This document shows positions 1 through 64,000 of a stretch of DNA of 64,000 bases, piece by piece. Under the pieces are notes generated by a model, which searched no databases, was not told the DNA's origin, and saw only the letters and a list, made by a program, of their open reading frames with translations. The DNA is from Proteromonas lacertae (Eukaryota > Sar > Bigyra > Opalinata > Proteromonadidae), in NCBI GenBank assembly GCA_002245135.1, contig NGBS01000617.1, forward strand, positions 16,575-80,574, given 5' to 3'. The translations under genes were made by a program, and so were the position numbers. Within the stretch, counting starts at the first letter, position 1. The number at the start of each line of letters is the position of its first letter.

Positions 1-1
1 A

Positions 2-3000
2 GATAAATTCAGTACTGGTTTAGATAGTGCTGTAACAATTGATATAGTAAGAATGTTAGGTCAATGGGCAAAGACATTCAATGGAATTGTAGTTGCTGCT
101 ATGTTACAACCTGATCCAGAGATGTTGGAGTTATATGATCAATTGATATTATTGGAGAAAGGAAATGTAACTTATGCTGGCCCAACTAAAGATTGTTTAC
201 CATATTTCGAATCATTTGGTTATTCAATGCCGCAAGAGAAAGATGCTGGTAGTTTCATCAGTGAAATGGGTAGTTTCTCATTCAGAGAAGATCTTTCTCC
301 AGGTAATCCAGTTCAAACAGTTGAACAAATGAGAAAACAATATGAACAATCCAATTACTTTAGTGATATGAAGAAGAATGTAGAGAAATCGTTAAACAGT
401 AATCAAGATTTATTCACTAACAACTTCGCTAAGAAAGTATACAAGAATAATTATTCACAAAATATGTGTCAAATGTTTTACACTACACTTGCAAGACAGA
501 GTAATTTATTATACAGAGATAAGTTATATGTATTTGGTAGAGCATTTGAGAATATATTATTAGGTTTGGTATTATCATCTGTATTCAAAGATTTACCTAC
601 AGATCCAATCATGAGATTTGTTTATTTATTCTTCTTCCTATTGTTCATTACCTTTGGACATTTCTCTCAAATTGGTACTATCATTCAGCAAAAGGAAGTG
701 ATGAAGAAACAATTAAGAAAGAATTATTATTCGGCTTTCTCCTATATTGTATCTAGTATTGTATGTCAATATCCATTGATGGTAATTGAGACGTTATTAA
801 TTGGTATTCCGCTGTATTGGATTCCTGGACTTAGTGATTTACATCATAGTAGACATTTCTGGATCTATATAGGTTGTGGTATTTGTATGAGTTTGGATAT
901 TATGTCATTAATTAGAGCGATTATTATGATATTTGATACTGAATCTGTTATAACTGGTGCTGTTCCATTGATTATTTTTATTATTGGTAATTTGGCTGGT
1001 TTAACAATCAATATTGAAGATACTCCTTGGGTATTAAGATGGATTTATTATATTAATCCTTACAATTATGCTATGAAGATATTAGTAACAAATGAATTCT
1101 TATCTGGATCATATGATATTAATCCTAGTAGACAAGTTATTAATTTCTATTTAAAAATGATGTCATTCCCAACAAAAGATGATGATATGTGGGCTTGGTT
1201 TATAGTTATGCTTGGAATGCATATTATTTGTATATATATATATTATTTACTTAAATAGATGTTGCATTTACAGTTATAGTCGTTTCAATGAAGAAAATCA
1301 CAACAACAATCTCCTATGTAGTTGATGATGAAGATGTAAAGAAATTAAATGAACATCAGAGACAAGAGAGTTTACAACAAGTAAGAAGTAGCAGAGGATC
1401 ATTATCAATTGAACAAGTTACATTATCATTCCGAGATTTATGTTATTATGTGAAAGTGAGAGATCCAAGAACAAAGACATGGGAAGATAGACAATTGTTA
1501 GATAACTTAAGTGGTTTTATTCGTCCAAATACTCTAACTGCTTTAATGGGATCAAGTGGTGCTGGTAAAACAACTCTGTTAGATGTATTAGCAAGTAAAA
1601 AGAACACAGGAAAGATAACTGGTGATATATTATTGAATGGTCAAAAGATAGATAAAGTGTCATTAACTCACTATTTGGGATATGTTGAACAATTAGATAA
1701 CTTACCAGCTAAAGAAACAGTACAAGAAGCATTAGAATATAGTGCTAGAATGAGATTACCAGCTAGTACAAGTGAATCAGCGATAAAAAGAATAGTTCGT
1801 GAAACTCTTGAGTTATTAGACTTGAAGAAATATTCAAATATGATGATTGGAAAACCAGGAAATGGTTTATCAATGGCAATTCGTAAGTTGATAATGACAG
1901 GTATAGAATTAGTAGCCAATCCACCAATCATCTTCTTAGATGAACCAACCACAGGATTAGACAGTAACAGTGCATTATTAGTAGTTCAAGTATTAGAAAG
2001 AGTAGCAGCAACAGGTCGAAGTGTAATTTGTACAATCCATCAACCATCTTTTGAAATATTCAAACTATTTACTGATATATTGTTATTAGAAAGAGGTGGA
2101 AGAATGATCTATTTAGGTCCAATGGGTGAAAACAGTAGTTCATTAGTAGAATTCTTAGAAGGTCATCCCGATGTTCCCAAACTACCTCCACATATGAATC
2201 CAGCTGGTTGGATGTTAGAAGTAACAGGAGGAGGTGTGAATAAAGCCAGAACAGAAATGTCAGGATATTATTTAAAGAGTGAACTATATCAATCTAATAT
2301 GACAACTTTAGAAAATATCGAAAATGCTGATTGTCGAAAATTGCCAAAGTTAAAGAGATATATGAGACCATTCATGTCCCAATTTTCAGCTACCATGGGA
2401 AGAGTATGGAGATTTTACTGGAGATCATCTGATATTACACTTCCTAGAATTGGTGTTTGTATTTTAATTGGTATATTGATGGGAGTAATGTATTGGGATT
2501 CTAAAGGTATTTCTGTTGCTGGAGTTCAAGCTGTAATGTCTGCAATATTTATTAGTGGTTTGTTTATTGCAATATTTGCTACTTCATCTGCTTTACCAGG
2601 TATGTTTGATGAAAGAGGAGTTGTTTATCGTGAAATTGATATGAATTTCGTAAGACCATTTGCGTACGTATTATCATATTCATTAATCGAAATTCCAATG
2701 TCATTGATAAGTGCTTTGATTAGTACTGCATTTATTTATCCAATGGTAAACTTCAAAGATGATGTAGATGCTGTATTCTTCTATATTGTTTCATTTACTT
2801 TGATTGTATTATTTGCAACGTATTTAGGTCAAGTAATTGTATATCAAACTCCCTCACTTCAAGTTGGTTTATTAGTAGCAATTGGTATATTAGCAATTCT
2901 TGCAGTTATGTCTGGTTATGCTATTACAGTTGATCATTTGTGGATAATCTTTAAGATAATTTACTGGATAGATCCTGTTCAATATTATTTCACTGGAGCT

Positions 3001-3222
3001 GCTGCTTCTCAATTACATTGTGAAAAAGATGCGTCAGAATGTGTAACTATTACTACAACTCCAGGTGCACCAGGAATTCCAATTAATATGTATATTGATA
3101 AAGTGAAAGGATTAGATTATGATAGAAGATGGTTGAATTTAATTGCCATATTTGGCTGGTGTTTAGTATTAAGACTTCCATTCGCTTATGCGATGTTAAA
3201 GATTAGATTTATGACAACATAA
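2..3222 (+). CDS. PDR-type full-size ABCG transporter, 3' part
   Basis: Membrane ABC exporter of the pleiotropic-drug-resistance (ABCG full-size) type, cut by the left window edge. The reading frame opens in the D-loop of the first nucleotide-binding domain (STGLDSA) and runs through its switch region (AAMLQPDPE) into a first six-helix membrane domain. A 29-nt intron (1230-1258, GTATAT...AATAG) restores the frame; the retained intron would end the protein at 1258. The second half has Walker A GSSGAGKTT, a degenerate signature NGLSMAIRK, Walker B IIFLDEPTTGLDS and switch CTIHQPS, then a second membrane domain with a Cys-containing extracellular loop near the end. NBD1 has Gln where NBD2 has the switch His, as in the asymmetric PDR family. 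Substrate cannot be predicted. Stop TAA at 3220-3222. Confidence 0.93.
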
Positions 3223-3408
3223 ATCTAAATCTTATTATATTACATTTATTATCTTCATTCTTTTTAATATTGCTTGTTTTATGAATATTTACAAAAGAAA
3301 TATATCTATTTTTATATATAGAACTATTGATTACTATGTTTATTTGAATTTTTGATTTTGATGGTGTGTGACAATTTTCGTAACCCATAATTTTCAAAAT
3401 CCTTTAAA

Positions 3409-4515
3409 ATGATTAAACATGTCTATATTTTTATGATATATATTTGGATGCATGCTAATTGCTTTTCTGTACCTACTCCTGATAAAATTATTATAGTTGG
3501 AGATATAAATGTGTTAAATATGGTTAGGAACTTTTATGAAGAAGTGATAATAAAATATAATGTTCCAAATTTTAGCATGGTTGTATGGAATCCTTCATCT
3601 TATGATGTATATAAAAGTTATGGAATTCCAGTGGAATACTCTCCTATCAAGCTAAATGATGAAGTAGGATCAACATTTCAATATAGTGAAGGTTTTACAA
3701 AAAAGATAAATGATAGATATAGAATATTATTAGAATATTTAAAACAGAAAGTGTCTGTTTTGAGTTTAGATGCAGATTTATATTTCTTCGAAAATCCATT
3801 GACTTTGTTGAATTATGTGAATCCAAACGATGATATTACATTTTCAACTGATTATAATAATCCAGATCATACAGAATTAAATGTTGGATTGATGTATATA
3901 AAACCAACAAATGAATCAATAAAACTATTCGAAAGAATGTTAAAAATATTGAAAATAGCTCAAAGTGATTTTGCATTTATAGATCAAGGAATAACAAACT
4001 TAGTTATATCATCAAAAAGAATGAAAAACTTAAAATATGGAATGTTTGATATGATGACATTTGCAATTGGATTTTTCTATTTTCGATATTTTAAATATTT
4101 TGTTGATGATGAAATGAAGTATGATATAAAAACAATTGGATTTCATAACAACTGTATAGTCGGAGGAATAGCTAAGATTTATCGATTAAAAGAGTTGGGA
4201 TTATGGAAAATAGATGATAATGAATATTATTCTTCAAAATTAAGCAAATATATAAGATTTAATACACCAATTGATTTGAAAATAATAAATAAATATGATG
4301 CGATGATATTTTTATTGGAAATAGGAAGAAGATTAAACAGAACAATCATTTTACCAAGATTTCTCTTTCATAAAAATGATGAAGATATTTATCGCCCTTT
4401 TCTATATGCATTTGATATAACATCTTTTGAATCATCTTATGGATTGAATTATAGAGAAAATATATCATTTTTAAATGCACATTATCATTTCATTTATGGC
4501 TACTTTAATATTTGA
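3409..4515 (+). CDS. Secretory-pathway nucleotide-diphospho-sugar glycosyltransferase
   Basis: About 368 aa. The N-terminus has a hydrophobic signal or anchor (residues ~4-20, YIFMIYIWMHANCFS), then a GT-A-like domain with the metal-binding DxD-type motif in LSLDADLYFFENP (~residues 118-130), a conserved FSTDYNNPDH stretch, NVGLMYIKP and DQGITNLVI. This resembles the Nucleotid_trans/GT77-like family that transfers sugars in the Golgi/ER lumen. Donor and acceptor are unknown. The gene may continue: a frame change near the end followed by a 22-nt GT-AG intron (4518-4539) would attach a further ~55 codons ending at 4706 (listed separately). It is followed by an acyltransferase gene in the same direction, so both may act on surface or secreted glycans (inference). 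Confidence 0.78.
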   Translation: MIKHVYIFMIYIWMHANCFSVPTPDKIIIVGDINVLNMVRNFYEEVIIKYNVPNFSMVVWNPSSYDVYKSYGIPVEYSPIKLNDEVGSTFQYSEGFTKKINDRYRILLEYLKQKVSVLSLDADLYFFENPLTLLNYVNPNDDITFSTDYNNPDHTELNVGLMYIKPTNESIKLFERMLKILKIAQSDFAFIDQGITNLVISSKRMKNLKYGMFDMMTFAIGFFYFRYFKYFVDDEMKYDIKTIGFHNNCIVGGIAKIYRLKELGLWKIDDNEYYSSKLSKYIRFNTPIDLKIINKYDAMIFLLEIGRRLNRTIILPRFLFHKNDEDIYRPFLYAFDITSFESSYGLNYRENISFLNAHYHFIYGYFNI

Positions 4516-4539
4516 AAGTATTTTTACTATCTCCATTAG

Positions 4540-4706
4540 TTCCAAGAGAAGTGAAAGAAAGTGATACTACGATATGTGCAGATGAAAAAGATTTATTGTT
4601 AGTAAATTCATCTGTTATTTCTCTCTCTTGCATAATTAATATAACGAATTCATTTTTTAAGAATCAATATAAAGAGATATTAATAGATAGTCAGATGGAT
4701 ATATAA
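4540..4706 (+). other. Possible terminal exon of the glycosyltransferase
   Basis: An open stretch beginning right after a candidate 22-nt intron (4518-4539, GTATTT...ATTAG) and ending at TAA 4704-4706. The phase fits an upstream codon split after one base, but only if the upstream exon is read one frame over from its apparent TGA at 4513-4515. This would need a single-base consensus error, as seen elsewhere in the window. It encodes a mildly hydrophobic tail with no recognised domain. Confidence 0.35.
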
Positions 4707-4829
4707 TTATCTATTATTTTTTTAATTTATATCAATGGAGTGATTTTGAGTTTGTGAGAAAAAAAATGATTAATGAAAATATATTCGTTTCATAATAATT
4801 AGTTTTTCATTTTTAAAGATATATACACC

Positions 4830-6908
4830 ATGAAGAACAAAAATGAAAGTTATATTAGTCATATTGATGGATTGAGAGGATATTGTATAATATTAGTGAT
4901 GTTATTTCATCTTCGTTTTATATGTTTTGATTATGGTTATATTGGAGTAGATATATTCTTTGTTATATCAGGATATTTTATAACACAATCACTGGAACTG
5001 AATAAAGATGAATCCTTTATTAAATCATATTTGTTTTTTCTAAACAAGCGTTTGAAGAGAATATTACCATGTTCTTGTATAGTATTGTTGATATATTTAA
5101 TCTACAAAATGAATGAGAATACTACAAATCCAATAATATTTAATGATAATTATTACAGTTCATTATTTTTATCAAATAAGTATTTTGAAAGTATAAAACA
5201 AGACTATTTTAGTAATTTACATCCCAGTGCTATATTGAATTATTGGTCTTTGTCAGTGGAGTTTCAATATTACTTAATATATCCTATTTTATTTTATATA
5301 ATAACCAAAACATCAAAATATTTACTGATAATATTAATCCTCTTATCATTAATATATGGAATGAAAGGAATGTATATTGAAAATGATGTTGTAGTATATT
5401 ATTCATTATTTTATCGTATGTTCGAATTAAATATAGGCGGATTAATGAAATTAACTAAATATGAAAACAATGTGAATGAAATATTGTTATGTTTATTGTT
5501 TATATTTTTTCCAGTCATCTTCCACTTTGTGAGTGTATTTGTTGTATATAATAATTCTAAAATAATAATAGATGAGATGATGTTGTTTTGTGTGATAATG
5601 ATAAGTTTATTAATAATCAGTCATAAAGAGATGAATAATACAATCTTGAATAACAAAGTAATTGTTTATGTTGGAAAATGTTCTTATGTAATATATCTAA
5701 TTCATTATCCATTGATAGAACTATTACCAACATATAACAGATATGTAAAAGTAATAATCATATTAATCTCAAGTATATTATTGTATGAAATATATGATAA
5801 AAGAATCCAAAAATTGAAAATATCTCAGACACAAATAATTATAATGAATATATTATTATTTGTAATACCATTTGTGAATAGTTATATATGTTATATAAAA
5901 TATGATTATTATCAAGAGAAATTATTGAATTATTATCCAATATCAGTAAATTCATCAGAAAACCATATATCTGAATATGTATCTTCAATAATATCAAAAT
6001 CAGATAATGATGATGAAAGAGTAATTCCTTTAAATTTACACAATTTTGATAAACCAATCAATTATTTTAGATTATATGAAGATAATCCATACTTATTGTA
6101 TTTTCATTTTGGTGATATTACGTGTGATTTTTGTAGTTATTATCCAAACAATTATAATCCTAGACAATCAATTTTAGTGGTTGGAGATTCATACTCAATT
6201 CAATGGTTATGGATAATAAGAAAATATGCATATGTTAGAAATCTAACTTTAAGATATATCCATATTACTAATGCTGATTTTATAGAAAGAAAATATGAAA
6301 TGATTGATTCATATTTTCATATAATTATTACTGTGTTTAGTTGTTACCACCATAAAATAGAAAATACATATGACAAATTTGTAGAAATATATAAAGAATT
6401 TGTATATTCATTAAGTAAAAATAGTGATATAATAATATCATTTGCTAATCATCCTATGTCTAGAACGAGTAGAAATTATTGTGTGTGTGGAGAATGTATA
6501 ACAAGAAGGCTACCAAAATGTTACACAATCAATGGAATTAACTCAACATATGTGAATTTCCCTCCAAAATTAAGTATTGCAAACTATCATATAATAAATG
6601 TAACAGATGAATTATGTGTAAATAATATTTGTTCATGTGTAATTGATGATTATATTGTATATGATTATTTGTATCATTTGAATCCTGCCATTGTGTTGAA
6701 GTTTTATTCAAAAGTTGAAAATGAATTAGATAGAATATTGAATAATGAATATGTTGTTGTTAGAAAATATAATGCTAGCGATAAATGTTCATTAATAATG
6801 ATGAATAATATGCCGCTATATTGTAGAAGACATATTACACAACATAAGAGTGTTTCAAGAGAATATAATGATTATTATTATAATTACAATATAAGTAATT
6901 ATAAATAA
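4830..6908 (+). CDS. Acyltransferase-3 / SGNH O-acyltransferase (OatA-like)
   Basis: 692-aa multi-spanning membrane protein. It opens with HIDGLRGYCIILVMLFH, the acyltransferase-3 signature with its Arg and His, followed by the GYIGVDIFFVISGYFIT motif and about ten hydrophobic helices to residue ~360. A soluble C-terminal domain follows with an SGNH-hydrolase block I (VVGDSYSIQW, ~residue 449) and a late D...H block (YDYLYHLNPA, ~residue 612). The two-part layout is that of bacterial OatA-type enzymes, which move an acyl group across the membrane onto a glycan. In a protist the target would be a secreted or surface glycan (inference). No intron is needed; base composition matches the neighbours. 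Start is the first ATG of the frame. Confidence 0.85.
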   Translation: MKNKNESYISHIDGLRGYCIILVMLFHLRFICFDYGYIGVDIFFVISGYFITQSLELNKDESFIKSYLFFLNKRLKRILPCSCIVLLIYLIYKMNENTTNPIIFNDNYYSSLFLSNKYFESIKQDYFSNLHPSAILNYWSLSVEFQYYLIYPILFYIITKTSKYLLIILILLSLIYGMKGMYIENDVVVYYSLFYRMFELNIGGLMKLTKYENNVNEILLCLLFIFFPVIFHFVSVFVVYNNSKIIIDEMMLFCVIMISLLIISHKEMNNTILNNKVIVYVGKCSYVIYLIHYPLIELLPTYNRYVKVIIILISSILLYEIYDKRIQKLKISQTQIIIMNILLFVIPFVNSYICYIKYDYYQEKLLNYYPISVNSSENHISEYVSSIISKSDNDDERVIPLNLHNFDKPINYFRLYEDNPYLLYFHFGDITCDFCSYYPNNYNPRQSILVVGDSYSIQWLWIIRKYAYVRNLTLRYIHITNADFIERKYEMIDSYFHIIITVFSCYHHKIENTYDKFVEIYKEFVYSLSKNSDIIISFANHPMSRTSRNYCVCGECITRRLPKCYTINGINSTYVNFPPKLSIANYHIINVTDELCVNNICSCVIDDYIVYDYLYHLNPAIVLKFYSKVENELDRILNNEYVVVRKYNASDKCSLIMMNNMPLYCRRHITQHKSVSREYNDYYYNYNISNYK

Positions 6909-7012
6909 ATATAATATATATATATGTGTATGTTTAGTTATTTAATATTTTTTAACAAACAATTTCTATAATAGAACGAATAAAAAATTGATATTAATAC
7001 AAATATTACCAT

Positions 7013-10000
7013 TTATCTTCTCTTCTTATGTCTTGTTTTACTTCCTCTACTCTTCTTAATACCTTTATCTCTCAATTTACTCATTAATCTATCTCTCTTC
7101 ATTCTCCTATCAACTACCTTATATTTACTTCCTAATTTTTGACCTGTTATTCCACTCTTCTTTCCTACAATATATACTTTTCCTTTCTTCTTTATAGATT
7201 CTGCAGCTTTTGCAATCTTACGGAATTCTTTAATCTTATTAACACCAGGCAAATCTTCATTACCTACAACACTGTCTAATTTAGCTTTTGCCTTATCTTT
7301 TAATCTCTTTAATCTATTTGCCTTTCTTGCTCTAGCTTCAGCAACTTTACCGATTGGAGCATTAGCTAAATCTTCATATTTTTTTTAATTTGATCATATA
7401 CTTCCTTTGTAATTGGTATTTGTGGTCGATTGTATTTCTTCTCATCTTCAGCAAACCAAGAAGGTAAATTATCATCATTAAATGCATATCTATTATAACA
7501 AGCATCTACAAAATCAATTGCATCTGATTTCTTTCTCATCATTCCACCAATACTTAAAGCTTGAATGTGTTCGTCTGTTCCAACTTCTGGATCATAATCC
7601 AACTTCTTTCTTTCATCATCTGAATCTTCTTTTTATTTTTATTTTGTAATTTATTCTTGTAATAATCATAACCTTCATCATCAGAATCTAATTCTTCTTC
7701 ATTATTTCCTTCTTCTTCCATTGAAATATCATCATCATCTGATTCATCAGAATATTCATTATGTTTCTTATAATTCGATTCTTCTAATGGTACAACTTCA
7801 TAATCATTTGATTTACTTTGTTTAGATAATGCAGCTCCCATTCCACTCTTTATTAAATCTCTTCTCTTCTTTTGATCTTCTGTTAAAGTATCATCAACGA
7901 GATCTTCTATTGGTATTTCTTCATAATCTGGTTTTTTCTTTTTATTTTGCTATTTATTATAAATATATAATATATAATAATATACTTTTTCTATTTGTTT
8001 CAATCTCTTTTCATGTCTTTGTTGTTTATCTGATTTTGGTATTTTATCTAATTCAGCTAATATTTCTGGTTTTATTTCGAAATTGTTTTCTTGTAATAGT
8101 TTCTTATTATGAACTCGACAGAATTCATCTGCATCATCATCTATTGATTGTAATATATCAAATTCTGATGGAAGTTTTCTTTTGACTGCTTCTATATTGT
8201 CTTTATTAAGAACATCTTTGAAAATTGGATTGGAAAAAAAGACATCTGCTTTTGGTGAGAGGTTTATCTTCAAAGTAAATAAGAAATTAAAGAAAATATA
8301 TAATATAATAATAAAAAATGATATTTTCTTAACCAATGAATTTGTTGTATCAACTTCACTATCACTTTCTTCTTCACTTACGTCTTCATTCTTTGTTAAC
8401 ATTTCATAATATTCGTTTTCATTACCTTCTACTCTTTCTTTTACTATCTTATCAAGCAAAGCTTGTTCTTGAATCTTTCTTAAAGGTAAACCTTTCTTGT
8501 TAGTTTCTACACCATTTTCTTCTATTTTTTTCTCCCTTGCATCTCTTTTGGCTTTATATTTTCTATACATTTCTTCAGCAAGTTCTTCTAACTCTCTTTC
8601 TTCTGCATATTCATCATCATCATCATCATCATCATCTGAATCTTCATTTTCACTTTCTTTATTATCACTTCCTAATTCATATTCTTTTTCCTCTTCAGGA
8701 AATGCTTCACCTTTCACTATATCATCCATCATATCATCATTCTTTAAATCTTTCAATTGAAATATTGTTTCATCATTATATGTATCCATATCAACAGCTG
8801 TTTTCTCCATTGAACGAATTAATTTCAATTTCTGTTGTTTAATTCGATGTTCTTCTCGTCTCTTATCTTTTTTCTTTTGTTTATCATCTTTCTCAGTGAT
8901 TTCTTTAATATATTGTGTTAATTGCTCTGGATTATTTACATCTAATTCTTTCTTTTCTTTATCGCTTTTCTTCTTTTCATCACTCTTCTTTTGAATATCA
9001 GGATGTTCATATGATATCATCTTCTTTCTCCATTTTAATAATCCTTTTAAATCAGCTTTACTTAATACTTTCAAATCTTTACAATTCTCTACAATATCGT
9101 CTGTAGTTTCAGGGTATTGCTTATATTTCTCACTATTTTCATCAAATACTAACTCATTTGTAGTGGATAATACTTGAGCTGGATCTTCTGCAATAATATA
9201 TTCACTGATTGGTACACTTCTGAATAATGTTTGACCTAAAGATTCATCATAACCGTTTCTATGCCTTTCTTTACCAGTAGTTTTGTTGTGTAATAAACTT
9301 GGGACTTTTTCTGCAGATATATCTACTTGTTTAAAAACTTCATTAATTTCGAAAAATTTAGGATCAATTCCTTTTGCACCACAATATCCTCTACAGACGA
9401 CGAATATTTCAGCAGATTGTTGACGTGATGCTTCTGGATGAATTGCATTTACATTCTTAAATAACTTACCGAATAGGTATAACAATGCAGTATAATCAGT
9501 TGATCTGAAAACTTTGGTTACAAATATTCCACCTCTTCGTAATAACTCGGTAGCCAATTTTAATGAACTTAATACTAAGTTTGATTGTGTAAAAGCATCA
9601 TGTGTCCAATTTTGACCTACATTGGGAGCACCATCGTGAAGAACTACATCAACCTATTTATTAATAAATATATAAATAAAATGTATATACTTCTTTACCA
9701 TTTAGCTCTTTTCTAAGTGTATTAATACATTTCTTGGTTGTAATATCTTCTTGGAATGTTACAACACCTCTTATTGGTTTAATAGGTACTAAATCAACGC
9801 CGATAATTGTACTCTGTAAAGGCATTGCTTCAGCAGCAACTTGACACCTAGAATATTAGAGCAACAATTATACCAACCACCAGGTGCTGCACAAAGATCA
9901 ACTAAAACATGACTATCACCTAAAAAGGGATATTCTTTATTAATCTGAATTAATTTAAAGGCTGATCGAGCTCGAAAACCCTACGAATGCCAATATATAC

Positions 10001-10066
10001 AGATATAGATACTCTTTTTTTAGCTTCTTTTGACCATTTATCAGGGGCTCTGTGAGTTTTACCCAT
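7013..10066 (-). CDS. SPB1: SPB1/FTSJ3 pre-rRNA 2'-O-methyltransferase
   Basis: Nucleolar AdoMet-dependent methyltransferase needed for 60S ribosome maturation. It starts [17 protein letters not shown] at 10066. It carries the FtsJ/RrmJ fold with SAM motif [10 protein letters not shown], catalytic-tetrad regions [19 protein letters not shown] and EIFVVCRGY, an acidic/coiled middle region and the basic Spb1_C tail ending ...[11 protein letters not shown]. Introns read from conserved protein context: 9981-10012 (32 nt), 9848-9873 (26), 9654-9690 (37), 7950-7985 (36), and a possible longer in-frame one near 8268-8333. Two single-base losses in A-runs (near 7626 and 7382) break the frame in an otherwise well-conserved C-terminus and look like consensus errors. 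Length ~790 aa, close to yeast Spb1 (841). Divergent from the CIR1-like gene with a 64-bp gap. Confidence 0.93.
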
Positions 10067-10130
10067 TGAAAATTGACAAATGACAATAAAACGGATATAT
10101 TTATTTTAATTATTTTCATTTTTCTGTTGT
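10067..10130. promoter_or_regulatory. 64-bp bidirectional promoter region
   Basis: The start codons of SPB1 (minus, 10066) and the CIR1-like gene (plus, 10131) are only 64 bp apart, so both promoters and 5' leaders must fit or overlap here. The stretch is AT-rich with a TATATTTATTTTAAT run; no specific element can be assigned. Confidence 0.6.
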
Positions 10131-10827
10131 ATGAGTGACTCGTATAATTTATAGCTATTATAGTAATAGAAAATCATTGTTGGTGCCAGTAGCTAGTAAT
10201 GGGATAAAAATAGATCCAGAATTGGTAAAAGCCAATCCAGAAGCTTATATACCTCGTCCACATGTAATTAGATGTATTAAATGTGGTCCAGTATGGACAT
10301 ATGTCAACAGATCCAGATTGTCCTCTTAGTTCAAGAAACCAATTAGGTATTTATTTAATTATTGATTTAATATTCCAATAGAAGCTGAAGCTCAAGAAAG
10401 ATTAGATCCAATGTCTGGAAAAAAGCAATCTACTCAATTAGATCCAATGACAGGTATAAAATACAAGAAAGTCGCTTTACCAAGACAGTCGAAATATGAT
10501 ATCATCCCAGAACCTGAAGAAGAGAAAGACCCAATAGAAGAAGCAATCAAAGATTTCCCTGAAGAAGATAGAGAACTGTTATTGCAATTAGTTCAAGAAG
10601 ATATGGAGAAAGACAAATCTCATAAGCATAAACATCACCACAAGCATAAGCATAAACATCGTAAACATAAATCTCGTAGTGATTCTCCTTCTTCATCTTC
10701 ATCAACTGATTCTTCAGATTCTTCTTCATCTTCTCCATCTGAATCTTCTAGAAGTCGTTCAAGATCCTCTAGTAGACATAAACATCATCATAAGAAAGAT
10801 AAAAAGCATAAACATCATCATCATTAG
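10131..10827 (+). CDS. CIR1: CIR1-like zinc-knuckle, His/Lys- and Ser/Arg-rich nuclear protein
   Basis: Read as MSDS, a 22-nt intron (10142-10163), then NRKSLLVPVA..., a CCHC zinc knuckle (RCIKCGQYGH...TDPDCPL) and, after a second intron (10347-10381, 35 nt), QLDPMTG, an acidic EEEKDPIEEAIKDFPEED segment and a His/Lys plus Ser/Arg tail. Knuckle and acidic segment match the C-terminal half of CIR1, a corepressor/splicing-associated nuclear protein; the tail suits RNA-processing bodies. The knuckle is readable only if one extra C near 10291 is ignored (single-base frameshift), otherwise the frame stops at 10327-10329. RP9-like knuckle proteins are the main alternative. Confidence 0.75.
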
Positions 10828-11061
10828 AGTAATTAATATAATTTAATCTATTTATTTGAATATTTATTGTTATTAGATTTATATAATGAAAATTCCCCAA
10901 ATAAACAATACTTTTTATAAAAACAATAAAAGTTGAATAGAGATGATATTTGATTAAGGAAATTAAGAATGAATCATATAAACAATAATGAAATGGTCAT
11001 ATTGATAATTAATTTTAAATTTTTTGAGAGAAGGAACATAATGTCTAGCTATATTATATAG

Positions 11062-11817
11062 TTAATGATGAACAGTTGATCTTGAATACATTATCCTTAA
11101 ATGTAACGAATTACAAACAGTTTGACCTGCTAAACATAACATAGCCTTAGTAGCATGTGCTAAATGTGCATATCTTACAAATACATAATACTTATCATTG
11201 TGATTAGTAATTTTGAGATTTGTAATTTCACCATATTTACCAAACTGCTGTAATAATTGACTCTGATCTGGATTACTCGTCCAACTTGTGCACCATAACT
11301 GTAAACTTGGTTCTGAAGGTGGATATCTTTTTGTATAATTATTTAAATGATATGATTGGAAATATTGTGGTTTATCTTCACTACCTTCTATGTAATTATA
11401 TTTGGAATAATTCACGTTTAATGTTTTCCCATCAATATCTAATAGGTTAAAGTGGATTTTGGCAAATTCTGCTTCTTCAGCATCAGACATTTCAACAAAT
11501 GCATATCCTTCTTTGGAATGATGGATTTTTATACATTTTACTAAACCAGCATTGTTGAATAGAGTATGTAACATTTGGATATTAACGAAATGAGGATCAA
11601 AACCATGAACAAGTAATACACTTGAATGATTATTAATATTATTATTACGATAGAAGTTATTATTATTATATTTATTATAGTGATTAGATGTAGATGTACT
11701 AGTAGATAATGATGACGATGATTTATCAATGATATGAGTATTATCATATATATTAAGTGCAGGTTGTTGAGATGATGATAATGATAATGATGGTGCTGGT
11801 TGTGATGATATAATTGA

Positions 11818-11848
<31 letters not shown>

Positions 11849-12758
11849 GTGGAAGTTGGTGATGGAGATGTTGAATGTGAATGTGAATGTGATGATGGAT
11901 TTAATGGAGTTGATTGTGTATTTGTTGTTGATGTTGATGTTGTTGTTGGGGATGATGTATTATTATTATGAATGGATCTTTCACCACCTATTACACCTGG
12001 AGATCTTCTTGATCTGGATGGAATGGTAAAGTCACAGGATTTATCATTATTTTCACTCACATTTAAGTCTTGGAAATGACTGTATAAAGCGGATAAACGA
12101 CTTGTATATTCACCAATTGTTACATACTATTTTAATATATATATATATATACTGTGTTATTGATTGTTTTAATAAAGTTAGTTGCTTCAGAAGTATTTTC
12201 GAATTGGATTAAAGCACGAGTAGTAGTATTACGAGGAATTCACTACTTTCAAGATTTTACCATGAGTGTGGAATTGATTATAAATTGCTTGGGGAGTTAG
12301 AGTGATTTTGGATAAAAACATCACAAACACTACGGCACTTTCAGGAGATGCATCTGGTTTGGGCATCTCGGCATAAGTGGAACGTGTGATTGTAACAGGT
12401 TGAGATCTATTATATAGGAAAGTTATAACAAAATACTTTATTATTACAGGCTCACTTCGAAATTTTTCTAACACTAATTGACCTTCATCAGATCTCATCT
12501 GGATAAATGCCTAATATTATTATATAACAATATATACAGAATTCGAGTAAGTTGAAAGGGATAAATCTTCAACTGTTCCAAATTGAGAGAAAAACGACTT
12601 TAACTCATCCTAATATATCAATAATATTTACGAATACAACTGTTATGTCAGAATCAAGTCTCTGAGCAACTAAAATAATAGAGGAGAGTCGAGACATCGC
12701 CGGTATTCTCTACATTATATTATATTTGGAATAGATATACATCTGAAGCAGTTGTCAT
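11062..12758 (-). CDS. Four-RRM RNA-binding protein, PTB / hnRNP-L family
   Basis: Splicing-regulator type protein. Starting at ATG 12758 (MTTASD), exons are separated by introns 12710-12740 (31 nt), 12610-12637 (28), one near 12515-12541, 12407-12436 (30) and 12127-12152 (26). RRM1 reads SSIILVAQRL...FFSQFGTVEDLSL...AFIQM; RRM2 AVVFVMFLSKITLTP...ALIQFENTSEA followed by the family-typical ENNDKSCDFTIP linker. A Ser/Thr/Asn-rich linker (with an Asn10 run) precedes RRM3 (VLLVHGFDP...GYAFVEM) and RRM4 (LQLWCTSW...YYVFVRY) near the C-terminus. The order RRM1-2-linker-3-4 and the NDKS linker are diagnostic of PTB/hnRNP-L. One single-base frame break lies near 12235. Convergent with the CIR1-like gene. 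Confidence 0.88.
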
Positions 12759-12956
12759 CAAAGATGAGATTTTTAAAATCTAAAATGAAAAAAATATTTG
12801 AATTATATTTTTTTAAATGTATTAATTATAGTTGTATAAATCATCATAGCTGCTAGTTTATTTTTTCTTCTCAGTTGTTGATACAAGTGTAAAAACAGTG
12901 TTTTTGCTTGGTTTAGAAAGAGTGTGATATTTAGTTTATATGTACTTTTTACTATT

Positions 12957-13577
12957 CTAATGAAATAAAGATGATGAAATGAAAATATACTGAAAGATAG
13001 ATAGAATAATATCTAGTATTTGAACTGTATTTTCGTCTAATAAAGTGTTGTTCCATATATTAGTATTTTGATTATAAGCATTTGATATAGAAGTGATTGA
13101 AGTATTGAAAATATTCCAACAGTTGTCATAATCCTCATTTTGTAATAGTCTCTCAACTAAAAATATCAGATCTTCTTTCCAAATGCTAAAGTGCTGTTTT
13201 GTATTTTCTAAATGATTAAATATATTAGATATACCAAAGTAATTGTCAAACTCAAGTAAGAATTGAAAGATTTGCTGAATGGAATGATTAAATTCATGCT
13301 TATTCTTACATGCTTTTGATGATTGAATTTCTGTGATATAATAGAAATACTTTATACCATAAATAGCTAGAAGAGGGTTAATAGTTGATATTGTGTAATT
13401 TAAGATTAGCCTGTTTAGAATATAGCTTTTGATAGTCGTTTCTATTTCATCTGATTCATTTTCATGTTGATTAGTAAAGATTTGTTTATTTTTGTTTACT
13501 AACTAATAGAACAGATATATACTATCCATATATGCGAATGCCAATGCAATGTGAAGCTTAATATTGCTAATATTCAT
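12957..13577 (-). CDS. Uncharacterised 198-aa protein
   Basis: Not recognised. Exon 1 (13577-13523) begins MNISNIKLHIALAF, a 24-nt intron (13499-13522, GTATAT...TTAG) follows, and exon 2 stays open for 542 nt to TAG at 12957-12959. I checked every codon of exon 2 for stops; a 180-codon stop-free run is unlikely by chance at this base composition. Exon 2 contains no in-frame ATG, GTG or TTG, so simple start-to-stop ORF scans miss it. The protein is rich in Asn, Ile, Phe and Leu, looks helical and cytosolic, and has no obvious motif. The PTB-like gene starts ~200 bp downstream on the same strand. Confidence 0.65.
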
Positions 13578-14076
13578 CGAATTTCGATGTTATCCCTTTT
13601 TTCTTCGCCGATTTATTTCAGTAATAAAATTGTTTGTTTAGTTAGTCTTAAAAATTGAAGAACACAATAAAAATTGATTTATTTATACCACAAAATTTAA
13701 TATGTATTTTCATATAGCTTTAATTCAAGACATTTGTGCGAAGGAAAGTAATGGATATTATACTTCAACAATCATTGAGTTAGGCACATGTTTAAACATC
13801 TACATAATAATATATGCAAGTGAGCTATATTAACATATAATATGCAATATAAACGACTAAAATCAATTTTATGCGTTACAACTGCATTTACAATAGTTAT
13901 GCACTTCCAAGTGGTTATTATATTGAGTTTTTAATGAAATATAATTAATTGTATGAATGACAATATCCATCATAATTCTTGTGCTTATTGTTTTTTACAG
14001 TATTTTCTTATCACTTATATTATTGTTGATTGAAATTTACACTAGTTCTAAAAATATAGTCGTTTCGATATAAAAA
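13578..14076. other. Intergenic region, divergent promoters
   Basis: About 500 bp between the minus-strand 198-aa gene and the plus-strand Cys-rich gene. AT-rich; I see no gene, RNA or repeat in it. It should hold both promoters. Confidence 0.5.
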
Positions 14077-15363
14077 ATGAGATTTGATATAGAAGAATAT
14101 AAAATACGTGAAGATTATATAATTAAATGTATTAGATGCAAGGAAAGTAAACAATTTACAGAGTTGTTTGATATAAGTGAAACAAATAAAGATAGTAAAT
14201 TTGTGTGTGGCGATTGTATAGGACTTAGAGATAGGATTAATAATACCAATCGTTTATGTTACTATTGTAAAACTTGTAAATGTTACATAGATAATTGGGA
14301 ATTTGTTGTTAAGAATAAGGATGGATCATATGATGAAACAGAAGAGTGTTTAACTTGTAGGTTATATAAATCAAATTTGAACAAAATGTTACAAAAGGAA
14401 ATGATTACTTGCCAAAAATGCAACATAGACCATACTTATATAGAAATATATAGAGTTGATGATAAATATATGTGTAGGAAGTGTATCGAAAAAAATATTG
14501 ATCAAACTGTTCCAGATATTCAAGCACCTATTGGTTGTTACTCATATGGCAGAAATTGTCAGAAATGTAATATAAACTATCCAAAATGGTACTTTGTAGA
14601 TTATGGAACATGTAATAAATGTGCTTATAAAGAAAGAATCCACAAAGTAATAGAAAATAGAAAGAAAGAAAGTAAATGTAAAGTTGATGATATTGATTCA
14701 GGTAGTGATGATTTAAAAAGAAGTCGTTCATTACATAAAAAATGCAACGAAAATGTTAACAGTTTTACAACATTTAATGAATCTCCGCCAAATAGTCTTC
14801 TTACAGCGGGAGACCCTCATTTTTATAAAAACAAACATGAAGTAAGTGAAAATAAAGAAGTGAAAATAAAAACAAATAAACATGAAGTAAGTGAAAAAAA
14901 CAAACCATATATATATTATTATTTTGAATATAAATTAAAAAGCGTAAATGTGAAATGTGAAAAATGTTCAGAATATTTTGAAAAGATATGTGCTTTTGGT
15001 TCTGTTAGAGAAGAGAAAAATATAGATTATGAAAGAGATGGATTTTATCATTGTCTTGATTGTGCTATAATAAAGAACGAAGTAAAGAAAATTAAAGATA
15101 AAGAGAAAAAAAAGAATGAAAACAAAGAGAAAAAGAAAGGTAGTGAAAAAGTAATAAATTTTAATAGAGTATTTGATGATGAAATAAGAGGAGTAAAAAC
15201 ATGTGGAAAATGTAAAAGAGTATATCCTAATTGGCATTATATATCAAACTCAAATAAGGATTGTTCATTTACAAAAGAGTGTCTGGAATGTAGGAATTTA
15301 GAAACTTTGACTAAAACAATTAAAAAAAAGAAAATATATTCTTTGTTTGAATTTTTAAAATAA
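14077..15363 (+). CDS. Cys-rich protein with six paired CxxC modules
   Basis: 428 aa, single exon, not assigned to a known family. It is built of about six units, each CxxC followed 20-40 residues later by another CxxC: CIRC...CGDC, CKTC...CLTC, CQKC...CRKC, CQKC...CNKC, CEKC...CLDC and CGKC...CLEC. Several have an aromatic patch (e.g. YPKWYF, YPNWHY) after the first pair. This pattern suggests repeated four-Cys zinc-ribbon modules. Between units 4 and 5 lies a charged linker with a direct duplication of NKHEVSE. It ends 138 bp before the first pseudokinase-LRR gene; decayed relics with CxxC motifs sit at the same position before copies 2 and 3, suggesting a co-duplicated pair. Function unknown. 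Confidence 0.75.
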   Translation: MRFDIEEYKIREDYIIKCIRCKESKQFTELFDISETNKDSKFVCGDCIGLRDRINNTNRLCYYCKTCKCYIDNWEFVVKNKDGSYDETEECLTCRLYKSNLNKMLQKEMITCQKCNIDHTYIEIYRVDDKYMCRKCIEKNIDQTVPDIQAPIGCYSYGRNCQKCNINYPKWYFVDYGTCNKCAYKERIHKVIENRKKESKCKVDDIDSGSDDLKRSRSLHKKCNENVNSFTTFNESPPNSLLTAGDPHFYKNKHEVSENKEVKIKTNKHEVSEKNKPYIYYYFEYKLKSVNVKCEKCSEYFEKICAFGSVREEKNIDYERDGFYHCLDCAIIKNEVKKIKDKEKKKNENKEKKKGSEKVINFNRVFDDEIRGVKTCGKCKRVYPNWHYISNSNKDCSFTKECLECRNLETLTKTIKKKKIYSLFEFLK

Positions 15364-15501
15364 TATAAATATAATAAATTCTTCATTTTTTTCTTAGAAT
15401 AATATTATGTCAATAACATAATCATAAATTCTTAACTTTAAGTTAAAACAGAAAAAAATAATATTGTAACGAATCTATTTTCACAGAAAAACTAAAAAAG
15501 G

Positions 15502-18500
15502 ATGATTTCTTTTACTGAAGATATATTTTGCTCAATATTACCCTTTGATATTCAAGTATTTTAGATGAATTATTTTTTTAGATAATAGAAAGAACAGAGA
15601 AGAGTAGAAATGAAGTTGATATGGTAATTAAATACCAAGATGATATGAAGAAAGTAAAATCGTAGATGTGAATGGAACAAAAGAAAAAATGTTATTAAAA
15701 TTCCTAGAAGGCTGCTGCATGTTGTTAGATTGTTGTAGATTTATAATTTGTTCTTCAAAAGTGTTTCAATTGAGTGATTATAAAGACTATATAGTATTGG
15801 AGAGAATATATTACATGAGAGATTTAGAAGAGATAATTCAACATAAATCCTTTTCAAATCATGAAATATGTGATATAATAAGTTCAATATGTGATGATGT
15901 AATGGTAATGAATGAAAATGAGATTGTAGTAGGTAATTTGAAGAGTAGTAATGTGATATATGAAGAGAATGGTATTTTAAAGTTATGTGATTTATGTTTG
16001 AATGAAATAAGAAAAGAAGAAGATATGAGATTGTATGATATATGCTTTACAAGTCCAGAAGAGTTGAATGGATTAGAATATGATGAAGGAAGTGTGATTT
16101 GGTCAATTGGGTGTATATTATATGAAATGATGTTTAATAAATTACCATTTTCAGAAGATAATAATATGTTTAAAACAAGAGAGAATATTGTGAGATGTAA
16201 ATACAATATAGATGTAGAATGTGATGATAGAATGAAAGAGATGATATATAGAATGTTGAAATTGAAGAATGAAGATAGAATGAGTTTGAAAGAGTTGAAG
16301 AAAGAAATGATAAAAATGAGTGAAATATTGATAGATGAAGGTGATAATATGATGATATGTGAAGAAAGAAAAGAAATATTATTAAATAATGATAATACAA
16401 TTGTTAGACTTCCAATAGAATATCCATCAAAATATTATATTGAAAGTGAAAAAAGAGAAGTGATTAGAGATAAATTGATAGAATCCTACAATATTCAACC
16501 AAATGAAAGAATATTGTCAATATTATTGATGATGAAAATGTACAAAAGAGATTATTTAATTGAAGATAGATTGAAATTTCAAATACATCATAAATGTAGA
16601 TATGGAGAATGTAATTTAGATGAGATAATATTTAAGATAAAAAGTGATTATTCAGATAAAGAAATGATGGAAATAGAATCATATTTTATATGTTTTTGTG
16701 AAGAAGGAATGAATTATTTATTTAGAATATTGAGAAAAATCAATCCAACTAAGCTGAAATTTTGTATTTTTCTATATATTGTTATTTGTATAGATTTTAT
16801 TCAAATACCAATTATTCGTCAATCATTATTTATATCATATTTGACTGGATTATCAAATCTACAAACATTAGATTTATCATGTTGTAATCTTACTTCCTAT
16901 TTCATTGAATCATTTGTTAAATCAATTCCATTAATGAAATTGAAATATATAGATCTTCGATGTATTTATAATCATATTGTTATTTTATGAAATAGCTAAT
17001 CGAATTGGTGTGAAAGGATTTAAATTGTTACTTCCATATTTACATTTATTAATCAACAAAGACAATGAATTAAATCTTTGGAAAATGAAATTAAATGATG
17101 AATGTATGATGTTATTATCATCAGAATTATATAAATATCCAAATCTTAAGAACATCAATATTAGAGAAAACCAAAACATTTATTCAAAGGGATTAAAAGC
17201 CTTATTCTCCAAATTTCCTGTCTCAAAAATAAAGTTTGATTTTAATAGAAGTAAAGAATTACTGATTGATAAAGACATTCCTGAATTAGTCAAATATATA
17301 ATAAACCGATGCAATAAATTATATCTGATTAATTTAGAAATAGATGATGATATTTTCAAAACATTCATTTCATTAAGATCAAATGAATTGAAAGAAATAG
17401 AAGTGTTATATTTGCCTTGTAAAATTTAATATTTTTATTATTATATAGATAATAAACTAACATATAAAAGTATAGAAATATTGATAAACAATTTATCTTC
17501 ATTTCCAAATCTTAAATATCTTGAATTAAATGAAAATGAAATAGGAGATGAAGGAATGAAAATATTATCTCCACATTTGAGTCTATTAAAAGAATGGGAT
17601 GATAGAATAGATTGTTCAAGTATAAATACTATCATTTAATATTCAATAGAAATGGGATTATCTTCAATTGGATTGAAGTATTTATTAGATGGTTTAAAGA
17701 GTATTCATCAAAAGATCAGATTGGATATAAGTGATAATAATATAGATTTGGATGGAATAGAATATTTGATGAATTATATGAAAGAAAATGATAATATTAA
17801 TAGATTGAATATTCATGGTATATTTATGGTAGTTTTTAATTTGTTTAATAGATAATACAATTGGTAATGCTGGATTTAAGCTATTAAAAGAGAATATAAA
17901 ACTGCTTATATATTATTGCTATTTAGATTTAACCAATATCTCAATAGATGATGAAAGTGTGATATTATTAGCTGATAAGATAGATTCAATTTCTAATTGC
18001 AACACAATAAACTTAAGTGGAAATAATATCAGAATGAATGGATTAAAATCAATTTGTTCCAAAACATTAGAAAAAGAAGAATATCCATTTATAGAAATGA
18101 ATAATATATCATGGAGAAAAGAAGAATGTGAATATTATTTGAATTATTGTATTAAAAAGAAAAGAAAAGACAATAAATACTATTATTTTTCCAGTATATT
18201 ATGTGTGTTTATAATGAAATAGATTTAAATCTGAATGATTCTCATATTTCATTAATAAAACAGATTGATTATGAAGAACTTGATTTATCCAATAACAAGA
18301 TTAGTTGTAATGGATTAAAAGAATTAACAGATTCTTTTACAGAAAATGTTAAATATATCTCAATTCATAATAATGAAATTGGAGATGAAGGAATAGAGAT
18401 AATATGTAAATATTTAGATAAATTTATTTATTCTACATTATCATTAAACATCTCAAGTATTTAAAATTCTGTATTGTATTGTATTGTATATAGAAATTGG

Positions 18501-18813
18501 GATGAGTGAAAAAGGATTGATGATGTTAATAGAAAGATTAAAAGATAATAAACCATTGACAAATATAAATTTATCAGGAAATGAATTAGATGAAAAAGAA
18601 TTGAGATTAATGAAAGAAAACAAAGAAGTATTTGAAGATTTAGAAAAATTATCAATAACATTAAAAGAAGATATAGATAAATCAGAATTAAAATCATTTT
18701 TAGAAACATTTACATCAATTGGTATAGTAGAGCTGGATGGGATAGAAGAAGAAAAGAAAAATGAGTTTTTAAATGAGTTTAGCAGTGTTGTATTTTTCTG
18801 TCAAAAAATATAG
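15502..18813 (+). CDS. Pseudokinase-LRR fusion, tandem copy 1
   Basis: Predicted start ATG 15502, first exon of 18 codons, 26-nt intron (15556-15581). A kinase-like region follows with a possible beta3 Lys (MVIK), but the catalytic loop reads VGNLKSSNV instead of HRDLKxxN and the metal motif CDLC instead of DFG. The activation end TSPEEL and the helix motif VIWSIGCILYEMM are retained. From ~16850 the protein is a ribonuclease-inhibitor-type LRR array split by phase-1 micro-introns (16764-16793, 16962-16995, 17419-17448, 17620-17649, 17818-17851, 18194-18222, 18457-18493). A one-base shift near 15660 breaks the frame after exon 2 begins. The last ~10 codons come from an inserted hAT element. 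Probably a regulatory scaffold or sensor; role unknown. Confidence 0.75.
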
Positions 18814-19942
18814 GTTTACCTATAGGTCAAAACCTATATCTTTAGCTTGACCTTTACCTTTCTTATACTAACTATTAGTTGACCTCCTATTGAACATGAG
18901 TTAAGAAGCATATAATCTAACCATAGATACAAAATTAATGTTTTATACATCATCTTTCAAATATCAAATTTGACCTTCGGTCGATGCACTTTTTATATTA
19001 CTATTATTTTGATCTATTTCTCAATGATGACTCACAATAACATATTATTAACATAATATTAAATTAATTATAGAATAAAAAAAATAAAAGAAAAAAACAT
19101 CAAGCTTGATGGTTTGACTAAGTAAATCTTTATTTTTTAAGATTTAGATCATTTAGATGTATAATTACTCAATATTTATAAGACTTTATAATATATGAAA
19201 CTATAGGGATATCACATTACCCCCTATCGCATCAAAAGAGTTGTGCATTTATTCAATTGCTGTATGTTAGAGAAGTTAAATTTTAACTACTTCAAAATGT
19301 TTTGGAAAACGTGATTAAAATAAAATATTCAGATTATTACATATGGTAAAAGCCAAAGTCAATTCAGATTCTGTCAACAAAGATCTATGTAAATTAATAA
19401 CCATCAATGCAGTCAGCACCACAATATTAGACTCACCAGAATTTAGAAGGTTTTGCTTAAAATTAGGATATATTATACCTCTAAGAGAGTTTTATAATGC
19501 TCATTTATTTTCAGAAACTGAGAAAGTAAGAGACTTATTGAAGACAAATCATTAATATCCAGAAATAGAGATTTATTATTATAATTACATTAATATTTGT
19601 TTTTTAGAGATAGTAATCAATATAAATTAATCATCAAAATAACAAGTTGTTTATAAATATGTTAAATATCACTATTGAGTAGTTTGTAGATGAATTTTAA
19701 TATATTAGTATAGATATTTATACAATTTCAACCAATCTTATTCTAACTATGGTAATCAAAGTAAAACAGGAAGCAGGAATAATATTTTATACAGTATGAT
19801 AATTTGTATTAAACAAATGTTACTCAGTAAGTAATTAAAATAGATTTTAACAAAATAATGCTCGAGGTTTGACCGACCAACGGTCAAAGCTAGATTATAG
19901 GTTTTACCTATAACCTATAGGTTACCTATTTATACAACCCTG
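18783..19942. mobile_element. Internally deleted hAT-type DNA transposon
   Basis: A ~1.16-kb block present after copy 1 but absent after the near-identical copy 2. Ends are imperfect inverted repeats starting CAGTGTTGTAT (left) and CAGGGTTGTAT (right, reverse strand), followed by subterminal runs built on TATAGGTTTACCTATAGG and TTGACC/GGTCAA blocks. It contains a short piece of hAT transposase. The flanking 8-mers (GAGTTTAG and GTTTTACT) do not form a clear target duplication, so insertion was followed by change or deletion. The same terminal and subterminal words occur at 48748 beside another hAT transposase. Confidence 0.75.
19343..19555 (+). pseudogene. hAT transposase fragment
   Basis: 70 codons inside the 18783-19942 element. 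The stretch SPEFRRFCLKLGYIIPLREF and its preceding KLITINAVSTTILD match the conserved N-proximal region of hAT transposases (the motif where a Val/Asp-Ser/Asn-PEFR block precedes a Leu-Pro-Ser-Arg-like turn). No catalytic or dimerisation domain remains, so the element is non-autonomous. Confidence 0.6.
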
Positions 19943-20118
19943 GTTTTACTCTATTATTCTTTTATTTGTTAATAATGAAAATGTTTATCATACTATATTA
20001 TACATATTTTCATTATCTCAGTTGATATTAAATACTTTCTATATTGTTTTGATCAAATTATTCAAAATACATTATCAAACCATGATCAAGCCTATATAAT
20101 TTTCATTTGAGTTTAAAA

Positions 20119-20704
20119 TGTGAATGAAAGAGATTGGTGACTGAATTTGTGAATGTGGTGAAGTAATTAAGTATACAGGTGAAGAATATATATATAAAGT
20201 GTGTTTAGTAAAACAATTCGTTGAAAGAGTGTAAAGAAAAGAAATAAATCATTGTAAAAATTGTTGATTGTTTAGTTAATAGAAGTGAATGGGTTAATAT
20301 AATAGAAGAAGAAAAGAGACAAATAATTATGAAAAATGTTGACTATTTTATATTATAGTAGTAATTGAATTATATGAGTGAAATAGTAAATGAATTGAAT
20401 ATATGGTCTAAGAGATTTAAATCTTCCAGAAAGATTAACAGAAAAAGTCAATAGAATAATGAAATGAGTGATTTAGATTTTATAGATTGTATATTATTTA
20501 AATCCTAAATCATAATTTCCAGAATCATCTCCAGCAGCAACTGAAGCAAGTAAAGTATCAACAGAAAGTGCTTGGGCAGTAGGTAATGTAGAAGGAGTTG
20601 AATTAGAAATAGATGAAAATACAAATGAAGCTGAAGTATCTAATAATACGATGAAGAAAACAAACAAATTTGCTTTAAAAAAGAAACATCCATTAAATAT
20701 CTAA
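20119..20704 (+). pseudogene. Relic of a Cys-rich gene upstream of copy 2
   Basis: Broken coding traces in the same orientation and position as the intact Cys-rich gene has before copy 1. Readable pieces: CECGEVIKYTGEEYIYKVC, NHCKNC, SEWVNIIEEEK, then after several stops a clean ~60-codon last exon (ESSPAATEASKV... to TAA 20702-20704) preceded by a TTCCAG acceptor. The last exon is not found in the intact gene, so this may be a different paralogue or a fusion of two relics. Its end lies 138 bp before the start of copy 2, the same spacing as at copy 1. Confidence 0.45.
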
Positions 20705-20842
20705 TATTTTCCTTTAATTTACTTGTTGAAGTTGTATTTCAAGTGTTAATAAACATGAATATAATAAACAAATATTGTGTAAGAATGATTTCTGTGTATG
20801 TAAATAAAAAATTCCATAAATGAAACGACTCAATATTTTGAA

Positions 20843-23800
20843 ATGTTGCATTTGATAGATAAAGTGTTATATGCTAAATTAGCATGTGATATGAAAGTAT
20901 TATAATTAATTTATTTTTATTAGGAGAAAGAGAGAATAGAAAGAAGTGTTAATGAGTTAGATTTAGTTGTAGAATATGAAACTGATATTCAAAAGTTGAA
21001 AGTGTTTAATGTATGTGAAATGAAAGAGAAACAAATATTAAAATTGTTAGAAAATAAGTGTATGTTGTTAGTTTGTTGTTCCTCCTTCATTTGTCGATAT
21101 AGAGTGTATGATATGAATGATGATGGTGAATATATGATATATTGCAGAGAATATTACAGTAGAGACTTGAAAGAGATAGTTTCTAAAATTGTTTATGTGT
21201 GAATGAAATATGTGATATAATAAGTTCAATATGTGATGATGTAATGGTAATGAATGAAAATGAGATTGTAGTAGGTAATTTGAAGAGTAGTAATGTGATA
21301 TATGAAGAGAATGGTATTTTAAAGTTATGTGATTTATGTTTGAATGAAATAAGAAAAGAAGAAGATATGAGATTGTATGATATATGCTTTACAAGTCCAG
21401 AAGAGTTGAATGGATTAGAATATGATGAAGGAAGTGTGATTTGGTCAATTGGGTGTATATTATATGAAATGATGTTTAATAAATTACCATTTTCAGAAGA
21501 TAATAATATGTTTAAAACAAGAGAGAATATTGTGAGATGTAAATACAATATAGATGTAGAATGTGATGATAGAATGAAAGAGATGATATATAGAATGTTG
21601 AAATTGAAGAATGAAGATAGAATGAGTTTGAAAGAGTTGAAGAAAGAAATGATAAAAATGAGTGAAATATTGATAGATGAAGGTGATAATATGATGATAT
21701 GTGAAGAAAGAAAAGAAATATTATTAAATAATGATAATATAATTGTTAGACTTCCAATAGAATATCCATCAAAATATTATATTGAAAGTGAAAAAAGAGA
21801 AGTGATTAGAGATAAATTGATAGAATCCTACAATATTCAACCAAATGAAAGAATATTGTCAATATTATTGATGATGAAAATGTACAAAAGAGATTATTTA
21901 ATTGAAGATAGATTGAAATTTCAAATACATCATAAATGTAGATATGGAGAATGTAATTTAGATGAGATAATATTTAAGATAAAAAGTGATTATTCAGATA
22001 AAGAAATGATGGAAATAGAATCATATTTTATATGTTTTTGTGAAGAAGGAATGAATTATTTATTTAGAATATTGAGAAAAATCAATCCAACTAAGCTGAA
22101 ATTTTGTATTTTTCTATATATTGTTATTTGTATAGATTTTATTCAAATACCAATTATTCGTCAATCATTATTTATATCATATTTGACTGGATTATCAAAT
22201 CTACAAACATTAGATTTATCATGGTGTAATCTTACTTCCTATTTCATTGAATCATTTGTTAAATCAATTCCATTAATGAAATTGAAATATATAGATCTTC
22301 GATGTATTTATAATCATATTGTTATTTTATGAAATAGCTAATCGAATTGGTGTGAAAGGATTTAAATTGTTACTTCCATATTTACATTTATTAATCAACA
22401 AAGACAATGAATTAAATCTTTGGAAAATGAAATTAAATGATGAATGTATGATGTTATTATCATCAGAATTATATAAATATCCAAATCTTAAGAACATCAA
22501 TATTAGAGAAAACCAAAACATTCATTCAATAGGATTAAAAGCCTTATTCTCCAAATTTCGAAATATATATTGTGATGTTAGTAAAGAATTACTGATTGAT
22601 AAAGACATTCCTGAATTATTCAAATATTTAAACCAATACAATGAATTATATCTGATTAATTTAGAAATAGATGATGATATTTTCAAAACATTCATTTCAT
22701 TAAGATCAAATGAATTGAAAGAAATAAAGAGATTAGATTTGCCTTGTAAAATTTAATATTTTTATTATTATATAGATAATAAACTAACATACAAAAGTAT
22801 AGAAATATTGATAAACAATTTGTCTTCATTTCCAAATCTTCAACATCTTGAATTAAATGAAAATGAAATAGGAGATGAAGGAATGAAAATATTATCTCCA
22901 CATTTGAGTCTATTAAAAGAATGGGATGATAGAATAGATTGTTCAAGTATAAATACTATCTTTTAATATTCAATAGAAATGGGATTATCTTCAATTGGAT
23001 TGAAGTATTTATTAGATGGTTTAAAGAGTATTCATCAAAAGATCAGATTGGATATAAGTGATAATAATATAGATTCAGAAGGAATAGAATATTTGATGAA
23101 TTATATGAAAGAGAATGATAATATTAATAGATTGAATATTCAAAGTATATTTATTGTAGTTTTTAATTTGTTTAATAGATAATCCAATTGGTAATGCTGG
23201 ATTTAAGCTATTACTAAACAATTTAGACATGTTATTAGAAAATAATTTAAATAAAATTGATTTAACCATCATCTCAATAGATGATGAAAGTGTGATATTA
23301 TTAGCTGATAAGATAGATTCAATTTCTAATTGCAACACAATAGACTTAAGTGGAAATAATATCAGAATGAATGGATTAAAATCAATTTGTTCCAAAACAT
23401 TAGAAAAAGAAGAATATCCATTTATAGAAATGAATAATATATCATGGAGAAAAGAAGAATGTGAATATTATTTGAATTATTGTATTAAAAAGAAAAGAAA
23501 AGACAATAAATACTATTATTTTTCCAGTATATTATGTGTGTTTATAATGAAATAGATTTAAATCTGAATGATTCTCATATTTCATTAATAAAACAGATTG
23601 ATTATGAAGAACTTGATTTATCCAATAACAAGATTAGTTGTAATGGATTAAAAGAATTAACAGATTCTTTTACAGAAAATGTTAAATATATCTCAATTCA
23701 TAATAATGAAATTGGAGATGAAGGAATAGAGATAATATGTAAATATTTAGATAAATTTATTTATTCTACATTATCATTAAACATCTCAAGTATTTAAAAT

Positions 23801-24125
23801 TCTGTATTGTATTGTATTGTATATAGAAATTGGGATGAGTGAAAAAGGATTGATGATGTTAATAGAAAGATTAAAAGATAATATACCATTGACAAATATA
23901 AATTTATCAGGAAATGAATTAGATGAAAGAGAATTGAGATTAATGAAAGAAAACAAAGAAGTATTTGAAGATTTAGAAAAATTATCAATAACATTAAAAG
24001 AAGATATAGATAAATCAGAATTAAAATCATTTTTAGAAACATTTACATCAATTGGTATAGTAAAGTTGGATGGGATAGAAGAAGAAGAAAAGGAAAGAAC
24101 TATCAAAAGAATATTTGAATATTAA
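20843..24125 (+). CDS. Pseudokinase-LRR fusion, tandem copy 2
   Basis: Start ATG 20843 (MLHLIDKVLY), an 18-codon first exon and a 27-nt intron (20897-20923), then the kinase-like region and the LRR array. From 21203 on it is nearly base-identical to copy 1 (offset 5342), including the VGNLKSSNV and CDLC changes at the catalytic and metal sites and all phase-1 micro-introns (e.g. 22304-22337). One A is missing in an A-run near 21186 relative to copy 3, which breaks the frame early in the kinase region. The C-terminus (...KRIFEY, TAA 24123-24125) shows the ancestral end that the hAT insertion changed in copy 1. Full length is about 900 aa once spliced. Confidence 0.75.
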
Positions 24126-24319
24126 ATAATTCAATTATTAGTTGTTTTACTCTATTATTCTTTTATTTGTTAATAATGAAAATGTTTATCATACTATACA
24201 TATTTTCATATTTTTTGTTAATATTAAATACTTTCTATATTGTTTTGATCAAATTATTCAAAATACATTATCAAACCATGATCAAGCCTATATAATTTTT
24301 ATTTGAGATTAAAATGTGA

Positions 24320-24897
24320 ATGAAAGAAATTAGTGACTGAATTTATGAATGTGATAAAGTAATTAAGTATACAGATGAAGAAGATATATATAAAGTGTGT
24401 TTAGTAAAACAATTCGTTGAAAGAGTGTAAAGAAAAGAAATAAATCATTGTAGAAATTGTTGATTGTTTAGTTAATAGAAGTGAATGGGTTAATATAATA
24501 GAAGAAGAAAAGAGACAAATAATTATGAAAATGTTGACTATTTTATATTATAGTAGTAATTGAATTATATGAGTGAAATAGTAAATGAATTGAATATATA
24601 GTCGAAGAGATTTAAATCTTCCAGAAAGATTAACAGAAAATCAATAGAATAATGAAATGAGTGATATAGATTTTATAGATTGTATATTATTTAAATCCTA
24701 AATCATAATTTCCAGAATCATCTCCAGCAGCAACTGAAGCAAGTAAAGTATCAACAGAAAGTGCTTGGGCAGTAGGTAATGTAGAAGGAGTTGAATTAGA
24801 AATAGATGAAAATACAAATGAAGCTGAAGTATCTAATAATACGATGAAGAAAACAAACAAATTTGCTTTAAAAAAGAAACATCCATTAAATATCTAA
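24320..24897 (+). pseudogene. Second relic of the Cys-rich gene, upstream of copy 3
   Basis: Near-identical duplicate of the 20119-20704 relic (offset ~4193), with the same stops and the same clean last exon ending at TAA 24895-24897, 138 bp before copy 3. Shared stops show that decay preceded the duplication. Confidence 0.5.
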
Positions 24898-25035
24898 TAT
24901 TTTCCTTTAATTTACTTGTTGAAGTTGTATTTCAAGTGTTAATAAACATGAATATAATAAACAAATATTGTGTAAGAATGATTTCTGTGTATGTAAATAA
25001 AAAATTCCATAAATGAAACGACTCAATATTTTGAA

Positions 25036-27522
25036 ATGTTGCATTTGATAGATAAAGTGTTATATGCTAAATTAGCATGTGATATGAAAGTATTATAATT
25101 AATTTATTTTTATTAGGAGAAAGAGAGAATAGAAAGAAGTGTTAATGAGTTAGATTTAGTTGTAGAATATGAAACTGATATTCAAAAGTTGAAAGTGTTT
25201 AATGTATGTGAAATGAAAGAGAAGCGAATATTAAAATTGTTAGAAAATAAGTGTTTGTTGTTAGTTTGTTGTTCCTCCTTCATTTGTCGATATAGAGTGT
25301 ATGATATGAATGATGATGGTGAATATATGATATATTGCAGAGAATATTACAGTAGAGACTTGAAAGAGATAGTTTCTAAAAATTGTTTATGTGTGAATGA
25401 AATATGTGATATAATAAGTTCAATATGTGATGATGTAATGGTATTGAATGAAAATGAGATTGTAGTAGGTAATTTGAAGAGTAGTAATGTGATATATGAA
25501 GAGAATGGTATTTTAAAGTTATGTGATTTATGTTTGAATGAAATAAGAAAAGAAGAAGATATGAGATTGTATGATATATGCTTCACAAGTCCAGAAGAGT
25601 TGAATGGATTAGAATATGATGAAGGAAGTGTGATTTGGTCAATTGGGTGTATATTATATGAAATGATGTTTAATAAATTACCATTTTCAGAAGATAATAA
25701 TATTTTTAAAACAAGAGAGAATATTGTGAGATGTAAATACAATATAGATGTAGAATGTGATGATAGAATGAAAGAGATGATATATAGAATGTTGAAATTG
25801 AAGAATGAAGATAGAATGAGTTTGAAAGAGTTGAAGAAAGAAATGATAAAAATGAGTGAAATATTGATAGATGAAGGTGATAATATGATGATATGTGAAG
25901 AAAGAAAAGAAATATTATTTAATAATGATTATTTGACAGAAGTATCACCATTTGATGTTTTATCAAAATATTATCGTAAATATAATAAATGGGAAGATAT
26001 TCGAGATGATTTGATAGAATTATACAATGATAAGCCAAACAAGAGAATATTGTCAATATTATTGATGATGAAATTATACAAAAGAGATGAATCAATAAAA
26101 GATAAACTGAAATATAGAGTTTATCATAAATGTGAAGTAGGAAAAGCAAGTCATTTAGATAGAAAGATATTGAATATTAAACATGATTGTTATGATATAG
26201 ACAAAATCAGAATTAATTCAAGTTGTTTTTGTTTATGTGAAGAAGGGATGAATTATTTTTTTAGAATAATGAAAATAATCAATCCAACAAATCTCTATTT
26301 TAGTATATTTCTAATCATTTTAATTATTATATAGATAGAATATTTGGTTGTAATTTTACTAACTGTTTTATTAAATCATTTATTAAATCAGTCCAGTATA
26401 TGAAATTGGAATATGTAGCTCTTCAATGTATTTAATACTTATTAAAATATATTATATTGAAATAGCTAATCGAATTGGTGTGAAAGGATTTAAATTGTTA
26501 CTTCCATATTTACATTTATTAATCAACAAAGACAATGAATTAAATCTTTGGAAAATGAAATTAAATGATGAATGTATGATGTTATTATTATCAGAATTAT
26601 ATAAATATCCAAATCTTCAGAGAATAGATATTAGAAATAATTGCAATATTCATTATAAAGGATTAAAAATTATATTATCCAAATTACTAATTTCAAAAGT
26701 AGACTTTGATTTGAAAGGATGTAAAGAAATACTGATTGATAAAGACATTCCAGAATCAATCAAATATATAAACCAATACAATGAATTATATCTGATTAAT
26801 TTAGAAATAGATGATGATATTTTCAAAACATTCATTTCATTAAGATCAAATGAATTGAAAGAAATAAAGAGATTAGATTTGAGTTGTATAATTTGATATT
26901 TTTATTATTATATAGATAATAAACTAACATACAAAAGTATAGAAATATTGATAAACAATTTATCTTCATTTCCAAATCTTAAACATCTCAAATTAAATGA
27001 AAATGAAATAGGAGATGAAGGAATGAAAATATTATCTCCGCATTTACATTTATTAAGTTATATTGATGAGATTAATTGTTCAAGTATAAATACTATCTTT
27101 TAATATTCAATAGAAATGGGATTATCTTCAATTGGAATGAAGTATTTATTAGATGGTTTAAAGAATATTGTTGAAAGGATTAGTCTTAATATAAGCTACA
27201 ATAATATTGACTCAGAAGGAATTAAAATGTTAATGAAATACATGAAAAAGAATAACAATATTAAAACATTGATCATTTATAGTATATATAAATTGAGTTT
27301 TAGAATTTCTTTTAATAGATAATCCAATTAATAAAACTGAAATGGATAAGTTGCAGAGAATAGTTGATAAAGATAATCTAGATAATAGATGCATAATATG
27401 TTTCAAGATTTAATGATCCAATTAAAGATGAAGTAGAGAGATACTGTACATTAAAATCGTTTTTAGATACATTCTCATTTATTGGAAAAAATAATAATAG
27501 ATGTGAAAAGAAAGAATTGTGA
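25036..27522 (+). CDS. Pseudokinase-LRR fusion, tandem copy 3 (shortened)
   Basis: Start ATG 25036, 27-nt first intron (25090-25116), and an unbroken kinase-like exon, so this copy shows the intact N-terminus. The VGNLKSSNV and CDLC substitutions are present. It is near-identical to copy 2 up to ~25917, then diverges for ~540 bp (different post-kinase region, introns re-read as GTATAT...ATATAG before 26335), becomes near-identical again from ~26458, and ends early: the LRR exons corresponding to 17852-18457 of copy 1 are missing and a tail with LKSFLDTFSFIG stops at 27520-27522 after one frame change near 27405. A strictly read frame stops at 27413. Confidence 0.7.
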
Positions 27523-27759
27523 AAGAATTGTCTAAAGAATTCTATAATGTTTATTAATACAAGCTATTTATTGATTTGTATCTGTTTGTGTGTTATAATT
27601 CTTCTTTTTCTTCTTATAGTAAATTCTTTGGTTAATTTTGAAAATAATAACCTCTAAGCTCTCTCTATAATTATTTATTAGAAAAACAAACTTCAAACAT
27701 AGTTTGTCAAGCTCATAGTTTGAAGACAACGTATTTTTGGTATTTAAAACAGGCTTTTT

Positions 27760-30700
27760 ATGATTAAGTATAATAATTATAATTGTTTCATCAATAGATA
27801 CCTATTCAGCTTACTAATTTACTTATCCGTGAGCATTTGTTTTGAGATACCTCTTCCTTATTTGAGTAATGTAGGTGAGGTTAATGAGGCTCCAATTATC
27901 AGAGTAACACACGAATATGACCATATAGAAGGAAGTGTTAGTCATATAAATGATGTTATAATATACGATATTGATGCTTTGAAGAATCCTGAAGCTTTGG
28001 TAAAGTTATTGTTATTGCCAAGTATATTTATAAATTATGTATAACAATATAGAATATGGAAATGTTAGTTTCAGTGATATTTCCAAAATTAGATATTGGT
28101 ATCCAAACGAAAATCCCAAATTAATATCTGTATTAGTGCATATGCAGGATTTAAGAGCTTTAGTATCCTCAATAATTTACACAGAAAGCAATGAATACAA
28201 AGGAGATAAAGATGAAATAGAAATAGAGTTAAATGATCGTGGTTTTACTGGAACAGGAGGTGAAAAATCATCTAAAAGTACAATTATAGTCAATTTAAAG
28301 TATATAAACAAAGGACCAAAGATTACTGGTGATTTTGAATTAATCTCAAACATATCTCAAGCTTCAATGATAAATCTGACAGATCGTGGATATGTAATTA
28401 CTGATGAAGATATAAATATGAAGAATCAAATGATGGTATTATCTTTAACCTCTGAATATGGTGAATTTATACTAAATGGTGGTGATATTGTAGTAGAATA
28501 TGAGAATATAACAAATGGAATAGCTATAACTAATAAAATAGAAATATTAAACAATATTTTAACAAATATGTCATTTCAATTATATCCAAATGTCAACACC
28601 TATAAGAAAGATTATATTAATTTTATATTGAGTATTATGTTGATAAATAACAATGAATTAAAAGATATAAAGATTCAATATTTGTCAGTAAATAGAACAG
28701 AATATAAACCAATAATTGAAGCTCCATTCGACATTACAATTGATGAAGACAGTCAATATAAATTCGATAGTTTTAAATTAAGTGATGAAAATGATAAATT
28801 TGATTCATTTGATTTATATAAACTAGTAATCCAAACCGATTGTGATAATAATAATAATAATTTTACAACAACTACTGCAGGCATTATTCAAAGTGGTATT
28901 ATGAATGGTTTACATCTTATTCTTATGAATGACAGTTATATTGAAGTAGAAGGACAATTAGAAAATCTTAACACTTTATTACATACAACTCTCTTTATTC
29001 CAAATGAAAATTATTATGGGCCAACAGAAATTTCATTAATTTTAAGCGATTATATATTAGAACCAGCAACTATCTATCGTACTATTAATATCGAACCAGT
29101 AAATGATGCTCCAGTTATTACAACAAAACATATCTATTATGGTAAAGAAAATCAAATAATTGAATTAGATGGATTTAGTGTGTCAGATATCGACTGTGAT
29201 TTAGATATATATATTGATATACAAGTGAATGTAGGTACAATTGGTTTTAAACAGAATAATCCTTGGTTAACATACACAATAGGTAATGGAGATGGTAAAG
29301 ATCAACATATTGCTCTTCATGGTAGTATATCAACAGTAAATCAAGTTTTGAAAGGATTAATCTATTATCCAGTGGAACATTTTAATTTTCATAAAGATGG
29401 AAGAGTGGAAGGTATTTTTAATGTGAATGATAATGGAAGATTTGGTAAAGGAGGAATAGAATCAACCACTTCATCATTTTATATTATTATCGAAAATGAA
29501 GTAGATAATACTGTTTTAAATATTGCTGACAGTAATTATGTTATTGATGAAGATACAGAATTAATGATTGAAGGTGTTGATGTTGTTGATAATGATGTTC
29601 AGTTATTTGATGATTTGGTAATTATGGTTGAAATTCAATGCAAAAATGGTAAAGTTATCATGAAGAATTATGAAGGTTTATATGTGATGAAAGGGAATAT
29701 TGTAACTGGAGAAAGTGATGGTTCTATTATATTTAGAGGATCAATTTCAAGTATAAACAATGGATTTAAAGCATTCTATTATCAGGGAAATAAAGATTAT
29801 TATGGCAAAGATGAAATATCAATTAAAGTGACAAACTTAGAAAAAATGATAAGTAATCCAGATAAAGCTGTTTCAAGTGGAAAAATTTCTATAGAAATTG
29901 AAGCAGTAAATGATGCACCAGTAATTGTAATTAATACTCCATATATAGAGATATATGAAAATGAATCCACAACTATTCAACCAGTAATTATTACTGATGT
30001 TGATGCAAGAGTAAATGATTTTATTCAGTTGAATATTTCCACTGAAATTGGTAGTGTAAAAATACCTTATATCAAGCAAGTAAACTATAAAGTTGGTAAA
30101 CCTGAAGAGTTTGAACAATTTGTGAGTTTAGAATGCACAAAAATAACACTTACAAAAGTATTAGATACATTTATATATAAGTCAAAGGAATATTACAGTG
30201 GAAGAGATTCTATTGAATATAGTGTAAATGATTTAGGTGCTACAGGAAAAGGCGGTTTTAAAACAGCTAAAATGTCAATTATTATACTGATTTATCCAGT
30301 AAATAATCCACCAATCATTAACTCACAAAACGAATATTTTATTGAAACAAAGAAAAACGGTTATATTAATAGATTGAATGGAATATCGATAAATGATATT
30401 GACTATACATTATCTTCTATTGATTATTTATTAACTGTAACAATTAAAGTAGATGAAGGTAATAAGAGTGATATTAAATCAGGAACAATTTCATTAGGTA
30501 ATTCTATTGAAGATTGTAACGGATTATTTTTTAGAAATGGAAGTGGATTTAACGACTCTTTTTTAGTATTTGATGGAAATGTTCAAAATATTAACAATGC
30601 ATTTGAGTAAAATAATATTCAACTACAAATTACTATGGTATGGAATATCAAATTTATACATTAAAGTGAGTGATAATGGTTATTTAAGTATGAATAATAC

Positions 30701-33700
30701 ACCAGTTTATACTGATGACGTTAATATAACATTAAGAGGATTGGATTTACCTATTTATTATGATTATAAATTTGAAGTTCCAATTACTTATTATACTACT
30801 GAAGAAGATACAATTCTTGAAAATATTACCGTTTCATTAGTGAATTTAAATCCTCCAGATAAATACATGTCAATTCAAATTGATATGAAAATAGGAAATA
30901 TTAGTGGAGTACAAAAGATATATAATGATGAATTAAACTATATTATTACTAATTCAAATTATACAATTATAGAACCATCAAATTCTATTTCAGTTCAAGG
31001 AACTTTGAATGGAATGAATGAATTTTTAAAAACTATAAAATATATTCCACAGTCCAAATTGGAATAGTTATTTAAATGGAGTTGATATAATGACAATCAC
31101 ATTATTAGTATTAAATGAGTCTCAATTGTTTGAGCCAATTATTAAAACTCAAATAACAATCTATGTAGAACCAATAAATGATATTCCAAATATCATATTT
31201 ACAAATGAAAGTTTAGCATTTAATGAATCACTCACTGTTAGTTCTTATATATTACCATCAATGTATATTACTGATATTGATTCTGAAGAAGATATATTTG
31301 CAATTTATTCTATTTCTATGAAAGTTTATTTTGGTAGTTTATCATTGAATTATACAGCTGGAATAAATATCACTTACAAAGATGATGAAAATATGAAATA
31401 TTATACTGTTAATGGAACAATATTGAATATCAATAGATTACTAAACAATATTTATTATACTTATCCAAAGAGAGGTATTTTACATGATAACTTTACACTC
31501 ACTGTGTATGATAATGGAAATTATGGAATAGATTCTGAAAATTTAACCGTTTCAAAAATGATTGATATAACTACTTATTATATCAACCATCCTCCTGATT
31601 ATGTTATTAATAATACAATGTTAAAGACTGATGAAGATACTAGATTGATATTGAATAATGTAGTGATAGATATACACGATAATGAAGAAGATCCGCTTAG
31701 TTTCTATATATATGCTAAATATGGTAGTATTAGATTTAATATATGTGATTTCAAACATGATTTCATTACAGTCATAAGTGGTTGTGGATATGAAGATCGA
31801 TTTATTTATATGATTGGTTCAAGCCAAGCCTTATTAAGAATGGTAAAAGAACAAGCTTATTTTGTGAGTGAATTGAATTGGAATAGTTATTATCGTGGAT
31901 ATGATGTTATCTATTACGGTTTAACTGATAAAGTGATGAATATGACTGAAATTCCAATTATCGAGTCACAATTTGTGTATGTCAATCCAATCAATGATAT
32001 ACCAACAATTACAGTTAATCAGAGTGAATATAATATTAAAAACAATGAATATCGTTTAATCAATGGAATTGTTGTTGATGATGTAGATATCAATGAAGGT
32101 GTATACAATCTATTAACTGTAAATTTGACCGTTTCAAGAGGATCAATTCATTTGAAATATTATGAAGGTTTACAGTTTTTAATTGGTTCACCAATTGAAT
32201 ATGAGAATTACAATAACTATACTAAAACAATCATCTTTAGATCAACTTTACTAAACGTCAATAAAGCTATTAATTCTATGAAATATAAAGCATGTAGTGT
32301 ATGTTTAGGAATTGACAATATCACAATATCCGTAACAGATGAAAATACCAATGAAATTGAAGTGAATGAAATAAGATATGAAGTGTCAAATTTAATCAAA
32401 ATTTACTTATTATCATCCTTAAATGAACCCTATGTTATAACTCCATTAACACCTTATTTTATAAAGGAAGATACAATTCAATCATTGAGTGAAATAACTG
32501 TAGTTGATGTTGATACTTTATATTATTATTTATATGTAAATATTACAGTTGATATAGGTAATATTGATGGTATTAAAAGTAGTGAAGATAATGATAACAT
32601 TTATATAATTAATAGTGATATTGACACTATCAATAATATGATTCATTCAGCCAATTATATTCCACCAAAAGACTATAACGGTTTAGTTACAATGACGATA
32701 TTTGTAGTTGATTCTGATAATTTAATATCACCTCTTAATTACATATATTTCCATGTTTTACCTGTAAATGATAAGCCAACTATTGATATTATCAATCCAT
32801 TAGAATCATTGAAAGTAGTGAAAAATACTCATACTATGTTTGACTTTATTGAAATTGATGATGTTGATTGTAATGAAATGTATAATAATTGGATAATTGA
32901 TAGTAAATATAACAATATGATTACAATGAATTTAACAGTAAAAGATGGTAATTTAACTGTAGATTCTCATTATCCTTATCCATTAATCAATAATGATAAT
33001 ATTCTCACAGAAAATAACAATAAAACGATCATATTTACAAATACAATTGAATATGTAAAATTGTTATTATCAAATATTCAATATACTCCAAAATATAACA
33101 GTTTAGATTCTGATCCAATCGTTTTATCATTAAATGATAATGGAAATACAGGCGAAGGTGGTGTATTAATAACAACCACTCAATTTATGATGGAAATAGT
33201 GAATAATACAGAATTACCTGTATTAAATGTAAATGAAAATGATTGGTTGAATGTTGATGAAGATATTCCAACGCTATTATTTGAAAATTTTACACTGAAA
33301 GATCCAAATGATTTTATTGGCTTATTTTATTACTTTAGAATTGGTGTAAAACATGGAAATATCACAATTAAAGAGAATAACAACAATAATTTGAAAATAA
33401 CCAATTATTTCAAGAATGAAACAGGTAGATATTTTGATTTTAGAGGTACTTTGAAAGATGTAAATGAAATATTCAAATTATTAGTTTATACAAGTGACTT
33501 GAATTATAATAATAATTGGAATTACAATATCAATAAAGACACTAATAAAATCTATCATAATGACTTTGAACTATTAACAATTGATATATCTTATGATCCA
33601 AATGATTTATCGAATAATAACAAAGCTCATAAAGAAATAAAAGTATCAGTAAATTGGATAAATGATTTACCCACAATAGAATCACCATCTGAGTTTATAA

Positions 33701-36700
33701 TGAAGGAATTAGAAGATACTACATTAAGAGGAATTAATATAACAGATGTTGATTTTAATGAAGTTGAGAATGGTTATTTAACTATACAAATATACTGTGA
33801 AAATGGTAATTTAGAGATTAATAATGATATTGCTTTGAGTAATGCTGTGAAATATGAAAGAATAGATAAAGGATATGAATTAAAAGGATATAAGAATGAT
33901 CAAATTAACAAAGTGGTAAATAATATAAGATATTTAAGTGGTGGATTACCAACAGATAAATTAATTATTGTTGTAAATGATAATGGATTTTCTGGAGATA
34001 ATAATAATAATAATAAAAATAGAAAAGATAGTAATATTATAAAGAAAGTAATTCCAATAAAAGTGTCAAGATTAGATACAACCCCATCGTTTTATATAGA
34101 GAATAAGAATATAGTAATAAACCAAGGTGAAACTATTAATTTGAATGTTATTCCACAATATAGTGGTGATACTTCCTACGAATTACAATTTACTATTACT
34201 AGTGATATATTAGCATTAACTGTTGATGATTCTACATTAGTTAGTTATCCTATTTATACAGATACAAATGTAACATTGTCTGGTACAATTGAGAATCTTC
34301 AAGCTGTCGCTAAAACTGTTCAATATCATTGTCCATCTTATTACAATTCTGCATTGTATGGAAGAATAATGATTTATTTCAAATTGAAGTTAATTCCAGG
34401 TGGTGATTCTATTTTACCAGTTTATGATAGTATAAGTATAACAGTCAATCCAATTAATACAAAACCAAATATATTATTCCCATTAAATGAAAATATCACA
34501 ACCAACGAAGATGTACCAATATTATTAGATAATATTCAAATATCTGATAATGATTTGAATATGAATGATTCTTATAATAATATATATTCAATCACACTTG
34601 AAACACTTTATGGGTCATTAGAAGTGAATAATATTGCTGGTTTAATCGCTAATAACAACATGTCTACAAATGGTAAAGTAATTTATATGGAAGGTACAAT
34701 TGAAAGGATTAATATTGCTTTGAAAAATACATATTTTATTCCTCAATTACATTGGAATTCAGTGAATAGAAACTCTCCAAGTAATGCAATTCCTGACTAT
34801 TTGAATATATCATTAAATGATAATGGAAATATTGGATCAATTGGTGAAAATATTGAAAATAGTTTAATCTCACAATTATCTATTAAAATATATGTTAATT
34901 CCGTCAATAATTGCCCAACGATTTATTTGAGTGAAAAAATGATTATTTTAGATGAAGATGTTGGTAAGAATATATCAAATATAATAGAAATCAATGATGT
35001 GGATATATTCCAAGATTTCTTAATTTTAACCATCTCTTCCATTCATTTAAAATTGAATTTATCAGTCAGTTACTCCAACAAAGATAAAGAAATAGAATGT
35101 AATAGTTGTAACAATTATAATAATTTCATTCAAATGAGAGCTAGATTAAATGACATTCAAAATAGTCTGAATAACTACCTTTCTGTCTTACCAAATAAAG
35201 ATTATAATGGAATTGACTTTATATATATCAGTATAGCTGAAGATAATAATAATAATAATAATTGTAATATAACAACTGCATTTTCTGTAAAGATAAATCC
35301 AATTAATGATCCACCAATTATCTTATATAATAATCAATACAATATACCTCGAAATAACACCTTATCTATTACTGATATTGAAGTAATTGATATTGATTGT
35401 ACTGAATCTCCTGTAGGATATTTAACATTGGAAATATATACAACTAATAGCGGATTATTGAATATTAACTTAGAGGAATATAATGTTATTAGAATAGTAG
35501 AAGGAAATATTGAAAATGATACAAAGTTAGTATTAGAAGGCAAGCTTAATGACTTGAATAGAGTATTATCCACTTTAAAATATATTCCATCAACGAATAT
35601 ATCAATAGAAAATGATATAATTGTTATGAAAATAAGTGATAATGGTTTTGATGGTAAAGATACTGTTGTTTATGATAATATAATCTACAATATATCAATA
35701 ACAATAGATAATGTCTATAATCCACCAGAAATAATAACAAACATAAAATACATCATCTCTAATGAAGATGAAACTCTATTATTAGAAAATAATAGTATTA
35801 TTATAAGAGATGAAAATGAGATGAATATAAATACTTATATATTAAAATTGACTGTTCAACAAGGCATATTGCAATATTACATTCCAGATAATGATAAATT
35901 ACAACCAACAGATTATTATTTAGGTAATAACATAAGTGATATTAATTATATACTTACTAATGTTTTATATACACCAAATTTGAATTATTATGGACATGAT
36001 ACTTTAACTATTTATATTGAGAAGTTACCAATGGATGAAGATAATAATAGAATATATAATACACTTTCAATTCCAATTTCAGTTACTCCAATCAATGATT
36101 TACCTGTTATAACGGCTATAAGTTCAAATATTGTTTCAGATACAATAGAGATGAATGAGAAAGATCATATTTCTATTTCATTGAATGTTAATGATGTTGA
36201 TGTTGATCCAATAGTCAATATTAACTTCTTTACAGTTACATTAGAATGCGATTTATTGTTTTTATCCATTTTTAAAGTACCAAATGTTCAATATATTGAA
36301 TTAAATGATCATTTTATTCAATTTATTGCTCCGATTGAAACATGTAATTTGATACTTAAGGAAATATCATTATATGCTCCTGATGGTGTTAATGGCAATA
36401 CTCAATTGAAGGTTACAGTAAATGATAATGGTTATTATGGAAAAGTAGAAAATAAAGACAATTTAAATGTAGTTAAAATAATAAATATCACAGTATTAAA
36501 TGTTAATAGTGAACCAGTAATCACAATAACTAATAAATATTATACAACTGAAAGAAATGATAGAATAATGATCAGTGGTACAACAATCTCTGATTCTGAT
36601 TCAACTGATATTCTTCCAGTATTAATGACTATTACAATGAGTAGTGAACATGGTAAAATCTGTTTAATGAAGGATAATTCAAAGTTGGAGTTTATGAATT

Positions 36701-39700
36701 GGTGATTTAAAAGACTGTTATAAAACTATTAAATTCACTACTACTGATTATTCTACTATAATTGATTCATTCTATTATATTCCTGATAGGTTATATATTG
36801 GAGTTGATATTGTTACAATTATTGCAAATGATAATGGTTATTCTGGTGTAGTAGGAGGTGAAACAAATGCATTAGAAAGTAAAGAAAGTATTTATATTCA
36901 TTGTGTTGATTCAATAACACCATCAACAATAATTACACCAGAAGAAATGAATGTTATAACAAATCAAATATATAATTTGAATAATATCTTTATTGATGTT
37001 CCTGCAGGTCCTTTACAAAATGAAATATTGTCAGAAATAGTGTTAGGCTGTGAATATGGTTATTTCATACATCAATCTTATTATCCAGGTTTATATCTAC
37101 CAAATTATGAAGATACAAAACCAAAAATAATTAAGATATATGGAAGGTTAAATGATATTAATAATGCAATTAAGAATCACAATATTATTGCTTATACAGT
37201 TGAAAATAAAGAAATTAGAAATGATGTAATTAATATTACTTTTAATGATAAGAGATATAGTTCAACTCCTGGAATTATTGATGTAATTGTTACTCCATCT
37301 TGTGATAAAATTGAATTTATTTATTCCAATTATTATTATGATTTTGAGGAAGATAGTTCAAATCATTTTACTGATATTTCTATTAAACCATTTAATGGAA
37401 GTAATAATGATAATATATATTTGTACATTGAAGTAAAATGTGAACATGCTATCTTAACATTTACATCTGTTAATAGTTTTGTTTATATCATTCCACCTGG
37501 TAAGAATCAAGTGAAAGTATATGGTAAATATAATGAAGTGAAAGATATATTGAATTATTTATATTATTTGCCTGATAAAGATTTCAATGGATTAGATTCT
37601 ATTAATATCACTGTTAATTATAATACTCAATTATGTAAAGAAAGTAATTCGTTATATTTATCAATAAAAGTAAATCCAATCAATGATCAACCAGTAATAA
37701 CACTTCGAACTAATAAATATACATTGAACAATGGTAAATCGTTGGAAATCAATAATGTAAGAATTGAAGATATTGATATAACAGATGATAGTTTCTATTA
37801 TCAATTTACAGTTTCAATTTTATGTGTTTATGGAAATATTAAATTATTGACAATGAATGGAATAAGACCAATTAACACTGCTAATAATAATGTTACTTTT
37901 ACTGGTTCATTAAAGTATATTAATCAAGTTATAAAGAGATTTATCTATATTTCTGATCCTATTTATTATGGTATTGATATTATTACAATTACTGTTAATG
38001 ATGAAGGAAATATTGATAGTAGAAATCCAAAAGTGAAATATGTTGTGAGTAATACAATAGAAATAACACTTTTAAAGACAATCCATCCATTAGAAGTTGA
38101 ATCAGTGAATAAAGACTATGAAATTAATGAAAATGAAGATTTAATTTTATCAGAGATGAAAATCAATAATTGTACTGAAAATCTAATTCATTTAGAAGTT
38201 AAATTCACTTATGGAAATGATCAGAATAATTCAATCATTAGAATGTTGAAAACAGATGGAGTGACAATCATAAATAATAACAATTACAGTAATATAATCA
38301 TTGAAGGTAAATATGATGATATATTACAAAGTTTAAATTCAGTTTATTATAAACCAAATACTCATTGGTTTGGTGTTGTTGTATTGAATTATTGCATTCA
38401 AGACAAGTCAATTTCTATTGAAAAATGTACAGATATAAAGATAAGAGTTAATCCAATCAATGATCCACCAGTTGTTCAATATATAAATAACAATTCAAAT
38501 ATAATAATAATGATAAAAGAAGGTGAAAGTATCAATTTGAATGATTTAGTATATGTTGATGATATTGATTCAAATTTAAATCCAAATGGAAAACAGATAG
38601 TTACGTTGGAATGTTTATGTTTATTATGTGAATTTGAAATTAATGAGAATAAGAATATTATCGGTTTTTATAAGAGAATTCAACATAATTCTATTATTTT
38701 ACAAGGAACAATTGATGTTATTCAAGAAGCAGTAAAAGTATTGAAATATATACCAATTCCTCATTATAATGGAAAAGATAATATCACTTTAATATTGAAT
38801 GATAATGGTGGTTATGGAAAATTATCAAACAGTAATTCAAACTATTTTGAAGTTCCATTATCAACAACACTTAATATTCCAATAGAAATAACTGCAGTAA
38901 ATGATGTACCCTATGTTATACCACCAACTAATATAAATGTTGAAGTAGAGAATGAATATTATGTATTTACAGTTGAAAACACAAGAATTAATGATTATGA
39001 TTTGAATGAGAATAAAAATGATAATAGTAACTTTGTATTGGTTAATATTAGTTGTAAATATGGAAAATTATCATTAAATAATGAAGAAGGAATTATTTAT
39101 ATAAATAGCAGTGAAAATAACAACACATTATTCTTCCATAGTAATTTGAATGATGTAAATAATGCAATTTCAATCATCAAATATTCAGTTTTATATAAAG
39201 ACATGAGAAATGATGATTCTATTACAATAACAGTAAATGATAATGGAAATACTGGTGAAGGAGGTAATAAAGAAGGTAAATATGAAATATATTTAAATCA
39301 ACATCAAATCAAACTTCCACCTCAAGTAAATTTTCCTCAATATACAATAGAAGGAAATCAAAATGAATGGATTAATTTACCTATCAATATAACTCATAAA
39401 GATAATATTATCAATACGAATGAGATAGATAATGATCGATTTGTGGAAGTAAAAATAGCTGCTGGTAATAGAGGATCATTGAGATGTGATAGATTGAAAA
39501 TCACTTCTGATCATTATAATATAATTGAAGATTTATATATCAATTGTAAAGGTAATTATACACTCTCTTTATTGAAGAAGAATGAAGAAATGAATGAGAA
39601 TAATAGTGTAATAATTCAATGTGATGCAAAAGATATGATTTATCATGAAAATGAGAATATCACAAGTATTGAAAGAGCATTAAAGAGTTTAAGAATATTG

Positions 39701-42700
39701 AAAGATGTAACTGTAATAGTAAAAGAGTTGAATGATGTTTCAAAACATTATGTAATTACATTCAATAGAGCAAATTATGACTTACCATTAATCAGTATTT
39801 CAGAAGCAAATGCTAATACAACAATTAATGAATATAATGTAAATTATGTTGATTATAAACCAAGAAATGGTAGTTTTAGATTATATTATAAAGATTTCTA
39901 TACTAGAGATATTGATATTGATATTCAAACAGATGAATTTGAAGAAATAATAGAAAATGACATACCTTTTATTAATTTAACAATCATTGAAGAAGTAGAA
40001 TATAATAGTAATAATGGAGGTAAAGAATGGAAAATATGTTATTTATCTCCAACAGATTCGATTGTTTCATTATCAATAGATACTTCTAAATTGAATAATT
40101 TGAATATGACATTAATTCCATCTGAAAATAGAGATGTAATGACAAGAGTAGAAAGTATAACAACTGTAGCAACAGTTAGAAATCCAGTTCAAAGTATTCA
40201 ATTAAAAGGAAGAAAAGGTAATGAATTTGGCTATTTCAGAATTGTATTCGATTATACTGAAATCAATGGAATAATCTATAAAACCAATTTATTAACATAT
40301 GATTCAAGTTGTATGAGATTTGAAGATGGTATTAATTATAAAGAAGATTCTTTACAAGATCAAATAGAGAAATTACCATTAAATATAACAATCAATTGTA
40401 AGAAACAAAATCCAATGGTTGATTATAATGATACAATTGAATGGTTAGTTACATTTATAAATGCACCTGTTAATTTCCCATTAGTTACAATTGAAGAATA
40501 TGGAAACAATAATAATAATAATAGTAATAATGACAGTAATATTGAATTTAAAACTTATTGGATTATTCAACCAATAGGAATTCAAGATGGATATTTCCAA
40601 ATTGGTTATAATGGTCATATTTCATTGCCAATTCCATTCAATGCAACAGCAAAAGAGATGAAAAGAGCAATTGAGTTAATAGAACCAACTGATGCAAAGA
40701 TATATAATAACGATGAATATAACCATGTGATAGTGAAAAGAAGTAAAGTTGATGTATTAAAAAGTGGAAGTTATACTTGGATTATTTATTATTTGAAAAG
40801 AGATCCACTATTTTTAACATCTTTATATTTAATGAATAATAATTTGATTGGAGATGATCCAAGGGTGATAATAAATACAATCAATGAAGGTGGAATAAAA
40901 CATAATAAATTTGAACTTCGAAAAATTGGAGGTTTTGGTTACTATAATGATAATAGTGATGAAGTTTTACATATTGAAGGTAATTTGAAATATATAAATA
41001 TCGCATTGAAGAATTTATATTATAAAACTGATGAATATTATTATGGTGATGTTGATGTATATGTTTACGTAAAGAATAGAGATAAAAATGATAATGATAA
41101 TGAATATTATACAGTTGCAGTATTTCCACTAACTGTAAAAAGAGTTAATAATGTTCCATCAATATCTTATCCATACAATGGATTAATCACTAAAGAAAAT
41201 ATACAAATATATTTATCATCCATAAAGATAACAGATTATGATAATTATTATAATTATTATGAAAATAATATTAACATCAACAATTGGATATTTCATTGAA
41301 CCAAGTGATGGTAATAATACAAAAGCAATTCATTATTTAGGAACTTTAAAGAGTATTAGTAATTATTTGTCAAACACATTATATATACCAAAGTCCTATT
41401 GGAATGGAATTGATGATTTGAATTTAACAGTAATTGATTATACAGTAATGGATGATAATGAAAATAATACCGTTTCAAGAATTATTCCAGTAGTGATAAA
41501 ACCAGTAAATGATCCACCAATTGTAAAGTATTTATCTCAACCAATGAATGTTCAAGAGGATTTGAGTTTTAGATTAAATGATAATATATTAATAATTGAT
41601 GCCAGATGATAATGAGTTTACTCATAAAACAATGATAATGGAATTGAATATATCTTCACCAAATTATTATTTTACACTTAATTATAATGACAATGGAAAG
41701 ATATTATCCACTAAGACATATAACCAATCAATGATTCATATTTCTGGACCAATAGATTTCATTAATAAAGCTTTATCCACAATGACAGTTAATCCGCAAC
41801 CAAACTATTGTGGTTCAACCGTTATTAATATTGATGTAAATGATTTAGGTAATTTCGGAGAAGGTAAACCAGAAATTACTCACAGTGAATGGTATATAAA
41901 TGTTGAATGTGTTAATGATGGTCCAATAATTGATTTGTATAGAGATGTATCAGTTTGTATGGCAGGAATTCAAAACTTAAATCCAATGATTATTAATTCA
42001 AACATGTTTGATTGTTTAGAAGATATTGGATGTGATAAATCATATTTCGATAATAAGGAATATGATGATATTATCAATAACTATACAGATTGTATAAGTA
42101 ATATAAATCTAACAGATTTATCATTGATAAGACAAGCTAAGACAATACAATACAGTTGTACTCCATTAGTATTTAACTGTACTTTGAATAGTAAACCATT
42201 AACAACTGTTTATTGTAATGAAGATCAATGGTGTGCTATAAGAGGAATTCATTTGAGTGATTTTGATACAAAATATAATAATAATAATAATAATATAACA
42301 TCCTATTATAGAATGAGATTTACAGTAGAGAATGGTTATATTAACATCAATAATACTGAGAATTTAGATATTAAAATGATAAATAATAATAATAATAAAT
42401 CATATAAATTACACTTAAATAATTCAATTGAAGTATATCACACATTTGAAATCAATGGAACTTTAGAAGAAATAAATAATGCAATTTTATACATCAGTTA
42501 TTACAGTGAGAATAATTGGATTAGTGACAAACATGGGTTTGACAGGTTGAATATAATAGCAATGGATAATTACAATAAAATAAATGAAAAAACTGTTAAA
42601 ATATTTGTAAGACCAGTAAACGATATACCAAATATTGTATTTGATTATCCGCTATTTACAGTTGATGAAGATATTCCATTCTATTTAGACAGTGTAAATG

Positions 42701-45700
42701 CATATGATATTGATGGTGAAGAAAATCCAGAATCAATTTATACAGTAAATATTTCCAGTAATTATGGAAGTTTCAATATAACACCATTAGCTAGAATATA
42801 TCATATTAATAATAACACTTACAACAATGTAAATCCATTAATATTTGATGTAAGATATAAGTATTTAAGTGAAGTTATTCACTTGGTTGAATATCAAAAC
42901 AGATTAAATTACAATGGAAATGATACAATCAGAATAGAAGTGAATGATAATGGAAATAAAGGACTTCAACAATTAGAAACTAATTTAACAACAATAGGAA
43001 GTAATGAAATAATAGTAGTAATAAATCCAGTAAATGATCCACCAATAGTTATAGTTCCAACTGAAATATTATATGCATTTGAGAATCAAATAATGGAACT
43101 ACCTCCAATAATAATAAGAGATCCTGAAGTTATAAATGGTAGTGAAATATACAATTTAATGATTGAAGTTGAACATGGTACAATTTCATTTGAATCATTC
43201 TATTATTATAACCAAAATATTAATAGAATGAGTGATAATGATTTTGATAAGTTAACAATTAATAAAGGATCAATAATTAATGATAAATTTATGAATATTA
43301 CTGGACCAATCAAAATATTAAATGAATTATTCATATTCTCAACTTATCAAAGTGAAAAATTCTACAACAGTTATTTAAGTCTTCCAGATACTATAAAATT
43401 CACTATAACAGAAGTAGAGGAAAAGATTCCACTCTCAACTAGCAGTTTAGTATATGTTCATGTTGAACCAGTCAATAATAAACCTGAAATAATGGCTCCT
43501 TACATTCACAAGAAATATAATAATGATAGTAATTATTTAGAAGTAGATTATATTGAAATATTGAACGTAACTGAGGATATCCCATTCTTAATTAAAAATC
43601 TATACGTTATAGATTTAGATGCAAAAGAAACTAGAAATAATGTGTTGGATATTTTATTATCAGTTCAACATGGTATATTAAAGACAAATTCATTGTTTAA
43701 AATATCTGAATTCTCCTCCAGATTTGATCCAATAATAAGTGGTTCTACAATCCAATATAGAGGATCATTGAATAGTATAAATCGAATGATTAAAACATTA
43801 TTTTACATACCAAATCATAATTACAATGGTGTAGATAATTTACATATTTATGTAAATGATAATGGTTATACTGGAAAAATAACAAATAATTTATTCTATG
43901 ATAATACTCACTCTATTCAATGTTTTACAATAACAATTGATAATAATTATAATTATAATGAAACAATCATAATGAAGTATTTAGTGAAAGATTATTTGAA
44001 TTATTCAGATTGGAATGTTAGTGATAGTTATATCGAATCTACTCCATTTACTATTTCAGCTTCTTCTGAAGATGTGATGGTTATATTGAATAGATTATTG
44101 AAATACAGTCACTTAATCCCATATACTAGTGAAAGTGGTGTGACTTATGTGAATAGAAGTGATTCTTTAAATTCGATACAATATTGTGCTCATTTCAATC
44201 CAAATATAAAGAATTTACCTGAATTAGAAATAGAATCAAATTATTCATCAAAAGTGAAAATTGTTAAAGATTATACAATTACAACTACTTCATTATATGA
44301 TATTGTTGATATTCCAATAGAAATAGAAGAAATAAATGATCCACCTGAGTTTAGTATACCAGCACCTATAATTCAGCTTGAGGAGAACAAGCCTGTTCAT
44401 TTGTATGGTATTAGTTTGTATGATGAAGAAACAACACCTGTTGATGGAATGATTTATGTAAAGATAGTGAGTGAAAATGGAAAATTAACTTTAAATAATG
44501 TAAGAGATGATGAAAGAGTAAAATTTTACTTGAAATCAACAATCATTTTAAACGATACAATCTCTAAAGTTAACGAATATATTTCCGATATTATTTATAC
44601 ACCCAATGAAGATTGGAATACTGATTATAAAGAAAATGAAACGATCATATTTACAGCATATGATGATATGAAAGATTTAAAGAATCCAAGAGGTACAACT
44701 GAAATATTATCATTTATAAAAGTGATGGGAGTTAATTCTCCACCAGTTATTCATATTCCTGGTGAAATAAGAGCCAATAATAATTGTACAATACAACAGA
44801 ATGATCCATTACCGTTAGAACAAAGATGTGATAGAATAATTAACTTAGATACTTTAAAATTGAATGTTACACAGAATGAAGTTAAATCAATTGATAATTT
44901 ATATATTGTAGATACGGATGGTGAATTATATTATGCATTTAAACATACAGTTGAAGTAAATTGTAGTTATTGTATATTAACATTGAAATCTAAATATGGA
45001 ATAATATTTAAAGACAAAACTGAAGATATTAGTAACAGAATCATTATAGAAGGATCATTAAGTAATATAAACAAAGCAATTAATGGTATGACTTATTTGA
45101 ACAAAAGAGAATATAAAGGAAGAAATGATTTCCTAACTGTTTATGTAAATGATAATGGTAATTCTGGTAAAGGTGGTCCACTTACTGATTATATTAGTTT
45201 ATCAATAGAAATAGCATTAGTTGATGCAGGAACCTCATTTCTTACCTCATTCAAAGAATGTAATAGTGAATGAAGATGAATTGAGTTTATTACCACAGTT
45301 ACAGATTGTTGATGAAGATATAGAAAATGATTTATTGAATTTAGAAATTGAAATTTTACATGGATTTATTATATTACAAGTTGATTTATATAACTTACAT
45401 TATCAATCATTATTGAATATTAGCAACAGTAATGAGAATAATAATGTTAAATATTGTAAACATTGTAGTATAAATGGTACAATATTTGATTTAAATAATT
45501 TGCTGAACAGTTTCTATTATTTAAGTGATTTGAATTATAACAGTGAAATAGGTGAAATTGATAGAATAAAACTCAATATAAGTGATTTTGAGAAATGGAA
45601 TATTACAAATATATATGTTAATATATTACCAGTTGATGATTCACCTGTATTAACAAAAGAAGATGCAATTTATTCAATTAGCAACCGAACAGAAGATAAT

Positions 45701-48334
45701 TTATCATTCAAAATCGAAGAAATCCCATTAATAACAATAAAAGAAGAAGAAACAGTCTTAATAGAAGGAATATCAGTAAGAGAAGTTGATTTTAAATATG
45801 AAAATAGTGTATTTGAAGTGTTGGAATGTTTAATACATAGTAACAATGGAAATATAACGATTAACAATTATAAACCAAAATTATATAGTGATGTTATACA
45901 TTACAATAAGTCAAATGTATTAATAATAGATGGTGATTATAGAAACACTAATAATATCCAATTTAGAAGTAATGTATATGAAATGAACTTGTTATTATCA
46001 AATATTACATATAAACCATATAAATATTATAATGGAAATGATAAAATAACAATTGAGGTTAGAAATGATGATAAATACGATGTAATGGAAATAAATATAT
46101 ATATTGAAAGTATTAATAAACCACCAGAAATATATATAAAGAAACGAATTGATGGTTCAAAAGAATTTGTAGTAAAAGAGAATTCAAGTTTCTTATTACC
46201 TCAAATAACTGATTATTGGAATAGTTTTAGAAATCAAACTCAACCTACTACAGAAGGATATGAATTATATGAAACTCATTTCATTACACGAAGATTTGAT
46301 TATTCATATGACTTTGAATTAGTAAAAGATATATTTAAAGGAGAAAATTCATCTTTTCCTAAAGACTTTATTGAGTTTAATGGTAAATTATACTTTAGTG
46401 CTGAAGATGATATAAATGGAAGAGAAATATGGGTAACTGATGGTACAATGAGTGGAACAAAATTATTTTATGATTTAAATCCAGGAATTGGATCATCTGA
46501 TCCTTCAGATTTTGTAGTTTATAATAACAAATTATATTTCACTGCTTATGGAAATGAAATGGAATATAGACTTCATGATGAATGTGATGGTTATAAGACT
46601 GCCAAAATGAATGAAGACATTCTATTTGTTGCTTCAGAGAGTAACGAATGGGATAGAAACCATGTTTATGACTGTCCAAATAACTATCATTGGATGAATA
46701 CCAACGAAGCGAATTTATTATTTAAAAATAACTTAATTAATGGTCCAAGTGATGAAATATCAGCATATTATTCTCAATGTGGTTGGAGTGGATATAGTTA
46801 TAATAATACAGAAAGAAAATATTGGAGATTTAGCGATTCTTATATAAATGGTTCTTATAAGATTGGTGGATATGGAGAATCAATCAATATTCGATATAAT
46901 TTATTTGATGAAGATAAATTTGCTGGAATAATCTGTTATAGAGGAGAAATTGAGTGTATAGAGGGTGAAAAATGTGAGAATTATGATAGAAATCGAGTAT
47001 TATGGTCAACAGATGGAGTTAATGTAAATACTCATAAAATCATTACCCAAAGACAATCATCCCCTATGTTTAATCCTCGAAACACAATTGTATTTAATAA
47101 TAAGTTATATTTTGAAGCATCAAGTTCAAAATATGGAAATGAGTTATTTGTAAGTGATGGAAGTGAAGAAAATACTAAGATAGTAGCTGATATAAATCCT
47201 GGAATAAAAGGTTCTTATCCTGAAAAATTAGTAACAAATAATAACAACTTATACTTTACAGCTGTCAAAGATAATAAAAGACGATTATATTTATATACCA
47301 CTGAAGATGAATATTATGTAATTAATGAAGATGGTGATATAATAAATGAAATCTTAACAGTCGAAAATAAAAGTAAAATCTTCTTTGATAGTTATGATAA
47401 TGAAACAGGAGTAGAATTATATGTATTTGATGAAGATGATAATAGTAGTTATGTAATAAGTGATATAAATGAAGATAGTGGTAATACAAATCCTTATTCA
47501 TTGTTATATTATAGAGATTATATCTACTTCTTTGGATTTAATGGTTTAACAACTGAATTATATCGAATATCATTGAATAAGATAACAAAAGATGAAGAAA
47601 GTGAAATTGAAGTAGAACAAATAACCAAATTTGAGAAACAACCAACAAATAGTCCAATTCCAAAACATTTAACAATTTACGAAAATAATGAAGATAATAT
47701 TGAATTAATATTTATAATGAATAATTTGAATGGATTAATAAGTAATTTCTATAAAGTGTATAAAAATGAAGTGTCATTATTATATAAAGACAGTTTAGGT
47801 GAGATATTAGTAGAAAATCGAAATATTCATGAAAATCCATTTATAAAATTTAAAAATGATATATATTTCGTTGGAAGAAGATATAATAATGTGAATGATT
47901 TTAATAATAACAATTACATATCTAAAAGACTAGAAAATACAGAAATTTACTCTTCTTTACAAAGTATAGTGGTATATGATTCAGATGCTAAAGATGAAGA
48001 TATATTATATTTCCATATATATTGTAATAAATGTACAATTGAATTGAATAGTTATGATAATCTAGAAATGATGAATAATAATGTTGATGAAAATGATTTA
48101 ATAAACACTAGTTCAATCGAATTTAGAGCTTCATTAAAAAGTGCTAATAAAGCATTTGAAAGAGTGATATATAAAGCCAAAGAGAATGAAACAGATGAAG
48201 ATGAATTAGTGATAATAGTAAATGATTTAGGTCATAATGGTATGAATAATAAAGAGAATGTAGTTGTAGAAAGAATAATGATAGAAATATTATCATCAGA
48301 TATAAATCATGAATTTGAATATGATTTTGAATGA
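27760..48334 (+). CDS. Giant secreted cadherin-like/tandem-95 repeat protein with ELWxxDGT repeats
   Basis: About 6,850 aa. Start ATG 27760, a signal peptide (YLFSLLIYLSVSIC), and one 31-nt intron (28022-28052). The bulk is roughly forty ~120-residue repeats of one design: P-x-N-D-x-P entry, ExxE/DED stretch, DxD, a GxLxL strand pair, a LxxIN helix, NYxGxDxIxIxVNDNGxxGxGG exit. This is the Ca-binding-like, cadherin-related 'tandem-95' style. A different segment (~40160-40900) has PIPFNATAKEMKRAIE. Near 46370-47560 are ELWxxDGT-type units (GREIWVTDGTMSGTK; NELFVSDGSEENTK) with a Cys/Trp-rich insert. Single-base frame breaks near 30610, 31060, 36700, 41280, 41600 and 45240 interrupt it; the repeat pattern continues across each. 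No C-terminal membrane helix is seen. Probably an adhesion or surface-matrix protein. Confidence 0.8.
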
Positions 48335-48747
48335 TAAATGAATGGTGATTTATTAAATACTATTATCACTTTATTATTATTATTATTATTAATATCTATT
48401 TTTAGGTGTTTTAGTATTTAAAAATAACTCAAAATGATTGTTGTCATGAAAATACTAGTAGATTAAACATTAGTAATGTTCGAATATTTTTCTTTTGTTT
48501 TTCTTCTATTATCTTCATAATTCAATATTCTATTTCCATCAATAATTCCTTATGTATTTACTATTTTCTTTAAGATTAATCTTTTTAAATATGGAAATGA
48601 TTTTATACATTTTGCGAATGTATTTATTCATCAAATATTGGTTATAGAGACATTTTCATTAGATTATCAATAAACACATAAAAAACACATAATGTATATG
48701 AAAATTAAAATATAAAGTAAGAAAGTGAATATAATACTAATTTACTT
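48335..48747. other. Intergenic region
   Basis: AT-rich, with a TTATTA simple run at 48370-48392. I see no gene or RNA. It separates the giant gene from the transposon-rich block. Confidence 0.5.
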
Positions 48748-49792
48748 TAGGGTTGTATTTATCGGTCAACCGACCAATATAGGTCACAACCGCTGGTTTT
48801 GTGTTGACCGTAGGTCGGTCAAACATATCAACCTTCATTATATTAAAATCTATTTTAATTCATTATGGAAAGATATTTGTTTTATAAAAAGAATGAAAAA
48901 TAGTATATTGCAACATTGTAGCAATATTTTGCTTTTAATATTAAATAAATGCTACCGTATAACTTACACATTTGTTAAATCTTCTTATTATTTTATTTAT
49001 TTTTAGTATTCTATTCCAAATGAAAATAAGAAATAATGTTTTTATATTTTATAAATCTCTATTTCTCGAAATTAGCACTTTCATTTCAATATGCTCAGAT
49101 GATATATTACATTTGTTTAAATTGCTTAGTCTTCCAGTTTCACTAAAGATTCGCTCTGATTCACTAGAAGATGGTTGGCATGCTAAGTAGTTTTTCGCAA
49201 TTTTAAAAATACGTGGAAAAGAAGCTTTAAGAGTAAGACATATTTTAGATAGATCTTCTCCAGTGCTAAATATTTCTGTATATTCTAGATAATTCATCAC
49301 TTCTTTATCATTACTGATTCTTCTACGCTTTATTGATGTACTTTTTAAATACTTATCTAAATCATTGTTATAACTAATAGATTCATCGTCTATATCTACA
49401 GTATTATCATCATCATAATCTATTAAATTTTCTAATGTATTCTTAGCTTCTCTATATTCTTCGGCAGTAAATCCTAATAATGTTGATTTCATGAATTGCT
49501 TCACTCTAGGATCAAGCAAACAACATAACAAAGGTATTGATGTTTCATTGTTTATAAATTTTATCTTTTCTATGAAATTTCTTTGTATATTTTTTGCATA
49601 TTCATTTAGCTTTGATGGGTATATATCGGTATTAAGTTCATAAATTATTTTCTTTATATTTAACATAGCCATCCCCAAATTGGTTTCTCTTTTTTCCATT
49701 AACAATGTTATGTCGTAAATTGGTTTCAAAATGTTTACTAAATAATCAAGAACAATATAATTAGCAGGGGATCTTGTGTTTTGGGTGGCCAC
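48748..49792. mobile_element. 5'-truncated hAT transposon
   Basis: One end is recognisable at 48748 (TAGGGTTGTATTTATCGG), followed by a subterminal GGTCAACCGACC / GACCGTAGGTCGGTCAAAC pair that matches the right end of the 18783-19942 element. The transposase 3' part reads inward on the minus strand. The other end is missing: the transposase frame runs into a different repeat at ~49776-49792. Confidence 0.7.
49049..49792 (-). pseudogene. hAT transposase C-terminal half
   Basis: About 240 codons without N-terminus. Recognisable hAT features are the LLDPRVK block in the catalytic core region, an acidic insert, and the C-terminal dimerisation motif YLACQPSSSESERIFSETGR followed by ending residues KVLISRNRDL. 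The DNA-binding zinc finger and the upstream catalytic part are absent, and the apparent first codons lie in the neighbouring repeat, so the protein is 5'-truncated and presumably inactive. It may nevertheless be expressed, since the remaining frame is intact. Confidence 0.8.
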
Positions 49793-50941
49793 TCAAAATT
49801 TGGACACCCTATTTCTAGAGGTGTTTCAACCTCAATACTCATATTTATCTTACTATTATCATAAAACTAAGCGTTTCTGAACTTATCTTTGTATTTCGTT
49901 AACTTTCAATTCACACATTATGACATTATTTTTATAATTTGAGCACCTCATGGTCCAGACTATAGAGCATCATAACTGCATCTTGGATCTCCAATTTTTA
50001 TTTATATATTATGCTTATTGAATGAGAGTGCTCAAAAAATAACAAGAATCGACACAAACATAAGTTTGATCATTTTTTCAATTTTTATTTTTTGAACACC
50101 TGCCTCCTATAGGAAGTAAGGGCTCAATATAATAATATATTATGTGTATATGATGATTATATCAAACATTCATTCAATTAAATTAATCATATTTTCATAA
50201 TTTAGCTATTTACTTAATTATTTATAATTGATTTATATGCATAATAAAATAATACACATATGTAACACATAATATTTATATGTACCTATTTATACTTAAA
50301 TCAAACATATTTGTAAATATTTCTAATTATAAACATACAAACACTAACAGATGCATATTTATTTGTTACTCAATGATAATTTAACCTTTGTCTTAAAAAT
50401 CAAATCAAAAATCCATAATAACATCAATGTGTCTTTTTTTCTCAGTTTGCATAGCTTCTACTATAGCTAAATTTGCACCTTCTTCTACAACTTTACATTC
50501 TTTTACTAATACACCATAAAATTACCAGTCATTGAGACAAGTTAAGAATTTGGAATGATTTACTTCAGGTTTTGGAATCATGCTTTGATAATTTGCTTTC
50601 TAAAGCATTTCTTACATCTATAGTGAAGTTACCTCCATAACCTTCTACTAATCTTTTCATATATTGTACAGCTACTTCTTTAACATTGGTCTTATGACAT
50701 TCCGCTACAATAGGAATAATTTCTTTATTTTAATATTTTTAGTCATTTTCTTTTAATACTACAACAATAGCCTTATCTGAGCTATCAGCGTTATATTTTA
50801 TAAATATTTTGGCTTCTTGCAATTTTATTTCATTTTTATCTAAACCACCATCTCTTAATCTTGATTTGCTACACTAAATATTCTCATCAAATAAGTATTG
50901 ATAGATTGCCTTCTAAAAAACTATAATATTAGCTTATAATT
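49776..50941. repeat. Diverged copy A of the gene-relic repeat
   Basis: A degenerate relative of the palindrome arms at 51444 and 54444. It opens with a TTTGGGT...CAAAATTTG block like the arm ends, and shares GCACCTGCCTCCTATAGGAA (50097 region), the GCTTTCTAAAGCATTTCTTA stretch and the TTCTACTAATCTTTTCATAT stretch. On the minus strand traces of coding can be read: KEIIPIVAECHKTN, VKEVAVQYMKRLVEGYGG, DVRNALESKLSK and VVEEGANLAIVEAMQTE, interrupted by stops and shifts. The parent gene is not identified. Confidence 0.6.
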
Positions 50942-51209
50942 GTTGTTCCCGTAAGGCGGAACTCTATATTGCAGAATGATTGAATCAAAACTAATATGAT
51001 ATTCATGATGTTCGGAGTTAGTTATTTACAAATATATAGTTATTTTGTCATATGACCTACATCTGTGATATACTTTTTTATGAACTTCATTATTATAAAT
51101 ATTAAACTAAATTTTGTATATTTTCTATTTTAATGTATTAGTCACTACTACAATCTAAAATACATTATCTATTATGAATAGAATTCACTATTTTTAATGT
51201 TAAGGCGGT
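50942..51209. repeat. Single arm of the foldback element
   Basis: About 270 bp closely matching each arm of the 56140-56778 element, from GTTGTTCCCGTAAGGCGGAA to TTTTTAATGTTAAGGCGG. Only one arm and one copy of the terminal block are present, so it is a solo end or a deleted copy. Confidence 0.75.
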
Positions 51210-51443
51210 TAAAAAAATCAATAACCCAAAATTTGAGTGGAAGCTTTTAGATTTGTAATAACTGTGACTTATATCCCAATAACTGAATCTATATTACTAA
51301 TTAAATGCAATAAATTAAGCACTAAAAAGAAAGATTCTTAAAAAATAATAACTTAAAAACTATCACTATGCATGGTAAAGGTGGTTCTGCTCCTAGTTAT
51401 AATTTATTAGACTTACATAATATCATACAAAATTATAATCTTG

Positions 51444-52921
51444 TGGGAAGTTTGGGTTTAGACGCGTGTTCAAAATTTGAACTCGCCTAATCTAGTTAGA
51501 GTTTGACTCTAATATTTTATATTACCTGACTATAATTGCTTAATTAAGAGATTCTGAGAAGATGGTAGGGATAGCACAACTTTTTTTGGTCTAATTTCAC
51601 GATCTTTTAATGATTTGAGCATTTTTGATTCCAACCTATTGTACATAATAACTGTACACAGGATCTCCAGTTTTTTTATTAAATATCTTACTATTAGATG
51701 AGAATGCTCAAAATATAATGTGTGATAACACAAGCTCGGCTTGAATATTTTTTTATATTTTATAAAATTTGAGCACCTGCCTCCTATAGGAAGCTAGGGC
51801 TTATTTTTGTTAATTAATTAATAAATACTATTATTTTTTAAACTGTTTGACTTATTTACTATCTGAATAACTATCTTAAGCTCTATTTCAATCGTTTATC
51901 CCATAAAAACAATTTAACTAAGTCATTAAGACATATTTATTTATAACTAACTGATAATTGAACCTTTTTCTTAAAAAACAAATCATTCAACTAAATTTTG
52001 GCAATCTTGTATCTATTCGAGGAAGTCAACATATTTTACATTTCCATAGCTTCTATTATTGTTAAATTATCACCTTCTTGAACATAATTTACTTACATTT
52101 ATTAAACTACTAGCCATTGGATAAGTTAAGAATTTAGAATCATCTACTTCTCGTTTTATAATCATGAATTTTGATAATTTGCTTTCTAAAGCATTTCTTA
52201 TACCTACAACGAAGTTATCTCTATTGAATTGTAATTGATATACTTCTACTAATCTTTTCATATATTATAAAGCTACTTCTTTTATATTCAATTTACCTCT
52301 CATGATTTAGCTTTGAATATCTAGCTTTTACAACCATTCTTTAAAATTTCTCAGGTGTAAGAAGACCTTTATCATTTGTAATTGTGATCTTATTAGCTTT
52401 ACCAATACTCTCTTTTACAACACTTACATTCAAAGTATTATTAGTTATTATATATTGTCATAGATTCTTCACCTTCAAACACTTGAATTAACACATCGAG
52501 TTGTTAATCACTGTATGTACTAAATACTTGAGTATTATTAACTGAAATTTTGATATTAATTGTAATTAATTAACTTCTATTAATCCTTTCATATATTCAA
52601 AAGCTAATTCTTTAACTTTGTATAACTTTTACTTTATTAAATCATCTCTTCTAAAAAACCTTTTTAAATCACTATAATTTCTTTTCTGTTCAATAAACAA
52701 GTCTCAATTATTACTTTAACAAGCACACATTCCTATATTATAGTGAAATTCCCATTGCCCAAATATCACTCAATGGACTTATACTACCTGTTTTAATTGA
52801 TTTGTTTAATATTTTTATTGCATATTGATTCTTTGATGGATCTTCACATAATTCAACTAATTTCTTTATTATTTTATATTGATTGATATGTCCATTACCA
52901 CTTTGATCTACTTGTAGCTTT
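51444..52921. repeat. Left arm of a large inverted repeat
   Basis: 1,478 bp that reappear, reverse-complemented and nearly unchanged, at 54444-55922 (position sum ~107365). The arm holds gene scraps on the minus strand: a kinase piece (~52745-52920), an HSP70 C-terminal piece (~52340-52540), and a KEVAL/YMKRLVEVYQLQF piece with EGDNLTIIEAMEM (~52025-52290). The outer end (51444) is GGGAAGTTTGGGTTTAGACG. Confidence 0.88.
52340..52540 (-). pseudogene. HSP70 C-terminal fragment, left-arm copy
   Basis: Mirror of the 54820-55030 fragment: SIGKANKITITNDKG, the universal HSP70 segment at the end of the substrate-binding beta domain, preceded by NTLNVSVV and, further upstream and interrupted by stops, TQVFSTYSD and LIQVFEGEE. 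Intron-like breaks and stops show it is not functional. Confidence 0.7.
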
Positions 52922-53094
52922 CAATTTATTATTATATTCATTGATTTTTTATTTGTTTTTAAGGATTTAAATCATAATTCTATTTAAAAGATTAGATATT
53001 TCGTTTTCTTTCATTATCTCTTTATTAAATTAATTCAAACTCAATCGTTTTAAGCTCATTCCAATAATAATCGTCACTAGTAAATTTATCTAAA

Positions 53095-53890
53095 CGTTGG
53101 TTCTACCAATTGTTAATCTTGAACTAGTTATTGTAGATAAATTGTAACTGAACCAGGAACATCAATAGGTCAATAGAAAAAACTAGCATCATCTATCAAT
53201 AACTGAGCATATAAATAAGCGAATTTAAATATTCACGATTATTCTTCTTTTGATGAATGCTTTGTTGGGAATGTTTAAACTAACCAACATAATTTATAGG
53301 TAATTGAACATTTCCAAATGCAGAAGGAACTGGGATATACTTTAAATACTTACAATTTGAACAACGAATTGCGACTTTGATGGCTTTTGGTCTTTAAAGA
53401 GATGCACTGATTATAAGTCCTGATATACTGACTAGCTTGTTCACATGATTTGCCTATTATATATATGTACATTAAAAAATCATTTCATTTATACATTTAA
53501 ATGATCGGATTGATATTGAGTTTTGTGAAAATTTCAATAAGACATTGATTGAGGGAGAATTTTCTGCATTTAACTCATTTTCTACTACTCTTTGAGCTGC
53601 AATTTCAAACTATTGATAAGTAATAATAATTGTTTAATGTACTTGTGGTAAATAACAATTTGTCTCTCTTTGTAATACATCAAGTAAAACATTGTTGAAT
53701 ATTCCTAGATGAGCTAAATTAATTTCTACAAAATAGTCACCTCTGTTGAAATTTTCCAATAATGATTTTCTAGTGATAAGAATAATCAATATATTTATAT
53801 ATACCTGTAGATATAAATATTGTTTTCACTATAATCTCTTAAAACCTCTTGAAACTTTGTTTGAGCTTGTAAAGGTTCTAAAGCAGACGA
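53095..53890 (-). pseudogene. MCM5: MCM5 N-terminal fragment
   Basis: In the spacer of the inverted repeat. Exon-sized pieces on the minus strand read LEPLQAQTKFQEVLRDYSEN, SLLENFNRGDYFVEINLAHL, FEIAAQRVVENELNAENSPS, SISIRSF, HVNKLVSISGLIISASL, RPKAIKVAIRCSNCKYLKY and, after stops, DVPGSVTIYL and SRLTIG. Order and content match the N-terminal domain of the replicative helicase subunit MCM5, including the first CxxC of its zinc finger. The ATPase half is absent: the match ends ~170 bp before the arm. Several stops and frame changes mark it as a pseudogene or partial copy; putative micro-introns are still present, so it was not made by retroposition. Confidence 0.72.
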
Positions 53891-54004
53891 TTCACCATTA
53901 AAAATCTTTCATAAAGATAACAAGCCTTCAAACTTTTTACCACTTTGTTTATTAATATTTCTTGAATTTAAAATTCTGGAAAGAAAATAACGGGATGTAC
54001 GGGT

Positions 54005-54371
54005 TCTAGCCCTGTAGTAGTTCCAAATATTTTTGAATCTGAGGTAGAAATAAAAACAGTGAAGTTAAATATACATGAAAAAGCTTTTAAAAACCAAAAT
54101 GGTGGAAGTCAACAGAATTCATCTCGAAACCAACCATTGTCATCTAATAATATAATAAAACCTTCAGTTAGACCAATTGGTCAATCTGTTGTAGGTGGTA
54201 GGCATACACATCAATTAATAGGATCAGTTGGTATGTCTTATTGTTCTGAAGAGTGTGATAATCCTGAAGTTTATGATTGGCTTACAAACGAATCACCTCG
54301 AAATTCCACAACCTCTCATGAAAGAGAAGCTCGAAAAAATGTCAAAAAGTATAGTACAATACTTGTGATAT
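54005..54371 (+). pseudogene. Unrecognised coding remnant
   Basis: An open run of ~120 codons without a credible start: TGCTGSSPVVVPNIFESEVE, an Asn/Ser/Gln-rich stretch, then QSVVGGRHTHQLIGSVGMSY and CSEECDNPEVYDWLTNESP, ending at TAA 54369-54371. A further piece (CDISENIHAKLKRHVTIDK) continues in another frame into the right arm. The family is not recognised; the His/Cys content could be metal-binding. Confidence 0.4.
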
Positions 54372-54423
54372 AAGTGAAAATATTCATGCAAAATTAAAAC
54401 GTCATGTAACAATCGATAAGCCT

Positions 54424-54620
54424 ATGGAGCAAACTAATTTATTAAAGTTACAAGTAGATCAAAGTGGTAATGGACATATCAATCAATATAAAATAATAAA
54501 GAAATTAGTTGAATTATGTGAAGATCCATCAAAGAATCAATATGCAATAAAAATATTAAACAAATCAATTAAAACAGGTAGTATAAGTCCATTGAGTGAT
54601 ATTTGGGCAATGGGAATTTC
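54424..54620 (+). pseudogene. Protein-kinase fragment
   Basis: Reads QVDQSGNGHINQYKIIKKL, then NQYAIKILNKS, resembling the beta3 strand VAIK of kinases, and after only ~10 codons SPLSDIWAMGIS, the subdomain IX DxWxxG motif. The catalytic loop and metal motif between them are missing, so it is an internally deleted relic. Mirrored at ~52745-52940 on the minus strand. Confidence 0.6.
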
Positions 54621-55922
54621 ACTATAATATAGGAATGTGTGCTTGTTAAAGTAATAATTGAGACTTGTTTATTGAACAGAAAAGAAATTATAGTGATTTA
54701 AAAAGGTTTTTTAGAAGAGATGATTTAATAAAGTAAAAGTTATACAAAGTTAAAGAATTAGCTTTTGAATATATGAAAGGATTAATAGAAGTTAATTAAT
54801 TACAATTAATATCAAAATTTCAGTTAATAATACTCAAGTATTTAGTACATACAGTGATTAACAACTCGATGTGTTAATTCAAGTGTTTGAAGGTGAAGAA
54901 TCTATGACAATATATAATAACTAATAATACTTTGAATGTAAGTGTTGTAAAAGAGAGTATTGGTAAAGCTAATAAGATCACAATTACAAATGATAAAGGT
55001 CTTCTTACACCTGAGAAATTTTAAAGAATGGTTGTAAAAGCTAGATATTCAAAGCTAAATCATGAGAGGTAAATTGAATATAAAAGAAGTAGCTTTATAA
55101 TATATGAAAAGATTAGTAGAAGTATATCAATTACAATTCAATAGAGATAACTTCGTTGTAGGTATAAGAAATGCTTTAGAAAGCAAATTATCAAAATTCA
55201 TGATTATAAAACGAGAAGTAGATGATTCTAAATTCTTAACTTATCCAATGGCTAGTAGTTTAATAAATGTAAGTAAATTATGTTCAAGAAGGTGATAATT
55301 TAACAATAATAGAAGCTATGGAAATGTAAAATATGTTGACTTCCTCGAATAGATACAAGATTGCCAAAATTTAGTTGAATGATTTGTTTTTTAAGAAAAA
55401 GGTTCAATTTATCAGTTAGTTATAAATAAATATGTCTTAATGACTTAGTTAAATTGTTTTTATGGGATAAACGATTGAAATAGAGCTTAAGATAGTTATT
55501 CAGATAGTAAATAAGTCAAACAGTTTAAAAAATAATAGTATTTATTAATTAATTAACAAAAATAAGCCCTAGCTTCCTATAGGAGGCAGGTGCTCAAATT
55601 TTATAAAATATTAAAAAATATTCAAGCCGAGCTTGTGTTATCACACATTATATTTTGAGCATTCTCATCTAATAGTAAGATATTTAATAAAAAAACTGGA
55701 GATCCTGTGTACAGTTATTATGTACAATAGGTTGGGATCAAAAATGCTCAAATCATTAAAAGATCGTGAAATTAGACCAAAAAATAGTTGTGCTATCTCT
55801 ACCATCTTCTCAGAATCTCTTAATTAAGCAATTATAGTCAAGTAATATAAAATATTAGAGTCAAACTCTAACTAGATTAGGCGAGTTCAAATTTTGAACA
55901 CGCGTCTAAACCCAAACTTCCC
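54444..55922. repeat. Right arm of the large inverted repeat
   Basis: Inverted copy of 51444-52921 with only scattered differences. At the outer end (55922) the two flanks diverge: the right flank has an extra ~33 bp (from TTTTACTCTATC) before a short AAGATTATAATT word that also occurs next to the left arm. Confidence 0.88.
54820..55030 (+). pseudogene. HSP70 C-terminal fragment, right-arm copy
   Basis: Pieces in HSP70 order: NNTQVFSTYSD, VLIQVFEGEESMT, NTLNVSVVKESIGKANKITI and TNDKGLLTPEKF. These belong to the substrate-binding domain of HSP70. In-frame stops lie between STYSD and VLIQV and after PEKF. No ATPase domain is present nearby. Confidence 0.72.
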
Positions 55923-56139
55923 TTTTACTCTATCTTCAATTTGATTATTATTCAAAAGATTATAATTACATCCCATACTAGATATTAATTCAAAATTTAT
56001 ACATTTAATCTCAGTATTAGCTTTTATTGTTGAATCATCTAAAGCTATATATAGGCATAAATCCATTGTAATATATTGGTATAAATGTATAGTTATTAAT
56101 TTTAAATTCAATAAATAAAAAATAAATCTTGTATATATT

Positions 56140-56778
56140 GTTGTTCCCCGTATGGCGGAAATCCCCGTATGGCGGAACTCTATATTGCAGAATGATTCAA
56201 TCAAAACTAATATGATATTCATGATGTTCGGAGTTAGTTATTAACAAATATATAGTTAGTTTGTCATATGACCTACATCTGTGATATACTTTTTTATGAA
56301 CTTCATTATTATCAATATTAAACTAATTTTTGTATATTTTCTATTTTAATGTATCAGTGACTACTACAGTCTAAAATACATTATCTGATATGAATAGAAT
56401 ACATTATTTTTAATGTTAAGATAATAAAAAAGGAAATTAAAGAGGCAGGCTTGAGTGAGGCTTGAACTTATTTTTTCTTTTTTCTTTTTTTAACCTCCTT
56501 AACATTAAAAATAGTGAATTCTATTCATATCAGATAATGTCATTTAGACTGTAGTAGTCACTGATACATTAAAATAGAAAATATACAAAAATTAGTTTAA
56601 TATTGATAATAATGAAGTTCATAAAAAAGTATATCGCAGATGTAGGTCATATGACAAACTAACTATATATTTGTTAATAACTAACTCCGAACATCATGAA
56701 TATCATATTAGTTTTGATTGAATCATTCTGCAATATAGAGTTCCGCCATACGGGGATTTCCGCCATACGGGGAATAAC
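56140..56778. mobile_element. Foldback/MITE-like element with 7-bp target duplication
   Basis: 639 bp, two ~280-bp inverted arms around a ~70-bp loop. Ends are GTT(G/A)TTCCCCGTATGGCGGAA, and the CCCCGTATGGCGGAA block occurs twice in direct order at each end. Flanked on both sides by ATATATT (56133-56139 and 56779-56785), a perfect 7-bp direct repeat, though in AT-rich DNA. No transposase is encoded. A solo arm lies at 50942-51209. Confidence 0.82.
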
Positions 56779-56785
56779 ATATATT

Positions 56786-57034
56786 ATTGACCAACTTGTT
56801 TGCCTTTTTGTCACTGGACCAAATTTTACACGGCTGGTAAGAATCAACATCTAGTACATTTTAAAAGGGGATTGTTGTTGCTATTGCTATGGTGATGAAA
56901 CTGGTGATAAGTTTAAGAATTAATCTTCTTCACAAGATGATTCATTATAAGTATGTGATAATTTATTACTAAATTATAAGCATTATTCCGTGTAGAGGTT
57001 GACATAGCTGTAATTGATGATTTGAAATGTAAAT
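56786..57034. other. Unassigned region
   Basis: Between the foldback element and a small minus-strand frame. I see no supportable gene. Confidence 0.4.
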
Positions 57035-57234
57035 TTATATTCTCATTGATGATTGGTTAAAAACCCAATGTAAGTCGTTATTGATTGGCTTCATTCTAGC
57101 TTCTCCTGTTAATTCATCTACATAATATTCACCATGCTCAACTAAAATCTTACCAATTTTGTTTTCTTATGTTAGAATAAGTATACTGTAAATCTATTAT
57201 GTCTAATTCCACCTTTTGGACGTGTTATGGCCAT
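57035..57234 (-). CDS. Possible small gene or relic
   Basis: Starts MAITRPKGGIRHNRFT at 57234; after a candidate 21-nt intron (GTATAC...ATAAG) a frame reads KIGKILVEHGEYYVDELTGE and ARMKPINNDLHW to TAA 57035-57037. The join needs a one-base shift. The two segments look like real, conserved-type coding sequence, but I do not recognise the family. Confidence 0.4.
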
Positions 57235-57548
57235 TTTTAATTATATAGAAAACAATATTTAAAAACTATAAAACGTAAAAATGGTGAACTAATTTTTGTT
57301 TATTTCAATAACCCAAGTTTTTTAAAAACTTTAAATAACAATATATAACAATTAAACAACATAATAACAATATATATTCCTTCTGTTCTTACATTAATTT
57401 CTCAAGACTAGCCATACTTTCTTCTAAATAATGTAAGAAACTCATAATAATGTTATCCCATAATTAGCTGGATTTAATAAATAACGATTTTAAAAAACCA
57501 TCAAACCTCAAGCATTTTTCAAATTTCTAATTTGAATATATATCAACA
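57235..57548. other. Intergenic region
   Basis: About 310 bp, AT-rich; nothing recognisable. Confidence 0.4.
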
Positions 57549-58478
57549 ATGGAAGTCCCAATGAGTTTTTTAAAATCTGTTCCAAGTATATTGAGATTAT
57601 TTATCATGTATTTAGCGGATCAAGAGTTAAGGATTTCGTTTTTTGTTGAATAGAACAGATGATTAAAGAAGAATATGTATATTTTATTTTAATTTAATTT
57701 ATATAGAATATTAAAGCTCAGAAATCAGATTCAGTATAATGCTTAAAAGATTTATATATATAGACAATAAATGATATAGGTCAAGCCACAAACAATTTAT
57801 CCCATCAATTATCAACATTGCAACAATTGTATTTATCAAAAGTAGAAAATATCAAAAAAGTATAAGTTAATAGGATAATTCTTACAAAAATAGAAAAATA
57901 AAGATTTGGAAGAAAAGTTTAATCTTCAATACGAAGTAGTTGATCAATTGGAAGCGGAAAATGTTAAATTGAAAACATTTACTAGAAATGATCAAAAGAG
58001 GGAAAATATCTGTTGAAAATGTAGAAAGTGAAGATTTACAATCATCTGATGATATTAAAACGACACAAATAGATAAAGTGAAAGAAAGTAATCAAAATGA
58101 TTATGAAAAGTATCTATATATACATAATATTATATTTTGTATAGTATAAAGAATATTGTGATATTTGTAAATCAACTTCTCAGTCATAACACTATCATCT
58201 CAATGGATAATGAAACAAAACAAATTGTTCTCATTATCAGTATATATATAACAGTTAAAAATTTGTATTTGTAAAATAGGAAGATGCTATAAGAACATGG
58301 CAAAATAGTTTTGGAATAAGTCCAGCAGTTATAAGAAATGGAACAATAGATAAATACAAATCAATGGCTTTGTTACACGTTGCTGCATTGAAAGGTAATA
58401 ATAATATAATCAATATATTAATGAATGAATATAATGGTGATGTAAATGTAGTAGATATTGTATATAAAAATATATTAT

Positions 58479-58516
<38 letters not shown>

Positions 58517-58989
58517 GGAAGAACTCCATTACATTATGCATGTCAAGAGAATAAAAGAGACACTTGTAAGTTACTAGTGGAAGAATATCATGCAGATATG
58601 AATAAGAAAGATTCGTCAGAGTATATTTTATTGTTATTATATTGTTATAGTAAAACTCCAATTGAATTTGCTCTTAGTACAAGAGATCAAAAATCAATAA
58701 AAGATTCATTAGAATATTTGTTAAATTATACACCTAATGAAAGTAATGAAAATTCAAAGATTTCAACTGAATCAAGTGAAGAAATTGACATTGAAACTGT
58801 AAATGGAATTGAATCTGAAATATATAAGTCTATATTGGAGATATTGATTAAATGGAATAATTAATGCAATTCCTCATTCTGATTATAAAAAGAAAATAAA
58901 TGAATTAATAAGAATAATATCAAACAAACCATCCAATGAAATTGATTCAGTATTTGAAAATTTATTCGTTTTATTATTTCCAAAATGAT
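57549..58989 (+). CDS. Coiled-coil / ankyrin-repeat protein
   Basis: Pieces in order: MEVPMSFLKSVPSILRLF (57549), MIKEEY, NIKAQKSDS, TINDIGQATNNLSHQLSTLQ (predicted coiled coil), DLEEKFNLQYEVVDQLEAEN, DYEKYKEYCDICK (one CxxC), then EDAIRTWQNSFGIS and ankyrin repeats SMALLHVAALKGNNNIINIL, GRTPLHYACQENKRDTCKLL and KTPIEFALSTRD. Short GT...TATAG introns separate them; one contains the (TA)n run at 58482-58513. A frame change near 58853 leads to a final stretch INAIPHSDYKKKINEL ending at TGA 58987-58989. The exact gene model, including the start, is uncertain; the ankyrin part is clear. Likely a cytoplasmic protein-protein interaction adaptor. Confidence 0.55.
58482..58513. repeat. (TA)n microsatellite in an intron
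   Basis: About 16 TA units inside the ankyrin-gene intron; length is likely variable and prone to sequencing error. Confidence 0.8.
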
Positions 58990-59139
58990 ATTCTTTGTAC
59001 ACCTGGTTGTATTTTTACACTAGAATTCTTTTCAGATAATATGTGTTTATGAAGAATGTAAAGAAATAATCAACTTCATTAAATCCAATAGTATTATTAA
59101 TTTACCCAATGTTTATCATTATTAACAAGTCTATTAAAT

Positions 59140-59671
59140 ATGTTTTCAATCCATTCACCATCTTCAAAGAGTAGTAAATCATCTTCAATACATCCAAATG
59201 ACTGTAATAATAATTCAAATAATACACACTTCATTCCTGGATCAAGTATACTAGGTGTAAATTATTATTATATTTGTCTGTTAATAAATGATAAAGATAC
59301 ATCCTCTTCTGATTATTACATACCAAACTTAGTAATGAAAAGAATTAAACCTGTATATAATAATAATAATAATATTTTAATTTTTTAATAGCCTGAAGAA
59401 GGTAATAGATTGGAAATGAACATAAATTACTCAATAAAATCCATCAATTATTACCAATAACAGAAAAGAGATCAGTCAAATTATTATGGGGACCTTTTAG
59501 TAAGAAAGAAGATGCGTTGAAATTTAAGAAGTCATTATTCATTAAACTTCCAACTCCAACAATTACAGCCAATGAAGATGATATAAAGAACTATTATAAG
59601 AATATTAAAGAAATCAGTATTATTAATATTATTATTATTATTATATAGGTAAAGAACTAATTACAACATAG
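59140..59671 (+). CDS. Uncharacterised Ser/Asn-rich small protein
   Basis: Starts MFSIHSPSSKSSKSSS and continues through an Asn-rich stretch. Introns read GTATAATAAT...TAATAG (59354-59391) and GTATTATTAA...TATATAG (ends 59648). Exons contain YIPNLVMKRIKP, PEEGNRLE, HKLLNKIHQLLPITEKRS and VKLLWGPFSKKEDALKFKKS, with the end KELITT and TAG at 59669-59671. One frame change lies near 59420. No family recognised. Confidence 0.45.
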
Positions 59672-59789
59672 ATTCAAGTATCTTAATGTATTAATAAATT
59701 AAGAAGTAAACTCATTTTAAAACTTTAATGGATGAAATATTTTGTTCTGTAATGAAGGATTCGATCTAAATTTATACCACTGCGTTTTA

Positions 59790-60621
59790 TTAAAACTTTT
59801 CCCAAAATGCAATTCCTACATTTTCTTTTGGTATAATTCCTACTTTCAATTTACTATAAATGGCAGTCTCAGGAATACTAGCTTCAGAAGCAGCATGCAT
59901 TCCTAAAGCCAAATTCTTTTCAAATATACTGAATAAACTCTGTGACCATCTTTGAAATATTCTCTACATGTATACAAACCTCCTTTTGGTGAATGTTTAC
60001 TTCTAAAGTTCTGATATTCCTGTAACACAAATTGACCATCTCCACTTGTATGTTTTTTTTACCAAACCAAATGTAATGAGATCATAATTACTATCTTCAT
60101 ATTTCGACATTATTGAGTATATATTACCTGTTACTCCTATATCTTGTTCTATAATCCAAATGTAAGTATATATCTGTTTTAGTCTTTATACCACATAATA
60201 ATTGATTCTGTGTGTGTTATCCATAAAATTGATCTTATTCCTCTACATCTCTTAGCCATCTCCTCTAACTTTGGATATTTACGTTTTACTTCTCCTAATG
60301 GAATAATTGTTGTGGAGTTAAATAGCTTAGTACTATTAATGTATGGAGACGATAAAAGAAGGTGCATATCATAATACGATGGTAATTGAGACCTCCATTT
60401 CTGATATCGTTCATTTGTGAAATAGTCGGGTTTACAGCTCTTATTAAAACTGCATAATATCGTTTCGGTGTTTTAGTGGTGTTTTCTGATAATGGATTAT
60501 CAATACTCATTTCATCTTGGTTATTTTGGTAGGCAAACCGTGTAATTTCATTCTCTGTGACTAATTTTCTGTAACTGAATAGAAATAAAAGAATGGCAGC
60601 AGGATATAATAAAGGAAACAT
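59790..60621 (-). CDS. Uncharacterised type II membrane-like protein
   Basis: ATG 60621 (the preceding in-frame TTG is not a credible eukaryotic start). It begins MFPLLYPAAILLFLFSYRKL, a single N-terminal hydrophobic segment typical of a signal anchor, then RYYAVLIRAVNPTISQMNDI, TIIPLGEVKRKYPKLEEMAK, RCRGIRSILWITHTESIIMW, YIWIIEQDIGVTGNIYSIMS, KHSPKGGLYTCREYFKDG and ASIPETAIYSKLKVGIIPKE, to TAA 59790-59792. At least three frame changes (near 60362, 60180 and 60055, the last in an A8 run) interrupt it. The order and lack of internal stops within segments suggest a real gene; family not recognised. A lumenal or extracellular enzyme-like domain is possible. Confidence 0.5.
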
Positions 60622-61346
60622 CAATAAATCAAAAAATATATTCGTTTTACATTATCTGAAATAAAATATAATACATTTTCATATTTTTTTGATATTCTTT
60701 TCTAATTATATTCTTATTGCTATATAAAACATCAATTTTGTTTTATTCTTGAAAAATCAATTTTGAACTTACTCTCTCAACATTCCAATGAAATGGATAA
60801 ATCGTTCACATCCTAATCTCTTGCATACTATATAACAGTGAAAATAAGTGGTTTTTATTGTCATTTCATTCTTTTAAATATTGGGTGTTCGAAAATAAAG
60901 CTTGGTCAGTTCGAGCAAAACTGTCATTTTTCATTTTTGTAATTATCTCATGAAATAGAAATATTTCATCGTATATTTGCAGTTTAGAGAGTATGTATTA
61001 AGGTATATATAATATATATAAAATTATCTCACTCTCTTTTACTCAATATTTCTAATGACTAAAATATTTTGCCTGAAATAATAATTAATGAAAGGTTATT
61101 CATACTGTATGAAGAAATTTTATATTATTTATCACATATCTCTAATGATTATTCATTTCGGATGATCTCTGAGTGTTCATTGATTACAATATAAAAATAA
61201 TGAAAGAGATGTGATTATTTATGCTATTCACCATTTATCTTTATTCTATTTTCTCATATTTATTTTTTATAGGTATTTATAATGAAACTAACACAATGTA
61301 TATTATAGTTATAAAATGTTTTAATATATATGTAAGAATAATGTAA
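60622..61346. other. Intergenic region
   Basis: About 720 bp between two minus-strand genes, probably the promoter of the 59790-60621 gene and the 3' flank of Piezo. AT-rich; no gene or RNA recognised. Confidence 0.5.
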
Positions 61347-64000
61347 TTAATCATATTTCTTTTTAGTAATTTGAGTTAATATATCAGGATTTCTATAAAT
61401 CTGTAATACGTACAACGATAACTGATATTCATCTTTCAAATGACCTTTATAATGTAAATATCTCGCAATATACACAGCATCACACAAATATAGTAAATCT
61501 TCGCTATCTATGATTTCTTCATACAAAACTTGCCAAGGTCTTGAACTAAATATACTTCTCACTACTTGACCAATTGCTACGACTATTACTGCATAAAATG
61601 TAATAACTCCTAATCCATTGATAGATATTAACAAATCACCAATCACTCCTTGCATAGCTTTATCACTAATAACAATAATACCAAGATCATCACTAGTTTC
61701 CCAATAACAATTCAATCGATTCATACATCTATAATTTAAAGTCATATTCTTCCATTCAGTTTGTTGTGTATCTATTAGCAGTGGTGTTGTTGATGCTGTT
61801 AATCTTAATACACGAGGATAGGCATTCTCTAATACTAAAGAAGCATTTTCTTGTTGAGTTAAAATCTTGATTAATTGAGCTTCTTCATTTTCATTCATTG
61901 GAATAATATGAGAATCATAAACTTCAAGAGCATTCTATATATATTGCATAAATAATAATAATTATTATATATACAGATGGTGCAAGTCTTTTAAATAAAA
62001 GATCAATTGAAAATGTTTCTTGAGTAGTTTCATTATGTAATAAACTCAACAGCAATTGTCTGTTGGGTGGAGACATACCCCAAAGATCATTGGCAAATGG
62101 TTGAAGTTGTACTTCTTGTCCACAGTCTTTATGATGAGGTAAATATACTATTTAATAATAATTATTTTTAATAAATACATTGTGATGGTATTTTCTTCTC
62201 TAACTCAAAGAATTCATCTTGAGTTAATGGTCTTAATATTTTCATTTTGTCTCCTGTAAATAGTTTATAATCTCCATTGATAGTCTATTGTTATAAATAA
62301 CAATAATAAATAATTATACATGAATATTAACACTCATCTCCAAGTTTGTTATTGGATTAGTTGAAAGTGTTGGATTTCCTGCACTAAATAATACAATTGG
62401 TGCTACAACAGATATAATCAGCAAAGCCAACATTCCAAATGGATATAATTTATCTATCCAATCTCTTTTTGTCTACTTTTATACTCAGGATCACCATTTC
62501 TCATTGCCATCTATATAGAATATATATAATAATTGATACAATGCATCTATTTTGAAATAGAAATGAAATAATCTCTTCAATTTTCATCCACATTTGAAAT
62601 GTAACAACTGTTTCAGAACTTACATGATCTAAGAACATTCTAATTTCCCATAAGAATGGACAATAACGATAAGCCATATGAATAGCAAAAACAACGTAAT
62701 ATGTATAATAACTATAATCTTCAATATAACCAGTAGTAACTATTCCTTGAACATAGCCATAGTATATTTGTAAAGCACCAACATACAAATAAATAACACC
62801 AAAAATGTAAAACCATTCTAATAAAGATGTTTCTGACATGAATTTTTGTGAATAAAATGGAGCATAAAAGAAACAGAATAGATGTAATAAACAGGTAATA
62901 ACTACTTGCATAATTATCTTTAACAATAAACTTCTTCTAATATAACAGATTCTTTCAACTACCATAATAAATATCACCACTATCATTGAATAAAAGTTGT
63001 TGTACTGAATTGACTGTTTAAAAATTGATCTTGAACAGCTGTAATATCAGCACTGGATGTGATTTGACCAAAGAAAAGTAATACAAATATCAACATAATA
63101 AATTGAATAAATGCAATAACTAAATACAAATCTGCGCCAACTTTCTTGGGACTGTTTTGGATGTCAATGCATCAATGGAAGCTGTACCAACACCTGATCT
63201 TCTTAAGAACTTTAATAACCACATTGGAAACAAATGGTACTTTATGAATTGGTTTTGTTCTGTTTGATTTGTATAAACTGATTTGCTGGCTATTTCAAGA
63301 TCAATTTCAGATTGAGTATCATAACGATTATCAACATATAAACCCATATACTATTTAATACATTAATAATAAACATATAATATACATTTAGCATGAAGAT
63401 ATGAAATAGAATAGCTACAAATAATATCAAATAACCACTTAATGATTGTATTAAACTACTATTCATATAATCTTCTCCTCTTTGTTAATTCCAATTAAAT
63501 CTAATATTTGGACATGATCTAAACCATCTGGAACTATTTTTGATGGACAAAAAGGCTATAAATTATATAAATATAAATAATATATACATATATGCTTGGA
63601 TAATATTGATTACCCTTTATTTCTGACAAAACAATGGTAATTGATAAGTATAATTTGTGATAAAAACAATCCATATAAATTCCATTAGAAATATCCAATA
63701 CTTTGATGATGGTAATGGTGAATCGATTGTCGAATAACAAAACATTGAAAAAAGAATAATAAAAGATATCAAATTACTGTCATAAATAGCAACAACAACT
63801 GCACCAACATAAACTAAAAATTCACTATTACTCATACAAATATAAGATATTAATGATATAATATCTTTTGGATATTTATATTTTTTACCCATTAATAAGA
63901 TTGGATTAATTGTATGTTTTGTAAGCCATTTTACTATGTAATGATAGATTCTATAAGCTCCTAACTTGTGGAATTCTTCGCCTGCTTCTTCATCAGATAT
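61347..64000 (-). CDS. piezo: Piezo mechanosensitive cation channel, C-terminal part
   Basis: Plasma-membrane stretch-activated channel; the gene enters from the right edge. Exons encode membrane helices (e.g. YVGAVVVAIYDSNLISFIIL), a beam-like cytosolic segment, the last transmembrane block (MIVVIFIMVVERICYIRRSL, WFYIFGVIYLYVGALQIYYG, anchor region YCPFLWEIRMFLDHV), the cap domain (GNPTLSTNPI...TINGDYKLFTG), pore helix region SDKAMQGVIGDLLISINGLG / VITFYAVIVVAIGQVVRSIF, and the conserved tail LYVLQIYRNPDILTQ. Introns: 63556-63587, 63351-63385, 62511-62539, 62285-62319, 62148-62178 and 61935-61974 (29-40 nt). Single-base frame breaks occur near 63605, 63460, 63170, 63020 and 62466, the last at an A-run. 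Stop TAA 61347-61349. Confidence 0.9.

Follow-up and report, generated by a model that had tools for sequence, protein, structure and literature searches.

The JH2 domain of JAK2 has an HGN-like catalytic loop, and JAK2 JH2, STRADalpha and ILK are not known to be fused to LRRs of the ribonuclease-inhibitor (RI) type or to occur in hundreds of copies. Animal NLRs such as NLRP3 and NLRX1, which are found in large numbers in some animals, have a nucleotide switch and carry a module N-terminal to RI-type LRRs. Plant LRR receptor-like kinases also form large families joining LRRs to a kinase fold, with extracellular LRRs, a transmembrane segment and a C-terminal kinase, and some of them have an atypical HGNIKSSN-type loop, a replacement similar to the one described below. 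Recognition can also be divided between two proteins, as in plant ZED1/ZRK and ZAR1, where a pseudokinase and an LRR protein cooperate (available part of PMC9539561). For Phytophthora infestans, the accessible portion of PMC3019232 describes kinase families expanded in that lineage, many kinases predicted to be inactive, and 16 transmembrane kinases with extracellular LRRs.

We analysed a window of 64,000 nucleotides from Proteromonas lacertae that contains three tandem genes, each encoding, once predicted introns are removed, a kinase-like domain, a linker of ~135 residues and RI-type LRRs. Like JAK2 JH2, STRADalpha and ILK, as far as the available text of PMC4718504 describes them, these genes encode a kinase-family domain in which catalysis is apparently lost and ATP-site residues are wholly or partly kept. 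As in animal NLRs, a module precedes the RI-type LRRs, but here it is kinase-like rather than NACHT; in copies 1 and 3 Pfam returned only kinase and LRR families (E <= 0.001), without a STAND NTPase domain. Whereas plant LRR receptor-like kinases end in the kinase, the Proteromonas proteins place the kinase first and the LRRs last, and whereas ZED1/ZRK and ZAR1 are separate proteins, here a single chain without NB-ARC carries both parts. In contrast to the transmembrane TKL kinases of P. infestans, with 32 predicted inactive kinases in all (same portion of PMC3019232), hundreds of sites belong here to one family that is best read as soluble. The features of the array are as follows, in window coordinates.

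15502..18813, plus strand: copy 1, with a first exon (15502-15555), a main exon (15582-16763; kinase-like domain and linker) and then LRR exons
15556-15581, 16764-16793 (in frame), 16962-16995, 17419-17448, 17620-17649, 17818-17851, 18194-18222 and 18457-18493, plus strand: predicted introns of copy 1
15929..15952, plus strand: VGNLKSSN of copy 1, the catalytic-loop equivalent at the HRDLKxxN position
18753..19943, plus strand: stretch of about 1.1-1.2 kb downstream of copy 1, absent from contig C852, with a weak 27-nt inverted repeat (70%) near its ends
20185..20784, plus strand: spacer upstream of copy 2, 98-100% identical to the spacer upstream of copy 3
20843..24125, plus strand: copy 2, chimeric by its sequence
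20897-20923, 22106-22135 (in frame), 22304-22337, 22746-22775, 22947-22976, 23145-23178, 23527-23555 and 23790-23826, plus strand: predicted introns of copy 2
21271..21294, plus strand: VGNLKSSN of copy 2, the catalytic-loop equivalent
25036..27413, plus strand: copy 3, open through predicted splicing, 727 aa
25090-25116, 26303-26334, 26428-26465, 26886-26915, 27084-27113 and 27282-27318, plus strand: predicted introns of copy 3
25192..25194, plus strand: equivalent of the beta3 (VAIK) lysine in copy 3, K26 of alignment A1
25243..25839, plus strand: kinase-like domain of copy 3 (Pfam Pkinase match, residues 61-259)
25465..25488, plus strand: VGNLKSSN of copy 3, with HRD replaced at all three positions and the equivalents of K168 and N171 retained
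25525..25533, plus strand: DLC of copy 3 at the DFG position, with the metal-binding Asp retained
25876..26298, plus strand: linker of copy 3, a segment conserved across the family and entered in alignment A5 with 141 aa
26335..27413, plus strand: LRR exons of copy 3, RI type

The gene models rest on predicted short introns (26-38 nt, GTA...TAG), and in the spliced products VGNLKSSNV, DLC, SPEE and VIWSIGC each occur in all three copies. Profile searches with Pfam, which covered copies 1 and 3, gave clear matches to Pkinase and LRR_6 both in copy 3 (6.3e-22 and 9.7e-13), whose LRR part is shorter than those of copies 1 and 2, and in copy 1 when read from its frame shift onward (8e-23 and 3.6e-14). 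The sequence-only reading of this locus had proposed three adjacent kinase-LRR fusion genes sharing the motifs VGNLKSSNV, DLC and VIWSIGC, and had suggested a search against kinase and LRR profiles; the fusions are borne out by the models and the profile matches, and the motifs are indeed present in every copy, while copy 3, which had been extended to 27522, in fact stops at 27413. In all three copies the linker separates the two domains, and it has no significant Pfam or PDB match (the best, to an EGF-like domain in one of 14 members, had E 0.0053); Pfam recognised no effector domain in copies 1 and 3.

The array proteins are best read as soluble. Copies 1 and 2 show a hydrophobic segment ahead of their LRRs; it was considered as a transmembrane anchor and rejected, as it corresponds to a predicted 30-nt in-frame intron. 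By hydropathy, copy 3 shows no strong hydrophobic span between its domains, which follow the order kinase then LRR; the maximal 19-residue mean (1.57) falls at residues 56-74, not between kinase and LRR.

DNA comparison of the copies points to recombination. Over 21384-22376 (copy 2 coordinates), copy 2 shares 99.5-100% identity with copy 1, and over 20185-21583 it is 98-100% identical to copy 3, so that its upstream spacer and 5' part resemble copy 3, its 3' part resembles copy 1, and the switch lies at ~21203-21700 inside the kinase exon. By this pattern of identity, copy 2 is a crossover chimera of copy 3-like and copy 1-like parts. Contig C852 matches both array flanks at 97-98% yet holds two genes only, and is apparently an allele of the array with two genes. 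In both copy 1 and copy 2 the reading frame shifts in the early part of the main exon, a region in which copy 3 and both C852 copies are open. The stretch at 18753..19943 is probably an insertion, and the final codons of copy 1 are altered by its start near 18753. Because of the near-identical DNA, the chimera and the frame shifts, the three copies are not independent witnesses, and residue conservation across them proves little.

We therefore turn to the genome, where the array is one locus of a very large gene family that is apparently lineage-specific. In a tree of 45 rows the genome's RPB2, for which a database fragment gives a 98% match, groups with nine rows, six of them named stramenopiles (SH-aLRT 97), on a long branch of 1.38, a placement that makes a stramenopile probable. 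Exact VIWSIGCI sites number 290, alleles counted in, with none for a reversed-pattern control. Among 40 loci chosen by their linker, 25 have exact VIWSIGCI DNA, which scales the family to 464, a figure that is probably too high because alleles are counted and all 40 loci lie outside the list of copy 3-like matches and are thus more divergent; the family may comprise 290 sites, perhaps up to ~460. A search with copy 3 scored 105 matches (identity at least 51%) out of 1417 first-look candidates, of which 97 lack an in-frame stop and eight have one; stops also interrupt the matched stretch in six of the 40 linker-chosen loci. A search of 5.8 billion proteins returned three fragments as the only close relatives, and we found no paper on such a pseudokinase-LRR family in the literature searched. 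PADLOC matched 18 families, including mad6 and PD-T4-6, which we read as reflecting the kinase fold. At fourfold sites, copy 3 differs from eight members (57-64% amino acid identity) by 0.18-0.50, against a saturation expectation of 0.67; these values, from 14-19 sites in each comparison, suggest that the proteins change fast rather than that the family is very old.

The kinase relationship is clear by profile. PF00069 scores 78.7 bits in copy 3 and 81.6 bits in copy 1 (cut-off 31.7), all 17 members of alignment A1 match the kinase profile at E <= 0.001, and profile matches to solved kinases reach 4.7e-17. Two AF2 models, from eight aligned rows each, had mean pLDDT of 46.4 and 40.4 and pTM of 0.28 and 0.26, values too low for either model to be used. 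Residues were counted over 244 alignment columns in 57 members less than 90% identical, leaving out the L044 row, which represents a neighbouring AGC-type kinase. The HRD Asp position is occupied by Asn in 51 of 56 members (Asp 2, Tyr 2, other 1), and the DFG Gly position by Phe in 21, Cys in 13 and Tyr in 10 of 56; the latter (rank 222) and the HRD Arg position (rank 225) are among the freest columns. By contrast, the equivalents of the beta3 Lys (K26; 53/54, rank 14), K168 (K121; 55/56, rank 7), N171 (N124; 54/56, rank 16) and the DFG Asp D184 (D137; 55/56, rank 7) are nearly invariant. According to the part of PMC4718504 available, N171 and D184 coordinate the cations of ATP, and the best predictor of activity is an intact Gly-rich loop together with VAIK. 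GxGxxG is absent from all 17 rows of A1, four of which retain one Gly, with the region placed by order as alignments to solved structures start after the G-loop; ATP binding may be weakened as a result. Candidate positions for the alphaC Glu, which may correspond to Glu91, are retained in only 49 of 55 members.

The sequence-only reading had named related genes with intact HRD and DFG as its refutation. We sought them by the copy 3-like search, among linker-only loci and with Asn/Asp DNA patterns, and among the members so sampled none combines both; the search covered members of the family, as distinct from the genome's ordinary kinases, for which at least 131 Pkinase matches are listed. Exact DNA matches of the NLKSSN type outnumber the DLKSSN type 197:9 genome-wide (reversed controls 0), and all eight DLKSSN-type sites that were translated, of nine, lack H and R. 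Individual candidates fell away on inspection: L052 and L062 have the Asp without H and R, L074 has CDFG but Met for the catalytic-loop Lys, and a supposed tandem kinase-pseudokinase gene at C195/C581 (L043, L044) is, by sequence reading, a member beside an AGC-like kinase in a separate open frame. In the members sampled, the feature set of active kinases (HRD Asp, G-loop glycines, DFG) is not intact, and that of nucleotide-binding pseudokinases (beta3 Lys, catalytic-loop Asn, DFG Asp) is kept. The domain is most likely a kinase fold without phosphate transfer that would still hold nucleotide. Family existence and pseudokinase state are well supported, and the earlier proposals of a conserved catalytic loss, of fusion to LRRs and of local duplication draw their support from the genome more than from the three copies. 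Beyond that earlier reading, the analysis adds the retention of ATP/Mg-site residues, the spread of the family through the genome and the crossover origin of copy 2.

The LRR part matches LRR_6 at 47.6 and 52 bits (cut-off 23.4) by repeats summed, with no single stretch passing 0.001, and the LRR part of copy 1 finds RI as the best whole-sequence match in the PDB (4.7e-12), along with NLRP3 (1.3e-7) and NLRX1 (1.9e-4). At exposed LRR beta-strand codons pN/pS is 1.35 (0.80-2.51), an interval that spans 1 and comes from hand-marked positions and non-independent pairs, against 0.54 (0.41-0.69) at other LRR codons; by this comparison variation is focused on the exposed beta-strand face and the scaffold is retained. 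Median pairwise dN/dS is 0.45-0.69 across every region (kinase 0.51), and no LRR exon clearly exceeds the linker (at most 0.69 versus 0.67). The earlier suggestion of rapid evolution finds moderate support, from the exposed beta positions rather than from a comparison of LRR exons with the linker.

How might such proteins work? The explanation that we favour, with about even confidence, is that they are soluble sensors built from LRRs and a kinase module that holds ATP without catalysis, and that their copies were multiplied and recombined by unequal crossing-over, as the array suggests. The LRRs would bind either a protein partner that varies or a ligand of foreign origin. The linker would then relay binding to the pseudokinase in its ATP-loaded state, and the pseudokinase could serve as a conformational switch or as a module on which a partner docks in trans. 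A role as decoy or bait, in which the pseudokinase mimics a host kinase attacked by parasites and the LRRs read its modification, would place the ZED1/ZRK-ZAR1 logic in one chain; ZED1 is regarded as a decoy of the pseudokinase kind (accessible text of PMC9539561), and the high copy number, tandem duplication and retained C-lobe features without catalysis would fit. However, bait should retain its exposed surface, whereas here residues of the ATP/Mg site are among the most conserved, and none of the loci read held an intact parental kinase joined to this linker; we consider this role unlikely. An ordinary adaptor or scaffold family, expanded without any part in recognition and with LRR variation from relaxed constraint only, would agree with the uniform dN/dS and the beta-position interval that includes 1, but seems quite unlikely given the concentration of variation at exposed beta positions over a kept scaffold, and given that copies in the hundreds, differing in number between contigs, would be unusual for an adaptor.

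Frame shifts in two of the three window copies and stops in some matches and linker-chosen loci could instead mark the amplification, through unequal crossing-over or mobile DNA, of a dead kinase gene whose duplicates are mostly decaying and have little function. We find this improbable, as most scored matches are free of in-frame stops, the kinase dN/dS is below one, and ATP/Mg-site residues stay near-invariant while much else varies. Those same residues (equivalents of Lys72, Lys168, Asn171 and Asp184) would also suit a non-canonical kinase active without the catalytic Asp, as WNK and CASK are active despite absent canonical residues (PMC4718504, part available), but with that Asp and GxGxxG both gone, the DFG Gly position so free and the Gly-rich loop with VAIK named there as the best predictor, such activity is highly improbable. 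To return to soluble sensors with a nucleotide-holding pseudokinase, their architecture has the look of a sensor system that evolved independently. Tentatively, and with more doubt than confidence, we put forward the possibility that hundreds of ATP-loaded pseudokinase-LRR receptors form an independent recognition system of the NLR kind inside the cell, with a degenerate protein kinase as switch in place of the STAND NTPase, a diversified LRR face and copies reshuffled through unequal crossing-over. The genome has almost no NACHT or NB-ARC matches (two weak ones each, in a search ignoring introns).

The two-gene and three-gene versions of this one locus capture a change in array size, with a crossover junction in the sequence. 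Hundreds of copies that lost the same catalytic residue and kept the same ATP-site residues amount to a mutational record, made by nature, of the positions that a dead kinase needs to keep. Should the proteins act as sensors, the part of the NLR switch would fall to a kinase fold, and the family would bear on the number of times that LRR-based immunity or self-recognition inside cells arose.

The window is a section of contig C1150 in a eukaryotic assembly of 50.2 Mb and 1181 contigs. Its GC content is 22-31% in 2-kb steps, and at 15502-27413 it carries one gene present three times, head-to-tail, among the following features:

14074-15363, + strand: cysteine-rich ORF of 429 aa in which CxxC pairs recur, immediately upstream of the array
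15502-18813, + strand: copy 1
18753-19943: segment of ~1.1-1.2 kb without counterpart in contig C852, with a weak 27-nt inverted repeat close to its ends
20843-24125, + strand: copy 2
25036-27413, + strand: copy 3
27748-48334, + strand: long open frames of 858, 1888, 1533, 1225 and 1037 aa with many 'VNDAPVI'-like repeats
49052-49792, - strand: hAT transposase C-terminal dimerisation region (Pfam, 2.5e-7)
61350-63046, - strand: Piezo channel exons (cap domain, 2e-33; THU9/anchor domain, 1.4e-31)

Gene models were predicted by removing short introns (26-38 nt, GTA...TAG), and every copy then opens with a short first exon, followed by a kinase-like domain, a linker of ~135-141 aa and ribonuclease-inhibitor-type LRRs. 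A sequence-only reading had proposed a kinase-like domain fused to LRRs. Indeed, copy 3, an open frame of 727 aa after predicted splicing, matches Pfam Pkinase (6.3e-22) and LRR_6 (9.7e-13), and copy 1, the other copy searched, matches both families when read from its frame shift onward. The motifs VGNLKSSNV, DLC and VIWSIGC are present in the array copies as that reading stated, and so is SPEE. Copies 1 and 2 bear one frame shift apiece in the main exon, which may be real or assembly errors; both copies on C852, another contig of the assembly, are open at this region (469 and 401 aa). The upstream cysteine-rich ORF has no Pfam family at E <= 0.001. Downstream, the 858-aa frame matches Pfam Cadherin_4 (1.6e-10) and the 1037-aa frame, last of the run, has no Pfam match; the run is apparently a single gene for a giant cadherin-like protein, directly adjoining the array.

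The three array copies are not independent witnesses for motif conservation: across the 300-nt block holding the catalytic loop, identity to copy 1 is 100% in copy 2 and 99% in copy 3. Copy 2 itself is chimeric, copy-3-like in its 5' part and copy-1-like in its 3' part. Its upstream spacer and 5' part (20185-21583) show 98-100% identity to copy 3, and its 3' part shows 99.5-100% identity to copy 1 at 21384-22376 and 85-100% beyond, with block 22571-22761 almost equally close to copies 1 and 3 (93.2 and 93.7%). A 9.9-kb stretch of C852 (L085) is 97.2% identical to 13454-18753 and 97.7% to 21203-28698, flanks included, and a genome search with the copy 3 kinase domain and linker finds two family places on C852. 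The window and C852 are therefore apparent alleles that differ by one unit of ~5.3 kb, a difference that is the expected outcome of unequal crossing-over. The 18753-19943 segment, which alters the final codons of copy 1 and contains a small ORF without Pfam match, is probably a mobile insert.

The same copy 3 search returned 105 scored matches, the three window genes included, from 1417 first-look candidates at 51-100% identity, and 97 of the 105 lack an in-frame stop. With the linker of locus L035 as sole query, 150 of 499 candidates were scored as matches. A degenerate DNA pattern for VIWSIGCI occurs at 290 places genome-wide (reversed control, 0); since the exact motif is present in 25 of 40 linker-chosen loci, the upper estimate is ~464 family sites, and this and the other family counts include alleles. 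Two contig pairs, C195/C581 (L043/L044) and C505/C1159 (L034/L036), are >99% identical where compared, which suggests that alleles were assembled separately and gene counts inflated. Elsewhere, 80 kb of C573 (376153-456336) holds at least six NLKSSN-type sites with an identical 29-nt match among the matches listed, perhaps another cluster of near-identical copies.

Residue conservation was tabulated for those 40 loci, chosen by linker and not by kinase motif, together with earlier loci. None of the 40 is in the copy 3 match list; L056 was matched over its N-terminal part only. L009, L027 and L030, which are the window genes once more, were omitted along with the RNA polymerase genes L039-L042, and L044 was dropped because its row had read an adjoining AGC-like kinase. 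Thinning 71 rows at <90% identity left 57 members, a sample of the family. At the HRD Asp position these members carry N in 51, D in 2, Y in 2 and another residue in 1 (n=56). The beta3 Lys is kept in 53/54 (rank 14 of 244 columns), the catalytic-loop Lys in 55/56 (rank 7), the Asn171 equivalent in 54/56 (rank 16) and the DFG Asp in 55/56 (rank 7). Two candidate alphaC Glu positions are less well kept (49/55 each, rank 56), and the HRD Arg (rank 225) and DFG Gly (rank 222) positions are among the least conserved. The profile of a 17-member alignment matches solved kinases, the best at 4.7e-17 among the matches listed (60 of 1390), and it aligns VVGNLKSSNV with VVHRDLKPENV and the family Asp with that of DFG. 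GxGxxG occurs in none of the 17 rows, with a single Gly there in four. Genome-wide, the NLKSSN-type DNA pattern occurs 197 times versus 9 for the DLKSSN type (controls, 0); at the 8 DLKSSN-type sites read, H or R never precedes the Asp, and the DFG position is CDLF in 7 and out of frame in 1. According to PMC4718504, the cations of ATP are bound by Asn171 and Asp184, and the residues that catalysis requires include Asp166. As judged from these residues, the family is predicted to have lost catalysis, and it retains its ATP/Mg-site residues.

Against 5.8 billion proteins, copy 3 matched six kinases at 25-36% identity, and the four whose sequences were read look ordinary, with HRD or HHD. The 17-member profile added two weak kinases and three fragments at 42-50% identity, all three labelled 'lgn', taken to mean Logan assemblies; the two that cover the catalytic loop are without HRD (DSLKTSN, GNLKSSN). 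At present the pseudokinase-LRR family thus appears to be known only from this genome and the three 'lgn' fragments. RPB2 suggests that the source lineage is a stramenopile on a long branch. On C1132 (13661-48897), three places matching PF00562 (second-largest RNA polymerase subunit) lie ~17 kb apart, two with internal stops; they may stem from a local duplication after which copies decayed.

By sequence, the solved structure closest to the copy 1 LRR is ribonuclease inhibitor (4.7e-12), and animal NLRP3 also shows likeness (1.3e-7). Among 22 close members, the kinase has a median pairwise dN/dS of 0.51 and the linker one of 0.67, and the medians of the LRR exons span 0.45-0.69; set against the linker, the LRR as a whole is therefore not special. 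At exposed beta-strand codons (n=33), hand-marked on copy 1, pN/pS is 1.35 (codon bootstrap 0.80-2.51) versus 0.54 (0.41-0.69) at the remaining 215 LRR codons, from 209 of 231 non-independent pairs. This excess is consistent with a diversified binding face, but does not prove positive selection.

The domain order is kinase first and LRR last, and the linker has no significant match in Pfam or PDB. The highest 19-residue hydropathy mean is 1.57, and the protein looks soluble. A genome search ignoring introns gave two weak matches each for NACHT and NB-ARC. The earlier suggestion of a sensor or decoy family is reasonable but unproven, and the readings that compete with a sensor are a decoy, an adaptor, decay and an atypical active kinase. 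In the sensor we propose, the pseudokinase would hold a nucleotide that serves as a switch or a structural element, the LRR face would recognise varied partners, and output would pass to a partner in trans.
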